Assembly: GCF_014696135.1 (NCBI RefSeq)
Contig: NZ_JACJPP010000022.1
Location: 1-64,000 of the forward strand
Source of the DNA: Nodosilinea sp. FACHB-141
GTDB taxonomy: Bacteria > Cyanobacteriota > Cyanobacteriia > Phormidesmidales > Phormidesmidaceae
Direction: 5' to 3'
DNA length: 64,000 nt
Shown here piece after piece: positions 1-64,000 of this stretch. Made by a program: the position numbers and the translations under genes. Each line of letters begins with the position of its first letter. Positions within the stretch are counted from its first letter, which is position 1. The notes under the pieces are model-generated. The model saw only the letters and a program-made list of their open reading frames with translations, was not told where the DNA came from and searched no databases.

Positions 1-1545
1 AGGGCGATCACCAAAGGTTTGCTGAAGCCGGGCGATCGCCTCTGCGAAAAAATGCCTACCCACCGCCAGCAGGTTTACCCCTATCAGGTGGCGCTAATCG
101 ACCTTTATCTGGCGGCCCTGGAGTCTGGTGAACCGAAGCGGCTTGAATACCAGTACAAGGGCGAAATCTCTGGCTGGTACATGACCCTGGTTACGCCGCT
201 CTCCACCGACCTGCTCTATATGACCTTTACGGAGGTGAGCGGTGTGATCCACGACCCGCTCACCGGTCTCTACAACCGTCGCGTGCTGGAGATGGAGCTG
301 GAGGCTTGGGAGGTATGCCTCTTTATTGATCTCGATCGCTTCAAGCTGATCAACGATCAGCGGGGTCACTACCTGGGCGATGAGCTGCTTAAGGCTGTGG
401 CGACGGTGCTGCAAGACCATGCCCAGACCTACAACGGCATTGCGGTGCGCAACGGTGGCGATGAATTTTTGCTGCTGCTGCCCGACTCCAACCCGACCCC
501 CCCTGAGCCCTGCCCGATGCCGGTGGCCATCGCCACCAGCGTGCTCGAAGCGATTTTAGCGATCGAAATCGAAGGGGCCAGCGTCGGTGCCTCCATCGGC
601 GTGGCCAGCGGCACCATCGACGCCTTTGAGGAAGATACCTCGATTAACCGACTGCTCCAGGCCGCCGAAACCGCGTTACGAGAGGCTAAGCGCAATCGTC
701 GCTCTAACCTACCCCAGCACCGCATTCAGATGTGGAACAGCGACCTGGCCCGGCGAAGGCTGCGCCAGATCACCCTCGAAGCCTACCTAGAGCAGCGCAG
801 CAGCGAAGCCGAGTTTTGGCTTGCCTACCAGCCTATCTGCAACATGACCACCGGTGCCATTGTCGGAGCTGAAGCCCTCATCCGGTGGGATTCGGCTCGT
901 CTGGGAAAGGTCTCCCCCGCAGAGTTTATTCCGGTGGCTGAAGCCACTGGGCTGGTGCACCGCATTAGCGACTGGGTGCTCTGCCACGCGCTAGAGCAGC
1001 TGGCCCAGTGGCAGGAGATCGCCCCCCAATTTACGCTCTCCGTTAACATCAGCCCCCTAGAGCTGGAGGACGACGACTTTTTAGACCGCATCATGCAGCG
1101 GGTATCAGGAGCAGGCATTGCCAGCAACCACTTTGGCATCGAAATCACCGAGCGCGGCATCTACAACAACCTCGATCGCTACCTGCAAAGCCTACAAGGG
1201 TTGCGGGATATGTCGCTGCGGCTCAAGGTCGATGATTTTGGTATGGGGCAGTCGGGCCTGGCTCAGCTGTTGCAGTTTCGCTTTGATGAAGTCAAAGTCG
1301 ATCGCTATTTCATTCCGACCAATGCTCAAAATTTGGAGAAAGTGGCGATCTGTCGGGCGATCGCAAATCTCTCGGAGGGCATCAACTTTAGCTTGGTGGC
1401 TGAGGGCATTGAGCAGGCCAGCCAGCGCGACCTCATGCTGTCACTGAACTACGCCTACGGCCAGGGCTATCTATTCTCCCGACCCATGACCGCCCTAAAC
1501 TTGACAACCCTGCTGCGGGAAGGAACCTGTTTAGCCGCACTGTGA
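1..1545 (+). CDS. PAS-GGDEF-EAL cyclic-di-GMP signalling protein (5' partial)
   Basis: The reading frame is open from the first base of the window, so the true start lies upstream. The first ~75 visible residues look like the end of a PAS-type sensor domain. A GGDEF domain follows, with an intact GGDEF motif about 145-150 residues into the visible protein. An EAL domain comes next (EALIRW near residue 285, later KVDDFGMG and KVDRYF), reaching the C-terminus. Families of this kind make cyclic-di-GMP with GGDEF and break it with EAL. Both signature motifs look intact, so either activity is possible. No transmembrane segment is seen in the visible part. Its stop overlaps a possible GTG of the next frame, but the real gdhA start is ~135 bases on. 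Confidence 0.9.
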   Translation, partial: RAITKGLLKPGDRLCEKMPTHRQQVYPYQVALIDLYLAALESGEPKRLEYQYKGEISGWYMTLVTPLSTDLLYMTFTEVSGVIHDPLTGLYNRRVLEMELEAWEVCLFIDLDRFKLINDQRGHYLGDELLKAVATVLQDHAQTYNGIAVRNGGDEFLLLLPDSNPTPPEPCPMPVAIATSVLEAILAIEIEGASVGASIGVASGTIDAFEEDTSINRLLQAAETALREAKRNRRSNLPQHRIQMWNSDLARRRLRQITLEAYLEQRSSEAEFWLAYQPICNMTTGAIVGAEALIRWDSARLGKVSPAEFIPVAEATGLVHRISDWVLCHALEQLAQWQEIAPQFTLSVNISPLELEDDDFLDRIMQRVSGAGIASNHFGIEITERGIYNNLDRYLQSLQGLRDMSLRLKVDDFGMGQSGLAQLLQFRFDEVKVDRYFIPTNAQNLEKVAICRAIANLSEGINFSLVAEGIEQASQRDLMLSLNYAYGQGYLFSRPMTALNLTTLLREGTCLAAL

Positions 1546-1679
1546 AGGGGCAGGCGAGAAAAACGGTAGCTGACAATACAAAATATTGCTATTTGGCGGA
1601 GCCGATTCGCCCTGGCGGCACCTTAGTAACAGCAGCACAATTCGCTGCTCACCAATCCCTTCATCCCTGGTGTTTGTCT

Positions 1680-2969
1680 ATGGCCTCTATTTTGTCTGAT
1701 GCTAACCGCCGTCTAGAGCGGGCGCTCAAGTACGTTTCGATCTCTGAGGATGCCTCCGAACGGCTGCGCTATCCCAAGGCCAGCCTTACCGTGTCGATTC
1801 CGGTGCGAATGGACAACGGCACCCTAAAGGTCTTTCAGGGCTACCGAGTCCGCTACGACGACACGCGCGGTCCCACCAAGGGCGGCATTCGCTTTCACCC
1901 CGATGTCAATCTTGACGAGGTACAGTCGCTGGCGTTTTGGATGACCTTTAAGTGCGCGGCGCTAAACTTGCCCCTGGGCGGAGCCAAAGGCGGCGTCACA
2001 GTGAACCCCAAAGAGCTGTCAAAGTTTGAGCTAGAGCGCTTGAGCCGGGGATATATTGATGCGATCGCCAACTTTATCGGTCCCGATGTCGACGTGCCCG
2101 CCCCCGACGTCTACACCAACCCCATGATCATGGGCTGGATGATGGATCAGTACAGCATCATCTGTCGCAAACTGAGCCCGGCGGTGATTACCGGCAAACC
2201 TCTCAGCATGGGCGGCAGCCAGGGGCGCGATACGGCTACTGGCACCGGAGCCTTCTACGTGCTGCAGGCGATGATGGCCAAGTTTGGCCAGGTGCCGCAA
2301 AACACCACCGTTGCCGTGCAGGGGTTCGGCAATGCCGGCAGCGTCATCGCCCGGCTGCTGTTCGATGCTGGCTATCGAGTGGTGGCGGTTAGCGACTCCC
2401 AGGGCGGCGTCTATTCCCCGTCAGGGTTGGATATCCCTAGCATTCAGCAGTTCAAGACCTCAACCCGTAGCCTCAAGGCGGTGTACTGCGAAGGCACCGT
2501 GTGCAACATCGTGAACGATCACTCTGTGCTCACCAACGACGAACTGCTGGCCCTGGATGTCGACATTTTGATTCCGGCGGCGCTGGAAAATCAAATCACC
2601 GCCGAGAATGCTGACACCATTCAGGCTCGCTACATCTTTGAGGTGGCCAACGGCCCCGTGACTTCCGAGGCCGATCGCATCCTAGAGGCCAAAGACATCT
2701 ACGTCTTCCCCGATATTTTGGTCAACGCGGGCGGGGTCACCGTCAGCTACTTTGAATGGGTGCAAAACCGCAGCGGTCTCTACTGGTCGGTTGAGGATGT
2801 CAACGCTCGCCTCAAAACCATGATGGTGACCGAAGGCGAACGCATCTGGCAAATTGCCCAGGAACTGGCGATTTCTCCACGCACTGCTGCCTACGTGCAC
2901 GCCCTCGATCGCCTGGGCGATGCCCTCAACGCCAAGGGCACCCGTGACTACTACGTCAGCGGTATCTAG
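1680..2969 (+). CDS. gdhA: Glutamate dehydrogenase (Glu/Leu/Phe/Val family)
   Basis: Encodes a 429-residue amino-acid dehydrogenase that interconverts glutamate with 2-oxoglutarate and ammonia. The substrate/catalytic block is clear: GGIRFHPDV, then PLGGAKGGV with the catalytic lysine, and PAPDVYTNP. The C-terminal half is a Rossmann domain with GFGNAG. I chose the ATG at 1680 (MASILSDANRR), because this gives the usual length. A longer frame back to a GTG at 1542 would add 46 residues with no family likeness. The gap after the GGDEF/EAL gene is 134 bases on the same strand. Cofactor preference (NADP is common in cyanobacteria) cannot be read with certainty. Confidence 0.93.
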   Translation: MASILSDANRRLERALKYVSISEDASERLRYPKASLTVSIPVRMDNGTLKVFQGYRVRYDDTRGPTKGGIRFHPDVNLDEVQSLAFWMTFKCAALNLPLGGAKGGVTVNPKELSKFELERLSRGYIDAIANFIGPDVDVPAPDVYTNPMIMGWMMDQYSIICRKLSPAVITGKPLSMGGSQGRDTATGTGAFYVLQAMMAKFGQVPQNTTVAVQGFGNAGSVIARLLFDAGYRVVAVSDSQGGVYSPSGLDIPSIQQFKTSTRSLKAVYCEGTVCNIVNDHSVLTNDELLALDVDILIPAALENQITAENADTIQARYIFEVANGPVTSEADRILEAKDIYVFPDILVNAGGVTVSYFEWVQNRSGLYWSVEDVNARLKTMMVTEGERIWQIAQELAISPRTAAYVHALDRLGDALNAKGTRDYYVSGI

Positions 2970-2991
2970 ACCCAGCGCATGCAGGATAGGC

Positions 2992-3735
2992 CTACGCTGA
3001 CTGGGGCAACATCGCCGCCATTGCTTTCTCTACCCCCTTGGGGTCACTGAGCAGTTGGGCGGCGATCGCCTGGGCCTGTTCACCGGGGTAGACATCTTCA
3101 ATGCCATCAATTACGGCTTGCAGCGCGGCTTGGGCCACTGTCTCTGGGGCTACCTTAGGCGGCGGAAAATCTTGGCTGCCCTTGGTGTCTACCGTGGCGG
3201 GCATGACGCCAACTACCAGAGTGTTTTGCGCCGCTAGCTCAGCCCGCACCCCCTGGGTCAAGATATAGCCCGCTCCTTTAGACGCGCTGTAGGAGGCATT
3301 CATCGGAAAATTCACTCGGCCTAAAATGCTCAGCATGTTGACGATCGCACCGCCACCATTGGCCTTGAGTACAGGCGCAAACGCTCGACACATCGCCAAC
3401 GTACCAAAGTAATTCACCTCCATTTCGGCTCGCGCGGCGGAGAGATCGGGGGCAGAGATAAAGCCTTTGAGTAAGCCTATGCCGGCATTATTAATCAGCA
3501 AATTGACGTCGCTGCACTGGGCGGCGACAGCCTCTACGGTGGTTTGATCGGTAATATCTAACGCCACAGGAATAATGCGGTCTGGGTCGATAGCCACCAA
3601 ATTATCTAAGCTGCTAAGCTGACGCGCCCCGGCATAGATTCGGGCTGCACCCAGCGATCGCAGGCTGTCGATATAGTATTGCCCTATACCACCGTTCGCT
3701 CCAGTTACCAGTGCTACAGCGTTCTCTACCTGCAT
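2992..3735 (-). CDS. Short-chain dehydrogenase/reductase (SDR)
   Basis: A 247-residue classical SDR. The N-terminus carries the nucleotide-binding motif TGANGGIG, followed by NNAG near residue 86 and the active-site pair YSASKGA (Tyr-x-x-x-Lys) near residue 150 after a conserved Ser region. Such enzymes reduce or oxidise carbonyl or alcohol groups with NAD(P)H; the substrate cannot be told from sequence. The gene is divergent from the HxlR regulator at 3852, and the region between them contains a perfect inverted repeat (3798-3817), so control by that regulator is likely but inferred. Confidence 0.88.
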   Translation of the reverse strand: MQVENAVALVTGANGGIGQYYIDSLRSLGAARIYAGARQLSSLDNLVAIDPDRIIPVALDITDQTTVEAVAAQCSDVNLLINNAGIGLLKGFISAPDLSAARAEMEVNYFGTLAMCRAFAPVLKANGGGAIVNMLSILGRVNFPMNASYSASKGAGYILTQGVRAELAAQNTLVVGVMPATVDTKGSQDFPPPKVAPETVAQAALQAVIDGIEDVYPGEQAQAIAAQLLSDPKGVEKAMAAMLPQSA

Positions 3736-3797
3736 GTCAGCGGCCTTTTTTCTAACCCATTTTCACAACGGTATACTGGGTGCCAAGGTTTGCAAAG

Positions 3798-3817
3798 TAC
3801 TTACTTTCTCGTAAGTA
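3798..3817. promoter_or_regulatory. Inverted repeat, probable HxlR operator
   Basis: TACTTAC and GTAAGTA form a perfect 7-bp inverted repeat with a 6-base spacer between the divergent SDR and HxlR genes. Its position and dyad symmetry fit a binding site for a dimeric winged-helix regulator. A near copy lies at 4915-4933 upstream of the flavodoxin-like gene. Binding by an HxlR protein is inference. Confidence 0.55.
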
Positions 3818-3851
3818 TCTAATCACCGCTGCGATCGGCCAAAATTTAACT

Positions 3852-4184
3852 ATGTCAGAGCCAACTACTAAAGGAACAGAGTTTGTTAAAGCGACTCTGA
3901 ATGTGCTGGGCGGCAAGTGGAAAATTTTGATTCTTTGGCATCTGCGCGATGAAACAAAGCGGTTTAGTGAGCTAAAGCGCCTCATGCCCGAAGTGAGTGA
4001 AAAAGTTTTGACTCAGCAGCTGCGAGAGTTGGAGGGTGACGGCGTTGTGCTGCGGGTTTCACACCTGAGCAAATCGCCCAAGGTTGAGTATTCTTTCACC
4101 GACTACGGTCGAAGCTTAGTGCCGGTGTTGCAGTCGCTGTGCCAGTGGGGAGAGGTGCATTTGGCTCTTTACCATCCATCCTGA
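3852..4184 (+). CDS. HxlR-family winged-helix transcriptional regulator (first copy)
   Basis: A 110-residue protein that is nearly all HxlR domain: LGGKWKILILWHL, then RFSELKRLMPEVSEKVLTQQ, and LEGDGVVLR leading into the wing and TDYGRSL. The start at ATG 3852 (MSEPTTKG) gives the normal family length; an upstream extension to 3780 would run through the inverted repeat. It lacks the conserved N-terminal Cys-Pro found in redox-sensing HxlR members; its only Cys is near residue 97 (SLCQWG). It is divergent from the SDR gene, which it probably controls. Confidence 0.88.
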   Translation: MSEPTTKGTEFVKATLNVLGGKWKILILWHLRDETKRFSELKRLMPEVSEKVLTQQLRELEGDGVVLRVSHLSKSPKVEYSFTDYGRSLVPVLQSLCQWGEVHLALYHPS

Positions 4185-4230
4185 TCGCGACAGGTAGCGT
4201 TCTTGGGGATTGAAAGACCACCTGTCGTGA
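4185..4230 (+). terminator. Hairpin after the first HxlR gene
   Basis: An 11-bp stem (4185-4195 with 4220-4230, one G-U pair) with a 24-base loop begins just after the HxlR stop. It has no clear T-run. It may end transcription of the regulator before the convergent flavodoxin-like gene. Confidence 0.4.
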
Positions 4231-4263
4231 TGTCTCGGCCTTCTTGACCAAAGTATTCTTGGC

Positions 4264-4872
4264 CTAAGCCGCAACAGCTACTTTTTGCGAGGTCCAACGC
4301 TCAGCGGCGACGGCGATGCGCTGGCCAAACAACTCCGAGGTGAGGCGATCGCCCGATTCGAGGGTGGCAGGGCTACCATCCATCGTCATGGGACTCTGGC
4401 CCATAATCCCCAAAAATGACCCCAAGCGGTTGATGCCGTCGGTTTTGCCCTGATACTGACTGGGCATGTCGGCTGCTCCCACCCACACCATGCCGTGTTG
4501 GGCCGCGTTGATGGATAGATACAGCAGCGTGCCCTGCTTGTCGCCGCTGGGAGAACTGGAGTGGGTAAACCCGGCGGCGATTTTGTCCTTCCACTGCTGC
4601 ACAAACCAAGCCGAGCTAGCCCCGTCGATAAACGCTTTGAACTGGGCCGCTACGCCGCTCATGTAGGTGGGGGAGCCAAACATAATGGCGTCAGCAGCGC
4701 TCAGGCGAGCCATAAACCCGTCATCTTGCCAGCGACCAGCCGTGATTTGCTCGCCAGTAATGCGCAGTAGGTCGGCGGTGTGGCCCGCTGTGTGCACTCC
4801 AGTGGCGATCGCTTCGGCCATGAGGTGGGTGTGCCCACCCCCAGAAAAATAAACAATTGCGATGGTTGACAT
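4264..4872 (-). CDS. Flavodoxin-fold NAD(P)H:quinone reductase (WrbA-like)
   Basis: A 202-residue flavodoxin-fold protein. The N-terminus IAIVYFSGGGHTHLMAEAI fits the FMN phosphate-binding loop. GSPTYMSGVAAQFKAFIDG near residues 67-85 and FTHSSSPSGDKQ near 102 match the other flavin-contact regions of the WrbA/NADPH-dependent FMN reductase group. Such enzymes reduce quinones by two electrons and protect against redox cycling. It lies between two HxlR regulators, and a near copy of the inverted repeat at 3798-3817 lies 43-61 bases upstream of its start. A role in quinone or electrophile stress is inferred. Confidence 0.85.
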   Translation of the reverse strand: MSTIAIVYFSGGGHTHLMAEAIATGVHTAGHTADLLRITGEQITAGRWQDDGFMARLSAADAIMFGSPTYMSGVAAQFKAFIDGASSAWFVQQWKDKIAAGFTHSSSPSGDKQGTLLYLSINAAQHGMVWVGAADMPSQYQGKTDGINRLGSFLGIMGQSPMTMDGSPATLESGDRLTSELFGQRIAVAAERWTSQKVAVAA

Positions 4873-4914
4873 AGGGCGGTACGGCGAAAGCTACGTCTAG
4901 ATACTAAAAGTAAC

Positions 4915-4933
4915 TACTTACTGAAGTAAAGTA
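4915..4933. promoter_or_regulatory. Second HxlR-type inverted repeat upstream of the flavodoxin-like gene
   Basis: TACTTAC, a 4-base spacer, then GTAAAGTA. The left half is identical to that of the operator at 3798, and the right half differs by one inserted A. It lies in the divergent region between the flavodoxin-like gene and the second HxlR gene. Likely regulator site; inference. Confidence 0.45.
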
Positions 4934-5050
4934 GGAACCTCAAAGTAACCAGTGGCTTGCAGGAGGAAGTATTCTGGTAGAAGAGCGGGCTAATGGGTGA
5001 AGACCTGTCCACGCCCTGCTCACGTCATTTTGAACCGTCCCCAACCTCCT

Positions 5051-5440
5051 ATGGCCCGATTGACCAACGACCGCAGTTCCTGCCCCGTCAGCGTTTTGAT
5101 GAACCTGCTGTCGGGGCCCTGGACTATGTACATCATCTGGATGCTTTCTACCAGTGGCCCCACGCGGTTTGGAGCATTGCGCCGCCAGGTGGAAGGAATC
5201 TCAACCAAAATGCTCACTGAGCGCCTGCGGATGCTAGAGCAAGAGGGCATTGTCTACCGCCACTACGAGCCCACTGTGCCGCCCCAGGTGACCTACAGCC
5301 TGACGGAGCGCGCGGGCGAACTGGTGACCATTCTCGACCAGCTCAATGGCTTAGCCCAGCGCTGGTACGGCGACTTGCCTAGCTGTGGGTCATCCCAGGT
5401 CCAACCAGAGGCGCTAGAGAAAGCTACAGTTTTGCTTTAA
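5051..5440 (+). CDS. HxlR-family winged-helix transcriptional regulator (second copy)
   Basis: A 129-residue HxlR protein: SSCPVSVLMNLLSGPW at the N-terminus, then RFGALRRQV, KMLTERLRMLEQEGI and the wing ending in SLTERAGEL. It keeps the Cys-Pro near residue 11 that serves as the redox switch in characterised members such as YodB and QorR, so it may sense oxidants or quinones. ATG 5051 (MARLTND) was chosen because the ~18 residues available upstream, from alternative starts at 4993/4997, are not family-like. Divergent from the flavodoxin-like gene. Its last 27 bases overlap the end of the convergent aat gene. Confidence 0.87.
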   Translation: MARLTNDRSSCPVSVLMNLLSGPWTMYIIWMLSTSGPTRFGALRRQVEGISTKMLTERLRMLEQEGIVYRHYEPTVPPQVTYSLTERAGELVTILDQLNGLAQRWYGDLPSCGSSQVQPEALEKATVLL

Positions 5441-6001
5441 GGCTACTTTGAGCTGGCTTTTGTACTCGCGATCGGCGACGACATAAGCCCCAAACCGCTC
5501 CAGGTGGGGGTTCATCATCTGGGCATCGAATAGGGCAAAGTGTCGCTGCCGCAGGTGCTCGACCAGCTTGACCATCGCCACCTTAGAGCCCTCAGAAATG
5601 CGAAAAAACATCGACTCGCCAATAAACGCCCCGCCAATCACCAGGCCGAGAATGCCCCCCGCCAGCTCATCCCCCTGCCAGGTCTCAAAGCTGTAGGCCC
5701 AGCCCGCCTGGTGGAGTTCGGTATAAACCTGTCGGAGTTCGTCTGAGATCCAGGTGGTGTCGCGATCGGCGCAGCCGCTGACTACCTCCTCAAAGGCTTG
5801 GTTGATGGCGACCCGAAAGCGGTTTTGGTTAAGCGATCGCCGCAGCGATTTGGGGTAGCGAAAGCGATCGTCTAGCGGAATCAACGTACGCTGGCGGCTA
5901 GAGTACCAGCCCAGGTCATCGCCCTCGCCATCGGCCATCAAAAAGTACCCTTGGGAGTAACCGCGAACGATGGCATCTAGGTCGTACTTGATGGAGGTCA
6001 C
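5414..6001 (-). CDS. aat: Leucyl/phenylalanyl-tRNA--protein transferase
   Basis: A 195-residue Aat protein. It transfers Leu or Phe from charged tRNA to N-terminal Arg or Lys of proteins, marking them for ClpS/ClpAP in the N-degron pathway. Recognisable blocks: YSQGYFLMAD near the N-terminus, then RQRTLIPLDD, then AYSFETWQGDELAGGILGL and GGAFIGESMFF, then HFALFDAQMMNPHLERFGA. Length is close to other cyanobacterial members. Its 3' end overlaps the convergent HxlR gene by 27 bases, so the final residues (LKQNCSFL) are read from sequence shared with the regulator's tail. Confidence 0.92.
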   Translation of the reverse strand: MTSIKYDLDAIVRGYSQGYFLMADGEGDDLGWYSSRQRTLIPLDDRFRYPKSLRRSLNQNRFRVAINQAFEEVVSGCADRDTTWISDELRQVYTELHQAGWAYSFETWQGDELAGGILGLVIGGAFIGESMFFRISEGSKVAMVKLVEHLRQRHFALFDAQMMNPHLERFGAYVVADREYKSQLKVALKQNCSFL

Positions 6002-6139
6002 AATAGTTTGAGTAGATGGGTGCTCAAGGTGCGGGCAAGTAATGATTTTTGACGCTTAGCCGCCTTCACTCTAAGGCAGGAATCTAAGACGGTAGTATTG
6101 AGTGTACAAAAGGTTTTCCTGGTTTCCTCACCACTCAAG

Positions 6140-6538
6140 ATGACTGACCCCCTTAGCCCCATTATGCTGCCGCCGCCAGAGGATGCTCAACAGGAGGGGC
6201 AGTGGCTCAAGGCAGCGTTGTTGACCTGGCTGAATGCAGAGTATCTGCCGGAACCGGCCAACCGCAAGATCGCCGAGCGCGTTTCGCAGGTGTTTGTCCG
6301 CCAGCGTATGGAGGGCGAAAACGATGTCGGCTCGCTAGTGATGGCGATCTTGACTGAGCTGCAAGCCTTTGATTTTTCTGAGAGTTTTTACGGCGAGTTT
6401 ACCGTCGCCAACGCCGTGGGTGACCTCCTGTTTGATAGCTTGGGGATCGATCGCTGCTGCGGCCGCTCCACCACCCTGGAGGCCAGCCGCGTAGGCAAGC
6501 TATCCGATGGCGGCGATGCCGAGAGCGAGATTACCTAA
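6140..6538 (+). CDS. Conserved cyanobacterial protein of unknown function
   Basis: A 132-residue soluble, acidic protein. The core EGQWLKAALLTWLNAEYLPEPANRKIAERVSQ followed by VRQRMEGEND and FDFSESFYGEFTVANAV matches a small cyanobacterial family I recognise but whose function I do not know. No catalytic motif, signal or membrane segment is visible. ATG 6140 (MTDPLSP) is preferred over an upstream alternative start at 6098. The C-terminal ~25 residues are Ser/Gly/Asp-rich. Likely its own unit, with the Uma2 gene 30 bases downstream. Confidence 0.72.
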   Translation: MTDPLSPIMLPPPEDAQQEGQWLKAALLTWLNAEYLPEPANRKIAERVSQVFVRQRMEGENDVGSLVMAILTELQAFDFSESFYGEFTVANAVGDLLFDSLGIDRCCGRSTTLEASRVGKLSDGGDAESEIT

Positions 6539-6568
6539 CCCAAAGCGATCAGTCGTTATCCTAGGGCT

Positions 6569-7144
6569 ATGACTTCACTGACCCTAACCCTCGACCCGGT
6601 GGTGCGGCTCACCCGCGAACAGTTCTATGAGCTGTGCAAAGTTAACCACGACATTCGCCTCGAACGCAGCAGCACAGGAGATTTAATTCTCATGCCACCC
6701 ACCGGCTGGGAGTCTGGTCGTCAAAATTCCAAGCTCAACTTGCGGGTAGGGGCCTGGGCCGAACAAGATGGCACAGGCTTCGTGTTTGACTCTTCCACCG
6801 GGTTCTCTCTCCCAAATGGAGCCGATCGCTCGCCCGATGTCGCCTGGGTAGCAAAATTGCGTATTGAAGCCTTGGCCCCAGACCCAGCTAAGTTTTTATC
6901 CCTAGCCCCCGATTTTGTGATTGAGCTGCGATCGGCGACGGACAAGCTGGCTACCCTTCAGCACAAGATGGCTGAATATCGTGACTGTGGCGTGCGGCTA
7001 GGTTGGCTAATCGATCCCAAGGAAAAACGAGTAGAAATCTACCGTTTGGGGCGACCTCCAGAGTATTTGAGCCAGCCGGAACAGCTCTCTGGAGAAGAGG
7101 TTCTGCCCGGTTTTGTGCTGGTGATGGCCGAGATTTGGGGATAG
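6569..7144 (+). CDS. Uma2-family (DUF820) nuclease-fold protein
   Basis: A 191-residue protein with the restriction-endonuclease-like fold typical of the Uma2 family, which is greatly expanded in cyanobacteria. Seen: LTREQFYELC at the start, LILMPPTGWESG, DRSPDVAWV and DFVIELRSATDK. The Asp of SPDV and the Glu of IELRS correspond to the metal-site positions; the usual Lys position reads Arg (ELR), so catalysis is uncertain. The cellular role of the family is unknown. Members are often found as many paralogs in one genome. The gene is followed by a strong hairpin terminator at 7175-7209. Confidence 0.82.
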   Translation: MTSLTLTLDPVVRLTREQFYELCKVNHDIRLERSSTGDLILMPPTGWESGRQNSKLNLRVGAWAEQDGTGFVFDSSTGFSLPNGADRSPDVAWVAKLRIEALAPDPAKFLSLAPDFVIELRSATDKLATLQHKMAEYRDCGVRLGWLIDPKEKRVEIYRLGRPPEYLSQPEQLSGEEVLPGFVLVMAEIWG

Positions 7145-7174
7145 ATAGTTACGTGATTTCTGTAAATTCCCAAA

Positions 7175-7209
7175 CAAAAGGGTCTTGAGTATTGCTCAAG
7201 ACCCTTTTG
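7175..7209. terminator. Perfect 15-bp hairpin between convergent Uma2 and rpsN genes
   Basis: Bases 7175-7189 pair perfectly with 7195-7209 around a 5-base loop. The arms end in AAAA/TTTT, so the structure reads as an intrinsic terminator on both strands, for the Uma2 gene (+) and rpsN (-). Confidence 0.8.
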
Positions 7210-7271
7210 ATAAGCAAACCCTAAAGACTTTTACAGAAGCCCTAGGTTGGTTCAAAAGGCGAAAGTCTGCC

Positions 7272-7574
7272 TTACCAGCTCGACTTGACGACTCCGGGCA
7301 GCATACCCTGGTGAGCCATTTCGCGCAGCTTGTTGCGGCACAGACCAAAGTCGCGATAGTAGCCCCGGGGGCGACCGGTCATCCAGCAGCGATTGTGCAG
7401 GCGAGTCGGCGCGCTGTTGCGGGGAAGTTGCTGAATTTTGCGGTGGACTGCCACCTTCTCTTGCTGGTTGGCAGCTTTGTCAAACTCTTCTAGCAGGGCC
7501 TCACGCTTCTTAGCGTACTGCGCTACCATCTTTTCCCGCTTGCGCTCCCGCGCAATCATGCTTTTCTTAGCCAT
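7272..7574 (-). CDS. rpsN: 30S ribosomal protein S14
   Basis: A 100-residue S14 protein of the small ribosomal subunit. The start [13 protein letters not shown] and the C-terminal block [20 protein letters not shown] with [10 protein letters not shown] are characteristic. It is the zinc-free long form: the CxxC pairs of the short S14 are absent. It stands alone here rather than in a ribosomal protein operon, which is usual in cyanobacteria. Confidence 0.97.
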
Positions 7575-7827
7575 TTGGTTTCTCTAGCCGTAAGACCTTT
7601 TTATCACAGACACAGTCTACTACTATACGCGACTCAACCCAGGAGAGTAAACCCCGGCACCCAGGTTTTTTCTGGGTCCCCTCTCGGTGGCCCAGGTGGG
7701 ACTATCTCATGGATGACTCCACCTATAAAATGGGTTCGGTTTTCTGCCCTCTAAATGGCTGAAATAGCCAACTACATTAGAACGAGAGGTTTTTTATTGC
7801 CGAAAGAATTGTTTGGCAGGAGTAACG

Positions 7828-7899
7828 ATGACAAGCTTAATCACCTGGATTTTCTTTGCCTGGGCTATTGGCATTATTGTGGTGCAGTTCATTAGTTAG
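7828..7899 (+). CDS. Putative 23-residue single-pass membrane peptide
   Basis: A short frame ATG 7828 to TAG 7899 gives a 23-residue peptide that begins MTSLITWIFFAW and is hydrophobic almost throughout. It is preceded by a good ribosome site, AGGAG at 7818-7822, five bases from the ATG. Size and composition recall the tiny subunits of photosynthetic and respiratory complexes (Psb, Pet, Psa, Ndh, CydX), but I do not recognise it as any known one. It is followed by the broken DUF362 gene. The case rests on the ribosome site and membrane-like composition only. Confidence 0.5.
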   Translation: MTSLITWIFFAWAIGIIVVQFIS

Positions 7900-8009
7900 C
7901 AGTTAGTACCCGTACTTCAGTGCAGCCCTATATCCGTTTCAGCCTCGGTGGTGGCTACTTCTAGCGATCGCTTCCACTACACCCCCCCGCTGCTGTCCAA
8001 TCGGCTTAA

Positions 8010-8712
8010 CGCATTCTGGTCAAGCCCAATCTGGGCTACCCCGTCGGGCCACCTGTTACCGTCAGCATGGCGGTGCTGCAAGCAGTCATACGAGGGCTTC
8101 AGGAATACAGCCCTAGCGCTGAAATCTTTATCGTTGAAGGGGTTTGCTCTAAAGTCTCCTTCGACACCATGATGGCTAAGCTTGGTGTCCAGCAGCTTTT
8201 ATCAACAAAGGTTCAGCTGCTCAATGCCGATGAGCTAGAGCTGGTCGAATACCCTAACCGCTCTCCCAGCCCGGTGCGGTTCAAAACCATGTGGGCACCT
8301 AAGCTGCTGCAAAAGGTCGATTGCTGCCTCTCAGTTAGCGCCTTTAAGCGCACTTAGCTAGAAAGGCGCACCGCTGATTTCAGCGTCCCTGAAAAACCTC
8401 TACGGCCTCTTTCCTAGAGAGAAATACAAAGCCCGTAGCGCCAGTTCACGTGGACAGCTACATCGCCCGTCGGTGTCCCTAGTCTTGCAGGATGTTTACT
8501 ACACCCTAGAGCACTTCTTCGCGGAGGGAGTGGTGGATTGCACCGAAAAGTTCATCAGCCGTGACTGGCAGCCCGATCGCGGCGACGGTGTTCCCATTGG
8601 CCAGGTGATCTACGGTGATGACCTGCTAGCGGTAGACAGAACAGCCTGCCAAGTGGGTCAAGAAGATGTCCCCGATTACATCACTGTTCTAGAGCATCAG
8701 CGCCAGGGTTAA
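8010..8712 (+). pseudogene. DUF362-family gene, frameshifted and 5'-truncated
   Basis: Two frames together read as one DUF362-type protein. Frame one (8010-8357) begins RILVKPNLGYPVGPPVT, then GLQEYSPSAEIFIVEG, and ends in a stop at 8355. Frame two, open from ~8362 to 8712, carries GLFPREKYKARS, SRGQLHRPSV, VVDCTEKFISRDW and DDLLAVDRTACQVG. The N-terminus before LVKPN is missing: a TAA lies in frame at 8007. One frameshift near 8345-8362 and at least two stops make this a decaying gene, unless there is a sequencing error. DUF362 proteins are of unknown or ferredoxin-linked function. Confidence 0.72.
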
Positions 8713-9233
8713 CGAGAAAAAATGAAGGTGGGAGCGACATCCTCTGGGCGGTAGCCGGCGGCAATGCATTGGCTCATGGAGTCGGCCACAGCTAAGCTAG
8801 CTGCGGTAGCCACGCCTACGACGCAGTCAGAAAACCGCACGGGCAGCACGCTGCTGCGGCAGTTGTTTAGCACGGCGGTAGAGTTGGCGACCTCTAGACC
8901 CTGGTGAATGTCGCTGACGCAGGTGGCTAGCTCCTGGGGACGACGATCGCTCTGGCAGGCCACTAGAGCCTGCTCGGCATCGACTTCGGCGACACCGATG
9001 ACGTCAACGGTGCAGCTGGCCAGATCGATGGGGTATAGGGCTTGGCCACAGGCCCCAGCGGCATCCGGCCCAGCAATGCCAGCTCCGATTAGGCGGCTAG
9101 CGCAGGATTCAAAATCATTGGCGATCGCTTGAGGGGCAGAGAGAATCACCATGGAGGTTGTCAGCCCTGTGATTAGGGCAAACGGTATTGCAAGGCACTG
9201 GCGATGGGTGACAGAAGTTAGAAAGTGAACCAT
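8709..9233 (-). CDS. Exported protein with four Cys-pair repeats
   Basis: A 174-residue protein of unknown function. An N-terminal signal peptide is visible (LAIPFALITGLTTSMVILSAPQAIAN, likely cut after AIA near residue 39). The mature part has eight Cys in four units, each Cys-x(17-19)-Cys, spaced about 30-37 residues apart: CASRL to AGAC, CTVDV to LVAC, CVSDI to LNNC, CVVGV to SMSQC. The even spacing suggests four helical hairpins, each held by a disulfide, in the periplasm or thylakoid lumen. The stop overlaps the end of the DUF362 remnant by 4 bases. Confidence 0.72.
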   Translation of the reverse strand: MVHFLTSVTHRQCLAIPFALITGLTTSMVILSAPQAIANDFESCASRLIGAGIAGPDAAGACGQALYPIDLASCTVDVIGVAEVDAEQALVACQSDRRPQELATCVSDIHQGLEVANSTAVLNNCRSSVLPVRFSDCVVGVATAASLAVADSMSQCIAAGYRPEDVAPTFIFSR

Positions 9234-9449
9234 AACAGAACGTTAAAGGTTATATCGCTTGGTTAACGGGCGTAATTAGCGGTTACAGTCTGTTGGTCAA
9301 TTGATTACAGAGGATTAGTCCTCTAGATTAGCCTGGGCTCCATTGGCTTTAACCAATGCTTGCCCTCCTCAATGTTTCTGGTCGTTGAATCTTCTACAGT
9401 GAAGAGTAGCAGGAAAAACTCAATTTCGTGACGCAGAGGTTAAGGCAGT
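9234..9449 (+). promoter_or_regulatory. Divergent region upstream of dxs
   Basis: 216 bases between the divergent Cys-repeat gene and dxs. Two small perfect dyads are seen: AGAGGA/TCCTCT at 9309-9324 and CATTGG/CCAATG near 9341-9358. I see no thiamin pyrophosphate riboswitch signature, although Dxs uses that cofactor. Must contain promoters for both genes; exact elements not assigned. Confidence 0.4.
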
Positions 9450-11357
9450 ATGCACCTGAGTGACATAACTCACCCCAATCAACTCCACGGTCTATCTATT
9501 CGCCAGCTCGAAGACGTGGCCCGCCAGATTCGCGAAAAGCATCTGGAAACCGTGGCGGCCAGCGGTGGGCACTTGGGCCCTGGGCTAGGGGTAGTGGAGC
9601 TGACCCTGGCCCTATATCAAACCCTCGACCTCGATCGCGACAAAGTCACCTGGGATGTGGGCCACCAAGCCTATCCCCACAAGCTGATCACCGGCCGCTA
9701 TCACGACTTTCACACCCTGCGCCAAAAGGATGGGGTGGCGGGCTATCTCAAGCGCAGCGAGAGCAAGTTTGACCACTTTGGCGCTGGCCACGCCTCCACC
9801 AGTATTTCAGCGGCTTTGGGCATGGCTTTGGCTCGCGATCTCAGCGGCGACAACTACAAGGTGGCCGCCATTATCGGCGACGGTGCGCTCACTGGCGGTA
9901 TGGCTCTAGAGGCCATCAACCACGCCGGTCACCTGCCCCACACCAACCTGCTGGTGGTGCTCAACGACAACGAAATGTCGATCTCACCCAACGTGGGCGC
10001 AATTCCGCGCTATCTCAACAAAATGCGCCTCAGCCCGCCGGTGCAGTTTCTCACCGACAACCTTGAAGAGCAATTCAAGCACCTGCCCTTCTTAGGTGAG
10101 TCGTTGTCTCCTGAGCTCGACCGAGTCAAGGAAGGCATGAAGCGCCTGGCGGTGCCCAAGGTGGGGGCCGTGTTTGAGGAGCTGGGCTTTACCTACATGG
10201 GGCCGGTGGATGGCCACAACCTGCAAGAGCTGATCACCACCTTCAAAGAAGCTCACAAGCACACCGGTCCCGTGCTGGTGCATGTGGCGACTACCAAGGG
10301 CAAGGGCTATGCGATCGCCGAAAAAGACCAGGTCGGCTACCACGCCCAGTCACCTTTTAACCTCTCCACCGGCAAGGGTATTCCTTCGACTAAGCCCAAG
10401 CCCCCCAGCTACTCGAAGGTGTTTGCCGAAACCCTGATCAAATTAGCTGAAGACAACCCCAAAATTGTCGGCATCACCGCGGCCATGGCCACGGGCACCG
10501 GGCTAGACAAGCTCCAGCAGGCGCTGCCCAAGCAGTACATCGATGTGGGCATTGCCGAGCAGCACGCTATTACCCTGGCCGCTGGCTTGGCTTGCGAAGG
10601 CATGCGCCCCGTCGCTGCCATCTATTCCACCTTCTTGCAGCGCGGCTTTGACCAGATTGTCCACGACGTGTGCATTCAAAAGCTGCCGGTGTTCTTCTGC
10701 CTTGACCGGGCGGGCATCGTCGGGGCCGATGGGCCAACCCACCAGGGGCTCTACGACATCGCCTACCTGCGCTGCATTCCCAATATCGTGCTGATGGCCC
10801 CCAAGGACGAGGCCGAGATGCAGCGGATGATGGTAACTGGGATTGACTACAAAGCGGGTGCGATCGCCATGCGCTACCCCCGAGGTAGCGGCTACGGTGC
10901 CCCGCTAATGGAAGAGGGCTGGGAGCCTCTGCCCATTGGTGAAGCGGAAGTGCTGCGCCAGGGCGACGACGTGCTGCTGTTGGGCTATGGCTCGATGGTT
11001 TACCCCGCCATGCAAACCGCCGAAATTCTCAGTGAGCACGGCATTGAGGCCACTGTGGTCAACGCCCGCTTCGCCAAACCCCTCGACGAGGCGCTGATTT
11101 TGCCCCTGGCTCGGGAAATCGGCAAGGTGGTCACCTTCGAAGAGGGCTGCCTAATGGGCGGCTTTGGCTCCGCCGTGGTGGAATCGATCATGGATGCTCA
11201 GGTGCAGGCTTCAGTGCTGCGTATCGGTGTGCCCGATGTGCTGGTGGATCATGCCTCCCCCGACCAGTCGAAGGCCTCTCTGGGCCTAACTCCGCCCCAG
11301 ATGGCTGAGCGCATTCTCGCCACCTACCAGGTCGAAAAACCCGCTCTGGTTCGATAA
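9450..11357 (+). CDS. dxs: 1-deoxy-D-xylulose-5-phosphate synthase
   Basis: A 635-residue transketolase-type enzyme. It condenses pyruvate and glyceraldehyde 3-phosphate in the first step of the MEP isoprenoid pathway, feeding carotenoids, phytol and quinones. Thiamin diphosphate site: GDGALTGG near residue 150, with [10 protein letters not shown] ~28 residues later. The pyrimidine-binding middle domain starts near 320 ([10 protein letters not shown]), with the catalytic Glu in [10 protein letters not shown] near 370. The transketolase C-terminal domain follows. Length is typical. Single-gene unit with a strong terminator after it. Confidence 0.97.
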
Positions 11358-11364
11358 CCTGCAC

Positions 11365-11411
11365 AACAAAGTCCCCCAATGAGTTACTCACTGGGGGACT
11401 TTGTTTTTTGC
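11365..11411 (+). terminator. Intrinsic terminator of dxs
   Basis: A 14-bp perfect stem (11365-11378 with 11392-11405) is followed by a run of T. The loop bases (TGAGTTACTCA) are themselves self-complementary. It also lies at the end of the convergent exbD-like gene and has A-rich sequence on the other side, so it may serve both. Confidence 0.85.
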
Positions 11412-11418
11412 TGATTTA

Positions 11419-11829
11419 TTATTCAATCGCTAGAGAAACCTGGGCACCGCCCACGGCTCGCATTGGCCCGAGCACTTCGACAATTTGCTGATAGCTCAGC
11501 TGATAATCGGCTTTTAAGACAATTACGCCCTTCGGATCTTCAGCGAGATACTGCTGAATTTGCTGAGCCATCGTGGCTGAATCAACGGGCTGCCCTGCCA
11601 AGTAAAGCTGCTCTTGTTGATCTAGCTCAACGATCAGCGGGTCTGGCTGGCCAACAGCACTACCGCCCGATTCGGTCGAGGGCAGCTGAACATCGACTGC
11701 CTGCTGATTAAACTCAGCCGTCATTGAAATGATGATGAAAAACACCAGGATCGTCATTAAGACGTCCATCATAGGCACGAGGTTGATCTCGGGCAAATCA
11801 CGCTTGTCAGATTGAGCCTTAAATCGCAT
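11419..11829 (-). CDS. ExbD/TolR-family biopolymer transport protein
   Basis: A 136-residue protein with the ExbD layout. A short cytoplasmic N-terminus leads to one transmembrane helix containing the proton-path Asp (INLVPMMDVLMTILVFFIIIS), then a periplasmic domain ending PMRAVGGAQVSLAIE. ExbD works with ExbB to couple the proton gradient to TonB-dependent uptake or cell-envelope work. No ExbB gene is adjacent: the next gene on this strand is a VOC protein. The partner must be encoded elsewhere, or this ExbD has another role. Confidence 0.88.
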   Translation of the reverse strand: MRFKAQSDKRDLPEINLVPMMDVLMTILVFFIIISMTAEFNQQAVDVQLPSTESGGSAVGQPDPLIVELDQQEQLYLAGQPVDSATMAQQIQQYLAEDPKGVIVLKADYQLSYQQIVEVLGPMRAVGGAQVSLAIE

Positions 11830-12072
11830 GGAATGTCCTTCAGGCGTTACTAGAAGAGTAGATGAGTCAAGCGAACTCCAATCCTGACCGCTTAATCATA
11901 GCAACCCTTTAGCTGACTCAAGAACTCGTCTATTCACGCTTGGCCAGCGACTGGAATGTCAGAGAGTAGTTATGCGATCGCACTTTTTAACCGCCTCATC
12001 ATGGGGAAACTGGACAAAACGAAGGTAGCGATACCAACCGCCTGGCAGGTCGTCCTTTGATAGTTCCGTGCT

Positions 12073-12537
12073 CTAAGCCTCAACTGGGTTGCAGCGAATT
12101 TCTACCATAAAGCCGTCGGGGTCGTAAAAGTAGACGCCGCGCCCGGTGGGTCGGGTGACGGGGCCGTGGGCGATCGCAACCCCATTCGCCTCCAGTACTG
12201 CCAAGGCCTGATCGAACTGCGCGGGGTCAATGTCAAAGGCCAGGTGGTAAGCGCGGGTAAAGGATTTTTCGGGATCAGGATCGGGTGGTTCCAGATCGGG
12301 AGCACCAAATAAATCGAGAATCAGGCCGTCGGGGGTAACAAAGTTAGCGACCTTGCCCGTGGCTACCAGTTCTTTAAGCGTGTCATCTACCTCATCTCCG
12401 GTTAACTCCTTGAGGCCTAGCAATCCGCCATAGAAGCGCCGTGAGGCAGCCATATCCTTCACGTTCAACGCCAGGTGGTGGATGCGGCGCAGTTGACCGG
12501 GTAGCAGAGCGGTTAACGTTGCAGGGCTGGTGCTCAT
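12073..12537 (-). CDS. VOC-superfamily (glyoxalase/dioxygenase-like) protein
   Basis: A 154-residue protein with one vicinal-oxygen-chelate domain made of two beta-alpha-beta-beta-beta modules. Metal-ligand positions are visible as HHLALNV near the start, YHLAFDID in the middle and FMVEIRCNP at the end. Such proteins include glyoxalase I, ring-cleaving dioxygenases and fosfomycin-resistance enzymes; the substrate is not readable here. Divergent from the pseudouridine synthase, with 27 bases between the starts. Confidence 0.85.
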   Translation of the reverse strand: MSTSPATLTALLPGQLRRIHHLALNVKDMAASRRFYGGLLGLKELTGDEVDDTLKELVATGKVANFVTPDGLILDLFGAPDLEPPDPDPEKSFTRAYHLAFDIDPAQFDQALAVLEANGVAIAHGPVTRPTGRGVYFYDPDGFMVEIRCNPVEA

Positions 12538-12564
12538 AGAACGCGTCCGAGAAAAGAGCGAATT

Positions 12565-13542
12565 ATGATGGATTATAGAACTCCTACTGCGCTCAGTCCC
12601 TTAGCCATCGCCGATCAAACCCTCGAACTCACCGTCACTGTCCCCGACCCCGACCGGCTCGATCGCTGGCTGACCGCCAACGTGGACGAACTTTCCCGTA
12701 ACCGCGTTCAAAAGCTGATCGATTGTCAGTATGTGCAGCTCAACGGCCAGCTCTGCACTAATAAAAAAGAGGCAGTGCAGGTGGGCGATCGCATTCGTCT
12801 CACCATTCCTGCACCCAGCCCGCTGGAACTCATCGCTGAGGCCATTTCCCTCGATGTTCTTTACGAAGACGAGCATTTAATCATTCTCAATAAGCCCGCT
12901 GGACTGGTGGTGCATCCTGCCCCTGGCAACATGAGCGGCACCCTGGTCAACGCCATACTGGCCCACTGCGGCGACCAGCTGTTGGGCATTGGCGGCGTGC
13001 AGCGCCCCGGCATTGTGCACCGGCTCGACAAAAACACAACTGGGGCGATTGTGGTGGCCAAAACCGACCTGGCCCACAGTGACCTGCAAGCCCAGATGAA
13101 GGCCAAAACCGCCCGCCGCGAATACCTGGGCTTAGTCTACGGTGCGCCCAAAACCACCTCCGGCACGATTGATGCGCCCCTGGGCCGTCACCCCATCGAT
13201 CGCAAAAAGCATGCCGTCGTTCCCTTAGAGAAAGGCCGCACCGCCGTTACCCACTGGCAGGTGGAAGAACGCTTGGGCAACTTCTCGCTGCTGCGCTTTC
13301 GCTTAGAAACCGGGCGCACCCACCAGATTCGCGTCCACAGTACTCACATGGGCCATCCCATCGTTGGTGACCCTACCTACGGTACTGGGCGCGATGTGGG
13401 GGTGAAGCTGCCCGGTCAGGCGCTCCATGCCGAGCGGCTAGAGCTGCGCCATCCAATGACGGGGGAGACAGTAGTGGCGATCGCCCCCCTACCTGAGCAC
13501 TTTCTCAAGTTGTTGACCGTGCTCAGGAGCCGGTCGGTTTAG
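12565..13542 (+). CDS. RluA-family 23S rRNA pseudouridine synthase (RluD-like)
   Basis: A 325-residue enzyme. An N-terminal S4 RNA-binding domain (RLDRWLTANVDELSRNRVQKLI, residues ~30-85) is followed by a catalytic RluA domain with the active-site Asp in HRLDKNTTG near residue 155, and the later GRTHQIRVH motif. By architecture it is RluD-like, acting on large-subunit rRNA, but the modified positions cannot be fixed from sequence. Monocistronic here; it starts only 27 bases from the divergent VOC gene. Confidence 0.92.
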   Translation: MMDYRTPTALSPLAIADQTLELTVTVPDPDRLDRWLTANVDELSRNRVQKLIDCQYVQLNGQLCTNKKEAVQVGDRIRLTIPAPSPLELIAEAISLDVLYEDEHLIILNKPAGLVVHPAPGNMSGTLVNAILAHCGDQLLGIGGVQRPGIVHRLDKNTTGAIVVAKTDLAHSDLQAQMKAKTARREYLGLVYGAPKTTSGTIDAPLGRHPIDRKKHAVVPLEKGRTAVTHWQVEERLGNFSLLRFRLETGRTHQIRVHSTHMGHPIVGDPTYGTGRDVGVKLPGQALHAERLELRHPMTGETVVAIAPLPEHFLKLLTVLRSRSV

Positions 13543-13777
13543 CCAGACAATGGCCTGGGGCGATGGGGTTGAGTGGATCGGCGCTAGCGGCAATTACAGA
13601 ATGTTTTATGGGCAACGATGTTGCATTGGTCACAATGGAGTTAAGTGTTGATTAAGCGAGCCCGGCAAGCGGCTTACGGTGGGCAGACTAAACCATAATC
13701 GAGTCGGTCTAGGGCATCCAAACGGCGATCGCAGCCGTACTGCTACCAAGTTCTGACCTTTGTCCTTCCCAGTTGTG

Positions 13778-14719
13778 ATGGCTATGCGTCCTCCTCTGTC
13801 TCAGCTGCCACGGCCCTTGGGCCATACTTCAGAACAAAACAGACTAGGCCATTCAGACCGGTTGCTCACCTTTGCGATCGGGTTTTTAGCCACCACCTGG
13901 TTAGGAACGGCTACAGTCAACTCTCTTTGGGCTGCACCAGAACTGCCCTCCATTACCCAAGACCTTAGGGGCAAACAAGACGCTTCGACTCCTAGTCTGC
14001 CGCCCTTACCGACGCCTCTTCCCGACCCCATTATCCCAGACGTAACGGGCATCATTGGCCTTACCCCAGCCGCCAACGACGACATCGGGGTCGGACACCT
14101 GCGTCCCGTCAACCTGTCAACCGATACTACGGAGGGCCTCTCGGGCGCTAGCTGGCTTCGAGATGTAGCCCTACCCATTTACCCCAGTCCAGACAGTGCC
14201 CACTGGGGATGGCTGATCAACGGCTGGCTTGTGCCCAACGGCGGGACCCCTCTAGCCATTGGCCGCGATGCTGCTTTTTCTATGGTGCAAACTGAGCAGC
14301 AGGTTTACACCTTTCCAGTTTTAGAAATTCGCTCCGATGGTTGGTTTCGTTTCCAATACACTCCTGCCGGAGCCGCCTGGGCCCACATCTCTCACCTGGA
14401 GCTAGGTACCGTGCCTCTCACTGTTGAAACTTGGGAGTCATCTATGCAAGATGCCTCTCGGATTGAGTTCCGGCGACCGGGTCTGGCTCAACCTATGCGA
14501 TTGGCACCCAGCGGTACCGCCCCGCTCCAGGCCCTGGTAGGCTCTAACAGCATCATTCAACCTCTCGATCTCGAAGGCGACTGGCTGCGGGTGCGGGTTA
14601 CTCAACCGGCCCAAGGGTGTACCGCCCTGCCTGGCTCTAGCATCTCAGAGGGCTGGGTCCGCTGGCGCAGCGACGCCAAGATTCCTCTGATTTGGTTTTC
14701 ATCGACCGACTGCCAATAG
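13778..14719 (+). CDS. Exported protein of unknown function
   Basis: A ~313-residue protein. A long polar N-terminus precedes a hydrophobic stretch (FAIGFLATTWLGTATVNSLWAAP near residues 35-55) that fits a signal peptide or anchor. A Pro-rich linker follows (LPPLPTPLPDPIIP), then a ~200-residue Trp-rich beta-type region with repeated short units such as GWFRFQYTPAGAAWAHI and DWLRVRVTQP, which recall SH3-like folds without proof. ATG 13778 was chosen; a TTG at 13760 would add six residues. Two Cys near the C-terminus may pair. I do not recognise a function. Confidence 0.65.
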   Translation: MAMRPPLSQLPRPLGHTSEQNRLGHSDRLLTFAIGFLATTWLGTATVNSLWAAPELPSITQDLRGKQDASTPSLPPLPTPLPDPIIPDVTGIIGLTPAANDDIGVGHLRPVNLSTDTTEGLSGASWLRDVALPIYPSPDSAHWGWLINGWLVPNGGTPLAIGRDAAFSMVQTEQQVYTFPVLEIRSDGWFRFQYTPAGAAWAHISHLELGTVPLTVETWESSMQDASRIEFRRPGLAQPMRLAPSGTAPLQALVGSNSIIQPLDLEGDWLRVRVTQPAQGCTALPGSSISEGWVRWRSDAKIPLIWFSSTDCQ

Positions 14720-14753
14720 AGACAAGAATTGTCCTCGTGGCCAGCTGTGTCGG

Positions 14754-15281
14754 TTAGTCTGGCAGGCGTTCTAGCAATCTTTGCAAACGAATTTTGGCCA
14801 TCACGTAGAGCGGAAATTGGTAATGCTCGGCGATCAACCAGCCCACCATGGCGCCGTGGGCGGCTAACGTACCGATCGCCCAAACCAAAGACCAGTTCAC
14901 TCCCGTAGCTTCTAGGGGTGGGAACACGTAGCCCCCCAAGGCAACTAGACCGGCTGGGAGAATGACCAGGGTCAACCCTACTAGCCAGAGAATTAGAGTG
15001 AGGTCTCTCCGGCTTTGGTAAAGCGGTTGCCAACGCCAACCCTGCCAGCGCCAGCCCATGGGCTGTACGCTGTCTACCACATGCACCGTTTGCTGGTCGA
15101 GGTTGACTTCAAAAATATGGCGGCAAAAGCTACAGGCGTAGGTATCCATCAATGTCATTGATTGAATTTGCCCATGGCGGCAGACTGGGCACTCGTAGGC
15201 GTCCCCTTCAAGCCCCAGCGATCGCGGTGCCCCTCTTTTACCAAAAGATGTCTGACTACCGCCCATGGGTAACTCCCCCAA
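14754..15281 (-). CDS. Zinc-ribbon membrane protein of unknown function
   Basis: A 175-residue protein. The N-terminal ~35-60 region holds two CxxC knuckles (CPVC and CSFC, 19 residues apart) typical of a zinc ribbon, then a Trp-rich segment (GWRWQGWRWQP). Two hydrophobic helices follow (LILWLVGLTLVILPAGLVAL and LVWAIGTLAAHGAMVGWLI). Family resemblance is to a cyanobacterial membrane protein of unknown role. Convergent with the exported protein at 13778, 34 bases apart. Confidence 0.7.
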   Translation of the reverse strand: MGELPMGGSQTSFGKRGAPRSLGLEGDAYECPVCRHGQIQSMTLMDTYACSFCRHIFEVNLDQQTVHVVDSVQPMGWRWQGWRWQPLYQSRRDLTLILWLVGLTLVILPAGLVALGGYVFPPLEATGVNWSLVWAIGTLAAHGAMVGWLIAEHYQFPLYVMAKIRLQRLLERLPD

Positions 15282-15457
15282 GCTGACTGACTGACCGCTA
15301 AGGTATCAAGCGCCACTGATTGATTGGACTAGCGCTATCTGCTCCTAGCCACCTAGCTAACCCCTTCTGTATATCAATCTTAAGTTGGGTGAGCCGCTAA
15401 ACTTAAGCAAAACTTTGCTTTGCCAGCGTTACAGCTATGGTTGGGAGTGCCAAACCG

Positions 15458-16309
15458 CTAAAGAGCACTCACCATGGGAGCCCCAACAGTACGAGTGTAG
15501 TCCTTACCGTCATAGGTCAGCACTACCATGGGCTCTTGCCCAGACATGTCCACTGATTTAAGTCTGATGCGACCACCAGCTAGCATGTCGCCCTGGGCAA
15601 CACGACGGCTGACGGTGCTACCAGGCTCGGTGATAATCACGCTAATGCCGCTGCCTACTTGAACTACGCCGCTCACCACCACTTGGTCGACCAGATTTTG
15701 AAAGGCCGGGCTGCCGGTGGGTGCAACAGCAAGGTCTGTGGGAGTAGGCGGCACGCTACCGGGTAGGAAGGGGGCCGGTAGGTTAGGCAGGGCCACAGAC
15801 TGGGTCACTTGGGGCAGAGGGGGCAAACTCTGGGTTGCCGACACTGGCACCGTCGGTAGCGCCTGACCTCTGGCCACAGCAGGGGCTGGCGTCAACACGG
15901 CTGCGGCCGGTCTGGAACGCGATACTTTCGGGCCTGGCAACACTACTGAGGCAAACGGATCAGAACGACCAGCCGCGATCGCTTCTACGCGAGCCTGAGG
16001 AGAGGTAGAGCGCAGCAGGCTCGGGTCGGCCAGCCTCAGCGGTGGCGATGCCGCATGGAAAGGTTTTGATTGAAAGGGAGTAGCCGCTTCCCCAGTAGCG
16101 GGGGTCAGAGCGCTATCGGCGGCTTGGTCGGAAACCGGAGCGACCTCGGTGACCTCATTGGTGCGGGAGTCGGCTGTGGTGAGTTTTATGGTAGCCCCAG
16201 CCGCGATCGCCAGCAGCAAGCCCCCTGCGATCGCAGAGTACAGCTTCCGGTTGGCTAGGCTTTTTAGCTTGGGCTCTCTAGCTTGCCTTGGCTTGGCAGA
16301 GTAGGTCAT
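15458..16309 (-). CDS. Membrane-anchored Pro-rich protein of unknown function
   Basis: A 283-residue protein. A basic N-terminus leads to one transmembrane helix (LYSAIAGGLLLAIAAGATIKL, near residues 23-43). A long Pro/Ala/Val-rich linker follows, including a GRSDPFASV element, then a compact C-terminal domain of ~75 residues (QVVVSGVVQVGSGISVIITE to VVLTYDGKDYTRTVG). The DPF element and small beta C-domain recall pilus-assembly PilP-type proteins, but the likeness is too weak to name it. ATG 16309 (MTYSAKPRQ) is preferred to a longer frame reaching 16390. Confidence 0.62.
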   Translation of the reverse strand: MTYSAKPRQAREPKLKSLANRKLYSAIAGGLLLAIAAGATIKLTTADSRTNEVTEVAPVSDQAADSALTPATGEAATPFQSKPFHAASPPLRLADPSLLRSTSPQARVEAIAAGRSDPFASVVLPGPKVSRSRPAAAVLTPAPAVARGQALPTVPVSATQSLPPLPQVTQSVALPNLPAPFLPGSVPPTPTDLAVAPTGSPAFQNLVDQVVVSGVVQVGSGISVIITEPGSTVSRRVAQGDMLAGGRIRLKSVDMSGQEPMVVLTYDGKDYTRTVGAPMVSAL

Positions 16310-16484
16310 CACGGCATCTCCCCACAAAATCCCCCTAACCATAGCGAATTTCTCAGAAAGTGGCGCATTTCCGCTAGGGATTGGGGGCAATTTGCGGAGC
16401 GTAAAGCCTACGGCATCCCAGAAACGGGAGCCGGCTCGGAACGAGCATCCCGGCGAAAATCGCAGGGCAACAGCGCCATTTGTG

Positions 16485-16787
16485 TTAGACGAGAGACTCT
16501 ACAGCCCCGCTAGGGGTGCTCTGGCGCCGCTGGTGCTTAGCCTGCAGCTGCAATAGCAAAGCCTCGGCCTCGGCCTGCAAGTGCAGCAGCTCCACCTGCT
16601 GATTGGGGTGGTAGGGAGCCTGGCGCACTTCAATCCAGCAAATTTTATCGTTGGCAGCGGGGGCTGTTTCACGGGCAACTGGGGCTACAGCTCCTAGAGC
16701 TTCCTGGGGGGCTGCCGCTGGTTCTAGGTCTGCTCCATTGGATAGAGCCGTTGCCTGAACGTTAGCGCGGTCTACGGAGGCGTTCAT
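16485..16787 (-). CDS. Small conserved cyanobacterial protein of unknown function
   Basis: A 100-residue protein. The first half is Ala-rich and low in complexity. The second half holds a conserved-looking core, ICWIEVRQAPYHPNQQVELL, followed by an amphipathic helix of Ala, Leu, Glu and Gln (LQAEAEALLLQLQAKHQRRQ) that may form a coiled coil. No catalytic motif, signal or membrane segment. Function unknown. Confidence 0.6.
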   Translation of the reverse strand: MNASVDRANVQATALSNGADLEPAAAPQEALGAVAPVARETAPAANDKICWIEVRQAPYHPNQQVELLHLQAEAEALLLQLQAKHQRRQSTPSGAVESLV

Positions 16788-17077
16788 GGGCGAAGTTGGG
16801 TAGAGAATTGTACTCAGTCAGAAAGTTAAGACATTTTAACCATCCTGTCCAGCAACCAATCTTAAACCAGGCGATCGCAAACCGCAGCGTCGACTTAGGG
16901 CAGTTCGTGAACTGGAAATCCTCCTCGGAATACAAATCTCAGCTCCATTGGTACTAAAAACACCGCTCTTGAGCGGTTGGGGTCAAGGCTCACGGTAAAC
17001 TAGAAAACAAAGGCTGAGCCTTGGGCTAGGTCTCACTCCCTAGGTCTTTAGCCTTCTATCCCTATCGTCAACCTACC
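16788..17077 (+). other. Intergenic leader of thrC
   Basis: 290 bases between divergent genes, with no gene seen. It contains a hairpin ACCGCTC-TTG-AGCGGT near 16961-16977 and a 9-bp perfect inverted repeat (16984-16992 with 17015-17023, 22-base loop) ahead of thrC. These could shape the thrC leader RNA, but no leader peptide rich in Thr or Ile codons is seen. Confidence 0.4.
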
Positions 17078-18190
17078 GTGACCCTAAGCGTAAACCCAGC
17101 CGCCACCGCCGTTTCCCGCTCTCTCACCGCCGGGCTCCAGCCCTGGCCAGGTTTGATTGAGGCCTATCGATCCTATCTACCTGTTTCCGATCAGACCCCG
17201 GTGGTTACCCTGTGCGAGGGCAACACGCCGCTGATTCCCATGCCAGTCCTGGCTCAACACATCGGTAAAGATGTAAAGGTGTGGGTCAAGTACGACGGTC
17301 TCAACCCCACTGGCAGCTTTAAGGATCGGGGCATGACCATGGCTATCTCCAAGGCCAAAGAGGCCGGGGCCGAAGCGGTAATCTGCGCCAGCACGGGCAA
17401 CACCTCGGCCGCTGCTGCCGCCTACGCCCGCCGAGGCGGGATGCGGGCCTTTGTGCTGATTCCCGATGGCTATGTGGCGCTCGGTAAGCTGGCTCAAGCC
17501 TTGCTCTACGGGGCCGAAGTGCTAGCCATCAACGGCAACTTTGACGATGCGCTTACCATGGTGCAGGAGTTGGCGAAGGATTACCCCATTACCCTGGTCA
17601 ACTCAGTCAATCCCTACCGCCTAGAGGGGCAGAAGACCGGGGCCTTTGAAATTATCGACGCTATGGGCGATGCCCCCCACTGGCTGTGTATTCCAGTGGG
17701 CAACGCGGGCAACATTACCGCTTATTGGATGGGATTTTGTGAGTACCATCAGCAGCGCAAATGCAGTCGCCTACCCCGCATGATGGGCTTTCAGGCCGCT
17801 GGGGCTGCCCCCCTAGTGAATGGTCACGTGGTGCGCGACCCACAAACCCTCGCTACCGCTATTCGCATCGGTAACCCCGCTAGCTGGACCAAGGCCGAAG
17901 CGGTGCGCGATGCCAGCCAGGGTGAGTTTAACGCCGTTACCGATGCAGAAATTTTGGACGCCTACCGCCTGCTAGCCCTAGAGGGGGTGTTTTGCGAACC
18001 CGCTAGCGCCGCTTCGGTAGCAGGGCTGCTAAAGGTCAAAGACCAGGTGCCCGCCGGGATCAATATCGTCTGTGTGTTGACCGGCAACGGCTTGAAAGAC
18101 CCTGACACCGCGATCGCCCACAGCAACAACCAGGTCAAAGGGGGGCTGAATCCAGACCCTGATATCTTAGCCAAGGCCATGGGCTTTTAA
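17078..18190 (+). CDS. thrC: Threonine synthase
   Basis: A 370-residue PLP enzyme that turns O-phosphohomoserine into threonine. The PLP lysine lies in [10 protein letters not shown] near residue 82. The phosphate-binding region is seen in [15 protein letters not shown], and the Ser/Gly-rich [12 protein letters not shown] motif sits near 208. Start is the GTG at 17078 (MTLSVNPAA), giving normal length. No other threonine-pathway gene is adjacent. A terminator follows at 18300. Confidence 0.95.
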
Positions 18191-18299
18191 TGCCGGTTAA
18201 TATTTGCTGCCGTCCGAAATCGGTAGACGTGCTGCTGTAGCAATATCTGGAGAATGTGAACCGCGTTCAACGTCCTTCCAGAGCAACAACGACCTGTTT

Positions 18300-18328
18300 G
18301 CCTCGGCCTAGCGCCGAGGCATTTTTTG
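18300..18328 (+). terminator. Intrinsic terminator of thrC
   Basis: GCCTCGGC (18300-18307) pairs with GCCGAGGC (18313-18320) around a 5-base loop, followed by ATTTTTTGT. Confidence 0.88.
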
Positions 18329-18346
18329 TGTCAGTGGGATGTCGGA

Positions 18347-19300
18347 TTATCGGCTTCCTGAGGCCAGATCAGAGGCAGACTGAGCCGCCTGGGACTGGAG
18401 CCAAACCGCCTTAAGTCGCTCCAAAAAGGCATAGACCGGCGGTGGCAAGAGCGCATCCCGCAGCACAATTACCCCAATCACGCGCTCTAGGGGCTGGGGC
18501 AACTCCGCTACCCGTAGCCCTGGGGGGATAGGCTCCGCTGCCAAAGATGCCATGATTGTGGCCCCCAACCCTCGCTCCACCATGCTGAGAATAGTCGAGT
18601 CTTCGCGGACGGCGTAGGCGGGCTGCAACTGCTGATCCCAGCTGTGCAACAGGCGATCGAGGTACTGGCGATCGCCATCGTCAGTTGGAGTCAAAATCAG
18701 TGGATAAGCCTCCAGGTCCTGCCAGGTGAAGGGCTGGGGAAGGGGAGCATGGGGTTGGGAGCTAGGCGGCAGGATGATGATGTAGCGGTCGCGCAGTAGT
18801 TCCCACTGCTCAAACTCATCGCGGCTGGGCAAATAGGTAAACCCCACATCGGCCCGCCCCTGGCGCAGATCGCTTTCCACCATCTCATAGTGAGATTTTT
18901 CATCAATAGCAATGGCTACCCCAGGATACTGCTGCCGAAACTGGCGGATTACCTCCGGTAAAATGTGGGTCGCCACGCTGCGAAAGGCCGCAATCCGCAC
19001 TTCACCTGTTTGTAGCCCTCTCGCTTCGTTAGCTCGATTGCATAGGATGTAGAGCGATCGCAACACCTGCCGGGCTTCCTCAGTGATTTGTTCACCCACC
19101 GGCGTCAGTACCGCCCCCTGGCGGCCTCGGCTGAGCAATGATACTCCCAGCTCTTCTTCCAAAGTGGCAATGGCGTGGCTCACTGCCGATTGGGAAAGCT
19201 CCATGTGCAAAGCGGCGTCACTAAACGAACCCCGGTCGGCAATAGCCACTAGCGCTCGCAGTTGAGAGAGCTTTAGGCGATGGGGGTCAGCTTTAGCCAT
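18347..19300 (-). CDS. LysR-family transcriptional regulator
   Basis: A 317-residue regulator. The N-terminal winged HTH is clear (LSQLRALVAIADRGSFSDAA, then LSQSAVSHAIATLEEELGVSLL, residues ~10-60). A linker helix and a two-lobed effector-binding domain (EVRIAAFRSVATHILPEVI onwards) follow. Targets and effector are not known. No divergent enzyme gene adjoins it: the next gene is 400 bases away on the + strand. Convergent with thrC. Confidence 0.92.
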   Translation of the reverse strand: MAKADPHRLKLSQLRALVAIADRGSFSDAALHMELSQSAVSHAIATLEEELGVSLLSRGRQGAVLTPVGEQITEEARQVLRSLYILCNRANEARGLQTGEVRIAAFRSVATHILPEVIRQFRQQYPGVAIAIDEKSHYEMVESDLRQGRADVGFTYLPSRDEFEQWELLRDRYIIILPPSSQPHAPLPQPFTWQDLEAYPLILTPTDDGDRQYLDRLLHSWDQQLQPAYAVREDSTILSMVERGLGATIMASLAAEPIPPGLRVAELPQPLERVIGVIVLRDALLPPPVYAFLERLKAVWLQSQAAQSASDLASGSR

Positions 19301-19699
19301 GGGGCTGTCCTACTCGACGTGGATAAGCTAGACACTAACCCTTGATTGCCGCTAAGCGAAAGAGACCCCCTGCAATTTCTGCGGTTCTCTAGTCTGCCTG
19401 GCCCATAACGTGTTTTAGCCACTGCCACGGCAGTAAGACCTCTGGGGCAGTGGCCTCAGTATTTTTGGCAATTTTTATGACCTGATCCCACTCGAATTAC
19501 TGAAGCTTTATCTGACGCCCAGGGGATCTACTCAGGCTCTTTCCACAGTGGCCAGATAGATTAGACCCAAGCCGTGCAACTATCACTGGCCCTAGGGCAG
19601 CCTAACTCGCCACCGCGATGTAGTCTGCTTGCCCCCAGATCCTCCCTTAGGGGCAGGTGTTCTATGTAACCCATCCACCTTTTAGCCAGGTACCAGGAG
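19301..19699. other. 399-base intergenic region, no gene seen
   Basis: Lies between the divergent LysR regulator and the PEP-CTERM gene. GCCACTG/CAGTGGC repeats near 19417-19453 could fold into a hairpin, as could GCCCC/GGGGC near 19632-19652. A ribosome site (AGGAG) sits just before ATG 19700. No coding or RNA gene recognised. Confidence 0.4.
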
Positions 19700-20506
19700 A
19701 TGTTCATCAACCGTCACCTTTTAGAAGCCGGACTCGCGGCGGCCGCAGTGTGTGTCAGCGTCATGGCCACAGCTCCGGCCCAGGCTCAGCTACCTGCTGC
19801 CGGCCTCACCCCCGATCAGTTTTCCACTGACCTCGGGTTTGACAACCTTAAGAGCCTCAACATTACCAAGCCCTCTACCAGCCTAGAGGAGCTCAAAAAA
19901 CTCATCAATAACGAGGCCAACGCCCTATCTCAAGGCTTTCTGGCCCAGTATGAGCTCGATACCAGCAAGCTGTTTTGGAATGGGGTTGACCCGGTTGAGG
20001 TCTACTTCATCAACGAAGGCGCGGGCTACCGCAACCAGCTCTTCTACACCGCTACCGATGCCAACGGCGGCCTGACCGGCAGTGGCAAAATCTTCGATGA
20101 CATTTCGTCTCGCGATAGCAAACTGAGCGAGAGCAATGGTCCTCTGGCCCTAGGCCAAGGTGCTAGCCTCGGGGCGTTCGTCGGTGCTACTCAGCTCGAC
20201 TTTATGATTAAATCGAACGGCAAAAACGGCGGCAACACGATGCTAGGCACCGACGCTGCAGCCAACCCCAACGGGCTACAGCACGTGGTTGCCTTCCAGC
20301 ACCAAGACTGGATCATCCTGGGATTTGAGGATATTGTCGGCGGCGGCGATCGCGACTACAACGATGTGATCTTCGCAGTGCGCGGTATCCAGCATGGAGC
20401 ACCCCCCGCTGAGGACGTTCCCGAGCCCTCTGCCCTGCTCGGCATCGCGGCCCTAGGTATCGGTGGGTTTACCACCCTGCGCCGCCGCAAGGCCACCGCC
20501 GCGTAG
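19700..20506 (+). CDS. PEP-CTERM protein with DUF4114 domain
   Basis: A 268-residue exported protein. An N-terminal signal peptide (AAAAVCVSVMATAPAQAQ) is cut near residue 30. The middle part is a DUF4114-type domain ending in GFEDIVGGGDRDYNDVIF near 215, a Ca-binding-like acidic block. The C-terminus is a clear PEP-CTERM sorting signal: VPEPSALLGIAAL, a short hydrophobic stretch, then RRRK. The family is processed by exosortase and linked to extracellular matrix or surface display. No exosortase gene is in this window. Followed by a strong terminator. Confidence 0.9.
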   Translation: MFINRHLLEAGLAAAAVCVSVMATAPAQAQLPAAGLTPDQFSTDLGFDNLKSLNITKPSTSLEELKKLINNEANALSQGFLAQYELDTSKLFWNGVDPVEVYFINEGAGYRNQLFYTATDANGGLTGSGKIFDDISSRDSKLSESNGPLALGQGASLGAFVGATQLDFMIKSNGKNGGNTMLGTDAAANPNGLQHVVAFQHQDWIILGFEDIVGGGDRDYNDVIFAVRGIQHGAPPAEDVPEPSALLGIAALGIGGFTTLRRRKATAA

Positions 20507-20568
20507 TTTGGCTGGCCCCGGTGAATAGAACCGCTGGGTAGTTTTTGGCATACACCCTGATGGTAGTC

Positions 20569-20600
20569 GGGAGGTGAGACATCTCACCTCCCTTTTTCTT
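20569..20600 (+). terminator. Intrinsic terminator after the PEP-CTERM gene
   Basis: An 11-bp perfect stem (20569-20579 with 20582-20592) followed by TTTTTCTTT. It also ends next to the stop of the convergent HAD gene. Confidence 0.85.
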
Positions 20601-21412
20601 TAGCACTCCAGTGCATGAATAACGCTGGCCGTTAGCTCTGTGATGCTGCTAACCACTTCGTTAGCCCCAGCTTTCTTAAGGGCATCGCGGTAGGCATCGC
20701 GGTAGGAGGCGGCCCCCGCTACCACATGGGGCGGCAGAATCCCTACCCCTAGCCACTGCCGCTGGGCATAGTTGGCCTGGGCCTGCACAACGGTCTGCAT
20801 ATCGGCGACGGTATCGCCAGCGTAGATCACCGGCAGGTCAGCGGGGAGCCCGTGCAGCTCGGTCAGGTGCTCTGCCACGGCTAGCAGCCCGGTGGGGTCA
20901 GGCTTACCAGGGGCATCTTCCATAGCTACGAGCACCAGATTGCTCAGTCCCAGACGCCGCTCTAGCACAAAGCGAGCCGACCCCTGGGTAGCCCCGCTAA
21001 AAAATCCCCAGGGAATGCGATCGCGCGTCAGCTCATCAAAGTAAGCCGCATCCACCAGCAGCGGCTCCTGGGTAATGTACCCCGTCCATTCGTTGGGATC
21101 TTCGAGGTTAGGCCCCCGGTAACGCTGCTGAAAGAACTCGACGATCTGCTCGTAGTCAAGAGCGATCGCATCTCGGCCCTTTCCGCGACGCTCAAAATAG
21201 CGATAGACCAGCTCTTGAGAGCCTTCCCAGTCGTTATTCCACTGTCCCTCGCCTTTCAATTCGTCAATGTCCTCCGACGTGGGTCGGTATTGACCACCGG
21301 TAAACTTTTCTACAGTATCGGCCAGGGCGCGGCGATAGGAATTGCTCACATCCCGCAGTACGCCGTCAATATCAAACACCGCGATCGCCCGAGGGGCAGC
21401 CAAAGAGGTCAT
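20600..21412 (-). CDS. HAD-superfamily hydrolase (TIGR01548 type)
   Basis: A 270-residue HAD phosphatase-fold protein of the kind found in cyanobacteria and plastids. Motif I reads VFDIDGVLRDVSNSYR with the nucleophile Asp near residue 14. A helical cap follows (KGEGQWNNDWEGSQELVYR), then motif II-like FFSGATQGSAR and motif III/IV GKPDPTGLL and YAGDTVADMQT. The substrate is unknown. Divergent from ycf65, with a short 86-base shared promoter region. Confidence 0.85.
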   Translation of the reverse strand: MTSLAAPRAIAVFDIDGVLRDVSNSYRRALADTVEKFTGGQYRPTSEDIDELKGEGQWNNDWEGSQELVYRYFERRGKGRDAIALDYEQIVEFFQQRYRGPNLEDPNEWTGYITQEPLLVDAAYFDELTRDRIPWGFFSGATQGSARFVLERRLGLSNLVLVAMEDAPGKPDPTGLLAVAEHLTELHGLPADLPVIYAGDTVADMQTVVQAQANYAQRQWLGVGILPPHVVAGAASYRDAYRDALKKAGANEVVSSITELTASVIHALEC

Positions 21413-21488
21413 AGAATGCAGACTTAGGGTAGAGAGCAGGGAAGCAAGGTGATAGAATTATAGACTGTAGTATTTTTGGAATTGCAGC

Positions 21489-21493
21489 GGAGG
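21489..21493 (+). promoter_or_regulatory. Ribosome binding site deciding the TTG start of ycf65
   Basis: GGAGG lies five bases before the TTG at 21499. It supports this unusual start for the PSRP-3 gene, because the frame has no ATG near its N-terminus. Confidence 0.7.
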
Positions 21494-21498
21494 TTTAC

Positions 21499-21798
21499 TT
21501 GTCCAGATTTGTCCTAAAAGTACTCTGGCTAGAAGGCGACGTTGCGCTGGCGGTTGATCAGGTGGTAGGCAAGGGCACCAGCCCGCTCACCTCTTATTTC
21601 TTCTGGCCCCGTAACGATGCCTGGGAACAAATGAAAACAGAGCTTGAGAGCAAGCCCTGGATTGAAGAAGAGGAGCGGGTTGAAATTCTCAACCAAGCTA
21701 CCGAAATCATCAACTATTGGCAGGAAGAAGGTAAGGGCAAACCCCTGACTGAAGCCCAGGATCGCTTTCCCGAAATTACCTTTACCGGTAGTTCGTGA
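21499..21798 (+). CDS. ycf65: 30S ribosomal protein PSRP-3 (Ycf65, cS23)
   Basis: A 99-residue ribosomal protein found in cyanobacteria and plastids. Recognised by [22 protein letters not shown], then [13 protein letters not shown] and [10 protein letters not shown]. It binds the small subunit and is linked to light-dependent translation in plastids. It starts at TTG with a good GGAGG ribosome site. Followed by a long bidirectional hairpin before the atp genes. Confidence 0.93.
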
Positions 21799-21893
21799 TG
21801 GTTTGATCAGCGTTTAGCTAGGAATCAAATTCTGGCTAGGAGCTTCGGTTTAGAACATCCCTCGCTGCTAAACCTCCACTGAAGTTATGAACT

Positions 21894-21937
21894 CATTCAA
21901 AAGCCCACCAGTTGCTCAACCGGTGGGCTTTTGAATG
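21894..21937. terminator. Bidirectional hairpin between ycf65 and atpC
   Basis: A 16-bp perfect stem (21894-21909 with 21922-21937), extended inward by GTTG/CAAC past one mismatch. AAAA and TTTT lie at the arm ends, so it can act as a terminator from either side. Confidence 0.82.
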
Positions 21938-21962
21938 TGAATGAGTGCTTATTGCCAGCGGG

Positions 21963-22370
21963 CTACTTGAGACCGCCAGCTGCTTGAAGCTTAGCTCTGG
22001 CGCGCTTGAGGCCCTGACGAGCCTGAATCGTGGCCGACTTATCTTCTGAGTTAACCTCGTTCAGACGAGTCTCAGCTTCCTGATAAGCGGTTTGGGCCTG
22101 GGCGAGATCGATGGCATCGCCCCGCTCGGCCCCGTTAACCAGAATAATGACTTCGTTGCTGTCAACTTCAGCAAAGCCACCCATCAGCGCGATGGGCACC
22201 CACTCTTTATCAGCTCTCACCCGCATCACCCCGATGTCGAGGGCGGTGAGGAGGGGCGCGTGGCCAGCTAAAATGCCCAGCTGACCAGTGGTGCTGGGCA
22301 GAATGACCTCTTCTGCCTCAGAGTCCCAGACGGTTTTGTCTGGAGCAATTACACGAACGGTTAATGCCAT
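21963..22370 (-). CDS. atpC: ATP synthase F1 subunit epsilon
   Basis: A 135-residue epsilon subunit (called AtpE in plastids). The N-terminal beta-barrel is seen in [30 protein letters not shown]-type sequence, and [18 protein letters not shown] is typical. The C-terminal helical hairpin lies at ~90-135. It links the central stalk to the c-ring and tempers ATP hydrolysis. It sits 71 bases after atpD on the same strand, the standard cyanobacterial beta-epsilon pair, apart from the main atp operon. Confidence 0.97.
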
Positions 22371-22441
22371 AGCAAGAATGCAATAGGGATTGTGACAGGA
22401 TGTTGGGGGCTAGAACTATTCCAAGCCCCCAACAGCAGAAG

Positions 22442-23917
<1,476 letters not shown>

Positions 23918-24160
23918 TCAGCTGTTTCGGTCGCTTTTAATTAACTGTTACATTCTAAAGCGCCATCATTCAGAGTATCACTAGAGCGTTACCGCCTACG
24001 ACGATCGCACTGACTTTATCTGAACCTTGGGTTGGTTGGTTAAGACACGGCTGGGTTGCTAGGAGATTTCTAGGGCTGGTGCAGCGCTGCGCCTTAACCA
24101 AACCATTAGGTTGCATCGCTAAAATGCCCTGACAACAATCTTGGGGGGTTAAGGAAAGCC

Positions 24161-26320
24161 ATGGCTAAAGTGAAGGTGGCCGACCAGAGCGCTGATTTGA
24201 GTGCCCCGCAGTACTACATCAACCGCGAGGTCAGCTGGCTAGGGTTTAACGAGAGGGTACTTCACGAGGCCCTTGACCCTCGCACTCCGCTGCTGGAGCG
24301 GCTAAAGCTTTTGGCGATCTACAGCGACAATTTAGACGAGTTTTTTATGGTGCGCATCTCAGGCGTGATGGAGCAGGCTGGGGCGGGTGTGCATCCTGAG
24401 ACGCCGGACAAGGTAACGCCGGTTAAGCAGCTAGAGATTATGCGATCGCACCTGCTTGAAAAGATCGCGCTGCAGAACCAAACCTTTGAGCACGAGCTGC
24501 GACCAGAGCTGACCAAGCACGGGGTTTATCTGCAAAACTATCACGACCTCACCCAGGAGCAGCTCTTTTTCCTGAAGGACTACTTTGAGAAGCGGATCTT
24601 TCCGGTGCTGACGCCGCTTAGCGTCGACCCGTCGCACCCGTTTCCGCGCATGTCGAACCTGAGCTTAAACTTGGCGGTCAAGGTCACCGATCCTGAAACC
24701 GGGGTAGAGCGCTTTGCCCGTGTCAAAGTGCCCAGCAACCTGCCTCGTTTTGTGGGGATGCCCGAGCCGCTGTGCACCTACAAAGGCAAACCCTGCGTTT
24801 GGATTGGGGTGCCCCTGGAGCAGGTAATTGCCGAAAATCTGGGCTATCTGTTTCCGGGCATGACAATCGTCAGCCATCACTTATTTAGAATTACCCGTGA
24901 TGCCGACTTCCCGGTGCTGGAGGATGAAGCCGATGACCTGCTGCTGGCGATCGCAAAAGAAATCAGCAAGCGGCGACTGGAGGGTTTTATCTGTCGGGTT
25001 GAGATCGAAAGCACTATGCCCGCTGATCTAAAAGAAGGGTTAATGCGCGAGCTAGGGGTAGGCAGCGATCGCATCTATGAGATTGACGGCCTATTGAATC
25101 TGAGAGATCTATTCTTTTTTCTATCGCTGCCCTTGCCGGAGCTTAAAGATAAACCTTGGACGCCCCTAGTCCCCCCGCGGCTCAAGCCGGTGATGATGCT
25201 CGACGACGAGGGCAACCGGAACTATTCTGAGCACCCGCCCAATTTCTTCGCCGCCCTGCGCGATGGCGATATCTTGGTGCACCACCCCTACGAATCGTTT
25301 CAGGCCTCGGTGCAGGAGTTCATTACTCAGGCGGCCGTCGACCCCAAGGTGTTGACTATTAAAATAACGCTCTACCGCACATCCGGTGACTCACCCATCG
25401 TCAAGGCGCTGATCACAGCAGCAGAAAACCGCAAGCAGGTGGTTGCCCTGGTCGAACTCAAGGCCCGCTTCGACGAGGCCAACAATATTGAGTGGGCCAA
25501 GAAGCTGGAAGACGCCGGAGTGCATGTGGTCTATGGCATTGTGGGGCTTAAAACCCACACTAAAACTACCCTGGTCGTGCGCGAAGAGGGCGACAACATT
25601 CGCCGCTATGTGCATATTGGCACCGGCAACTACAACCCCAAAACCTCGAAGCTCTATACGGACCTGGGTTTGTTTAGCGGTCAGGAGGAGTTGGGGGCTG
25701 ACCTCAGCGATTTGTTCAACTTTCTCACCGGCTACTCGCGCCAAAAAGCTTATCGCAAGCTGCTGGTGGCACCGCTGACCCTGCGCGATCGCATGGAAGA
25801 CCTAATTCGCCGCGAGATCGATCATGCCCAGAGCGGCGGCCAGGGCAAAATTATTGCCAAGATGAATTCCCTAGTCGATGGTCGCATTATTAGGCTGCTG
25901 TACGAAGCTTCCCAGGCGGGGGTCGAAATGGACTTAATTGTGCGCGGTACCTGCTGTTTGCGGCCCGGTATGCCTGGCGTCAGCGAGAACATTCGCGTGA
26001 TTAGCGTCATTGGTCGGTTTTTGGAGCACTCCCGCATTTTCTGCTTCCACAACAGTGGACAGCCCGAGTATTACATCGGTAGCGCCGACTGGATGACCCG
26101 TAACCTCGATCGCCGCGTGGAGGCGGTCGTACCGATTGAAGACCCGAAGTTAATCAAGGAGCTGCAAAACATCCTCGATGTTTTACAAGCCGATAACCGC
26201 CAGGCCTGGGAGATGTCCTCTGACGGGACGTATACCCAGCGCCGCCCCCTCGATAAGGAGGAACGCGGCACCCACGCCACGCTTATGGCTTACGCCCTAA
26301 AGCGCGACAGCACAACGTAG
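24161..26320 (+). CDS. ppk1: Polyphosphate kinase 1
   Basis: A 719-residue enzyme that builds polyphosphate from ATP. The N-terminal domain begins YYINREVSWLGFNERVL. The autophosphorylated histidine lies in YVHIGTGNYNPKT near residue 483, and the second conserved His in LEHSRIFCFHNSG near 630. The YIGSADWMTRNLDRR block is also typical. No exopolyphosphatase is adjacent. Followed by a hairpin at 26425-26467. Confidence 0.97.
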   Translation: MAKVKVADQSADLSAPQYYINREVSWLGFNERVLHEALDPRTPLLERLKLLAIYSDNLDEFFMVRISGVMEQAGAGVHPETPDKVTPVKQLEIMRSHLLEKIALQNQTFEHELRPELTKHGVYLQNYHDLTQEQLFFLKDYFEKRIFPVLTPLSVDPSHPFPRMSNLSLNLAVKVTDPETGVERFARVKVPSNLPRFVGMPEPLCTYKGKPCVWIGVPLEQVIAENLGYLFPGMTIVSHHLFRITRDADFPVLEDEADDLLLAIAKEISKRRLEGFICRVEIESTMPADLKEGLMRELGVGSDRIYEIDGLLNLRDLFFFLSLPLPELKDKPWTPLVPPRLKPVMMLDDEGNRNYSEHPPNFFAALRDGDILVHHPYESFQASVQEFITQAAVDPKVLTIKITLYRTSGDSPIVKALITAAENRKQVVALVELKARFDEANNIEWAKKLEDAGVHVVYGIVGLKTHTKTTLVVREEGDNIRRYVHIGTGNYNPKTSKLYTDLGLFSGQEELGADLSDLFNFLTGYSRQKAYRKLLVAPLTLRDRMEDLIRREIDHAQSGGQGKIIAKMNSLVDGRIIRLLYEASQAGVEMDLIVRGTCCLRPGMPGVSENIRVISVIGRFLEHSRIFCFHNSGQPEYYIGSADWMTRNLDRRVEAVVPIEDPKLIKELQNILDVLQADNRQAWEMSSDGTYTQRRPLDKEERGTHATLMAYALKRDSTT

Positions 26321-26424
26321 GAGTTTAGGTTCATTCCTCGATTCAGCAACGCCCGATTGGGTTCGAACTTGGCTTGGGGAAAAGATGCGATCGCCTCGTC
26401 CGTCCTCCAATCTGCTTGTCATCA

Positions 26425-26467
26425 AAAATCCCCTCTACTTTCTTAATGAAAAGGCAAAGGGGATTTT
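26425..26467. terminator. Hairpin between convergent ppk1 and helicase genes
   Basis: AAAATCCCCT (26425-26434) pairs with AGGGGATTTT (26458-26467) with a 23-base loop. A-rich and T-rich ends fit a terminator on either strand. Confidence 0.65.
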
Positions 26468-26523
26468 GGTCAGTGCGGTTTAGCTTGCCGGGGAAGGTTT
26501 AATTTGGTCCTCGGCAAGGTCAA

Positions 26524-27786
26524 TTAGCCTCTGGCACCAGCGCCAGCTCGGCGGGGAGCACTGGGGCTGCTGCCGCCACTGCGGCGGCGGGGACGCTGGC
26601 GGCGAGGGCTAGCCGGAGCCGCGGCAGCTTTAACCCTAGTCGTATCAGAGGAAAAGGACGGCTCGTAGCCGGCCACTATGTCTTGGGTGATTGTCTGCTT
26701 GAGCATGCGCTCGATGCTGATCAGCAGAGGTAGCTCGTCATCGCTAATGAGCGATACGGCACGACCCTCGTTGCCTGCCCGGCCGGTGCGGCCGATGCGG
26801 TGCACATAGTCTTCGGGCACGTTGGGCATCTCAAAGTTGACCACGTAGGGCAGCTGATCGATGTCAATACCGCGGGAGGCTACATCGGTAGCCACCAGCA
26901 CCCGCACTCGACCCTGTTTGAAATCTTTCAAAGCACGGGCGCGGGCCGCTTGAGTCTTGTTGCCGTGGATGGCGGCAGTTTTAAGGCCGTCTTTGGCTAG
27001 CTGCTCAGCTAGGCGGTTGGCACCGTGCTTGGTGCGGGTAAACACCAACACCTGTTGCCAGTTGTGAAAGCCAATGATGTGGGACAGCAATTCCCGCTTG
27101 CGGTGGCGATCGACGGGATGAACGACCTGTTCGACCCGCTCGGCGGTGGTGTTGCGCTGGGCAACCTCGATCTGCACCGGTGATTTCAGCAGGGTGTGAG
27201 CTAGCTGCTGAATAGGCTTAGAGAAGGTGGCCGAGAACATCAGCGTCTGACGCTCGTCGGGCAGGCGGCCCATGATTTTGCGAATGTCGTGGATGAAGCC
27301 CATGTCGAGCATGCGATCGCACTCATCCAGCACCAAAATCTCCACTGCGCTGAGGTCAATGGTGCCCTGGCTGACGTGGTCAAGCAGACGACCCGGGGTG
27401 GCAATCAAAATATCGACGCCCTGGCGCAACTGGCGAATTTGGCCGCCAAAGCTAACGCCGCCGTAGATCATGGCTGCTCTAAAGGGCAGGTGCTTACCGT
27501 AGGTCGTCACACTGTCGCCCACCTGAGCGGCCAGCTCACGGGTAGGAGTGAGAATTAGCGCGCGGGGCAAGCGTCGCCCTGTGCTCTTGTTTTCGGCTAA
27601 CCGCTGCAACATAGGCAGAGTAAAGCCTGCGGTTTTGCCTGTACCCGTTTGGGCGCTGGCTAAAATGTCTTGCCCGTCTAAAATCGCGGGGATTGCCTTT
27701 AGCTGAATCGGCGTGGGTTCTGTGTAACCCTGATCGGCAACCGCGCGCAGTAGACCGGCCGCAAGACCGAGTTGCTCAAATGTCAT
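26524..27786 (-). CDS. DEAD-box-family RNA helicase (RhlE-like) with DECD motif II
   Basis: A 420-residue ATP-dependent RNA helicase. Motifs in order: Q motif near the N-terminus (TEPTPIQ), motif I AQTGTGKT, Ia PTRELAAQ, Ib [37 protein letters not shown]. Motif II reads DECD rather than DEAD, because the codons fall on a GCGATCGC octamer (27313-27320). The C-terminal ~45 residues are Arg/Pro/Ser/Gly-rich and likely bind RNA. Likely roles are rRNA maturation, RNA decay or cold adaptation, as for RhlE and CrhR; which one is not clear. Confidence 0.93.
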
Positions 27787-28288
27787 TTAGTTTTTTGCTC
27801 CGAATGGTGCCCCTATCCCAAATCAACTACCTGGGCCCAGTCATAAGAGCAGTGAATTTAATCAAAAGAACGGCTGCTAAGCAAATTCTGTTGGCCAGCG
27901 CAGACCGGATGGCTGGACGAAGCTACATCCTAGCAGATAAGTCGAAAGATTGACGCCAGGCAGGTAAACGCCCTACTCCGCCAGCTCTTGCAAAGCTCTG
28001 ATGAGGCCACAAGCTCAGAGCCACTGCCAGCTTTAGAGCAGATTTCATCTTTAGAAAGAGTTATCGGCCTAATTCGACCCGAAAGCTGCCTTCACCAATT
28101 TTAAAGTCTCCGTAAATTCACTGATGAGAAATACCGTTAGCTATTACTGTGGATACGCTGGGGATAGGTGTACCTCCATGCCTTAGGAAGACGGCTTTAG
28201 CCATTTCCTAACTGGGTATTCAACGTCTTGATCGCTGCCTGAGTCGTCACCGCAGATGTATGTTGAACTCCCTATCCCATAACCCACT
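27787..28288. other. 502-base intergenic region
   Basis: Lies between the helicase start (- strand) and a small gene (+). No gene recognised. Seen: an AGGTGTACCT palindrome at ~28165-28174, and an imperfect hairpin TTAGGAA/TTCCTAA with an inner GGCT/AGCC stem at 28183-28211, upstream of the small gene. Part may be a long leader for the helicase gene, or hold a small RNA. Confidence 0.35.
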
Positions 28289-28558
28289 ATGCCTAAAACT
28301 TTTTTGTATGCCAGCGCCTCGTCAGAGCATGAGGCTACGTCTTCTTCGGGAGATGAGCCGCTCAAAGGGCCGGCTTCCGACCATCGCGACAAAGTTCGCA
28401 TTCTTGTGATTGGCCGCCCCACCGCCGTAAATCGAGTGATTTCAGAAATGAGCCACGTGGGTTTCTCCGACTCAATCGAGTGGAGCAAACCTATTCCCAC
28501 CGATCGCCAGCGGGAATCAATGCGGGTGCTGACTCGCTATGTATTCGCTGACTCTTAA
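28289..28558 (+). CDS. Small conserved cyanobacterial protein of unknown function
   Basis: An 89-residue protein. After a Ser-rich variable N-terminus (~30 residues), the core VRILVIGRPTAVNRVISEMSHVG leads into FSDSIEWSKPIP and ESMRVLTRYV. I recognise this pattern from short cyanobacterial proteins of unknown function. No ribosome site stands out. The overlapping opposite-strand frame at 28183-28500 looks like a shadow. Confidence 0.58.
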   Translation: MPKTFLYASASSEHEATSSSGDEPLKGPASDHRDKVRILVIGRPTAVNRVISEMSHVGFSDSIEWSKPIPTDRQRESMRVLTRYVFADS

Positions 28559-28680
28559 TGCCTAGATCACGTCGGAGTCTATAGCTGTTCGCCCTGGGGT
28601 TCTGGTTCTAGAAACTCAGGGGCAACGGTCTAAACAAATTTCACCCCGCCATAGCCGCAGCCTTGAAATTCTCACCACAG

Positions 28681-28712
28681 CAAAAAGGAGAACCGTCATA
28701 GACAGTTCTCCT
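28681..28712 (-). terminator. Terminator of the Pro-rich membrane protein gene
   Basis: AGGAGAAC and GTTCTCCT form an 8-bp stem (28686-28693 with 28705-28712), with an inner GTC/GAC stem. On the minus strand a TTTTTG tail follows. Confidence 0.75.
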
Positions 28713-28794
28713 CAGTTTGTGCAAGTCGCAGCTAATAGTGACTTCTCTTCGAATGGCCTAGGCTTGGCCGGTCAAGAGGCCAAGTTTAGTGCAG

Positions 28795-29388
28795 CTATTG
28801 AGGCTGAGTATCTTGGGTCGCCGGCTGATTGGACTCAGCTTCAGGCTGGGCTTGGCCTTCGGGAGCCGCGCTAGGAGCCTCGGGGGCTTCGCTAGGAGCC
28901 GGCGCGACAGGATTATTCAGCTCAACGTTAATGTCGGGGGGCTGGACGGTGGGAGCGGGGGCGCTAGGAGCAGGGGCGGTAGGGACAGGCACAGCTTCTT
29001 GGGTGCGCTCAATGGTGCGCTCGATGATGGTGGTCTCATTAGTCGGTTCTTGAGCTGGGGCTTCGGGTGCCGGAGCCTGAGGGACAGGAATTATTCTGCC
29101 GTCGTTGGCGTCACTGTAGACGTAGGCGACCGCACCAACTATAGCGGCTACAGCGGCTAGTACCATACCTAGAATGAGACCGGTAGAGATTCCGTTGTCG
29201 GCCCGTAGCCTGGCGTTTTCTTCATAAATTCTGGCTTCCTCGGCCCGGCGGCGCTCTTGCTCTAGCTGCTCGGTCGACTTACCACTGACGTAGCCATCGC
29301 GGTAGGCAACTTCGTCCGGCGTTGCTGGTCGAGCGTTGATTGACGTGTCGAAATCTCGGTTGCGGGGATTGGTGTTGCGAGTAGCCAT
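28795..29388 (-). CDS. Single-pass membrane protein with Pro/Ala/Glu-rich tail
   Basis: A 197-residue protein of unknown function. A charged N-terminal part with a predicted coiled coil (EQLEQERRRAEEARIYEENARLR near residues 40-62) precedes one transmembrane helix (LILGMVLAAVAAIVGAVAYVY). The outer tail of ~100 residues is Pro, Ala, Glu and Gln-rich, with an Arg/Glu/Thr patch (TIIERTIERTQE). Low complexity limits homology. I chose ATG 29388 (MATRNTNP); a TTG at 29406 is also possible. Same strand as the large membrane protein upstream (185-base gap). Confidence 0.6.
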   Translation of the reverse strand: MATRNTNPRNRDFDTSINARPATPDEVAYRDGYVSGKSTEQLEQERRRAEEARIYEENARLRADNGISTGLILGMVLAAVAAIVGAVAYVYSDANDGRIIPVPQAPAPEAPAQEPTNETTIIERTIERTQEAVPVPTAPAPSAPAPTVQPPDINVELNNPVAPAPSEAPEAPSAAPEGQAQPEAESNQPATQDTQPQ

Positions 29389-29592
29389 AATAGTATTGAA
29401 CTCCAAGTTAATAGACGATTTAGATAGGTGTTCTTATCTGTAGATGCCCTTTTAGCTGTGTCAAATGTAACAATGGCCACAGTGCATCTCCCTCTACCCA
29501 GGTGGAGAGGTAAGAGGAATAGATAGGCGCTTGGACCATCTACCCTAAGGAAGATAGGCTTTGGGTAGATGAAGTGGGTTAAAGAGGCTGTA

Positions 29593-31077
29593 TTAGCGAT
29601 CGCCCTTGAGGTTGCCCTGGGAAACGTTGTAGAGCTGGTAGCGCTCTTCGATTAAGCGATCGACATCCGCAGTGGCTAGGCGTTTAACGTAGTTGAGCTT
29701 GAATTCTTCGAGAAAATCTACGACTAGAGCTTCGATCTCTTCGATATTCTCGTTCTCTTTGAGCTGAGCTCTGAAGGTTTCGCCGAGCTTTTGCACGAGG
29801 GCTTGGGTCAGATCGCCGCCAGATTTGTCTTCTAAAGCCCCTTTTACCGCATCGTAGAGGTTGGCCGAAAGCTGAGAAACAACCTGTTCGGTCAGTTGAT
29901 CGGGCAGATCGCCGATGCCTGGCAGTTGGCGAAATCCCTGGTAGCCGGGGGTGCGATCGAAGGCCTGGGTAACAGTGTGCTTGAGCAGGGCGTCTACTTC
30001 GGGCTTGACCTGGGGCAGCACGTTGTAGACCGTGAGCGCAGCTAGCCTCTGGGAAATCACCTCTAGCTCATTGACGCCACCGACATCGATGTAGCGCTGT
30101 GGTTTAGGGGCTAGTAGCGTTTTGGCCACGCTGCCATCGCGGACCAGCGACTGCATTTGGTCAATAATGCGCAGCACCACAATTTCGGTAATTTCGACGG
30201 CAACCTGGCTGATGACAAAGCGGCTAATGCGGCTTTGAATGGGCTCTAAGTTGATTAAGTTTGACTGGTTGATGCGAATGGTGACTGGAATTAGGCGCGC
30301 TAGGGCCAGCCAGGGCAATCGCAGAGCGCTGAAAGGAATGAGCAGCAGAATGTCGTACCAGCGCCACAGGATGGCATCGCGCCAGGTGAAATTTTTGTAG
30401 CGGCGATCGAGATAAACGCTGCGAGCCAGTAGCTCTAGGCCAAACAGCAGGTTGAACCAGATGTCGATAAGCCAAAACTGGTTTACAAAGCCGCCGTGGA
30501 CAGCAATGCGCCGAAAAAAGTTGGTTTCGACCAAAGGCTGCACTTCGCTTCTAAAGAAGGCCATCTCGGCAGAAAATCCAGCTTCGCTGAGGTGGTCGAC
30601 GCTCCAAAACTCGGTCATGGATTCGGTGGCGGATTCTAACCCGATGCGATCGCGCATCTCGTTTTTGATTTGCTCCAGATTGCCCGAGCGATTGGCAATT
30701 TGAAACGGATTCTCAGAGATCATCGCTCTGCTCTGCTGTTGCAAATCGCTCAAGATCGACTGCGCTTGAGCTGAGGTCAGCCCGGTCTGGGATACCTGCT
30801 CCTCAAGGGCGTCAACCGTGTCGAGGTAGTTGGCCGTGAAGCGGTGGGGCTCAATGCCTTTAAAGGTTTCGCCATACCAGGTTGTCAAGCCCGGCAGCAA
30901 TCGCAAGTACAGATCCCGCAGGGGAATGTAGCTCAAGTCGCCAATCACCAGCACCAGGTTGAGCAGAGCCATCGTCGCCATAATCCGCTCGAACCAGCGT
31001 CGCCTTAGGCGACGGGCATCGTGTTTAGAAAATTCGCGGCCGTTGGTCGATCGGCGGGGGCGAGATAGGGCAGCCAT
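29593..31077 (-). CDS. Large membrane protein with voltage-sensor-like stretch, unknown function
   Basis: A 494-residue protein. One helix lies near residues 33-51 (ATMALLNLVLVIGDLSYIPL), then ~145 mostly soluble residues. A membrane block near 200-270 reads LLFGLELLAR, WYDILLLIPF and LRLPWLALARLIPVTIR. The order Glu/Arg, Asp, then Arg residues at intervals recalls S2-S3-S4 of voltage-sensor domains, although no pore is seen. The last ~220 residues are amphipathic and helix-rich, without an enzyme motif. Start at ATG 31077 (MAALSRP). I recognise it as a cyanobacterial family only; function unknown. Confidence 0.65.
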   Translation of the reverse strand: MAALSRPRRSTNGREFSKHDARRLRRRWFERIMATMALLNLVLVIGDLSYIPLRDLYLRLLPGLTTWYGETFKGIEPHRFTANYLDTVDALEEQVSQTGLTSAQAQSILSDLQQQSRAMISENPFQIANRSGNLEQIKNEMRDRIGLESATESMTEFWSVDHLSEAGFSAEMAFFRSEVQPLVETNFFRRIAVHGGFVNQFWLIDIWFNLLFGLELLARSVYLDRRYKNFTWRDAILWRWYDILLLIPFSALRLPWLALARLIPVTIRINQSNLINLEPIQSRISRFVISQVAVEITEIVVLRIIDQMQSLVRDGSVAKTLLAPKPQRYIDVGGVNELEVISQRLAALTVYNVLPQVKPEVDALLKHTVTQAFDRTPGYQGFRQLPGIGDLPDQLTEQVVSQLSANLYDAVKGALEDKSGGDLTQALVQKLGETFRAQLKENENIEEIEALVVDFLEEFKLNYVKRLATADVDRLIEERYQLYNVSQGNLKGDR

Positions 31078-31211
31078 GGCACCAGGCTTAAACGCATACC
31101 TCTGCAACAATGCCTGGTATTCGCCCGTTTGTCACCATTAGGGTTGGGGCGGCTCAGATTCGCTACCATCATAATTAATATATGTTTACAAGCTGATTCC
31201 CTGAAGCCGCC

Positions 31212-32120
31212 ATGACCGCTACCGTCTTTGCCCCTCAGCCCCTCAACAATCCCCCCAGCACCTACTGGACCTGGCGTGACCAGGCCATTCACTACGTGGT
31301 AGCCGGAGAAGCTCACAGCGACCGCCCTCCCCTGCTATTGGTGCATGGTTTTGGTGCGTCTACCGACCACTGGCGCAAGAATATTCAGGGCCTGCAGGCC
31401 GACTTTCAGGTTTGGGCGATCGATCTGCTGGGGTTTGGGCGATCGGCTAAGCCCGACTGGCAGTACAGCGGTGACCTATGGCAGGCGCAGCTCCACGATT
31501 TCATCATTGAAGTAATCGGTCGTCCGGCGGTACTGGCGGGCAATTCCCTTGGTGGATATGCGTCGCTTTGCGTGGCGGCAAACCATCCTGAGTCGGCTGT
31601 TGGACTGGTGCTGTTGAACAGCGCTGGCCCATTTTCTTCTCCCGCTCAAACCCCTCCCCCAGCGCCCAACCCGATCGCAAAGCTGATTCAATCGCTCATG
31701 CTGCAGCCGCTGCCGAGTTGGGTGCTGTTTCAGTATGTGCGCCAGCCTGCCATCATTCGACGCACCCTGCAGCAGGTCTATCTCGATAAATCGGTTATTA
31801 CCGACCAACTAGTCGAAGACATTCGCCGCCCCGCCCTCGATCCTGGTGCTCCCAGAGTGTTTGCCTCAGTCTTTAAGTCTCGCCAGGGCGAGAATGTAGA
31901 CGTGCTGCTGCAAAAAATGAGCTGCCCCCTACTGATGCTCTGGGGCGAAGGCGACCCTTGGATGAACTGTCGTGTGAAGGGGGCGCAGTTTCGTCAGCAC
32001 TACCCCACCCTGACGGAACACTACTTACAGGCCGGTCACTGCCCCCACGACGAGGTTCCCGACCAGGTGAATAGCCTGCTGCGAGAATGGGTGTTAAAGA
32101 CGGTGATTGAAGGAGCGTGA
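31212..32120 (+). CDS. Alpha/beta-hydrolase fold protein
   Basis: A 302-residue hydrolase. The oxyanion region LLLVHGFGAS lies near residue 43. The nucleophile Ser is in GNSLGGYAS near residue 116. A lid follows, then the acid in LLMLWGEGDPWM and the catalytic His in AGHCPHDEVPD near 280. It belongs to a group common in cyanobacteria and plastids that includes pheophytinase- and dephytylase-like enzymes; the substrate cannot be named. Divergent from the large membrane protein. Confidence 0.9.
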   Translation: MTATVFAPQPLNNPPSTYWTWRDQAIHYVVAGEAHSDRPPLLLVHGFGASTDHWRKNIQGLQADFQVWAIDLLGFGRSAKPDWQYSGDLWQAQLHDFIIEVIGRPAVLAGNSLGGYASLCVAANHPESAVGLVLLNSAGPFSSPAQTPPPAPNPIAKLIQSLMLQPLPSWVLFQYVRQPAIIRRTLQQVYLDKSVITDQLVEDIRRPALDPGAPRVFASVFKSRQGENVDVLLQKMSCPLLMLWGEGDPWMNCRVKGAQFRQHYPTLTEHYLQAGHCPHDEVPDQVNSLLREWVLKTVIEGA

Positions 32121-32331
32121 ACTTGTGCCTGTCTCGCGTTTATCCCCAGGGCAGAGCGAGAACTGGCCACCTGTTGAGCAGGGTCAAGATGTAGTAGTGC
32201 AAATGAGATTCGCCTTAGGACTAGGCGTAGTCGATAGATAGCCGATCAACTTATTACAGAATACAAACCCGCGCTTTGGTTGGTGCCTCCCGCTTCCCCT
32301 AAACTGGGGTATCCCCCCAGCTATCCACCCA

Positions 32332-32775
32332 ATGTCTCCCCTTCCCCGCCATCGCCCTCGCCACCTCTCCCTAGGCCCCCTAGAGGCCGAGATCCTGGCC
32401 ATCGTTTGGGAAAAAAACGGAGCTACCGTTAAAGACATCCACGACCATATTCTGTCCGACCCCGATCGCGACTTGACCCAGGCTTCGGTGACGACGGTGC
32501 TTCAACGCTTAGCTAAGAAAGGCTGGCTGCGGCGCGAGGCCGTGCAGCCAGAAAAACCCCGTCGTGCCTTCCGTTGGCAGCCCATAATCTCGCAGCAAGA
32601 GGCTGAGCTGCTGACTGCCCACCAGCAGCTCCAGAGCTTCTTGGCAGTGGGTAGCCCCGATCTAGTGGCCGCCTTTGCCGATAGCCTAGATGTCGCTGAG
32701 CTGGACAAGATAGACGCGATCGCCGCCCGTCTGCGCGCCCTGCGCCATACTCAGACCCAAAGGGAGGATGCGTAA
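32332..32775 (+). CDS. BlaI/MecI/CopY-family transcriptional regulator
   Basis: A 147-residue protein. An N-terminal winged HTH of the BlaI type is seen: LGPLEAEILAIVWEKNGATVKDI, then TQASVTTVLQRLAKKGWLRRE, followed by a dimerisation helix region. BlaI proteins are repressors that are cleaved when a partner M56 metalloprotease is activated. The next gene is exactly such a protease, with its ATG sharing the last base of this stop (TAATG at 32773-32777). A GC-rich hairpin (CTGGGG/CCCCAG) lies just upstream. Confidence 0.9.
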   Translation: MSPLPRHRPRHLSLGPLEAEILAIVWEKNGATVKDIHDHILSDPDRDLTQASVTTVLQRLAKKGWLRREAVQPEKPRRAFRWQPIISQQEAELLTAHQQLQSFLAVGSPDLVAAFADSLDVAELDKIDAIAARLRALRHTQTQREDA

Positions 32776-33650
32776 TGCACAGCAGTTTAATGGTGCTCAC
32801 AATTGTGGTGGCTGCAGTTTGGCGATGGCGATGGCGACAGTGCGATGGCCCTTGGCTAGTCCGCTGGGAGTCTGCCCTCAGTGCCTTTTGTCTGCCGCCG
32901 CTGATGATTGTGCTGGCCGCTGCGGCGGTGCTCTCTATGGGCCACCACGGCACCATGATCGGCCAGATAGTCAGTCCGGTAGGGTGCTGGGTTAGTCTCG
33001 GGATATTGTCTTTTGCCGTCGGTGTTCTAGCTTGCGCACTGGGCCAAACGGTGCGCACCACCTGGGGGCTGCGCCAATACGCCGTGGTCTCGCTTCCTCA
33101 GGGAGAGCAGGCCCGCTGCTTGCCCATCGACCTACCGCTGGCAGCTCAGGTCGGGCTGTGGCGATCGTCATTGCTGGTTAGTCGGGGTTGGCTAGAGCAA
33201 CTGACGGCGATCGAACAGCAGGCCATGCTGGCCCACGAACAGGCCCATGCTGATCATCGTGACCCGTTCTGGTTTTTCTGGTTAGGTGTTGTACGGTGCT
33301 TCACCAGCTGGCTACCCAACACCGAAGCGCTGTGGGAAGAACTGCTGCTGCTGCGAGAGCTGCGCGCCGATCGCCAGGCTGCCAACACCAGTGACCCCCT
33401 TGTGCTGGCAGAGCTGCTAGTGAAACTTGCTCGACAGATGGCCCTGACCACCCATTCACAGTCCTCAGAGCACTGGCTTGAGACCGGAGTGGGCTTCAAT
33501 CAGGCTTTGTCGCTCACTCGCTTGGAGCAGCGGGTCAACGCTTTAGTTGCACCAGACACCGGGGTAAAAATTTCTGAACAACGTCAGGTCAAATTGGCTT
33601 GGCTGATGGTTGCGATGCTGCCCTTGGCGGTCACCTGGCTGCACACGTAA
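32775..33650 (+). CDS. M56-family (BlaR1/MecR1-like) membrane metallopeptidase
   Basis: A 291-residue membrane peptidase. Two or three hydrophobic helices occupy the first ~95 residues (AFCLPPLMIVLAAAAVLSM and CWVSLGILSFAVGVLACALG). The zinc motif HEQAH lies in MLAHEQAHADHRDPFW near 155, with a downstream Glu-containing block (LLLRELRADRQAAN). A short C-terminal helix ends the protein. There is no extracellular beta-lactam sensor domain of the BlaR1 kind. It most likely cleaves the regulator encoded just upstream, in response to an unknown signal. Confidence 0.88.
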   Translation: MHSSLMVLTIVVAAVWRWRWRQCDGPWLVRWESALSAFCLPPLMIVLAAAAVLSMGHHGTMIGQIVSPVGCWVSLGILSFAVGVLACALGQTVRTTWGLRQYAVVSLPQGEQARCLPIDLPLAAQVGLWRSSLLVSRGWLEQLTAIEQQAMLAHEQAHADHRDPFWFFWLGVVRCFTSWLPNTEALWEELLLLRELRADRQAANTSDPLVLAELLVKLARQMALTTHSQSSEHWLETGVGFNQALSLTRLEQRVNALVAPDTGVKISEQRQVKLAWLMVAMLPLAVTWLHT

Positions 33651-33652
33651 GC

Positions 33653-34291
33653 TCATTCCCCGTAGGGAGCCAGCTGAGTTTGTAAAGTGGGCAGGTCTTC
33701 TTTGACAAAAACAGCCATGCGGCCTAGATAGGCAGTGCCGGCGCGATCGTAGGCAATTTCCTGCCAGTAGGCAAAGCGCTCTCCCTGCCGCACTTCACCC
33801 CGCAGTACCAGGTTGGGGTTGTCAGTAGAATTGGTCCTGCTGCCTCGAGCCGGGTAGCGTAGCAGCACCGTTGCTTGGCGATAGTCGTTGAAAATCTCCT
33901 GCCCGTAGATAGCCCGCAACGACTCATCGAGCCGATCGACGGTAATAGGGTTGGCGTGGTCGGACAGACTAAAGCGCTCAGAGCGAATCTGGCGAGGGTC
34001 TTGATTGGGCGATACGCCACTGATCGGAAACACAGACGCCTGGAAGGTGAATCGCTGCCCAGGGGCAACCAGGCGATTGATAGCTAAGCGATCGCTGGGG
34101 GCAGGCTTGAGGGTAGGGTTGTTGCGAATCCACGACTCGGTTAGGTTCACCGTTTGCCCTGGCAGTGCCCAGCCGGGATGGGCGGTGAGGACGAGGGCAG
34201 CGAGAGCTAGAGATCCGCTCTTTATGGCGATCGCCGAAGACCCGATTTTCGGGGCGATCGCACCCCCAAGACTACGTTTAAACCGCATCAT
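33653..34291 (-). CDS. Exported protein of unknown function
   Basis: A 212-residue protein with a signal peptide (SGSLALAALVLTAHPGWALPG, cut near residue 43). The mature part is beta-type, with conserved-looking SWIRNNPTLKPAPSDRL, RFTFQASVFPISG, LDESLRAIYG and LVLRGEVRQGERFAYWQEIAYD. No catalytic motif or Cys pair. I recognise the pattern from cyanobacterial secreted proteins of unknown role. Convergent with the M56 gene, two bases between stops. Confidence 0.65.
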   Translation of the reverse strand: MMRFKRSLGGAIAPKIGSSAIAIKSGSLALAALVLTAHPGWALPGQTVNLTESWIRNNPTLKPAPSDRLAINRLVAPGQRFTFQASVFPISGVSPNQDPRQIRSERFSLSDHANPITVDRLDESLRAIYGQEIFNDYRQATVLLRYPARGSRTNSTDNPNLVLRGEVRQGERFAYWQEIAYDRAGTAYLGRMAVFVKEDLPTLQTQLAPYGE

Positions 34292-34355
34292 CTGCCCTAC
34301 CTCCCAAGGAACCCGTTCCCGATGATAACAACTCTGGAATAGAACGAATCAACAG

Positions 34356-34391
34356 AAATGCCCCAGTGGTAAAGATTCCACCGGGGCATTT
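34356..34391 (-). terminator. Hairpin after the moeB-like gene
   Basis: AAATGCCCC (34356-34364) pairs with GGGGCATTT (34383-34391), with an inner GTGG/CCAC stem past one A-C mismatch. Ends in TTT on the minus strand; a plausible terminator of moeB. Confidence 0.65.
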
Positions 34392-34407
34392 GGCTATCGC
34401 TGAGAGC

Positions 34408-35580
34408 TTAGTATTCGGGAACTGAGGCGTCTACCTCTTTACTCCAGGCGGTGATGCCGCCTTTCACATTGGTGCCCTCAATGCCGTGCTGCTTGAGAAT
34501 GCCTAGAGCTTTGGCCGATCGCCCGCCCATTTTGCAGTGCACAATCAGGCGATGGCCGTTGACTAGGCTTTTGACCTTATCAACCCCCTCACCGTTCTCG
34601 ATATCGGGCAGAGGCACCAGCACCGAGCCAGGGATGCGGGCAATTTCGTACTCGTTGGGGTTGCGCACGTCAAGCAGCACTACGTCGTCGGCCCCGCTGT
34701 CGAGCACTTGCTTCAGCTCAGTAACGGTCATTTCGGAGATTTCAGCCAACTCTTTCTCTGCCTCCATGCGCGCTTGGGGAATGCCGCAGAACTCTTCGTA
34801 GTCGATCAACTTGTCGATCACTGGGCGGACGGGATTGGGCCGCAGCTTCAGCTCTCTAAAGGTCATCTCGAGGGCATTGTAGAGCAGCAGGCGGCCGCTG
34901 AGCGTTTTGCCCGTGCCCAAAATCACCTTGATGGTTTCGTTGGCCTGAATGACGCCAATGATGCCGGGCAGCACGCCCAGCACGCCACCCTCCGCACAGG
35001 AGGGCACTAGCCCCGGCGGTGGCGGTTCGGGATATAAGTCGCGATAGTTGGGACCATCTTGGTAGTTAAAAACTGTGGCCTGGCCCTCAAAGCGAAAAAT
35101 GGAGCCGTAGACGTTGGGCTTGCCCAGCAGTACGCAGGCGTCGTTGACTAGGTAGCGGGTGGGAAAGTTGTCGGTGCCGTCAACCACCACGTCGTAGGGT
35201 TCAAAGATGCCTAAGGCATTCTCGGCGCTGAGACGGGTTTCGTAGAGGTCAACCTGGCAGTGAGGATTGATTTCAAGAATGCGGCTTTTGGCCGACTCAA
35301 TTTTGGGTTTGCCCACCCACGACTCGCTGTGAATCACCTGGCGGTGGAGGTTCGACTGATCGACGGTGTCAAAGTCGACAATGCCGATGCGGCCAATGCC
35401 AGCGGCGGCCAGATACAGCAGCAAGGGTGAACCCAAGCCTCCAGTGCCCACGCAGAGCACGCTGGCGGCCTTGAGCTTCTTCTGCCCATCGAGACCCACC
35501 TCCGGCAGAATGATGTGGCGGGAGTAGCGCTCGTACTCCTCTTTGGTGAGCTGAATGTCGTCCAGGTTTGGGTTGAGCAT
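34408..35580 (-). CDS. moeB: MoeB/MoeZ-type adenylyltransferase with C-terminal rhodanese domain
   Basis: A 390-residue E1-like enzyme that adenylates the C-terminal Gly-Gly of sulfur-carrier proteins. The ATP site is GTGGLGSPLLLYLAAAG near residue 45, with the DNLHR-type motif SNLHRQVIH. The E1 Cys is in VPSCAEGGVLG near 190. The four zinc-binding Cys of classic MoeB/MOCS3 are absent: PNYRDLYP replaces PCxxC, and LRPNPVRPV replaces the second pair. The C-terminal rhodanese domain (~280-390) has its active Cys in VHCKMGGRS. This is the MoeZ-R form, supplying sulfur for molybdopterin, thiolation or cysteine. Start ATG 35580 (MLNPNLDD). Confidence 0.93.
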   Translation of the reverse strand: MLNPNLDDIQLTKEEYERYSRHIILPEVGLDGQKKLKAASVLCVGTGGLGSPLLLYLAAAGIGRIGIVDFDTVDQSNLHRQVIHSESWVGKPKIESAKSRILEINPHCQVDLYETRLSAENALGIFEPYDVVVDGTDNFPTRYLVNDACVLLGKPNVYGSIFRFEGQATVFNYQDGPNYRDLYPEPPPPGLVPSCAEGGVLGVLPGIIGVIQANETIKVILGTGKTLSGRLLLYNALEMTFRELKLRPNPVRPVIDKLIDYEEFCGIPQARMEAEKELAEISEMTVTELKQVLDSGADDVVLLDVRNPNEYEIARIPGSVLVPLPDIENGEGVDKVKSLVNGHRLIVHCKMGGRSAKALGILKQHGIEGTNVKGGITAWSKEVDASVPEY

Positions 35581-35612
35581 GGCCTCGGCAGAGAAACTGT
35601 GGCGGTAAAAAC

Positions 35613-35642
35613 AAAAAACGGTCTGGGGCACGACCGTTTTTT
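35613..35642 (-). terminator. Intrinsic terminator between the JAMM gene and moeB
   Basis: AAAAAACGGTC (35613-35623) pairs with GACCGTTTTTT (35632-35642), 11 bp with an 8-base loop. On the minus strand a TTTTTTG-TTTTT tract follows. It lies between the M67 stop (35656) and the moeB ATG (35580), so the two genes are either uncoupled or joined by read-through. Confidence 0.8.
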
Positions 35643-35655
35643 ACATCATTTAAGC

Positions 35656-36174
35656 TTAGGACAAGAATGAAGCTTTGTTGGCAGATGATCCAATCATTTT
35701 CACAGGCTCGGGCTCGAACTGGTCTTGGTCATTGAGCTGCCAGCTTTTGAAGTCGGCAACTTGCCCTGCCATCACCGAAACAATGATGTAGGAATAGACG
35801 GGCCAGGCGAGGGTGCGATCGCACTCCGACGGCACCGCTACATGGTCGGGGTGAGAGTGAAACACGCCAATAATCTCTAGCCCTCGTTCCCGCGCCGATC
35901 GCTGTACGGCCAACATATCGGCGGGGTCGATCCAGTAGCGATCGCGCAGACTGTGGGCTCCATCGCCTGCGGGGTCGGTATAGTCCAGCAGCGACGGATC
36001 CCAGGCATTGTTTAAGGTGACAACCTCAACCACAGTGCGAGCGACCTCGCCGGGCAGCTCTTCCCCAGATCCACGCCGGCCCACTAGCAGCCCACAGCAT
36101 TCCTTGGGGTAGCCAGCGACGGCCGCCTCAACTATGGCTTGGTAGCAGTCAGCATCAAGGTAAAGATTAGCCAT
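35656..36174 (-). CDS. JAMM/Mov34 metallopeptidase (M67 family)
   Basis: A 172-residue zinc peptidase. The N-terminus is typical (YPKECCGLLVGRR). The JAMM signature GVFHSHPDHVAVPSECD lies near residues 103-120: HxH, seven residues, then Ser-x-x-Asp, with the catalytic Glu in KECCG near 25. The family removes ubiquitin or ubiquitin-like sulfur carriers; Mec+ in actinobacteria releases cysteine from CysO. The E1-like MoeZ-R next door supports a role with such a carrier. A terminator separates the two. Confidence 0.92.
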   Translation of the reverse strand: MANLYLDADCYQAIVEAAVAGYPKECCGLLVGRRGSGEELPGEVARTVVEVVTLNNAWDPSLLDYTDPAGDGAHSLRDRYWIDPADMLAVQRSARERGLEIIGVFHSHPDHVAVPSECDRTLAWPVYSYIIVSVMAGQVADFKSWQLNDQDQFEPEPVKMIGSSANKASFLS

Positions 36175-36206
36175 AGCAAAAGATCATCGCCAACATCACC
36201 CAGTAC

Positions 36207-37889
36207 CTACTCTTGAACAGTTTCTGGAGTATCGTCGGCCGGGGTGTCTAGGTTGCTTACGGCTCGCTCTAGGCGGGCTAAAGCGCGGTTGTATTCGAGC
36301 ACTGCGGTCACCAAGTTGCCCTGGGCTTCGGTCAGATCTCGAATAGCATTGATCACCTCTAGCTGCGTGCCCACCCCAGCATTGAACCGCAGATTGGCCA
36401 GCTCTAGCGCTTCCTCAGCCTGGTTGACGGCTACCGAAGCCGTATCAATATTCGACTGGTTAGACACCAGGGTGTAGTAGGCCTCTTCCACCTGCACCCG
36501 AATGTCGTTGCGGGCGCTCTCGAACTCCGACTCATCGGTTTCAATGTCGATTTCGCTCTGGTCGGCGCTGGCTCGAGCAGCCCCGCCGTCAAATAGCCGC
36601 CAGTTGAACTGTGCTCCCAGAGAAAATCCGTCGTCGATGCTAGATGATGCCCCCGACGATGAGCTCAGCAAGCTCTGGACTCCGTACTGGGCAAATACCC
36701 CTAGATTAGGGCGAACCGCTGCCAGGCTAGCCTGACGCTGAGCATCGTTGAACTCTCGCTCGACTAAGAATTGCTCTAGCTCTGATCGGTTTTGGAAGGC
36801 CAGCACAATGCTTTCCTCCAGTGAGAGCGGCCAGGCTCCGGCAATGTTGACGGCCAGGGTCGTTAGATCGACCGAGGGCTGAATGTTGAGCCGTCGGGCC
36901 AGCTGTCGCTGGGAAATCTGTCGCTGGCTGATGGCCTGGGTGAGGGTTTGGCGCGCGTTGGCCACCTGCACCTCCGCCTGCAAAACGTCAAATCGAGTGC
37001 CTACACCGACTTCTTCCCGCAGCTGGGTATCGCGCAGATTACGCTCGGCAGCCTCTAAAAAGGCTTGGTTGATGCGAATTTGCTCGATCGCTTCCTGCAC
37101 CGCGTAATAGTCAGTGGTGGTATTGAGCCGCAAATCTTCACGGGTTTGCTCAACCTGAAGCTCAGAGACTCGCACCTGACGTTCTGCCGCTCGAATGCGG
37201 GCCGATCGCTCCCCCGACAGGCCCAGGTCATAGTCGGTTCTGAGGGTGCTGCCAGCGGTGGTGCTAGTAGAGTCAAAGGTTCCCCCCGAGCCCGATGACG
37301 ACTGGTTAGCGGTTTGCACGTTGGCTCCCAAATCTACCGTCGGCAGCCGCGCTGCTTGCTGAACTCTCAAACCTGCCTGGTTGCGCTCCAGGCGCAGCTG
37401 CGCCACCCGCAGTTCTTCGCTGTTGCGGTAGGCCAGTTCCAGAGCCGTTTCCAATGACAACGGCTGGGTACCCAAGATTTCTACCTCCTCGGGCTGAGTC
37501 GGCACCAGCAGAGGATTGGCGTTGGGAGTTAGGTAGTCGGGTGGGGTCTCAAAACCTTGCTCTGTGGGGCGATCGGACTGGGGTATCAAAGGACCAGTCT
37601 GCACCGTGGAGGAGGGCGTAGTATTTTCGTCAGCGTCCAAAGGCACAGCCTCTTCGCCGGGTTCCAACCCTGGTGCACCGGCCTCAGTGGCAGGCACATC
37701 CTCTTCAATAGCGGCTGGGGATGCCTCTAGGGCTTCGGTTTCAGCCTGGGCAATGCTGATTCCTGGGCTCTCGTCGGCTAGGGGACGAGGCTCAGAGTTA
37801 GCTAACCCCGCAGCGGACCAGCTAGATAGGGTAATGCCTAGGCTTAGCGGTATGAGGCAACGGCAATAAGAGTAAAGCATAGACACCAT
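36207..37889 (-). CDS. TolC-family outer-membrane efflux protein
   Basis: A 560-residue outer-membrane channel protein. The signal peptide lies near the start (YSYCRCLIPLSLGITLSSWSAAGLANS). An acidic Pro/Glu/Thr-rich linker of ~110 residues follows, typical of cyanobacterial versions, and then two TolC repeats: SLETALELAYRNSEELRVAQLRL and later SLEESIVLAFQNRSELEQFL. Long coiled-coil helices run to the end (LEVINAIRDLTEAQGNLVTAVLEYNRAL). It gives the exit duct for type I secretion or tripartite efflux. No inner-membrane pump gene is adjacent. Confidence 0.93.
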   Translation of the reverse strand: MVSMLYSYCRCLIPLSLGITLSSWSAAGLANSEPRPLADESPGISIAQAETEALEASPAAIEEDVPATEAGAPGLEPGEEAVPLDADENTTPSSTVQTGPLIPQSDRPTEQGFETPPDYLTPNANPLLVPTQPEEVEILGTQPLSLETALELAYRNSEELRVAQLRLERNQAGLRVQQAARLPTVDLGANVQTANQSSSGSGGTFDSTSTTAGSTLRTDYDLGLSGERSARIRAAERQVRVSELQVEQTREDLRLNTTTDYYAVQEAIEQIRINQAFLEAAERNLRDTQLREEVGVGTRFDVLQAEVQVANARQTLTQAISQRQISQRQLARRLNIQPSVDLTTLAVNIAGAWPLSLEESIVLAFQNRSELEQFLVEREFNDAQRQASLAAVRPNLGVFAQYGVQSLLSSSSGASSSIDDGFSLGAQFNWRLFDGGAARASADQSEIDIETDESEFESARNDIRVQVEEAYYTLVSNQSNIDTASVAVNQAEEALELANLRFNAGVGTQLEVINAIRDLTEAQGNLVTAVLEYNRALARLERAVSNLDTPADDTPETVQE

Positions 37890-38068
37890 GGGCTATCACT
37901 ACCTAAATTGAGTCACCAACGGGAAAAACGAAAATTTCTGCCACAGTTTTTTAGCATATCGGCATTAACCAAAGTTAGACCCGCCGAAGCCCGATCTATC
38001 CTCTCGTGGGAGAAGATCAGCCACAAATTTTCAGTCACCAGCTTAGCAAACTAAACGGTTTAGTACAA

Positions 38069-39520
38069 TCACGACGGTGTCCAATAGCCAACGGCGGGTT
38101 GCAAATCAGCGAAGCTGTGGGCGGGTAGCTCGCCGCAGCAGGCCTGCACCAAAGCATCGGTGTCGTCTACAGGGATGACTGGGCAACCAAGGCGCTGGCT
38201 GATTTCAGCTACGCTGAGGTCGTCTAAAAACAGAGTGTCTTTGGCTTGGCCCGAATCGCTGGGCTTCAGCATAACCGTCGGCAGCAGTAGGGCATCGCCT
38301 AGGGGGCTATGGTTGGAAGGCTCGTTCCGTCGCGGTGGTTGGTCGGGCGAATCTTGCAACCCCAGCAGCAGATCGTGGCCGGTCAGCAGGCCTGTTACCG
38401 TCATATCGCGTCCCCAGTAGTCGCTAGCTAGGGCGGCTAGGCGAACCGTCAAACCTTGAACGGTGTTGAGGCGATCGACGATGGGTTGAAAGGCATGCTC
38501 CACCGCATTGCCCACTACCCAAGTCAAAGTGCGCGGTGGGCTGACGGCCTCTGGCAAGTAGTCCTCAGCTGACTGCTGAAAATCTTTGAGAAACTGACGA
38601 ATTGACCCCACTCCATTGCCCAGTTGGGGATAGTCTTCATAGTGGCTTTCCTCGGGCACCTCTTGCTGGGCAATTAAAAACCACTCGTCGGCTAGCCAGA
38701 CAAAATTTGTGCCAAACCGCCGCTGGCAATCCTGCTGGAAGGCTTGCACCTGAGCAATCACCTGCTGGGCCTGGGCCTGAGTTACCGGAGTCAGCTCATC
38801 GTCGGCAGGGCGAAACCGGGTGAGACCCACGGGTACCACGGCTGTCGAAGCTACCGCAGGCACTTCACCCTCGTGAAACTGGGCTAAATCTCGCAGGGTG
38901 GTGTCCAAGTGGTCACCATCGTTGATGCCGGGACAGACCACTACCTGAGCATGAATCTGCAATCGCTGGTCGCGGAACCAGGCCAGCTGATCGAGAATTT
39001 GGCCTGCTCGTTGGTTTTTAAGCAGGCGCGATCGCACCTCCGCTTCGGTAGCATGCACTGACACATACAGGGGCGATAGCCTCATCTGGGCAATGCGCTC
39101 CCACTCCTGGGGCAGCAGGTTAGTCAGGGTCAGGTAGCTGCCGTAGAGAAAGCTGAGGCGGTAGTCGTCATCTTTGAGGTAAAGCGTACCGCGCTTGCCA
39201 GGAGGCTGCTGATCGATGAAGCAGAAGGGGCAGGCATTGTTGCACTGCATCAGCCCATCAAAGAGGGCTGTGTCAAACTCTAGGCCCAGATCGTCATCAA
39301 TTTCTTTTTCGATGTCAACGTGGTGGGTTTTGCCCCGGGTGTCTAGCACCTCCAAGGTGAGGTCCTCGTCAGCGCAGAGAAAGCGATAGTCGATCAAGTC
39401 GCGAGGTTTTTGGCCATTGATGGCTACTAGGGCATCGCCGGGCTCAAAACCAATCTCGTCTGCGATCGAATCGGGCATCACCCGGGTGATGCGAGCAGGG
39501 TGAATAGCCGAGGCAGCCAT
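38069..39520 (-). CDS. Radical SAM protein with PDZ-like N-terminus and DUF512 (TIGR03279 type)
   Basis: A 483-residue protein of a family conserved in cyanobacteria. The N-terminal ~60 residues form a PDZ-like domain (IADEIGFEPGDALVAINGQ). A Cys cluster follows (QCNNACPFCFIDQQP, a CxxxCxxC with the radical SAM spacing) near 92-105, then the SAM-barrel region (LYVSVHATEAEVR, VVVCPGIND). The C-terminal DUF512 domain lies at ~260-480. The substrate is unknown. Single gene, with uppP next on the same strand (upstream). Confidence 0.9.
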   Translation of the reverse strand: MAASAIHPARITRVMPDSIADEIGFEPGDALVAINGQKPRDLIDYRFLCADEDLTLEVLDTRGKTHHVDIEKEIDDDLGLEFDTALFDGLMQCNNACPFCFIDQQPPGKRGTLYLKDDDYRLSFLYGSYLTLTNLLPQEWERIAQMRLSPLYVSVHATEAEVRSRLLKNQRAGQILDQLAWFRDQRLQIHAQVVVCPGINDGDHLDTTLRDLAQFHEGEVPAVASTAVVPVGLTRFRPADDELTPVTQAQAQQVIAQVQAFQQDCQRRFGTNFVWLADEWFLIAQQEVPEESHYEDYPQLGNGVGSIRQFLKDFQQSAEDYLPEAVSPPRTLTWVVGNAVEHAFQPIVDRLNTVQGLTVRLAALASDYWGRDMTVTGLLTGHDLLLGLQDSPDQPPRRNEPSNHSPLGDALLLPTVMLKPSDSGQAKDTLFLDDLSVAEISQRLGCPVIPVDDTDALVQACCGELPAHSFADLQPAVGYWTPS

Positions 39521-39562
39521 AGCGAAGGAAAGCCTTGGAGAAGCAAAATGTGCCTTCCTATA

Positions 39563-40477
39563 TTAGATGTTTTGCATTTTTCCGGTAGCCAACGCTAGCA
39601 GAATGGCTGCTCCGAAGGCCAGACGGTACCACACAAATACCCAGGTGCTGTGCTGCTTCAAAAAGCGAATCAGCCAGAAAATTGCTAGATAAGACGACAC
39701 CACCGCCGCTACGATACCGCCGAGCAGCGGCAATGGGCCAGCCGCCCCAAATCCAGTGTCTAGAAACCCCTTCAGCTCTACTAGCCCCGATAGCGTAATA
39801 GCAGGTACCCCCAGCAAAAAGGAGAACCGCGCCGCTGTCGATCGCTCTAATCCCATAAACAGGCCAGCCATTAGGGTAGACCCCGATCGCGATACGCCGG
39901 GAACTAGCGCTAGAGCCTGGGCAAAGCCCATAGTCACGCCATCCTTTAAGGTGAGCGCCTCAAAGGTGCGCTTGCGGCGGCCCACAATCTCGGCAGCAGC
40001 CAGGACCAGGGCCATCAAAATAGACACCATGGCGATGGTGGAGGCACTGCGCAAGGGCGAATTATCGAAATCTGGGATGAAGGCTTTGATTAAGAGTCCA
40101 CCCACCACGATGGGAATTGTGCCCAGCAAGATACCCAACCCCAGGCGAAATTCTGAAGAATCAAACTGTCGGGTCATTGTGGCCTTGACCATGCCCATCG
40201 TCACCTGGCGGAGGTCATCCCAAAAGTAGTAAAGAATGGCTGCAATGCTGCCCAGCTGAATGACTGCGGTGAATGCCACCCCTGGGTCTCCCCATCCCAG
40301 CACCACGGGCACCATCTTGACGTGGGCTGTGCTGCTGATCGGTAAAAATTCTGTTAGCCCCTGCACAATGCCAATCACAATGGCTTGAAACAGGTTCATC
40401 GTCTCCGTGGGGGGCGTGGTCGCGCCGCTGCCCGCTTGGACTACCGTAGCTACTAGACCAAGGAACACACTATTCAT
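39563..40477 (-). CDS. uppP: Undecaprenyl-diphosphatase (UppP/BacA)
   Basis: A 304-residue integral membrane phosphatase that recycles undecaprenyl diphosphate for peptidoglycan and other polymers; also a source of bacitracin resistance. Signature motifs: GLTEFLPISSTAH near residue 40 and PGVSRSGSTLMAGL near 200, with about eight hydrophobic helices. The start gives an N-terminal extra ~26 residues with a short hydrophobic run; an internal ATG (MNLFQAIV) would give the classic start, so the true start is uncertain. Confidence 0.94.
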   Translation of the reverse strand: MNSVFLGLVATVVQAGSGATTPPTETMNLFQAIVIGIVQGLTEFLPISSTAHVKMVPVVLGWGDPGVAFTAVIQLGSIAAILYYFWDDLRQVTMGMVKATMTRQFDSSEFRLGLGILLGTIPIVVGGLLIKAFIPDFDNSPLRSASTIAMVSILMALVLAAAEIVGRRKRTFEALTLKDGVTMGFAQALALVPGVSRSGSTLMAGLFMGLERSTAARFSFLLGVPAITLSGLVELKGFLDTGFGAAGPLPLLGGIVAAVVSSYLAIFWLIRFLKQHSTWVFVWYRLAFGAAILLALATGKMQNI

Positions 40478-40924
40478 AAGGGGTAACCATAGTAATGGAT
40501 ATAGCTTTGCAAGCCAGAGGCACCTGCTAAAGGTGACAGGGAGGCCTAGGCGGTCTCTACCATGGCCAGGTTACTGACCATAGGGATGAGCTCTGCATTG
40601 CTCTGACCCCTCCCTAGGAGACTTCCCTAGAATCTTAAAATAAGTACACTGTTTTCATGGGCAGCTGCCTAGTTTTAGGTAATCTCCATCAACTATCTTT
40701 ACGTTGACTATTCTACGGAGCGAACAAAGTATCCGGGACCGAGGTATTTAGATTCTTCGTCTAGGCTTAACCCCTGGTTGGATTAAGTGTGAATTTGAGA
40801 GCAGCCTTAATCTGAAGACAACCTTAATACTGGTCTGATCTCTGGCCTAGCTTCCCTATCCCCCCCTGGGGCATGTTATGTTAACAATGATTAATTAAAC
40901 ACTCAGAATTACGTTGAGCCTATT
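40478..40924. other. 447-base intergenic region, no gene recognised
   Basis: Lies between the divergent uppP and DUF3120 genes. It has repeated CTTAA(C/T) hexamers at 40766, 40806 and 40823, and an imperfect inverted repeat built on CCATGG/CCATAGG near 40559-40585. No open frame with a ribosome site, and no RNA I can name. Its length for a region between two ordinary genes is notable. Confidence 0.35.
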
Positions 40925-41638
40925 TTGAGCCTTTCCTACAGTTCTGCTTCCGATAAGACGTTGCCGTGGCTGGCCCTGGTTCAGGGCTGGGTAGCACGAT
41001 CAGGTCTTCAAATCAAGGTCTTTGGGGCAGCGCTGAGCCTGGTGATTTTGCCGGTGTTTGTGCAGGCCCCCCTGGTGCGCTACTTTCCCTGGGTGAGCCT
41101 GGCAATTACCCCTCTGTGGCTGGTGCTGGGAGCGTGGCTGATGCGGCGTCCTCGCTGGAGCCTCTGGGGTGACTTAATTGTGGGCTTTGGATGGATTTGG
41201 CTAACCGGCTCGCTGTACTGGGGTTGGTTTCGATGGGATCCGGTGATTCATTTGCCAATTGAGGCTTTGGGCTTGCCGATCGCCCTGGTTTGCCTGTGTC
41301 AAGGCTGGGGTCGAGTGGGTAGCTATTTCTTTTTGGGGTCTCTGTTAGGCACGGCAGTCACAGACCTCTACATCAACTGGATGCATTTGTTCCCCACCTG
41401 GCGGCAGCTGATGCTGACTAGCCCAGACGCGGCACCCTTGGTGCTGCGGGCGGCGAGCGCTACTCTGCAAACAGATGTGGCAGCCTGTCGAGCCGTGATT
41501 TTGGTGTTGTTTTTGCTCGTGGCGACGGCGATCGCCCTCAGCACCTCGCGTCAGCTGGCTTGGTGGGCCTTTGGGGGAGCCGTGTTTAGCACGCTTGTGG
41601 TTGATGGGTTGTTTTTTCTGACGGCGTCGCTAGCCTAG
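40925..41638 (+). CDS. DUF3120 membrane protein
   Basis: A 237-residue integral membrane protein of a cyanobacterial/plastid family of unknown function. It has about six hydrophobic helices (e.g. GAALSLVILPVFVQAPLVR, LAITPLWLVLGAWLM, GWIWLTGSLYWGWF, VILVLFLLVATAIAL). The TTG at 40925 is taken as start, since no ATG lies near the N-terminus; a slightly later start is possible. Followed 62 bases on by the FHA-cyclase gene. Confidence 0.8.
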   Translation: MSLSYSSASDKTLPWLALVQGWVARSGLQIKVFGAALSLVILPVFVQAPLVRYFPWVSLAITPLWLVLGAWLMRRPRWSLWGDLIVGFGWIWLTGSLYWGWFRWDPVIHLPIEALGLPIALVCLCQGWGRVGSYFFLGSLLGTAVTDLYINWMHLFPTWRQLMLTSPDAAPLVLRAASATLQTDVAACRAVILVLFLLVATAIALSTSRQLAWWAFGGAVFSTLVVDGLFFLTASLA

Positions 41639-41700
41639 AACGGGTACTGGGTTTGCATCTCTGGCATAATAGGGTGAGCTCAGGGATGGTTTGAGATTGT

Positions 41701-42753
41701 TTGCCGCGATCGCAGATTGAGTTTTGGCGCAGTCGCGCTCAATCGTCTTTAAGTTTGTGCCCTAACTTTACCGCTGTGACTTCATCTGGCCCCTACCTTG
41801 CGCTTAAAACAGGCTCCGGCGATCGCCAGCTTTCCTTGGCAGGTGGCAGTTATTGGACAGTAGGGCGGGGCGACGACAATAATTTTGTGCTGCCTGACCG
41901 GTGGATATCGCGCAACCACGCCATGCTTCAGGATGCTGATAGCGGCCGGTTTTACCTAATCGACCTGGGCAGTCGCAACGGTACCTTTGTCAACGGGCGT
42001 CGGGTCAGCGTGCCGGTCATTCTCCACGACGGCGATCTGCTCACCTTTGGTCAGACTGAACTGCGGTTTTTCTCACCTCAAGATGCCGCTGTGGCGTTAG
42101 AGGCGCCCTTGGCTGGAGTCCATGGGGATGCTACTGCTACGGCCATGCTCCACGTGCGCCAGCTAATTTCGGTCATGGTGGTCGACATTCGCGACTTCAC
42201 CGTACTGACCCGCCAGATTGACGAAAAGATTCTCTCCGAAGCCATTGGCACCTGGTTTCGTCGCGCTGGAGAAATTATTGGTCAATATGGCAGCTGGGTC
42301 GACAAATACATTGGTGATGCTGTGATGACGGTATGGGTTCATGGCCCCGAGGGGGCCGACCAAGCCAGCATGATCAAGATTTTGCAGGCTGTCAGCACCC
42401 TGGCCGAAATGACGAGTCAGCTCCACGAGCAGTTTCCGCTGCCGTTCCCCCTGCGCATTGGGGCTGGCATTAACACGGGCCACGCCATGGTTGGCAACAC
42501 CGGCAGCGGCGATCGCCCCGACTACACCGCCCTAGGCGACACCGTCAACGCAGCTTTTCGCTTAGAGTCTGCGACTAAATCCCTAGGCCTAGATATCGCC
42601 ATTGGCGAAACTACCTACAAATACTTGCAATCTGGGGTAGATGACCCCTGCTTTAAGCACTTCACCGTAGAGCTGAAAGGCTACGAAGGGCCCATCACCA
42701 CCCGTGCTGGCACCTTTGTCGATTTGAACAAGTTTTTAGCTGCATACTCTTAA
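41701..42753 (+). CDS. FHA domain-class III nucleotidyl cyclase
   Basis: A 350-residue signalling protein. An FHA phosphothreonine-binding domain lies near residues 45-125 (VGRGDDNNFVLPD, then ISRNHAML and GSRNGTFVNGRRV). A class III adenylyl/guanylyl cyclase catalytic domain follows (~150-335): SVMVVDIRDFTVL with the metal Asp, WVDKYIGDAVMTVW with a Lys at an adenine-selecting position, and DYTALGDTVNAAFRLE with the Asp and the transition-state Asn/Arg. It most likely makes cAMP in response to phosphorylated partners. Start TTG 41701 or GTG 41776. Confidence 0.92.
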   Translation: MPRSQIEFWRSRAQSSLSLCPNFTAVTSSGPYLALKTGSGDRQLSLAGGSYWTVGRGDDNNFVLPDRWISRNHAMLQDADSGRFYLIDLGSRNGTFVNGRRVSVPVILHDGDLLTFGQTELRFFSPQDAAVALEAPLAGVHGDATATAMLHVRQLISVMVVDIRDFTVLTRQIDEKILSEAIGTWFRRAGEIIGQYGSWVDKYIGDAVMTVWVHGPEGADQASMIKILQAVSTLAEMTSQLHEQFPLPFPLRIGAGINTGHAMVGNTGSGDRPDYTALGDTVNAAFRLESATKSLGLDIAIGETTYKYLQSGVDDPCFKHFTVELKGYEGPITTRAGTFVDLNKFLAAYS

Positions 42754-42788
42754 TTCCCTAGTCACTAGCCCGTTTCACGCGCTGCGAA

Positions 42789-43298
42789 ATGATGATTCGA
42801 GCTGAGCATCTAGCGGATCTTGAGTCGGTTTATCAAGTCAATGCGATCGCCTTTGGTCGCGAGCATGAGGCCAAGCTGGTCGCTCGGCTGCGGGGGTTGC
42901 TCCATACGTTGTCTCTGGTGGCGGTGGTGAGGGATGCGATCGTGGGCCACATCTTTTTCAGCCCAGTCACCTTTGAGGACGTTGATACGCAGAACTCAAT
43001 GGTTTTGGGCCTGGGGCCGGTGGCTGTGCTGCCAGACCACCAGCACCAGGGCATTGGGACACAACTCATTCGCCAGGGGATAGAGCAGTGCCGTCAGATC
43101 GGCAGCGGGGCAGTTGTTGTGCTGGGCGACCCACGGTTTTATGCCCGGTTTGGTTTTATTCCTGCCGAAGAGAGGGCGCTGCGGTGCGAATACACTGTTC
43201 CCGAGGGTGCGTTTCGGGTGCTGGAGCTGAAGCCAGGGGCCTTGGAGAACTGCTGGGGACTGGTGCGGTATTGCCCGGAGTTTGCTGACTGCGAGTAG
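42789..43298 (+). CDS. GNAT-family N-acetyltransferase
   Basis: A 169-residue acetyltransferase-like protein. The acetyl-CoA site is LGLGPVAVLPDHQHQGIGTQLIRQG near residues 75-100 (the QGIG form of Q/R-x-x-G-x-G/A), with VVVLGDPRFYARFGF typical of the YhbS-like branch. The substrate is unknown. Follows the cyclase gene by 35 bases on the same strand. Confidence 0.88.
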   Translation: MMIRAEHLADLESVYQVNAIAFGREHEAKLVARLRGLLHTLSLVAVVRDAIVGHIFFSPVTFEDVDTQNSMVLGLGPVAVLPDHQHQGIGTQLIRQGIEQCRQIGSGAVVVLGDPRFYARFGFIPAEERALRCEYTVPEGAFRVLELKPGALENCWGLVRYCPEFADCE

Positions 43299-43587
43299 GA
43301 AGTGAGGAGAGACCAAATCCGCACACCACTCGGGTTCTACAGAGGGAAAGCCGAGAGAGCCCCATTGAATTTGATCAAGGCTCACCTGCTAATCTCAATC
43401 AACCCGTCGCTAAGCCGCCACCAAGCTGGCAATCAGAAGATGCTGTAATTCGTGGATTGTTACTGATGCGATCGCATCAACTTCCCCAACGCCCTACTCC
43501 CGCACCCATTCACCCATCTAACCCCCTTTCCCCGCTCCAAGAGACAACTTAGGGCTAAGATCGGTAGGCAACTTCCCCCCTGCCAGC
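43299..43587. other. 289-base intergenic region upstream of purL
   Basis: No gene seen. Contains one GCGATCGC octamer near 43468 and C-rich runs just before purL. A promoter for purL must lie here, but no clear box was assigned. Confidence 0.3.
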
Positions 43588-45972
43588 ATGACAGCCTTTT
43601 CTACCGCCCCTTTCAGCCCCGCAGAAATCGCCTCTGAAGGCATTAAGCCCGAGGAGTACGACGATATTGTGCAGCGCTTGGGCCGCCACCCCAACCGCGC
43701 TGAGCTGGGCATGTTTGGGGTGATGTGGTCAGAGCACTGTTGCTACAAAAACTCGCGCCCCCTGCTCAAACAGTTCCCCACCGAAGGGCCCCGGGTGCTG
43801 GTGGGACCAGGGGAGAACGCAGGCGTTATCGACGCCGGGGATGGGCTGCGGGTGGCCTTCAAGATCGAGTCCCACAACCATCCTTCTGCCGTCGAGCCGT
43901 TCCAGGGGGCCGCCACCGGAGTCGGCGGCATTCTGCGCGACATCTTTACCATGGGGGCGCGACCGATCGCCGTGCTCAACTCCCTGCGGTTTGGGGATCT
44001 GGCCGATAGCCGCACTCGTCGCCTGTGCCAGGGGGTGGTGTCGGGCATTGCCCACTACGGCAACTGCTTTGGGGTGCCTACTGTGGGTGGCGAAGTGTAT
44101 TTTGACGCTGCCTACAATGGCAATCCGCTGGTGAATGCGATGGCGATCGGCATCATGGAAACCGACGACATCGTCAAATCTGGGGCGGCGGGCCTGGGTA
44201 ACCCAGTGGTGTACGTGGGCTCTACCACTGGGCGCGATGGCATGGGCGGGGCCAGCTTCGCCAGCGCGGAATTGACCGACGAGTCTGAGCAAGACCGCCC
44301 TGCCGTGCAGGTGGGCGACCCTTTTCTCGAAAAGTCCTTGGTGGAGGCCTGTTTGGAGGCATTTAAGACGGGGGCGATCGTCGCCGCTCAAGACATGGGG
44401 GCGGCGGGCCTGACCTGTTCCACCGCCGAGATGGCGGCCAAGGGGGGCGTCGGCATCGAGCTAGATCTCGACCTCATCCCTGTGCGGGAAACCGGCATGG
44501 TGCCCTATGAGTATCTGCTGTCGGAATCCCAAGAGCGGATGCTGTTTGTGGTTGCCAAGGGCCGTGAAGCCGAGGTGATCGAGATCTTCGAGCGCTGGGG
44601 GCTGCACGCCGTGGTGGCCGGAACAGTGATTGCAGATCCAATTGTGCGGATTCTGTTCCAGGGTGATGTTGCCGCCGAAATTCCTGCCCTGGCTTTGTCG
44701 GAAAATACACCGATCTACCACCGTGAGCTGTTGGCCGAACCGCCAGACTACGCCCAAAAAGCCTGGGCTTGGAGCGAAGACAGCCTGCCAGCCTGCTCTG
44801 GGTCCGGCATTGCGCTTTCCGGTTCAGAGAATACCTCCTGGACTGAGGTACTTCACAAGCTGCTAGGCCAGCCGACGATCGCCTCTAAAAACTGGGTCTA
44901 CCGCCAGTACGACCACCAGGTGCAAAACAATACCGTACGTCGCCCTGGCCAGGGCGACGCCGCCGTCATTCGTCTACGTCCCCAGGAAGCGGTCCCTGGG
45001 TATCAACCAGGCGGTACCACCCGAGGGCTGGCGGCTACGGTAGACTGCAACGCCCGCTACGTCTACCTCAACCCCTACGAAGGCGCCAAAGCCGCCGTGG
45101 CCGAGGCCGCCCGCAACCTTAGCTGTGTTGGGGCTTTGCCCCTGGCGGTGACCGACAACCTCAACTTTGGCAGCCCCGAAAAGCCTATTGGCTACTGGCA
45201 ATTAGCCAACGCCTGCCGGGGCCTGGCCGACGCCTGTCGCGAGTTTGAGACCCCGGTCACCGGGGGCAATGTCTCGCTCTACAACGAGACGGTGGATAGC
45301 CAGGGCATCCCTCAGCCCATTTACCCCACCCCTGTGGTTGGCATGGTGGGGCTGATTGACAATTTGAGCCGCACCTGCGGCCAGGGCTGGCAGCAAGAGG
45401 GTGACTTGATCTACCTGCTGGGTGTGCCGGTGGAGCAGACCGGGACAGCGATCGCTGATGGCAAGCCCCTAGTTACCCTGGGCGGCTCGGAGTACCTGGC
45501 AGCGGTCCACGGTCAGGCGACTGGACAACCCCCGGCGATCGATATGGCGCTTGAGAAGCGAGTGCAGGCCGCCTGCCGCCACGGTATTGGCCAGGGTTGG
45601 GTGCGATCGGCCCACGATAGTGCCGAGGGTGGATTGGCTGTGGCCTTGGCAGAATCGTGCATTAGCGGCCAGCTTGGGGCTATGGTGCATCTTTCCCTGG
45701 AGGCCGATCAACCTAGTCAGCGGTGGGATCGGCTGCTGTTTGGGGAAGGGGGCGCAAGAATTGTCGTCTCGGTGAGCCGCGAGCATCAGTCCGCTTGGGA
45801 GGCTTACCTGAATCAACACCTGGCGAGTGAGTGGCAATGGTTGGGCACCGTGCAGGGCGACACCTTGACCCTTGCTACTCGGGATGGTCAAACGTTGATT
45901 GCCGATGCGGTTAAATCTTTGGCTTCCACTTGGAACACCGCGATCGAGCAGCGGTTAGCTGGGGAGAGCTAG
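43588..45972 (+). CDS. purL: Phosphoribosylformylglycinamidine synthase subunit PurL
   Basis: A 794-residue enzyme of purine synthesis; it makes FGAM using ATP and ammonia supplied by PurQ. Typical blocks: [19 protein letters not shown] near 40, [24 protein letters not shown] near 95, [20 protein letters not shown] near 275, and repeated AIRS-type folds. It is the small PurL that works with PurS/PurQ, which are not in this window. purF follows after ~210 bases on the same strand, a known cyanobacterial order. Confidence 0.97.
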
Positions 45973-46009
45973 GGCGGGCTTGGAACTTTCCTTATCATCC
46001 ACATGACAG

Positions 46010-46036
46010 CCCGATAATCCTTTCTACATCGGGTTT
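46010..46036 (+). terminator. Weak hairpin between purL and purF
   Basis: CCCGAT (46010-46015) pairs with ATCGGG (46028-46033) followed by TTT. May end or attenuate the purL transcript. Confidence 0.4.
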
Positions 46037-46183
46037 AGGGCGTCGCCTGCGGAGAATACGGCAGGTGTTATGATCGGGCATATGTTAAGGAACTATTAAA
46101 TAGGTTAGGGGAGTTCGGTAGTTTCTAATACCACTTCGAAATTCCTGACCCTATGATGAAGCTGGGCTCGCATTGAGGGCAAA

Positions 46184-47797
46184 ATGCGGCAGCCGAATGT
46201 GTTGAGAAGTCTTGCTCCTTTGCCAATTGCGTTCTTAAGCCACCCTGCACCACCAATGACGTTCCCTTCTAAATCTTTCCTAGACGAGTCCTACGATTCC
46301 CCTCAGGATCATGTTGCGGATACTCGTTCCGAGTCGTTGCTCGAACGTCCCGATAAGCCCGAAGAGGCCTGTGGCATCTTCGGGCTTTATGCTCCCGACG
46401 AAGAGGTAGCTCGGCTAGCCTACTTTGGCCTATTTGCCCTACAACACCGAGGCCAAGAGTCGGCGGGCATTGCCACCTTCAACGCATCGGGTAGCCACTG
46501 CTACAAGCACATGGGCTTGGTGTCACAGGTGTTTGATGACCAAATTCTCAAAGATCTCACTGGCCACATTGCCGTTGGTCACACCCGCTACTCCACCACT
46601 GGCTCCAGTCATGTGTGCAATGCCCAGCCCGCTGTGGTGCCCACCCGCCTGGGGGATCTGGCCCTGGCCCACAACGGCAATTTGGTCAACGCCGCCGACC
46701 TGCGCGAAGAACTGCTAGACCGCCACCATGACTTGGTGACTACCACCGATTCAGAAATGATTGCCTTTGCCTTGGCCGAGGCCGTTAACGATGGGGCCGA
46801 CTGGGTCAGCGCTGCCGAGCAAGCCTTCAATCGCTGTTACGGAGCTTTTAGCTTGGTGATTGGCACCCCCAACGGCATTTTGGGTGCCCGCGACCAGCAG
46901 GGTATTCGGCCCCTGGTGCTGGGGGTACTGGGCAATGACATTCCTGAAGTGGGGCAACCGGCTCACTATGTGCTGGCTTCGGAAACCTGTGCCCTCGACA
47001 TCATTGGGGCAACCTACGTCCGTGATATTGAGCCAGGTGAGCTGGTGTGGATTACCCCCGAGGGAATTATTTCTCGCCAGTGGGCAGAGGCGACCCAACG
47101 CAAGCTCTGCGTGTTTGAGATGATCTATTTTTCGCGACCCGATAGCATTGTCAACGGCGAGAGCCTCTACAGCTACCGCCGCCGCTTGGGCCATCAGCTA
47201 GCTAAAGAAGCCCCCGCCGATGTCGATTTGATTATGGCGGTGCCTGACTCTGGGGTGCCAGCGGCGATCGGCTTTTCGCAGCAGTCCCAAATTCCATACG
47301 CGGAGGGGCTGATCAAGAACCGCTACGTGGGGCGCACCTTTATTCAACCCACCCAGTCGATGCGGGAGGTGGGCATTCGCATGAAGCTGAATCCCCTCAA
47401 GGATGTGCTGGAGGGCAAGCGAATTTTGATCGTGGATGACTCGATTGTGCGAGGCACCACCAGCCGTAAGATTGTGCAGGCATTGCGCGATGCAGGGGCG
47501 ACCGAGGTGCACATGCGGATTTCGTCGCCGCCGGTCACCCACCCCTGTTTTTACGGCATCGACACCGACAACCAGGATCAGCTAATCGCAGCCACAAAGT
47601 CTTTAGAAGAGATTGCCGACCAAATCAACGTCGATTCCCTGGCCTATTTGAGCTGGGAGGGCATGCTGGCCGCGACGAACCAGGAGCCAGGCAGCTTCTG
47701 CTCCGCCTGCTTTACGGGCAACTATCCAGTAGAAATTCCTGAACCCTTTAAGCGGGCCAAGCTCAAGTTTGAGGCCAAAGAACCAGTGGCAACCTAG
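46184..47797 (+). CDS. purF: Amidophosphoribosyltransferase
   Basis: A ~513-537-residue enzyme for the first step of purine synthesis (PRPP plus glutamine). The glutaminase Cys is in EEACGIFGLYAP, so a pro-segment of 38-62 residues is removed to expose it. The FeS-type Cys are in HPCFYGID and SFCSACFTGNYP, as in the Bacillus-type enzyme. The PRPP motif is ILIVDDSIVRGTTS near residue 415. Start: ATG 46184 with GAGGG four bases ahead, or ATG 46256 without a clear site; the former is used here. Confidence 0.96.
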   Translation: MRQPNVLRSLAPLPIAFLSHPAPPMTFPSKSFLDESYDSPQDHVADTRSESLLERPDKPEEACGIFGLYAPDEEVARLAYFGLFALQHRGQESAGIATFNASGSHCYKHMGLVSQVFDDQILKDLTGHIAVGHTRYSTTGSSHVCNAQPAVVPTRLGDLALAHNGNLVNAADLREELLDRHHDLVTTTDSEMIAFALAEAVNDGADWVSAAEQAFNRCYGAFSLVIGTPNGILGARDQQGIRPLVLGVLGNDIPEVGQPAHYVLASETCALDIIGATYVRDIEPGELVWITPEGIISRQWAEATQRKLCVFEMIYFSRPDSIVNGESLYSYRRRLGHQLAKEAPADVDLIMAVPDSGVPAAIGFSQQSQIPYAEGLIKNRYVGRTFIQPTQSMREVGIRMKLNPLKDVLEGKRILIVDDSIVRGTTSRKIVQALRDAGATEVHMRISSPPVTHPCFYGIDTDNQDQLIAATKSLEEIADQINVDSLAYLSWEGMLAATNQEPGSFCSACFTGNYPVEIPEPFKRAKLKFEAKEPVAT

Positions 47798-47806
47798 AGC
47801 GTTGCC

Positions 47807-49234
47807 CTAGCTGACGCAGGCCAAGGCTATACGCCAGTCTTGGCCCTGCTGTTGCACTTTTAGAGAGCGGCATTTGGCCAAAAATTTCGGCAGACCCTTG
47901 GGTTCGCCGATGCGCTTTAGTGCGGCGCTCATGGATTCTTGGTAGATGTGGGCAAAGTAAGCTGCCAGCACTGAGAGCTGAATTTGGCTATCTGCCTGAC
48001 CCGAGGATAGCCGCCATAAGAGAGTGATCAGCGCTTGCTCTAGGCTGTGGGCGTCAGTGATGGGTGGTGGCATAGCTACTGCCTCCATTGCCCCCTCGGA
48101 TCCGAGGAATCCTTCTGGCTGGGGAATAGCGATCGCGACTGCTGGTTCTGGAGGTGGGGTGTCGTTGGCGACGGTCTTGAGGGTGACAGCAATCTGTTTG
48201 CTGTTGGGTAACGGGGAAAGGACAAAAGCGGTGTGGAATTTGAGAAATTGTCCCAAGGTTTTGTATCCCGAGTTGGCCTGGAGTGCTTCGTTGGCGGAAA
48301 GGTGGTGGCGATCGCGAAATAGCTTGCCCAGCCGGTCCATAGTGATTGGCTGATCGGGATCATCCTCGTGGGCTTGAGTCAGCAGCTGTTTGAGCGATCG
48401 CGCCGTTTCTGCTAGGGTGGGCACCTTCGTCACCTGGTGGGCTAACTCGAGTGCCGAATCAGCCCCCTCACTAGCGTCGAAGTAGACCTTCTGAGTGGTT
48501 TGCTGCGCCAGATTGAGCACCTCGAACCAGCCGTCGTCGCGGTGTCTAACACAGTGAACGCTGACCCCCAGGTTGAGCAGAGCGTAGCCCAGGTGAAGCA
48601 GATCGGTATCCGTAGAACAGATAAATACCTCGCGGATCGATGGGGTTTGGAAGGTAATTAGGGACGTGTCCACAGCCATCTTGATGTCGGCACTGTTTTT
48701 GCCTGAGGGCACATGCACCATTTGATAGCCCCGCCGATACAGATCGCGATCGCGGCGGCCCAGTCTGCGCCAGTTGCCAAAGGCCAGACGGTGGCGGATG
48801 GGGTATCGACCCACGGTTTGCAGAAACGCCTCTAAGGCCTCGGGCGGGTTCATGTTTTCGGCATCCACCAGCAACAGCCCGACGTAGGGAATGTGAGCTG
48901 ACTCGGGCTGGATGGGTTCGCTAGGGAGGGCTGCGATCGCCAACTGCTGCACCCGCTGCAAAATCTGGCTGTAGGGCTTAGATCCCTGGAAATCTGGGAT
49001 CAAAAGCTTAGCTAGAATACGCTCGACGATCGGCATCGGCAAGTCAGGCTGTTGCTCAAGCAGTGCTGTCAGCTTGGCAACCTGCGCCTCTGCAGAGGTT
49101 GCCTGCAACCAGACTCCACCGGCCTCTGTGAGTAGGTCAGGCCGCTGCTGCTGCGTTCTCAAAAGCGCGGCGTGTAGAAAACGAGCAATCTTCTCACAGT
49201 GCTTTGGGGTAGGCGGCTCAGGGGAGCGAGTCAT
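47807..49234 (-). CDS. NYN-domain ribonuclease-fold protein with LOTUS-like domains
   Basis: A 475-residue protein. The NYN (PIN-like) domain spans ~115-235, with acidic residues in LLLVDAENMNP, NSADIKMAVD and CSTDTDLLHLG at the metal-site positions. A region at ~273-350 (TLAETARSLKQLL to YKTLGQFLKFHTAF) fits an OST-HTH/LOTUS RNA-binding domain. The last ~90 residues look like a second winged-helix unit. The N-terminal ~100 residues are helical. Related LabA/LalA-type proteins act in cyanobacterial clock output, but the RNA target is unknown. Convergent with purF, 9 bases between stops. Confidence 0.86.
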   Translation of the reverse strand: MTRSPEPPTPKHCEKIARFLHAALLRTQQQRPDLLTEAGGVWLQATSAEAQVAKLTALLEQQPDLPMPIVERILAKLLIPDFQGSKPYSQILQRVQQLAIAALPSEPIQPESAHIPYVGLLLVDAENMNPPEALEAFLQTVGRYPIRHRLAFGNWRRLGRRDRDLYRRGYQMVHVPSGKNSADIKMAVDTSLITFQTPSIREVFICSTDTDLLHLGYALLNLGVSVHCVRHRDDGWFEVLNLAQQTTQKVYFDASEGADSALELAHQVTKVPTLAETARSLKQLLTQAHEDDPDQPITMDRLGKLFRDRHHLSANEALQANSGYKTLGQFLKFHTAFVLSPLPNSKQIAVTLKTVANDTPPPEPAVAIAIPQPEGFLGSEGAMEAVAMPPPITDAHSLEQALITLLWRLSSGQADSQIQLSVLAAYFAHIYQESMSAALKRIGEPKGLPKFLAKCRSLKVQQQGQDWRIALACVS

Positions 49235-49443
49235 ACCAGGAGCCTAAACGGTTGATGGCTTAGTCTACACGATGGAAAATCCAGCTTTTCGCAAAGCATA
49301 GCAACGCCGGCTTTTTAGGTCTAAGTTACCCCTGTTGCGATGGCTACACCCCGCTGCTGGTCTACTCAGGGTAAACTTCAGCATGTCTAAGCAGTTTGCT
49401 GTAGTAAACGATCGCCATACCGGCGCAACGGAGCGTTGACACC

Positions 49444-50019
49444 ATGGGCAAGGGCAGAATAGAAGCCTTTAGCGACGGCGTGCTCGCTATCATCATCACA
49501 ATTATGGTGCTAGAGCTGAAGATACCCCACGAGGCTGAGCTGACGGCGCTGCAACCGCTGATTCCGGTGTTTTTGAGCTACCTGCTCAGTTTTGTCTACA
49601 TCGGCATTTACTGGAACAATCATCACCACCTGCTACAGGCGGTGCGCCAGGTGAATGGCAATGTACTGTGGGCTAACCTGCACTTGCTGTTTTGGCTGTC
49701 GCTGATTCCCTTCGTCACTGGGTGGACGGGGGAGAATCACTCTGCGGCGCTGCCGGTGGCGTTTTATGGGGGTGTCCTGCTGTTTGCGGCGATCGCCTAC
49801 TACATCCTCACCCAAGTGCTAATTGCTTATGAGGGCCGCGACTCGGCTCTGGCGATTGCTGTCGGGCGCGACTGGAAAGGCAAGATTTCAGTGGTGATCT
49901 ATGCGATCGCCATTCCCCTCGCTTTCCTAAGTTCGTGGCTATCTCTGGGGCTGTATGTCCTCGTTGCGGTGATGTGGCTCATACCCGATCGCCGCATTGA
50001 ACGTGCCTTACTGTCCTAA
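49444..50019 (+). CDS. TMEM175-like (DUF1211) potassium channel protein
   Basis: A 191-residue membrane protein with six hydrophobic helices. The family signature RIEAFSDGVLAIIITIMVLEL is at the very start (Arg, Phe-Ser-Asp of the first helix). Bacterial members form tetrameric potassium-leak channels without a selectivity-filter loop. The middle helix has HHH near 60 (YWNNHHHLL). Single gene. Confidence 0.9.
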   Translation: MGKGRIEAFSDGVLAIIITIMVLELKIPHEAELTALQPLIPVFLSYLLSFVYIGIYWNNHHHLLQAVRQVNGNVLWANLHLLFWLSLIPFVTGWTGENHSAALPVAFYGGVLLFAAIAYYILTQVLIAYEGRDSALAIAVGRDWKGKISVVIYAIAIPLAFLSSWLSLGLYVLVAVMWLIPDRRIERALLS

Positions 50020-50026
50020 GCAGAGT

Positions 50027-51229
50027 CTAAGGCTTGAAGCTCAGCCAGTGCTTGAGCACCCGCCAGCGGTGGGCGGAGGTGGGCAGCCGCAGCCAGTAGG
50101 CCCAGCGACGCGACAGACCTCCCAGCCATCCGGTGATGCACAGCCCAAAACCACAGACCACGGCCTCCCCTTGACCCAGGGTAAGCATGTCACCCAGATG
50201 GTTGTAGATAAACGGTTTGAGGGGGCGATCAGCGATCAGCGCCAGCAGATTAGAGGCAACCACAGGACCGGCCTGGTAGGCAGCTTGGGCCGTAGTGGGA
50301 GCCCGGTCACGACCCGGGGCAGGCATGGCGGCCATATCCCCCAATGCAAAAACATGTTTGTGATCCAGCAGCTGTAGGGTAGGCAGCACCTGGTACTGGC
50401 CAAAAATGGTCGGTTTGAGATCATCCCCCAACCAAACTTGGGGCACTGTACCCACCGTCCACAGGATAATGTTGGCTAGGCAGTGGCGGGTTTGGCCCTC
50501 GTAGCCTAAGGTCAGCCCGCTGGCATCTACCGCCTCGATCGCAGCATCGAGATAGACCTCTATCCCTCGTTTTGCCATGGCCCGTGCCGCCGCCCGCTGA
50601 ATGCGTTGGGGATAGGAGCGTAAAATTTCGCCTCGGCGGTCAACCACGGTGACGTGGCCCCGGCTACCGAGGCGATCGCTTAGTTTGCAGGCTAGCTCCA
50701 CGCCGCTAGGGCCAGCCCCGGCTACCACCACCCGTACCTGGGGCGATTCTTCAAGATCGTTTAACCGCCGCTCCAACTGTTCGGCATCCTGCAAGGTGTT
50801 AAACGGCAGGCTGTGAGCCTGGTTGCCGGGGGTGGCGGGGGGCCGCATTCGGCTACCCAGCGCGACCACCAGGTAGTCGTAGGCGATCGGTTCGCCATGG
50901 CGCAAAGTGACGCGTTGCCGGGCCAGGTCGATGTGCTCGGCCCAGTCCTGACGCAGATCAACGGTGGTGTGCTTGAGCAACTCTCGGTAGGCGGGGGCAA
51001 TCTCCCAGGGAGCGAGTTCCTGGGTAAGCAGTTCGTAGAGCAGCGGGGTAAAGTTGAAGCGATCGCGCGGCTCGACCAGGGTAATGTGGATGGGGCGCGG
51101 CGATCGCCGCGATCGCTGGTGCAGGGATAGGGCACAGTACAGTCCCCCAAATCCGCCGCCCAAAATGCAGACTCGCACAGCGCCAGTCGCAGGTTCTGAG
51201 TTAGCAGAGAGAGAACGCTTCGAAGGCAT
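50027..51229 (-). CDS. Type II NADH dehydrogenase (Ndb-like)
   Basis: A 400-residue FAD/NAD(P)-dependent oxidoreductase. FAD-binding motif VCILGGGFGGLYCAL near residue 20, second Rossmann motif VVVAGAGPSGVELACKL near 165, and the second FAD contact HVFALGDMAAMP near 300. It passes electrons from NAD(P)H to quinone without pumping protons. The cyanobacterial Ndb subtype cannot be fixed; NdbB is one option. Residues RSRRSP near 50 are encoded by two tandem HIP1 octamers (51100-51116). Start ATG 51229 (MPSKRSL). Divergent from the transferase gene. Confidence 0.88.
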   Translation of the reverse strand: MPSKRSLSANSEPATGAVRVCILGGGFGGLYCALSLHQRSRRSPRPIHITLVEPRDRFNFTPLLYELLTQELAPWEIAPAYRELLKHTTVDLRQDWAEHIDLARQRVTLRHGEPIAYDYLVVALGSRMRPPATPGNQAHSLPFNTLQDAEQLERRLNDLEESPQVRVVVAGAGPSGVELACKLSDRLGSRGHVTVVDRRGEILRSYPQRIQRAAARAMAKRGIEVYLDAAIEAVDASGLTLGYEGQTRHCLANIILWTVGTVPQVWLGDDLKPTIFGQYQVLPTLQLLDHKHVFALGDMAAMPAPGRDRAPTTAQAAYQAGPVVASNLLALIADRPLKPFIYNHLGDMLTLGQGEAVVCGFGLCITGWLGGLSRRWAYWLRLPTSAHRWRVLKHWLSFKP

Positions 51230-51325
51230 AGGGAAGAAATGCGGGGGCTGTGCCAAGGGTGCCCAGCTTACTGCACAATAGCGCTAGGCTGCCCGTGCTG
51301 CTCTAAACCCGTTATCCCTAACTCT

Positions 51326-52102
51326 ATGTCTGAGTTTTGCCAGGGCTATGCCTCACCCGCTGTTGATCTCTGGCTGCTCTCTACCGAGATCCTTGATCCG
51401 ACCACCCAGCAGACCTTCAAAGCCTGTTTATCGTCGGCAGAACAAGCTCAGCTACAGCGCCTTCGACCTGCCGTCCAGGGGCAGTTCCTAGCCAGTCGAG
51501 GCTGCCTGCGCCACCTGCTGAGCCGCTACACCGGCCAAGCGCCCGCCGCGCTCACCTTTGTCTACGGACCTAAGGGCAAGCCAGCCCTCAGCCCCCATGA
51601 CAGTAAATTTTGCGTGGTGCCACAATTCAACCTGTCCCACAGCGGGCAGCGGTTGCTCGTAGCCATCAGCACCGCCGATGATGTAAATGCGATCGGTGTG
51701 GATATTGAAGCTCTGCGCCCGGTAAAATCTCTGGCGGGTCTGTGTCGTCGCTACCTCACCGCTGCTGAGGCTGAAACCGTGCTGGCTCTGCCACATCCCC
51801 AGGCCGACCACCGTTTTTTGCGCTACTGGACAGGTAAAGAAGCCTGCCTCAAATCCCTCGGCATTGGCATAGTCGACTCCATGCAGGCCCTAGAGTTGCG
51901 CTTAGAGATTCCAGATCTCACCTCGTTGCCGACCTCGGTGAAGGCGGTGACGGCAACGAGGTTAGACCATCCAGGGCAGCTCTATCAGTGGCACCCAGAG
52001 CCAGGCTACATGGGTGCGATCGCCGTGCAAATTTCTTTCCTAGAGCCAGAGCGGCTGCGCTTTTGGCAAACGACCCCCGCTGCCCTACTAGCTGATGCTT
52101 AA
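51326..52102 (+). CDS. 4'-phosphopantetheinyl transferase (Sfp/HetI type)
   Basis: A 258-residue enzyme that moves phosphopantetheine from CoA to a Ser of acyl- or peptidyl-carrier proteins. Key motifs: GVDIEALRPV near residue 117 (metal Asp), and FLRYWTGKEACLKSLGIG near 165 (Trp-x-x-Lys-Glu). The N-terminal half has the expected pseudo-repeat, with RGCLRHLLSRY. Start ATG 51326 (MSEFCQG), because the upstream frame crosses the divergent gene's promoter. Needed for fatty-acid, polyketide and peptide synthases. Confidence 0.92.
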   Translation: MSEFCQGYASPAVDLWLLSTEILDPTTQQTFKACLSSAEQAQLQRLRPAVQGQFLASRGCLRHLLSRYTGQAPAALTFVYGPKGKPALSPHDSKFCVVPQFNLSHSGQRLLVAISTADDVNAIGVDIEALRPVKSLAGLCRRYLTAAEAETVLALPHPQADHRFLRYWTGKEACLKSLGIGIVDSMQALELRLEIPDLTSLPTSVKAVTATRLDHPGQLYQWHPEPGYMGAIAVQISFLEPERLRFWQTTPAALLADA

Positions 52103-52164
52103 CCTCACCGGTTCTTAGCCCGCATCGGTGAGCCCAGTTACTGCCTAGGCGTTCGCCAAAATGT

Positions 52165-52941
52165 TTAGCTGTTGCCCAGATCGGGAATCCCTAGGGGCGA
52201 CAGGGTATCGCCCTGGTTCCAAGAAATATCCGGCATGCTGTTTGAGGCTTCCCTCAGGGCCACTTCCCAGTGTTTGCGCATTTTAACTAGGTAAGGATCC
52301 CCCGCCTGAAACTGGGCTTGATGGCGAATCTCAAAGCTATTGGTCTGATACATAGTCATGTGAATTGGTGGCCCCACCGACAGGTTCGATCGCATCGTCG
52401 AATCAATCGACAGCAGCGCGCACTTGGCCACCGCATCGAGGGGCATGTCAAATCCTAGAGTGCGATCGAGTATGGGCTTGCCGTACTTGGTTTCGCCAAT
52501 CTGCAAAAACGGTGTTTCGGGGGTAGCCTTGATGCAGTTGCCCTGGCTATAGATCAAAAACAGCTCGGGCACCTCTCCCTGCACCTGACCGCCCAGCAAA
52601 AAACTGCACTTAAAATCAATTTTGTCCTGGGCCAGCCAGGCGCGATCGGCCTCCTGTAGAGTGCGAATTTGCTCCCCCAGGTAGCGGGCCACGTCGTAGA
52701 GGCTGTGCAGACTGTGCAAATTGGGCTCGCGATCGTGCTTAATGTCTTGACCAAGCTGATGCACCACCGCCTGGGTAATCGACAGGTTGCCCGAGGTGCA
52801 CAACAAAAGGACGCGATCGCCCGGTTTAGAGAAATCAAACAGCTTGCGGTACGACGAAATATAGTCAACCCCAGCATTGGTTCTAGAATCGGCGGCTAGC
52901 ACCAACCCCTCTTTCACCAAAATGCCCAAACAGTAGGTCAT
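52165..52941 (-). CDS. Anbu (proteasome-related peptidase, HslV-like)
   Basis: A 258-residue Ntn-hydrolase of the Anbu type. With ATG 52941 as start the protein begins MTYCLGILV, so Met removal leaves Thr as the catalytic N-terminal residue. Asp 17 (AADSRT) and Lys 32 (YRKL) follow at the right places (Thr taken as 1). A longer frame from 53001 would bury this Thr, so it is rejected. Anbu forms open helical rings, and its substrates are unknown. The usual partners (transglutaminase, alpha-E and ATP-grasp proteins) are not adjacent here. Confidence 0.9.
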   Translation of the reverse strand: MTYCLGILVKEGLVLAADSRTNAGVDYISSYRKLFDFSKPGDRVLLLCTSGNLSITQAVVHQLGQDIKHDREPNLHSLHSLYDVARYLGEQIRTLQEADRAWLAQDKIDFKCSFLLGGQVQGEVPELFLIYSQGNCIKATPETPFLQIGETKYGKPILDRTLGFDMPLDAVAKCALLSIDSTMRSNLSVGPPIHMTMYQTNSFEIRHQAQFQAGDPYLVKMRKHWEVALREASNSMPDISWNQGDTLSPLGIPDLGNS

Positions 52942-53123
52942 TGGTTTCCCACGGTACGTCATGGCGGCCGCATAGCCCATGGGGCAGGCACCGCAACCCA
53001 TAAAACCGCAAAAAAGCGCCGGTTAACCCAGCGCCCTAAGAATACACCTAATTCCCATAGCCCGATCCGCTGCTCCTCTAGCCGGCGCAACGGCATCCGG
53101 CGCAGCAGTCCCCAACCGCGATC

Positions 53124-53234
53124 TTACGATCCCGTTTGTTTGCTAGAGGTCTGAATGTACAGAATTAGCAGAAAAACCGTCGGTACCAGAACAAAAAGAA
53201 TGCTGGCTACAAAACCAAGCTTATTGACTTCCAT
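53124..53234 (-). CDS. psbM: Photosystem II protein M
   Basis: A 36-residue single-helix PSII subunit found by reading the minus strand. The sequence starts [17 protein letters not shown] and continues [15 protein letters not shown], matching PsbM. It sits at the PSII dimer interface. The last residues (QTGS) differ from the more common ending. A separate unit between the Anbu gene and the ferredoxin, all on the same strand. Confidence 0.94.
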
Positions 53235-53437
53235 CAGTGCTTGCCTCTACTACTCTCAACCCAACAACGTCGCATCAAGCTTTCAACGCTAACCGTCTCT
53301 ATCCTTGTCAAACCTGCTTTAGCTCGACTCACCAAAGACTGGCTGCGCTAAAAACCCGACGCTTTCAGAATATCACTCTACTCGGTGAGAATGCAGCGCT
53401 GCGTCAAAGCCCCTGAGCCGATACCAAACAATCAGGG

Positions 53438-53776
53438 CTAGGCGCTCTTCGAAGTCTTAGCCTGAACCAGCGCCTTGCGGTTGGGCTTTGTAACTACCGA
53501 AACTGGCCCATGCACCGTGGTTTGGCAAGACAGGCGGCAGCTCTCAGGCCACTTCTTCAGTTTGCGCTCTTCTACCTGGGTGCGGGGCGACAGGTTTTCG
53601 CCCCCTGCCACTACATCGACTACGCAGGTGCCGCACTGGCCGTAGCCGCCGCAGTTCATCAGCTTGCCGCTAAAGGTATAGATGTCAATCCGGTTTTCTA
53701 AGGCCTTAAAACGCAGGTTGGCCCCGTCGGCAACGACAATCTCAGTGTCTTCGTTAACAAACTTAACATTAGCCAT
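53438..53776 (-). CDS. 2Fe-2S ferredoxin (psbB-linked type)
   Basis: A 112-residue 2Fe-2S protein. The cluster Cys are in [13 protein letters not shown] (C-x5-C-x2-C) with the fourth in CRLSCQT, near residues 42-51 and 83. This spacing is that of adrenodoxin-type rather than photosynthetic plant-type ferredoxin (C-x4-C-x2-C). The Lys-rich tail is distinct. It lies divergent from psbB, as in other cyanobacteria, where its exact partner is not settled. Confidence 0.92.
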
Positions 53777-54128
53777 TGCGGGAATCTCCTTAGCGTTCTG
53801 CGTCGTTAGCGGCGATAAATCAAGCCTTTGGCCGCTGGGCTGAGGTGTTTTTAAGCCACAACCCCCGGCGATCGCCCTCAGTCGAGGCTCAAGCTGGTTG
53901 CGAGGGAATTTGGGACTGGTTACACTTCGTTAAGTAATTTCATTGTTACATCTCATCTGTACCAAATGATCCCGCATCCAACAATGACATCGCCCCCTCA
54001 GGCAATGGCGGGATGACGGGGCAATTGGGGCATTACTGAGAGCCTGATTCTGATAGGCTAATCAGTACTGGCATGCTTAAGACAATTCCCAAAACAACAT
54101 TGTTTTACCTAGAGGAGGAGCGTAGTCA
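53777..54128 (+). promoter_or_regulatory. Region upstream of psbB
   Basis: 352 bases between the divergent ferredoxin and psbB genes, with no gene seen. A perfect palindrome-like repeat AAAACAA-CA-TTGTTTT lies at 54091-54106, just ahead of the strong ribosome site GAGGAGGAG (54112-54120, 8 bases from ATG 54129). It probably holds promoters for both genes and a leader where translation of psbB may be tuned. Confidence 0.55.
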
Positions 54129-55661
54129 ATGGGACTACCCTGGTACCGGGTACACACGGTCGTCGTTAACGATCCCGGGCGACTGATTGCTGTACACCTA
54201 ATGCATACGGCCCTGGTAGCTGGCTGGGCCGGCTCGATGGCTCTCTTTGAACTGTCCACCTTTGATCCCAGTGACCCTGTGCTCAACCCCATGTGGCGGC
54301 AGGGCATGTTTGTCCTACCCTTCATGTCTCGTCTGGGTGTAACCCAGTCGTGGGGCGGCTGGAGTGTGACTGGCGCATCCGCCGTTAACCCCGGCTTTTG
54401 GTCCTTTGAGGGTGTGGCTGCGGCTCACATCGTCCTGTCAGGTCTGCTATTTTTAGCCGCCTGCTGGCACTGGGTCTATTGGGATCTAGATCTGTTCCGC
54501 GATCCTCGCACCGGAGAGCCGGCGCTGGATTTGCCCAAAATGTTTGGTATTCACCTGTTCCTATCCGGCCTTCTCTGCTTCGGCTTTGGGGCCTTCCACC
54601 TGACTGGTCTCTGGGGACCTGGCATGTGGGTATCTGACCCCTACGGCCTCACCGGCCACGTGCAGGGGGTTGCTCCCGAATGGGGATCCGCAGGCTTTAA
54701 CCCCTTTAATCCTGGCGGTATTGTGGCTCACCACATCGCCGCGGGGATTGTGGGCATTATCGCTGGCTTGTTCCACCTGACGGTGCGCCCACCCCAGCGC
54801 CTATACAAGGCTCTGCGCATGGGTAACATTGAGACGGTACTGTCCAGCAGTATTGCAGCGGTGTTCTTTGCGGCCTTTGTGGTGGCAGGCACCATGTGGT
54901 ACGGCAGTGCCGCTACCCCCATTGAGCTGTTTGGCCCTACCCGCTACCAGTGGGATGGCGACTACTTTAAGCAAGAGATTCAGCGCCGGGTTCAGGCCGA
55001 TGTCAACTCTGGGTCATCCCTGGATGAGGCCTACGCCAGTATTCCTGAGAAACTGGCCTTCTACGACTACGTCGGCAACAGCCCTGCTAAGGGTGGTTTG
55101 TTCCGGGTTGGCCCCATGGTCCAAGGCGATGGTATCGCTGAGGGCTGGCTAGGTCACCCCGTCTTCAAAGACAAGGAAGGCCGCGAGCTGTTTGTCCGCC
55201 GCCTGCCCAACTTCTTTGAGACCTTCCCTGTGGTGCTGGTCGACAAAGACGGCGTTGTTCGCGCTGACATTCCCTTCCGTCGGGCTGAATCTAAGTACAG
55301 CTTTGAGCAGACTGGCGTAACCGCGACCTTCTACGGCGGTGAACTCGGTGGTCAAACGATCTCTGAGCCTGCCCTGGTCAAGCGCTACGCCCGTAAGGCG
55401 CAGCTAGGTGAACCCTTCGAGTTCGATCGCGAAACCCTCGGCTCTGACGGGGTATTCCGCACCAGCACTCGCGGCTGGTTTACCTACGGTCACGCGGTGT
55501 TTGCGCTGCTGTTCTTCTTTGGTCATATCTGGCACGGGTCTCGTACCCTGTTCCGCGATGTGTTTGCGGGTGTGGACCCCGACCTGTCTCCCGAGCAGGT
55601 GGAATGGGGTTTCTTCGCCAAGGTGGGAGATACCTCCACTCGTAAAGAAGAGACTGTTTAG
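54129..55661 (+). CDS. psbB: Photosystem II CP47 chlorophyll-binding protein
   Basis: A 510-residue core antenna protein of PSII that binds chlorophyll and passes energy to the reaction centre. Six transmembrane helices with paired His ligands: seen in [50 protein letters not shown] and [21 protein letters not shown]. The large lumenal loop E is between ~260 and 450. The last helix is [21 protein letters not shown]. psbT follows ~115 bases on. Typical length. Confidence 0.99.
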
Positions 55662-55677
55662 TTTCCCGTGAGTTAAG

Positions 55678-55717
55678 GTGCCCGGCGGTTGATTTTAGAA
55701 CGTCACCCGTCGGGCAC
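55678..55717 (+). promoter_or_regulatory. Hairpin between psbB and psbT
   Basis: An 11-bp stem (55678-55688 with 55707-55717, one G-U pair) with an 18-base loop lies in the gap. It lacks a T-run, so it looks less like a full terminator than a structure that could set the psbB to psbT ratio or guard the psbB mRNA end. Confidence 0.45.
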
Positions 55718-55776
55718 GTTATATCTAATCCTTGTAAACTAAAGATAACCCGGTTGAGATAGGAGCCTTTTTCACC

Positions 55777-55875
55777 ATGGAAGCTGTCGCTTACATCTTC
55801 ATTTTTGCCTGCATCATTGGTACCCTGTTCTTTGCGATCGCCTTTCGCGAACCCCCTCGCATTTCTAAGGACTAA
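55777..55875 (+). CDS. psbT: Photosystem II protein T
   Basis: A 32-residue single-helix PSII subunit beginning [19 protein letters not shown] and ending [13 protein letters not shown] lies 11 bases ahead of ATG 55777. It sits near the QA site and helps PSII repair. Linked to psbB as in most cyanobacteria. Followed by a terminator. Confidence 0.97.
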
Positions 55876-55980
55876 TCCCAACGACTTAGTCACTTAGACC
55901 GATGATGGTTTGAGGTTTACGCAAATTTGGCAGGACTTTCGACTCATTTCGATTGTTTTCTCACAATTTAATTAATATAG

Positions 55981-56022
55981 AGGCAAGCCTTTCCATCCAT
56001 GGGAAGGTTTGCCTTTATTTTT
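55981..56022 (+). terminator. Terminator after psbT
   Basis: A 14-bp stem with two G-U pairs (55981-55994 with 56001-56014), followed by TTATTTTT. Confidence 0.82.
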
Positions 56023-56086
56023 GCTAGGTTGCGATGACCTTAAGGCATTCTGACCTGGTCCTTTTTCTCCCATTGGGAGTGTGTCT

Positions 56087-56611
56087 ATGCATTGCCCGTT
56101 CTGTCAGCATCTGAACAACCGAGTCTTAGAGTCGCGATCGGCGGAGGCGGGGCGCAGCATTCGCCGGCGCCGGGAATGCCTGAGATGCGAGCGCCGATTC
56201 ACTACCTACGAGCGCATTGAGTATGTGCCCGTTACGGTAATCAAGCGTAGCGGCGACCGAGAGCTATTTGAGCGTTCTAAGGTGCTGCGGGGTATAGTGC
56301 GGGCCTGCGAAAAAACTCCAGTGTCGTCTCTAGCAATGGAGGCGATCGTCGACGACATTGAGGCTGAACTTCAGCAGCGGGCTACTCGAGAGGTGACCAG
56401 CGCTGAAATCGGCGAAATGGTATTGGCTAAGCTCCAGGCCATGAACGAAGTAGCCTTTGTGCGATTTGCCTCGGTATATCGTCAGTTTCAAGGCATTCGC
56501 GATTTTGCCGAAACCCTGAGCCAGCTTCAAGGTGATCGAGGCGATCGCCATGAGGATGGTACGGAAAACGGCCAGTCCTCAACCTACGTGGTTTCCGCCC
56601 AATCTCTGTAA
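56087..56611 (+). CDS. nrdR: Transcriptional repressor NrdR
   Basis: A 174-residue regulator of ribonucleotide reductase genes. The N-terminal zinc ribbon has CPFCQH and CLRCERRF (two CxxC). The ATP-cone domain follows at ~50-140 ([20 protein letters not shown]). ATG 56087 (MHCPFC) is the typical start, with GGGAG ~8 bases upstream; a GTG six bases earlier would add two residues. The C-terminus is longer and polar ([13 protein letters not shown]). The psbB-psbT-nrdR-rpsA order is conserved in cyanobacteria. Confidence 0.96.
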
Positions 56612-56688
56612 GCCAGTAGTTGCAGTGAAGTTGACGCCAAACCCAAACCAATCCTGTCGGTGTAGATCAACAACACCGCCTATTCAGC

Positions 56689-56694
56689 TATAAT
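56689..56694 (+). promoter_or_regulatory. -10 box candidate upstream of rpsA
   Basis: TATAAT at 56689-56694, about 140 bases ahead of the rpsA ATG. No convincing -35 box is seen at the right spacing, so the assignment is tentative. Confidence 0.4.
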
Positions 56695-56833
56695 TTTAAT
56701 CCTGTGGGTTTATCGGGCTGTCTACGTCGGCACGCTGTTGCGTGGGGGCTGACTGTCACATATCTGAGTTGATTGTTTTGTACGTCTACACGGAAACCGC
56801 AGTATTACGGAGAAATAATAGGACAACACTAGC

Positions 56834-57811
56834 ATGCTCAATCAGGACGTAAAGGACGCTGACATCGGGTTTACACATGAAGACTTTGCCGCACTTTTAG
56901 ATAAGTACGACTATCACTTCAACCCAGGCGATACGGTTTCTGGTACCGTGTTTAGCCTTGAGCCCAGGGGCGCCCTGATTGATATCGGTGCTAAAACCGC
57001 CGCTTATCTCCCTATTCAGGAGATGTCTATCAACCGGGTTGATCATCCTGAAGAGGTGCTGCGCTCCAATGAAACCCGCGAGTTCTTTATTCTCACCGAC
57101 GAGAATGAGGACGGTCAGCTGACTCTTTCCATTCGTCGCATTGAGTACATGCGCGCTTGGGAACGGGTGCGCCAACTCCAGCAGGAAGACGCCACTGTCC
57201 GTTCCGGCGTGTTTGCTACCAACCGAGGTGGCGCTTTGGTGCGCATTGAGGGCTTACGCGGCTTCATCCCCGGCTCTCACATCAGCACCCGCAAGCCGAA
57301 GGAAGATCTGGTGGGCGAAGACCTGCCGCTCAAGTTTCTGGAAGTCGACGAAGAGCGCAACCGTCTTGTGCTCAGCCATCGTCGTGCTCTGGTTGAGCGT
57401 AAGATGAACGGTCTGCAAGTGGGCGAAGTGGTGCTGGGCGCAGTGCGTGGCCTCAAACCCTACGGCGCCTTCATCGATATTGGCGGCGTTAGCGGTCTGC
57501 TGCACATCTCTGAAATTTCCCACGACCACATTGACACGCCTCACAGCGTGCTCAACGTCAATGACGAAATCAAGGTCATGATTATTGACCTTGATGCTGA
57601 GCGAGGCCGAATTTCCCTTTCGACCAAGCAGCTAGAGCCCGAGCCGGGTGACATGGTCAAGAACCCTGACCTGGTCTACGACAAGGCCGAGGAAATGGCC
57701 GCTAAGTACCGCGAAGCCATGCGTCGTCAGGCTGCTGAGCAAGCCGGTGAGGTCATTGACGAACCTGAAGAGCTGTATGAAGAGGAAGAAGTGGCCGTGG
57801 CTGTTGACTAG
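56834..57811 (+). CDS. rpsA: 30S ribosomal protein S1
   Basis: A 325-residue cyanobacterial-length S1 with three S1 RNA-binding domains: ~35-105 (GDTVSGTVFSLEPRGALIDIG), ~125-190 (SGVFATNRGGALVRIEGLRGFIPGS) and ~205-275 (VGEVVLGAVRGLKPYGAFIDIGGVSGLLHISE). An acidic C-tail follows (EEPEELYEEEE-type). It binds mRNA at the ribosome. Ends in a hairpin that carries the stop codons of both convergent genes. Confidence 0.96.
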   Translation: MLNQDVKDADIGFTHEDFAALLDKYDYHFNPGDTVSGTVFSLEPRGALIDIGAKTAAYLPIQEMSINRVDHPEEVLRSNETREFFILTDENEDGQLTLSIRRIEYMRAWERVRQLQQEDATVRSGVFATNRGGALVRIEGLRGFIPGSHISTRKPKEDLVGEDLPLKFLEVDEERNRLVLSHRRALVERKMNGLQVGEVVLGAVRGLKPYGAFIDIGGVSGLLHISEISHDHIDTPHSVLNVNDEIKVMIIDLDAERGRISLSTKQLEPEPGDMVKNPDLVYDKAEEMAAKYREAMRRQAAEQAGEVIDEPEELYEEEEVAVAVD

Positions 57812-57824
57812 ACTCTTTGTCTAG
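57808..57824. terminator. Small hairpin containing the stop codons of rpsA and the convergent gene
   Basis: CTAGAC (57808-57813) pairs with GTCTAG (57819-57824) around a 5-base loop. The rpsA stop TAG and the minus-strand TAG of the alkyltransferase-like gene are both inside it. Confidence 0.45.
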
Positions 57825-58183
57825 CCTAAGTTCTCTCCAAATGCTGCCAGCGCCTGCTCGATAACACTATCGGGCGGGCGCCATTTATATTTGCCCAGAT
57901 CAATGCGGCCCCGGTGGTCAAACTCAATGCCTTCGTCCTCTAGCATGGCCCGCTGAAGGTAGTCGCTGCCGTGGCGCAGCGGCGACTCAGAGACTTCTCC
58001 CTTGGCGTTGATCACCCGTTGCCAGGGCACGTCGTCGGTGGTCATATCAACCCGGTAAAGGGCGTAGCCTACCAGTCGGGGTTTGCCAATGAGCCCTGCT
58101 AGCTCAGCCACCTGGCCATAGGTGGCCACCTGACCCGGAGGAATTTGGCGGACCACAGCGTAGATGCGTTCGTAGGTCAGCAT
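57821..58183 (-). CDS. Alkyltransferase-like protein (MGMT family, no catalytic Cys)
   Basis: A 120-residue single-domain DNA-binding protein of the O6-alkylguanine transferase family. IPPGQVATYGQVAELAG is the typical start. The active site that would read PCHRV reads PWQRVINAKG near residue 54, with Trp in place of the methyl-accepting Cys. Such ATL proteins bind alkylated guanine and hand it to nucleotide excision repair. The Arg finger position is seen in KPRLVGYAL. Four bases from glgX, likely in one unit with it. Confidence 0.9.
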   Translation of the reverse strand: MLTYERIYAVVRQIPPGQVATYGQVAELAGLIGKPRLVGYALYRVDMTTDDVPWQRVINAKGEVSESPLRHGSDYLQRAMLEDEGIEFDHRGRIDLGKYKWRPPDSVIEQALAAFGENLG

Positions 58184-58187
58184 AGTC

Positions 58188-60341
58188 TTAACCCAACGTG
58201 GGTTTGGGGCTAGTGAGTACGACTAGCGAGAAGTCAGCCACGGCGATCGCTTCTCCGGGTTTGTAAATCTGCCCGTCGTTCACGAAGCTAGTAGGCTGTT
58301 CAGTATTGATTACCATTGACCAGGACTGGTTTTTAAGCAGGGGTGGCACACAAAAATCTTGAGCATCCGCTTGGGCATTAAAGAATAGCAAGAAGCTATC
58401 GTCCTCCAGCCGCTGCCCCTGGGCCTCAAAGCCCATCAGCTCTTCACCATTGAGGAATACCGTAATTGCCTTGGCCGAGCCGCCGTACCACTGGTTGTCT
58501 GTAATTTCGCTGCCGTCAGGATTGTACCAACCGATGTCGTGAACCCCTGACCCGTGAATCGCCCGCCCCTGAAACCAGTGACGCCGGGCAAAGGATGGGT
58601 GGGTTTGGCGCAGCTGAATCAGCTGGCTGGTAAACGACAGCAGCTCATGTCCTAAGGGGCTCAGGTTCCAGTCGAACCAGGACAACTCGCTGTCTTGGCA
58701 GTAGGTATTATTGTTGCCCTGCTGTGTACGGCCGAGCTCATCACCACCGAGCAGCATGGGAACCCCTTGGGAGAGCAGCAGCGTAGCCAGCAAGTTGCGC
58801 TGCTGCTTGTGTCGCAGGGCCAAAATGGATGGGTCGTCAGTTTCGCCCTCAGCCCCACAGTTCCAAGAGCGGTTATAGCTCTCGCCGTCGCGATTGTTTT
58901 CGTGGTTGGCCAGGTTGTGCTTCTCGTTGTAGCTCACCAAATCCCGTAGGGTAAAGCCGTCGTGACAGGTGATGAAGTTAACGCTGGCGTGGGGACGTTT
59001 GCCATTGGCTTTGTACAGGTCAGAGCTGCCGGTAACCCGGAAGGCAAACTCGCCCAGGCGACAGTCATGGTCGCGCCAAAAGTCGCGCATGGAATCGCGG
59101 TATTTGCCATTCCACTCCGACCACAGCAGCGGAAAGTTGCCCACCTGATAGCCTCCCTCCCCCAAATCCCAAGGTTCGGCGATTAGCTTAATAGTGGACA
59201 GCACCGGATCCTGATGAATGATGTCGAAGAACGCCGCCAGACTATCTACTTCGTACAGTTCGCGAGCCAGTGCCGAGGCGAGGTCAAAGCGAAAACCATC
59301 GACGTGCATCTCTAGCACCCAATAGCGCAAGCTATCCATAATCAGCTTGAGCACTTGAGGATGGCGCACGTTAAGGGAGTTGCCGCAGCCGGTGAAGTCC
59401 ATGTAGTAGCGGGGAGCATCTTCGACGAGGCGATAGTAGGCGGCGTTGTCGATGCCTCGCAGACTGATGGTTGGCCCTAGGTGGCTGCCCTCGCCGGTGT
59501 GGTTGTAGACCACGTCTAAAATGACTTCAATGCCGGCTTGATGTAGCGCTTTAACCATCTGCTTAAACTCGTTGACCTGCCCACCGGTCTGTCCAGCGCT
59601 GCTATAGCCGCCGTAGGGAGCCAGATAGCTGAGTGAGTCGTAGCCCCAGTAGTTGAGCAGCCCTGTGTTAGCTAGATGCCCTGGATAAGCATGGAAGTGG
59701 TGGACAGGCAGCAGCTCTACGGCGGTAATGCCCAAGCCACTGAGGTGATCAATCATGGCTGGATGAGCCAGCCCAGCGTAGGTGCCTCGTAGTGGTTCTG
59801 GGATGTCTGGATGGCGCTGGGTAAGCCCTTTAACGTGGGTTTCATAGATGATAGTGCGATGCCAGGGGGTGTCGAGGGGGCGATCGCCCTCCCAATCAAA
59901 GCTGGGATCAATCACCACAGCCTTAGGCATAAACGGGGCGCTATCGACCTCAGAAAACGACAAATCGAGGTTTTCGAGATCGTTGGTTGCATCTAGGTCA
60001 TAGCCAAAAATAGCAGGGTCAAACTGTACATCACCATCTACGGCCTTGGCGTAGGGATCAATCAGCAGCTTGTAGGGGTTGAACCGCTGCCCCCCTTTAG
60101 GATGATGGGGTCCCTGGACCCGAAAGCCATAGCGCTGCCCAGGCCCCACCCCAACTAAATAGCTGTGCCATACGTAGTTATCAACCTCAGTCAAAGGAAT
60201 GCGGGTTTCCTGATCAGCCGCATCAAATAGACAGAGGTCAACTCCTGTGGCATTTTCTGAAAATAGGGCGAAGTTGGTGCCCGTGCCATCCCAAGTGGCA
60301 CCCAAGGGATGGGGACGACCTGGCCAAACTTGCATTCCCAT
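58188..60341 (-). CDS. glgX: Glycogen debranching enzyme (GlgX/isoamylase type)
   Basis: A 717-residue GH13 enzyme that cuts alpha-1,6 branches in glycogen. The N-terminal CBM48 domain lies at ~10-110 (GRPHPLGATWDGTGTNFALFSENA). The GH13 barrel has the conserved regions DVVYNHTGEG, the nucleophile Asp in DGFRFDLAS, the acid Glu in LIAEPWDLG and the third acid in NFITCHDGFTLRDL. The C-terminal beta domain starts after ~600. The alkyltransferase-like gene lies four bases downstream on the same strand. Confidence 0.96.
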   Translation of the reverse strand: MGMQVWPGRPHPLGATWDGTGTNFALFSENATGVDLCLFDAADQETRIPLTEVDNYVWHSYLVGVGPGQRYGFRVQGPHHPKGGQRFNPYKLLIDPYAKAVDGDVQFDPAIFGYDLDATNDLENLDLSFSEVDSAPFMPKAVVIDPSFDWEGDRPLDTPWHRTIIYETHVKGLTQRHPDIPEPLRGTYAGLAHPAMIDHLSGLGITAVELLPVHHFHAYPGHLANTGLLNYWGYDSLSYLAPYGGYSSAGQTGGQVNEFKQMVKALHQAGIEVILDVVYNHTGEGSHLGPTISLRGIDNAAYYRLVEDAPRYYMDFTGCGNSLNVRHPQVLKLIMDSLRYWVLEMHVDGFRFDLASALARELYEVDSLAAFFDIIHQDPVLSTIKLIAEPWDLGEGGYQVGNFPLLWSEWNGKYRDSMRDFWRDHDCRLGEFAFRVTGSSDLYKANGKRPHASVNFITCHDGFTLRDLVSYNEKHNLANHENNRDGESYNRSWNCGAEGETDDPSILALRHKQQRNLLATLLLSQGVPMLLGGDELGRTQQGNNNTYCQDSELSWFDWNLSPLGHELLSFTSQLIQLRQTHPSFARRHWFQGRAIHGSGVHDIGWYNPDGSEITDNQWYGGSAKAITVFLNGEELMGFEAQGQRLEDDSFLLFFNAQADAQDFCVPPLLKNQSWSMVINTEQPTSFVNDGQIYKPGEAIAVADFSLVVLTSPKPTLG

Positions 60342-60633
60342 AGCGAGTGCTGTCTTGCTTAACGATCCTGAGGGTTAACGACGCTAAGACCGGTGACCCA
60401 TTGGGGAGCCCCCATTGAAAACATTCTGCGGCGCCAAGGCGTCGTGCCTATCCTAGGGTAACAGGCTACGGGAATGGGCGTGGCAATGGCAAGAGGGGTT
60501 TGGTGCTCCTTGGCCTTATCAAACTTTTATAGTCTTGCGGTAGTCTTGCCGGGAAAGATTGGATTGCCGATTGCGATCTGTATCGAACAATACCAATCGG
60601 CTTGGTAAACTTCACTGGTAGGAGTGGTAAGCA
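60342..60633. other. 292-base region between glgX and aqpZ
   Basis: No gene seen. Both genes are divergent, so two promoters are expected. GGAG lies 11-12 bases before the aqpZ ATG. Confidence 0.3.
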
Positions 60634-61401
60634 ATGCCTCTCGTAAAGCGTTGTGTAGCTGAATTTTTTGGTACGTTTTGGTTGGTGCTGGGCGGTTGTG
60701 GCAGTGCCGTGCTGGCAGGTAAGTTTTTAGACAGCAGCGGTGCCTTTAACCTAGGCATCGGCTTTTTGGGCGTTTCGCTGGCGTTTGGCCTGACGGTGCT
60801 GACTATGGCCTACGCAATTGGCCACATCTCAGGCTGTCATCTCAATCCGGCAGTGTCCTTTGGGCTATGGGCCGGGGGGCGGTTTCCCAGTAGCGAACTG
60901 CTGCCCTACATTGTGTCCCAGGTGTTGGGAGGCATTTTAGGGGCTGGCATTATCTACATTATTGCTACTGGCCAGCCGGGATTTGCCATTGACCCCTCTG
61001 TGGGCAATCCTTTGGCGACTAATGGTTTTGGGGCTCACTCGCCCGGTGGCTTTAGCCTATTGGCCTGCTTCGTGTGTGAAGTGGTAATGACCTTCTTTTT
61101 CTTGATGATCATTTTGGGGGCCACTGACCTTCGTGCTCCAGTAGGCCTAGCCCCAGTGGCGATTGGTCTGGCGCTGACGCTAATTCACCTAATTAGCATT
61201 CCAGTGACCAATACCTCTGTGAACCCTGCTCGCAGCACAGGTCCGGCTCTATTTGTTGGTGGCCCGCTGTTTGCCCAGCTGTGGCTATTCTGGGTGGCAC
61301 CTATTCTAGGAGCGCTGCTAGCAGGGTGGTTTTATGCCACCTTCTTTTCCGTCAATAGAGAGCCCGCAGCTCAGGTTGAAAGCGCCAAGATAGTCGTCTA
61401 G
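60634..61401 (+). CDS. aqpZ: Aquaporin Z
   Basis: A 255-residue water channel with six helices. The two pore half-helix motifs are HLNPAVSFG near residue 70 and [12 protein letters not shown] near 195. Start is typical ([21 protein letters not shown]). The Arg of NPARS and the nearby His support the AqpZ rather than the glycerol-facilitator type. Followed by a very long perfect hairpin. Confidence 0.96.
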
Positions 61402-61411
61402 CGCAAAACCC

Positions 61412-61453
61412 CAGGCTCTAAACCGCTAGCTTGCCCTAGCGGTTTAGAGCCTG
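61412..61453. terminator. Perfect 18-bp hairpin after aqpZ
   Basis: Bases 61412-61429 pair perfectly with 61436-61453 around a 6-base loop. No T-run follows on the plus strand; a CGTTTTGCG sequence on the minus side could give a weak one. A terminator between convergent genes is likely, yet its form is unusual. Confidence 0.6.
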
Positions 61454-61521
61454 TACTCCATCATCGGGATTGTTGACGCGGATGGAGGAAGCATTCGCCC
61501 AGTTTTTAGTGGTGTTAAAGG

Positions 61522-62052
61522 CTAAGGCAGCTGATAGCCACAACTGCCACAAAAGCGATCGCCCTGGGCGATCGCAGCCCCGCACTGGGTGCAGAATTTC
61601 TGGTTATTAACCGTCGGCGTGTTCAACCCGAGGGTCATCTTGCCCATGCGCAGGGTCATAGGGTTGAGTGACATCTGCATGTCGCCCATCTGCATTGGAG
61701 CCATGGGTGGCATAGGCGGCATGGGCGGCATTGAGGCGATTGGAGAAGGACCAACCTCGGTCACCTGCATGGGAGTGGCCTGGTTGGTGTCCCAGGCTGT
61801 GGCGGATGCGACTCCAATCTGCATACCCTGGATTTGCCAGAAAAACGTGCCCTGGGCCGTAACACAGCGCAGGAGAGCCCCGTTATCTACCCTGATTATT
61901 TGAGGTATCTCCGTCCATGGACCCGTATGCACCTGAGTGTTGGACTGCTGCTGTTGGCCAGCACCAGCGCTGGCTAGGGTAATGAGGGTGATGGAACCGG
62001 GGTTGTCAAGATATATCTTTTGGCCAGGGCTAAGATCGCAGTGATAAGGCAT
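61522..62052 (-). CDS. Zinc-ribbon protein with Met/Pro-rich linker
   Basis: A 176-residue protein of unknown function. The N-terminal ~85 residues (CDLSPGQKIYLDNPGSITLITLASA to FWQIQGMQIG) form a beta-type domain seen in cyanobacterial proteins. A Met/Pro-rich run follows: MPPMPPMPPMAPMQMGDMQM, then more Met. The C-terminal zinc ribbon has FCTQCG and FCGSCGY. Two HIP1 octamers lie inside the ribbon coding part. A protein- or metal-binding role is conjecture. Confidence 0.66.
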   Translation of the reverse strand: MPYHCDLSPGQKIYLDNPGSITLITLASAGAGQQQQSNTQVHTGPWTEIPQIIRVDNGALLRCVTAQGTFFWQIQGMQIGVASATAWDTNQATPMQVTEVGPSPIASMPPMPPMPPMAPMQMGDMQMSLNPMTLRMGKMTLGLNTPTVNNQKFCTQCGAAIAQGDRFCGSCGYQLP

Positions 62053-62374
62053 AGTTAACGTTGCTAATTCTGTTGATAACCTAAAACCGTTTTAATTCGT
62101 TGGACCTGGGCTATAAATATGCTAGGGCGAGCCACTGACCTCTAGCCGGTTTTCCAAAATGTTTTTGGTTCATTGACTCGGTTTGGAGCTGGTTTAAGGC
62201 TGCCCCAGGGCACTTTGGGAAAACTAATGACGGGCCAAAATAAGTGTTTTTGGACTCGCCAGCTAAAATCGGATAGTCCAATGAGTTCCTTATCTAAGGT
62301 TGTAACTGCTAATCATTTAAGGAAGATATGCCCAAGTCTGGCTAGGTGGGCTGAGGTGTGGCGCGATCGCTGCC
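62053..62374. other. 322-base intergenic region, no gene seen
   Basis: Between the divergent zinc-ribbon and Nudix genes. AT-rich stretches (CTATAAATATG near 62110, TTTTGG runs) suggest promoters. A GCGATCGC octamer lies just before the Nudix start. Nothing else was recognised. Confidence 0.35.
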
Positions 62375-62848
62375 ATGGCTAAAAAAAGCGCAGGGCTACT
62401 CATGTATAGAACCCAGGATTCCCAGCTGGAGGTGCTGTTGGTGCACTCAGGTGGGCCTTACTGGGCTAATCGCCGTTGGCAAGCCTGGACAATTCCCAAG
62501 GGCGAAATTGACCCTGGGGAAGACACCTTTGAAGCCGCCAAGCGCGAATTTTTAGAAGAAACTGGGCAGGTTCCGACCGGCAGCTTTCGTCCCCTACAGC
62601 CGGTGCGCCAGGCAGGAGGCAAGCTAGTCTTTGCTTGGGCCTTTGAGGGCAACTTCAACCCTGCAAATCTGCACAGCAATACTTTCTTTTTAGAATGGCC
62701 ACCCAACTCTGGCGTGCTACGGGAGTTTCCCGAGGTGGACCAAGCTGCCTGGTTTGAACTAGAAGAGGCCAAGAGACGCATTATTAAAGCCCAAGGCCAG
62801 TTTTTAGACGAACTAGTGCAAGTGCTAGGGCAGGTGCCCTTAGCGTGA
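62375..62848 (+). CDS. Nudix hydrolase
   Basis: A 157-residue pyrophosphohydrolase. The Nudix box is GEIDPGEDTFEAAKREFLEETG near residues 48-69, matching G-x5-E-x7-R-E-x2-E-E-x-G. The start MAKKSAGLLMYR and the WTIPKGEID segment suggest a member close to the diadenosine polyphosphate/NTP-cleaning branch. The exact substrate is not readable. Convergent with the following minus-strand gene, with a gap of ~24 bases. Confidence 0.92.
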   Translation: MAKKSAGLLMYRTQDSQLEVLLVHSGGPYWANRRWQAWTIPKGEIDPGEDTFEAAKREFLEETGQVPTGSFRPLQPVRQAGGKLVFAWAFEGNFNPANLHSNTFFLEWPPNSGVLREFPEVDQAAWFELEEAKRRIIKAQGQFLDELVQVLGQVPLA

Positions 62849-62872
62849 GTGCTTTTAGGTGCTTGGCACGCT

Positions 62873-63259
62873 TCAAAGGTCAGATTGCTGCAAAAACTGC
62901 CGCAGCCGCGCCATCGCCAGACTTTGACCGAGATTCAAAGGCAGAGCCGACACACCCTCCAGTCGCGACTGCACCCACTGATCACCCCAGTACCATTCAT
63001 GGAAACCATCAATTCCGCCAGATAGCACCATGTAAAGGCTGTGGTCGTCTACCTGTTTGACGTCGTGGTGAATTTCGACTGGGCCAAGGTAACTGTTAAA
63101 GCTCAGCCCACTGTGGATCTTGCCGGGCAATCCCTGGCTAAACTGCTGGGGCCAAAGCCATCGGCGAAACTGACTGGGCTGCACCAAGCTCGCCTGAATA
63201 TGCTCGTGGTTGGCATTGACTTCGATGCGGAGGTGGCTGTGCTGAAATGTGCCTAGCAT
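62873..63259 (-). CDS. Conserved cyanobacterial protein of unknown function
   Basis: A 128-residue protein. MLGTFQHSHLRIEVNANHEH, then RRWLWPQQFS and GGIDGFHEWYWGDQWVQSRLEGVSALPLNLGQ match a small family I recall from cyanobacteria. The shape recalls a START/SRPBCC-like beta fold, not proven. No signal, membrane helix or metal site. ATG 63259 (MLGTFQ) is preferred over a longer frame. It lies divergent from hslO. Confidence 0.68.
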   Translation of the reverse strand: MLGTFQHSHLRIEVNANHEHIQASLVQPSQFRRWLWPQQFSQGLPGKIHSGLSFNSYLGPVEIHHDVKQVDDHSLYMVLSGGIDGFHEWYWGDQWVQSRLEGVSALPLNLGQSLAMARLRQFLQQSDL

Positions 63260-63437
63260 AGAGTGACGGTGGCCCGCAAACAACACCTCTCAGTATGCCA
63301 AAAGAAACCCGATGGGATGTGGGCACAGAGGCGGCAAACAAGCTCTCTCCTAGAGGTGGGTAAACTGCCCTAAACCCGCCCTCCCAAACCTCTTACAATA
63401 ATTAATAAGCAATATTAAGTGAAAACTGGGGCAGCGC

Positions 63438-64000
63438 ATGGTAGATCAACTGATTCGGGCTACCGCCGCCGATGGCGGTGTACGGGTGGTAGGCGTTATC
63501 ACGACTAAACTCACTGAGGTGGCCCGGCAGCGCCACAACCTCTCCTACGTAGCGACCGCTGCCCTGGGTCGTACCCTTTCGGCGGGCCTGCTGTTGGCCT
63601 CCAGCATGAAACAACCCCAAGGCCGGGTAAACATTCGCGTGCGGGGAGATGGCCCCCTAGGCGGCGTTCTGGTAGATGCCGGTATGGATGGCACTGCCCG
63701 TGGCTATGTGGATAACCCTGCTGTGGAGTTGCCTCCCAATGCCCAGGGCAAACTCGATGTCGGCGGGGCCGTAGGCCGCAACGGCTATGTTTATGTAGTG
63801 CGTGATATGGGCTACGGCTACCCCTACTCCAGTACCGTTGAGCTAGTCTCAGGGGAAATTGGCGATGACCTCACTCACTACCTAGTGAGTTCTGAGCAAA
63901 CCCCCTCGGCCTTGATATTAGGTGTATTTGTAGGCGCCAATGGGGTTGAGGCAGCTGGGGGCCTGCTGCTGCAAATTTTGCCTCGTGCTGCCGAAGATAC
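63438..64000 (+). CDS. hslO: Hsp33 redox-regulated chaperone (3' partial)
   Basis: The first ~187 residues of HslO; the gene runs off the window's end. MVDQLIRATAADGGVRVVGV, ALGRTLSAGLLLASSMK and RVNIRVRGDGPLGG are typical. The C-terminal zinc-binding Cys that act as the redox switch (CxC and CxxC) would come after the end. Hsp33 is a holdase that turns on when cells are oxidised and heated. ATG at 63438. Confidence 0.95.
   Translation, partial: MVDQLIRATAADGGVRVVGVITTKLTEVARQRHNLSYVATAALGRTLSAGLLLASSMKQPQGRVNIRVRGDGPLGGVLVDAGMDGTARGYVDNPAVELPPNAQGKLDVGGAVGRNGYVYVVRDMGYGYPYSSTVELVSGEIGDDLTHYLVSSEQTPSALILGVFVGANGVEAAGGLLLQILPRAAED

Follow-up and report, generated by a model that had tools for sequence, protein, structure and literature searches.

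The DNA analysed here, called the window below, is a stretch of 64,000 nucleotides from Nodosilinea sp. FACHB-141 (contig NZ_JACJPP010000022.1, positions 1 to 64,000). Two genes for regulators of the HxlR type, designated HxlR1 and HxlR2, each lie divergently to an oxidoreductase gene, and an inverted repeat is present in each of the two intervals. The features are as follows.

2992-3735, minus strand: short-chain dehydrogenase/reductase (SDR) of the NCBIfam NF006118 subfamily (PF00106, E 4e-35; NF006118, 303.9 bits, cut-off 279), the likely target of HxlR1
3770-3777, unstranded: GGTATACT, corresponding to a TATACT-like box in relatives and likely to provide the -10 element(s) for the two divergent promoters (SDR and HxlR1)
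3798-3817, unstranded: core of operator 1, TACTTAC-N6-GTAAGTA (match region of model R1, 3770-3817)
3852-4184, plus strand: HxlR1, HxlR-family regulator (PF01638, E 5e-33) lacking an N-terminal Cys, with the single Cys C97
4264-4872, minus strand: WrbA-like FMN reductase (PF03358, E 6e-12; PDB 3d7n, E 1e-40), the likely target of HxlR2
4898-4952, unstranded: operator 2, the conserved block TAGATACTAAAAGTAACTACTTACTGAAGTAAAGTAGGAACCTCAAAGTAACCAG, with a dyad axis at 4924 that it shares with the repeat at 4915-4933
4910-4938, unstranded: wider operator 2 dyad GTAACTACTT-N9-AAGTAGGAAC, read from the alignment
5051-5440, plus strand: HxlR2, HxlR-family regulator (PF01638, E 4e-23) with a conserved N-terminal Cys11 (CPV)

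The observations that an earlier sequence-only reading had made at this locus are borne out. Both regulators belong to the HxlR (MarR/DUF24) family, scoring 113.2 bits (HxlR1) and 81.4 bits (HxlR2) against the curated PF01638 cut-off of 20.8, the genes run divergently in both the SDR/HxlR1 and the reductase/HxlR2 pair, and the repeats lie between the genes of each pair, at 3798-3817 (TACTTACTTTCTCGTAAGTA) and 4915-4933 (TACTTACTGAAGTAAAGTA). The second repeat, however, is just the core of the larger conserved block at 4898-4952.

Taken by themselves the repeats say little. The heptamer TACTTAC on its own is no rarity, with 5 occurrences in the window against 2.6 expected. Allowing up to 2 mismatches, the 20-mer of operator 1 has a single occurrence in the window against 0.08 expected, and the perfect palindrome with a spacer of N4-8 is found at 2 places in the 5.9-Mb genome, the second of them adjoining a gene assigned by eye as ParA-like. 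The suggestion that the genome be searched for further TACTTAC repeats led nowhere, as imperfect copies (N6, up to 2 mismatches) were found at 5 places compared with 11 for the reversed control. Since these copies fall below the control, the repeat alone is unconvincing evidence; the attempt to derive a genome-wide regulon from the mismatch scan was dropped for the same reason, and models built on conservation were used instead.

The core of operator 1 is present beside all 31 HxlR1 relatives examined, with 0-3 mismatches of 14; these relatives were picked by protein similarity and comprise 30 of the 51 HxlR1-type places together with one from a separate search. At a constant distance of 20 bp from the core stands the TATACT box, exact in 25 of the 31 and in a near form in 6, and the corresponding box at 3770-3777 of the window is likely to represent the -10 element(s) of the divergent promoters. 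A consensus promoter scan gave one weak sigma-70 match near operator 1 (0.6 expected) and none that used the 3770-3777 element. Perfect operator-1 palindromes numbered 13 in 388 genomes, of which 11 lie upstream of an HxlR1-type gene (one of these genes is partial). Within the genomes certainly scanned, 37 of 41 HxlR1 relatives have an operator-1 match and four have none. When the operator-1 model was trained outside the window's family, the window site ranked first in the 64 kb on both strands, at 15.2 of 74.9 bits (next place, -11.9); the low value arises because the model over-weights the left half, which is decayed in the window's clade. The symmetry of the site is modest, its best dyad being equalled by 4 of 200 column shuffles. 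Some operator-1 places have a broken or absent HxlR1 gene and a retained SDR (L092, L191, L192 and L216).

Operator 2, a block of about 55 bp, recurs next to HxlR2 relatives from seven cyanobacterial families, and in an alignment of 34 distinct regions on the block its conservation is about 1.5 bits per column as against about 0.2 in the flanks. The operator-2 half-pattern gave 19 matches in 63 genomes, all of them upstream of an HxlR gene (one being a fragment truncated where its contig stops), and its reversed control gave none. The model of this operator, likewise trained outside the window's family, placed the window site first in the 64 kb on both strands with 70.5 of 84.2 bits (next place, -8.6). 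In the wider dyad 8 of 10 arm positions pair in the window and 10 of 10 in the relatives L048 and L049. As with operator 1 the symmetry is modest (best dyad equalled by 3 of 200 column shuffles), and the direct repeat of operator 2, to which the shuffle control for direct repeats was applied, was equalled by 4 of 200. The element TACTGAAGTAAAGTA (4919-4933) within the window's block may be compared with the YodB-type TACT-N7-AGTA, its first half not being kept in all relatives. The block seems to overlap the reductase core promoter, with a putative -10-like TAGTAT at 4901-4906 on the minus strand; the consensus scan gave no sigma-70 match at operator 2. A reading of the region as an RNA element was rejected, no Rfam family reaching its gathering threshold in 3600-5200.

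The relation between the two sites was decided by scans with the two models. Among the strong places of the operator-2 model (E up to 5.7e-5, 47 of the 57 matches listed), 44 of 47 are upstream of HxlR2-type genes and none is upstream of an HxlR1-type gene, and 4 of the ten weaker places outside this set also precede HxlR2 relatives. Conversely, 38 of the 47 strong operator-1 places (E up to 2.5e-5, 47 of the 60 matches listed) are upstream of HxlR1-type genes and none is upstream of an HxlR2-type gene; one HxlR1 place used in this comparison (G008:C5) came from a separate search. Training loci, which match by construction, account for 20 of these 44 HxlR2-linked places and for 22 of the 38 HxlR1-linked ones; the other 24 and 16 are non-training loci, some of them identical or nearly so to a training locus. 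In regions of the window's family, the models score 15.2 to 52.3 bits (operator 1, 8 HxlR1 regions) and 31.8 to 78.2 bits (operator 2, 16 HxlR2 regions) on their own type, compared with -23.9 to 0.4 for the operator-2 model on the HxlR1 regions and -36.8 to -1.8 for the operator-1 model on the HxlR2 regions. The regulators themselves are mostly found one type without the other: in the 388 genomes the HxlR2 type occurs in 55, the HxlR1 type in 44 and both in 15, the limits applied to the types being different (E 1e-32 for HxlR1, 1e-25 for HxlR2). In the present genome each model has at least one match, a lower bound since in each genome only the 19 or 20 candidates from a first look were scored, under strict filters. 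As the strong places of each model lie mostly at its own regulator type and never at the other, with one match of each in this genome, these data argue for two separable one-site modules that stand side by side in some members of a single genus, which we regard as probable and as a part of the best explanation of the locus.

The sequence-only reading had instead drawn the locus together into one small regulon on the strength of the shared half-site. In that case both HxlR proteins would read TACTTAC-type sites and would jointly control both enzyme genes. The left half TACTTAC is indeed common to both sites, six genomes from a single genus have the FMN reductase next to HxlR1, the operator-2 model ranks operator 1 second within the window, though at -8.6 bits, and in B. 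subtilis catDE is a target of two paralogous repressors of the DUF24 group, CatR and YodB, according to the part of the source consulted (PMC6212828). Nevertheless, the two site types are distinct, the cross scores lie far below the own-model scores, the strong places upstream of the other regulator type amount to 0 of 47 for either model, and the modules are found apart in most genomes having either, so that joint control appears rather improbable and the single-regulon reading has lost weight, although some cross-regulation may occur.

The reading that we favour, and consider to have a good chance of being correct, is that of two self-contained divergons, in which HxlR1 would bind operator 1 (core 3798-3817), HxlR2 would bind operator 2 (4898-4952), and each would repress its divergent enzyme gene. 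Because the operators lie at or beside the promoter region, repression of both the enzyme gene and the regulator's own gene is the most likely outcome, and the repeated half-sites, especially those of operator 2, suggest that more than one dimer may occupy each operator. 

The two regulators differ in how they may sense their inducers. The N-terminal Cys is present in 62 of 63 HxlR2 relatives (60 of 61 by pattern and two more by eye), L246 being the single loss, and in the alignment Cys11 of the window protein falls on the corresponding Cys of HypR and HxlR; its presence thus agrees with the YodB/QsrR type, its reactivity being putative. The C-terminal second Cys of the YodB two-Cys mechanism is present in the window's HxlR2 and in only 18 of 61 relatives. 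The partners facing HxlR2 at 63 loci are WrbA-like in 34 cases, azoreductase-like in 15, other in 13 and absent in one (the count leaves aside loci L120-L133 and the broken copy in G035 and includes G030 and G009 from a separate search; two of the three SDRs among these partners were recognised by eye). A membrane-like protein accounts for five of the 13 other partners, and the member that was tested belongs to no Pfam or NCBIfam family; the tested azoreductase-like partner is under the NCBIfam cut-off, yet matches Flavodoxin_2. The window's own reductase reaches 55.4 bits against TIGR01755 (WrbA, NAD(P)H:quinone oxidoreductase type IV; cut-off 132.5) and can be called WrbA-like only. As HxlR2 keeps the family's N-terminal Cys and mostly faces FMN reductases, it is likely, by analogy, a YodB-like electrophile sensor: an electrophile such as a quinone would modify Cys11 and release the repressor from DNA, upon which the FMN reductase would be made and would reduce the electrophile.

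For HxlR1 the analogy fails. The earlier proposal of YodB-type control answering quinones or electrophiles is thus likely for HxlR2 and its partners and does not extend to HxlR1, since in none of the 31 relatives does the matched frame contain a Cys among its first 89 residues. An SDR faces HxlR1 in 28 of the 31 loci (the 9 other SDR partners being recognised by eye), a Cys of the C97 type is present in 30 of 31, and two of the 31 copies carry an in-frame stop. HxlR1 would therefore have to sense by another route, perhaps by binding a carbonyl compound or through Cys97, its only Cys, and is predicted to control the SDR.

The regulators could also be activators that turn the enzymes on when modified, as B. 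subtilis HxlR is activated by formaldehyde through a Cys11-Lys13 methylene bridge, as far as the consulted portion of PMC7835342 reports. Of the solved relatives of HxlR2, HxlR scores highest; however, HxlR2 reads Cys-Pro-Val, so that the Lys13 partner is missing, HxlR1 has no Cys at that place, and an operator seemingly lying over the reductase core promoter is better suited to a repressor. We therefore hold activation to be unlikely. That the repeats are chance or an unrelated conserved promoter sequence is very improbable: the mismatch motif is indeed not enriched in the genome and the conserved blocks probably include core promoters, but the sites are linked to regulator types across genomes in the half-pattern, perfect-palindrome and model scans, and the Rfam search was negative.

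A bolder version of the two-divergon reading may be offered tentatively. HxlR1 would represent a widespread cyanobacterial HxlR branch that senses without an N-terminal Cys, perhaps via a carbonyl compound handled by the SDR; in one Nodosilinea clade it would have come to lie next to a thiol-sensing module that uses another operator code, so that the two together form an electrophile-defence island with two inputs; and both operators would be multi-dimer arrays with a code conserved across cyanobacterial families.

In general terms the locus probably holds stress switches of a common type, which stand out by how clearly their candidate control sites are defined. Cyanobacteria thereby gain two HxlR modules whose sites are sharp enough for direct gel-shift testing; one module, that of HxlR2, is tied to FMN reductases of the YodB-controlled kind, and the other belongs to a large HxlR group lacking the Cys on which the compared sensing models rest. 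Among the titles and abstract openings listed by searches on HxlR/DUF24 in cyanobacteria and on HxlR with WrbA, azoreductase or SDR, none described these modules; a review, in the part consulted, draws a parallel between HxlR and ChlR, a regulator of cyanobacteria (PMC4500134).

Among known systems a close parallel to HxlR2 is YodB of B. subtilis, a member of the same family acting on azoR1 and catDE, which prefers TACT[7]AGTA at azoR1 and senses quinones via Cys6 (PMC8063818, consulted in part). HxlR2 shares with it the small size, the N-terminal Cys, a candidate dyad of the TACT/AGTA type and FMN-dependent reductases as likely targets, the azoreductase-like genes among its partners included. 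In contrast to the YodB system, operator 2 at about 55 bp is longer, WrbA-like proteins predominate among the partners, regulator and putative target lie in divergent orientation and the C-terminal Cys is a minority trait. QsrR of Staphylococcus aureus (PDB 4hqe, 4hqm), described in the title of a cited reference as a YodB-family repressor acting by S-quinonization, was found in the PDB search as a weak sequence relative of HxlR2 (E 1e-4 and 7e-4). The B. subtilis protein HypR (YybR; PDB 4a5m, 4a5n) is of the same family, and the Cys that aligns with Cys11 likewise stands in Cys-Pro-Val. HxlR of B. subtilis (PDB 7bzd, 7bze, 7bzg), which gave the family its name, ranks third among the solved relatives of HxlR1, and differs from HxlR2 in having Lys13 and from HxlR1 in having the Cys. 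The closest solved sequences to HxlR1, YtcD (2hzt, E 1e-31) and 7kd3 (E 3e-33), are HxlR-family proteins that both carry a Cys at the position of C97.

The four genes that the sequence-only reading had named in this region were recovered with the same identities (an SDR, an FMN reductase and two HxlR-family regulators, here HxlR1 and HxlR2), and both of its inverted repeats are present where it had placed them: TACTTAC-N6-GTAAGTA at 3798-3817, the core of what we call operator 1, between the SDR gene and HxlR1, and a second repeat at 4915-4933, between the FMN reductase gene and HxlR2. The genes are arranged as follows:

2992-3735, minus strand: SDR gene
3852-4184, plus strand: HxlR1
4264-4872, minus strand: FMN reductase gene
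5051-5440, plus strand: HxlR2
5414-6001, minus strand: aat, leucyl/phenylalanyl-tRNA-protein transferase, convergent with HxlR2

The end of HxlR2 overlaps the 3' end of aat (5414-5440), and aat sequence also follows HxlR2 in five relatives (L038, L040-L043). Among named sequences, those closest to HxlR2 come from Nodosilinea and Leptolyngbya records.

The repeat on its own is weak evidence, and it is conservation that decides. The 5.9-Mb genome contains two copies of the perfect repeat with a spacer of 4-8, and the proposed search for more TACTTAC repeats yielded, for the N6 form with at most two mismatches, 5 places, fewer than the 11 of the reversed pattern. The sole other perfect repeat, TACTTACTCATTTGAGTAAGTA (L006:1501-1522; G000:C30:8603-8624), lies directly before a ParA-like gene and is probably a partition or plasmid operator. 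Among 31 relatives of HxlR1, picked by protein similarity (30 of 51 listed places and one from another search), the operator-1 core carried no mismatch in 9, one in 8, two in 12 and three in 2, and TATACT stood exactly 20 bp from it in 25, with a near form in 6. Perfect operator-1 palindromes in 388 genomes of the class preceded an HxlR1-type gene in 11 of 13 cases, one of these genes being partial; the reversed control gave matches in 10 of the genomes. Operator 2 spans about 55 bp (4898-4952) and is conserved beside HxlR2 relatives of families f1, f10, f15, f19, f23, f24 and f32, with about 1.5 bits of information per column versus about 0.2 in the flanks. The second repeat has the correct axis (4924) but forms just the core of this longer block, whose wider arms, GTAACTACTT and AAGTAGGAAC, pair at 8 of 10 positions in the window and at all 10 in L048 and L049. 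All 19 matches to the operator-2 half-pattern in 63 genomes of the window's family precede an HxlR gene (in one case a fragment, truncated where its contig stops), against 0 for the reversed control. Models trained solely on loci outside this family (21 and 15 sequences) put both sites first in the 64 kb on both strands, and in the window's genome each had at least one match (19 and 20 first-look candidates scored). The original observation is confirmed, and is stronger than a reader of the sequence alone could know. The best dyads stand modestly above column shuffles, being reached by 4/200 (operator 1) and 3/200 (operator 2); this control covers dyads, and an apparent 18-bp direct repeat is also seen in the operator-1 relatives. 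The repeated half-sites suggest that several dimers may bind.

Across 291 genomes scanned with the sequence models, an HxlR2-type gene lay within 400 bp downstream of 44 of the 47 strong operator-2 places and an HxlR1-type gene of 38 of the 47 strong operator-1 places (24 and 16 of these, respectively, outside the training set), while the other regulator type was downstream of none (0/47 and 0/47). Counted from the genes, in genomes certainly scanned, HxlR2-type genes had a strong operator-2 site in 44/49 cases and some site in 48/49, and HxlR1-type genes had an operator-1 site in 37/41 and none in four. The models do not cross-score, and of the 388 genomes 55 carry HxlR2-type and 44 HxlR1-type genes, with just 15 carrying both. 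These data speak against the single quinone or electrophile regulon once proposed from the shared TACTTAC half; two separate regulons are most likely. Within the window's genus, six genomes have HxlR1 adjoining the FMN reductase gene (L007-L012; in the sixth a contig end cuts HxlR2).

The divergent partner of HxlR1 relatives is an SDR in 28 of 31 cases, 18 belonging to the window's SDR family and 10 to others (nine identified by eye). For HxlR2 relatives, with part of the assignments made by eye, the partner at 63 loci is a WrbA-like reductase (34), an azoreductase-like protein (15), something else (13) or none (1). The 13 comprise a membrane-like protein (5), SDRs (3) and one each of a PIG3/QOR-like quinone oxidoreductase (below the cut-off), Old Yellow Enzyme, pirin, MAPEG and an insertion sequence. 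The membrane-like protein (about 134-149 aa; L051, L241, L244, L245, L249) had no Pfam or NCBIfam match in L244, the only member searched.

Nine strong operator-1 places are without a strong HxlR1 match. Six adjoin the window-type SDR family at 53-76% identity (L092, L191, L192, L200, L216, L218; in L200 a 64-residue piece only), L219 has a weaker HxlR1 relative, and L220 a distant SDR (29%). L221 (G280:C239) is a partner swap, with a broken HxlR1 relative and half of operator 1 divergent from the FMN reductase normally paired with HxlR2. In L191, L192 and L092 the SDR genes keep operator 1 and the HxlR1 copies look broken or partial; another HxlR1 copy could possibly regulate them in trans. 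Three strong operator-2 places have no HxlR2 within 400 bp: L222 and L224 adjoin azoreductase-like genes (by eye), and L223 has neither gene. At the L222 locus (G271:C52), what reads by eye as an insertion sequence parts an HxlR2 relative from the azoreductase-like gene with its operator-2 site.

An N-terminal Cys that lines up with those of HypR and HxlR is present in 62 of 63 HxlR2 relatives. The exception, L246, faces a MAPEG-family gene, so that loss of the Cys may accompany a change of target. The residue is absent from all HxlR1 relatives (0/31), which makes an N-terminal-Cys mechanism impossible for HxlR1. The analogy with YodB drawn earlier is consequently not supported for HxlR1, and for HxlR2 a YodB/QsrR-like switch is the best reading, and a likely one: an electrophile acting on Cys11 would release the repressor and allow the FMN reductase to be made. 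HxlR of B. subtilis responds to formaldehyde by a mechanism that requires Lys13 (PMC7835342), a residue that the window's HxlR2 lacks. YodB prefers TACT[7]AGTA at the azoR1 promoter (PMC8063818). Cross-talk between the HxlR1 and HxlR2 modules is possible; in B. subtilis both CatR and YodB act on catDE (PMC6212828).
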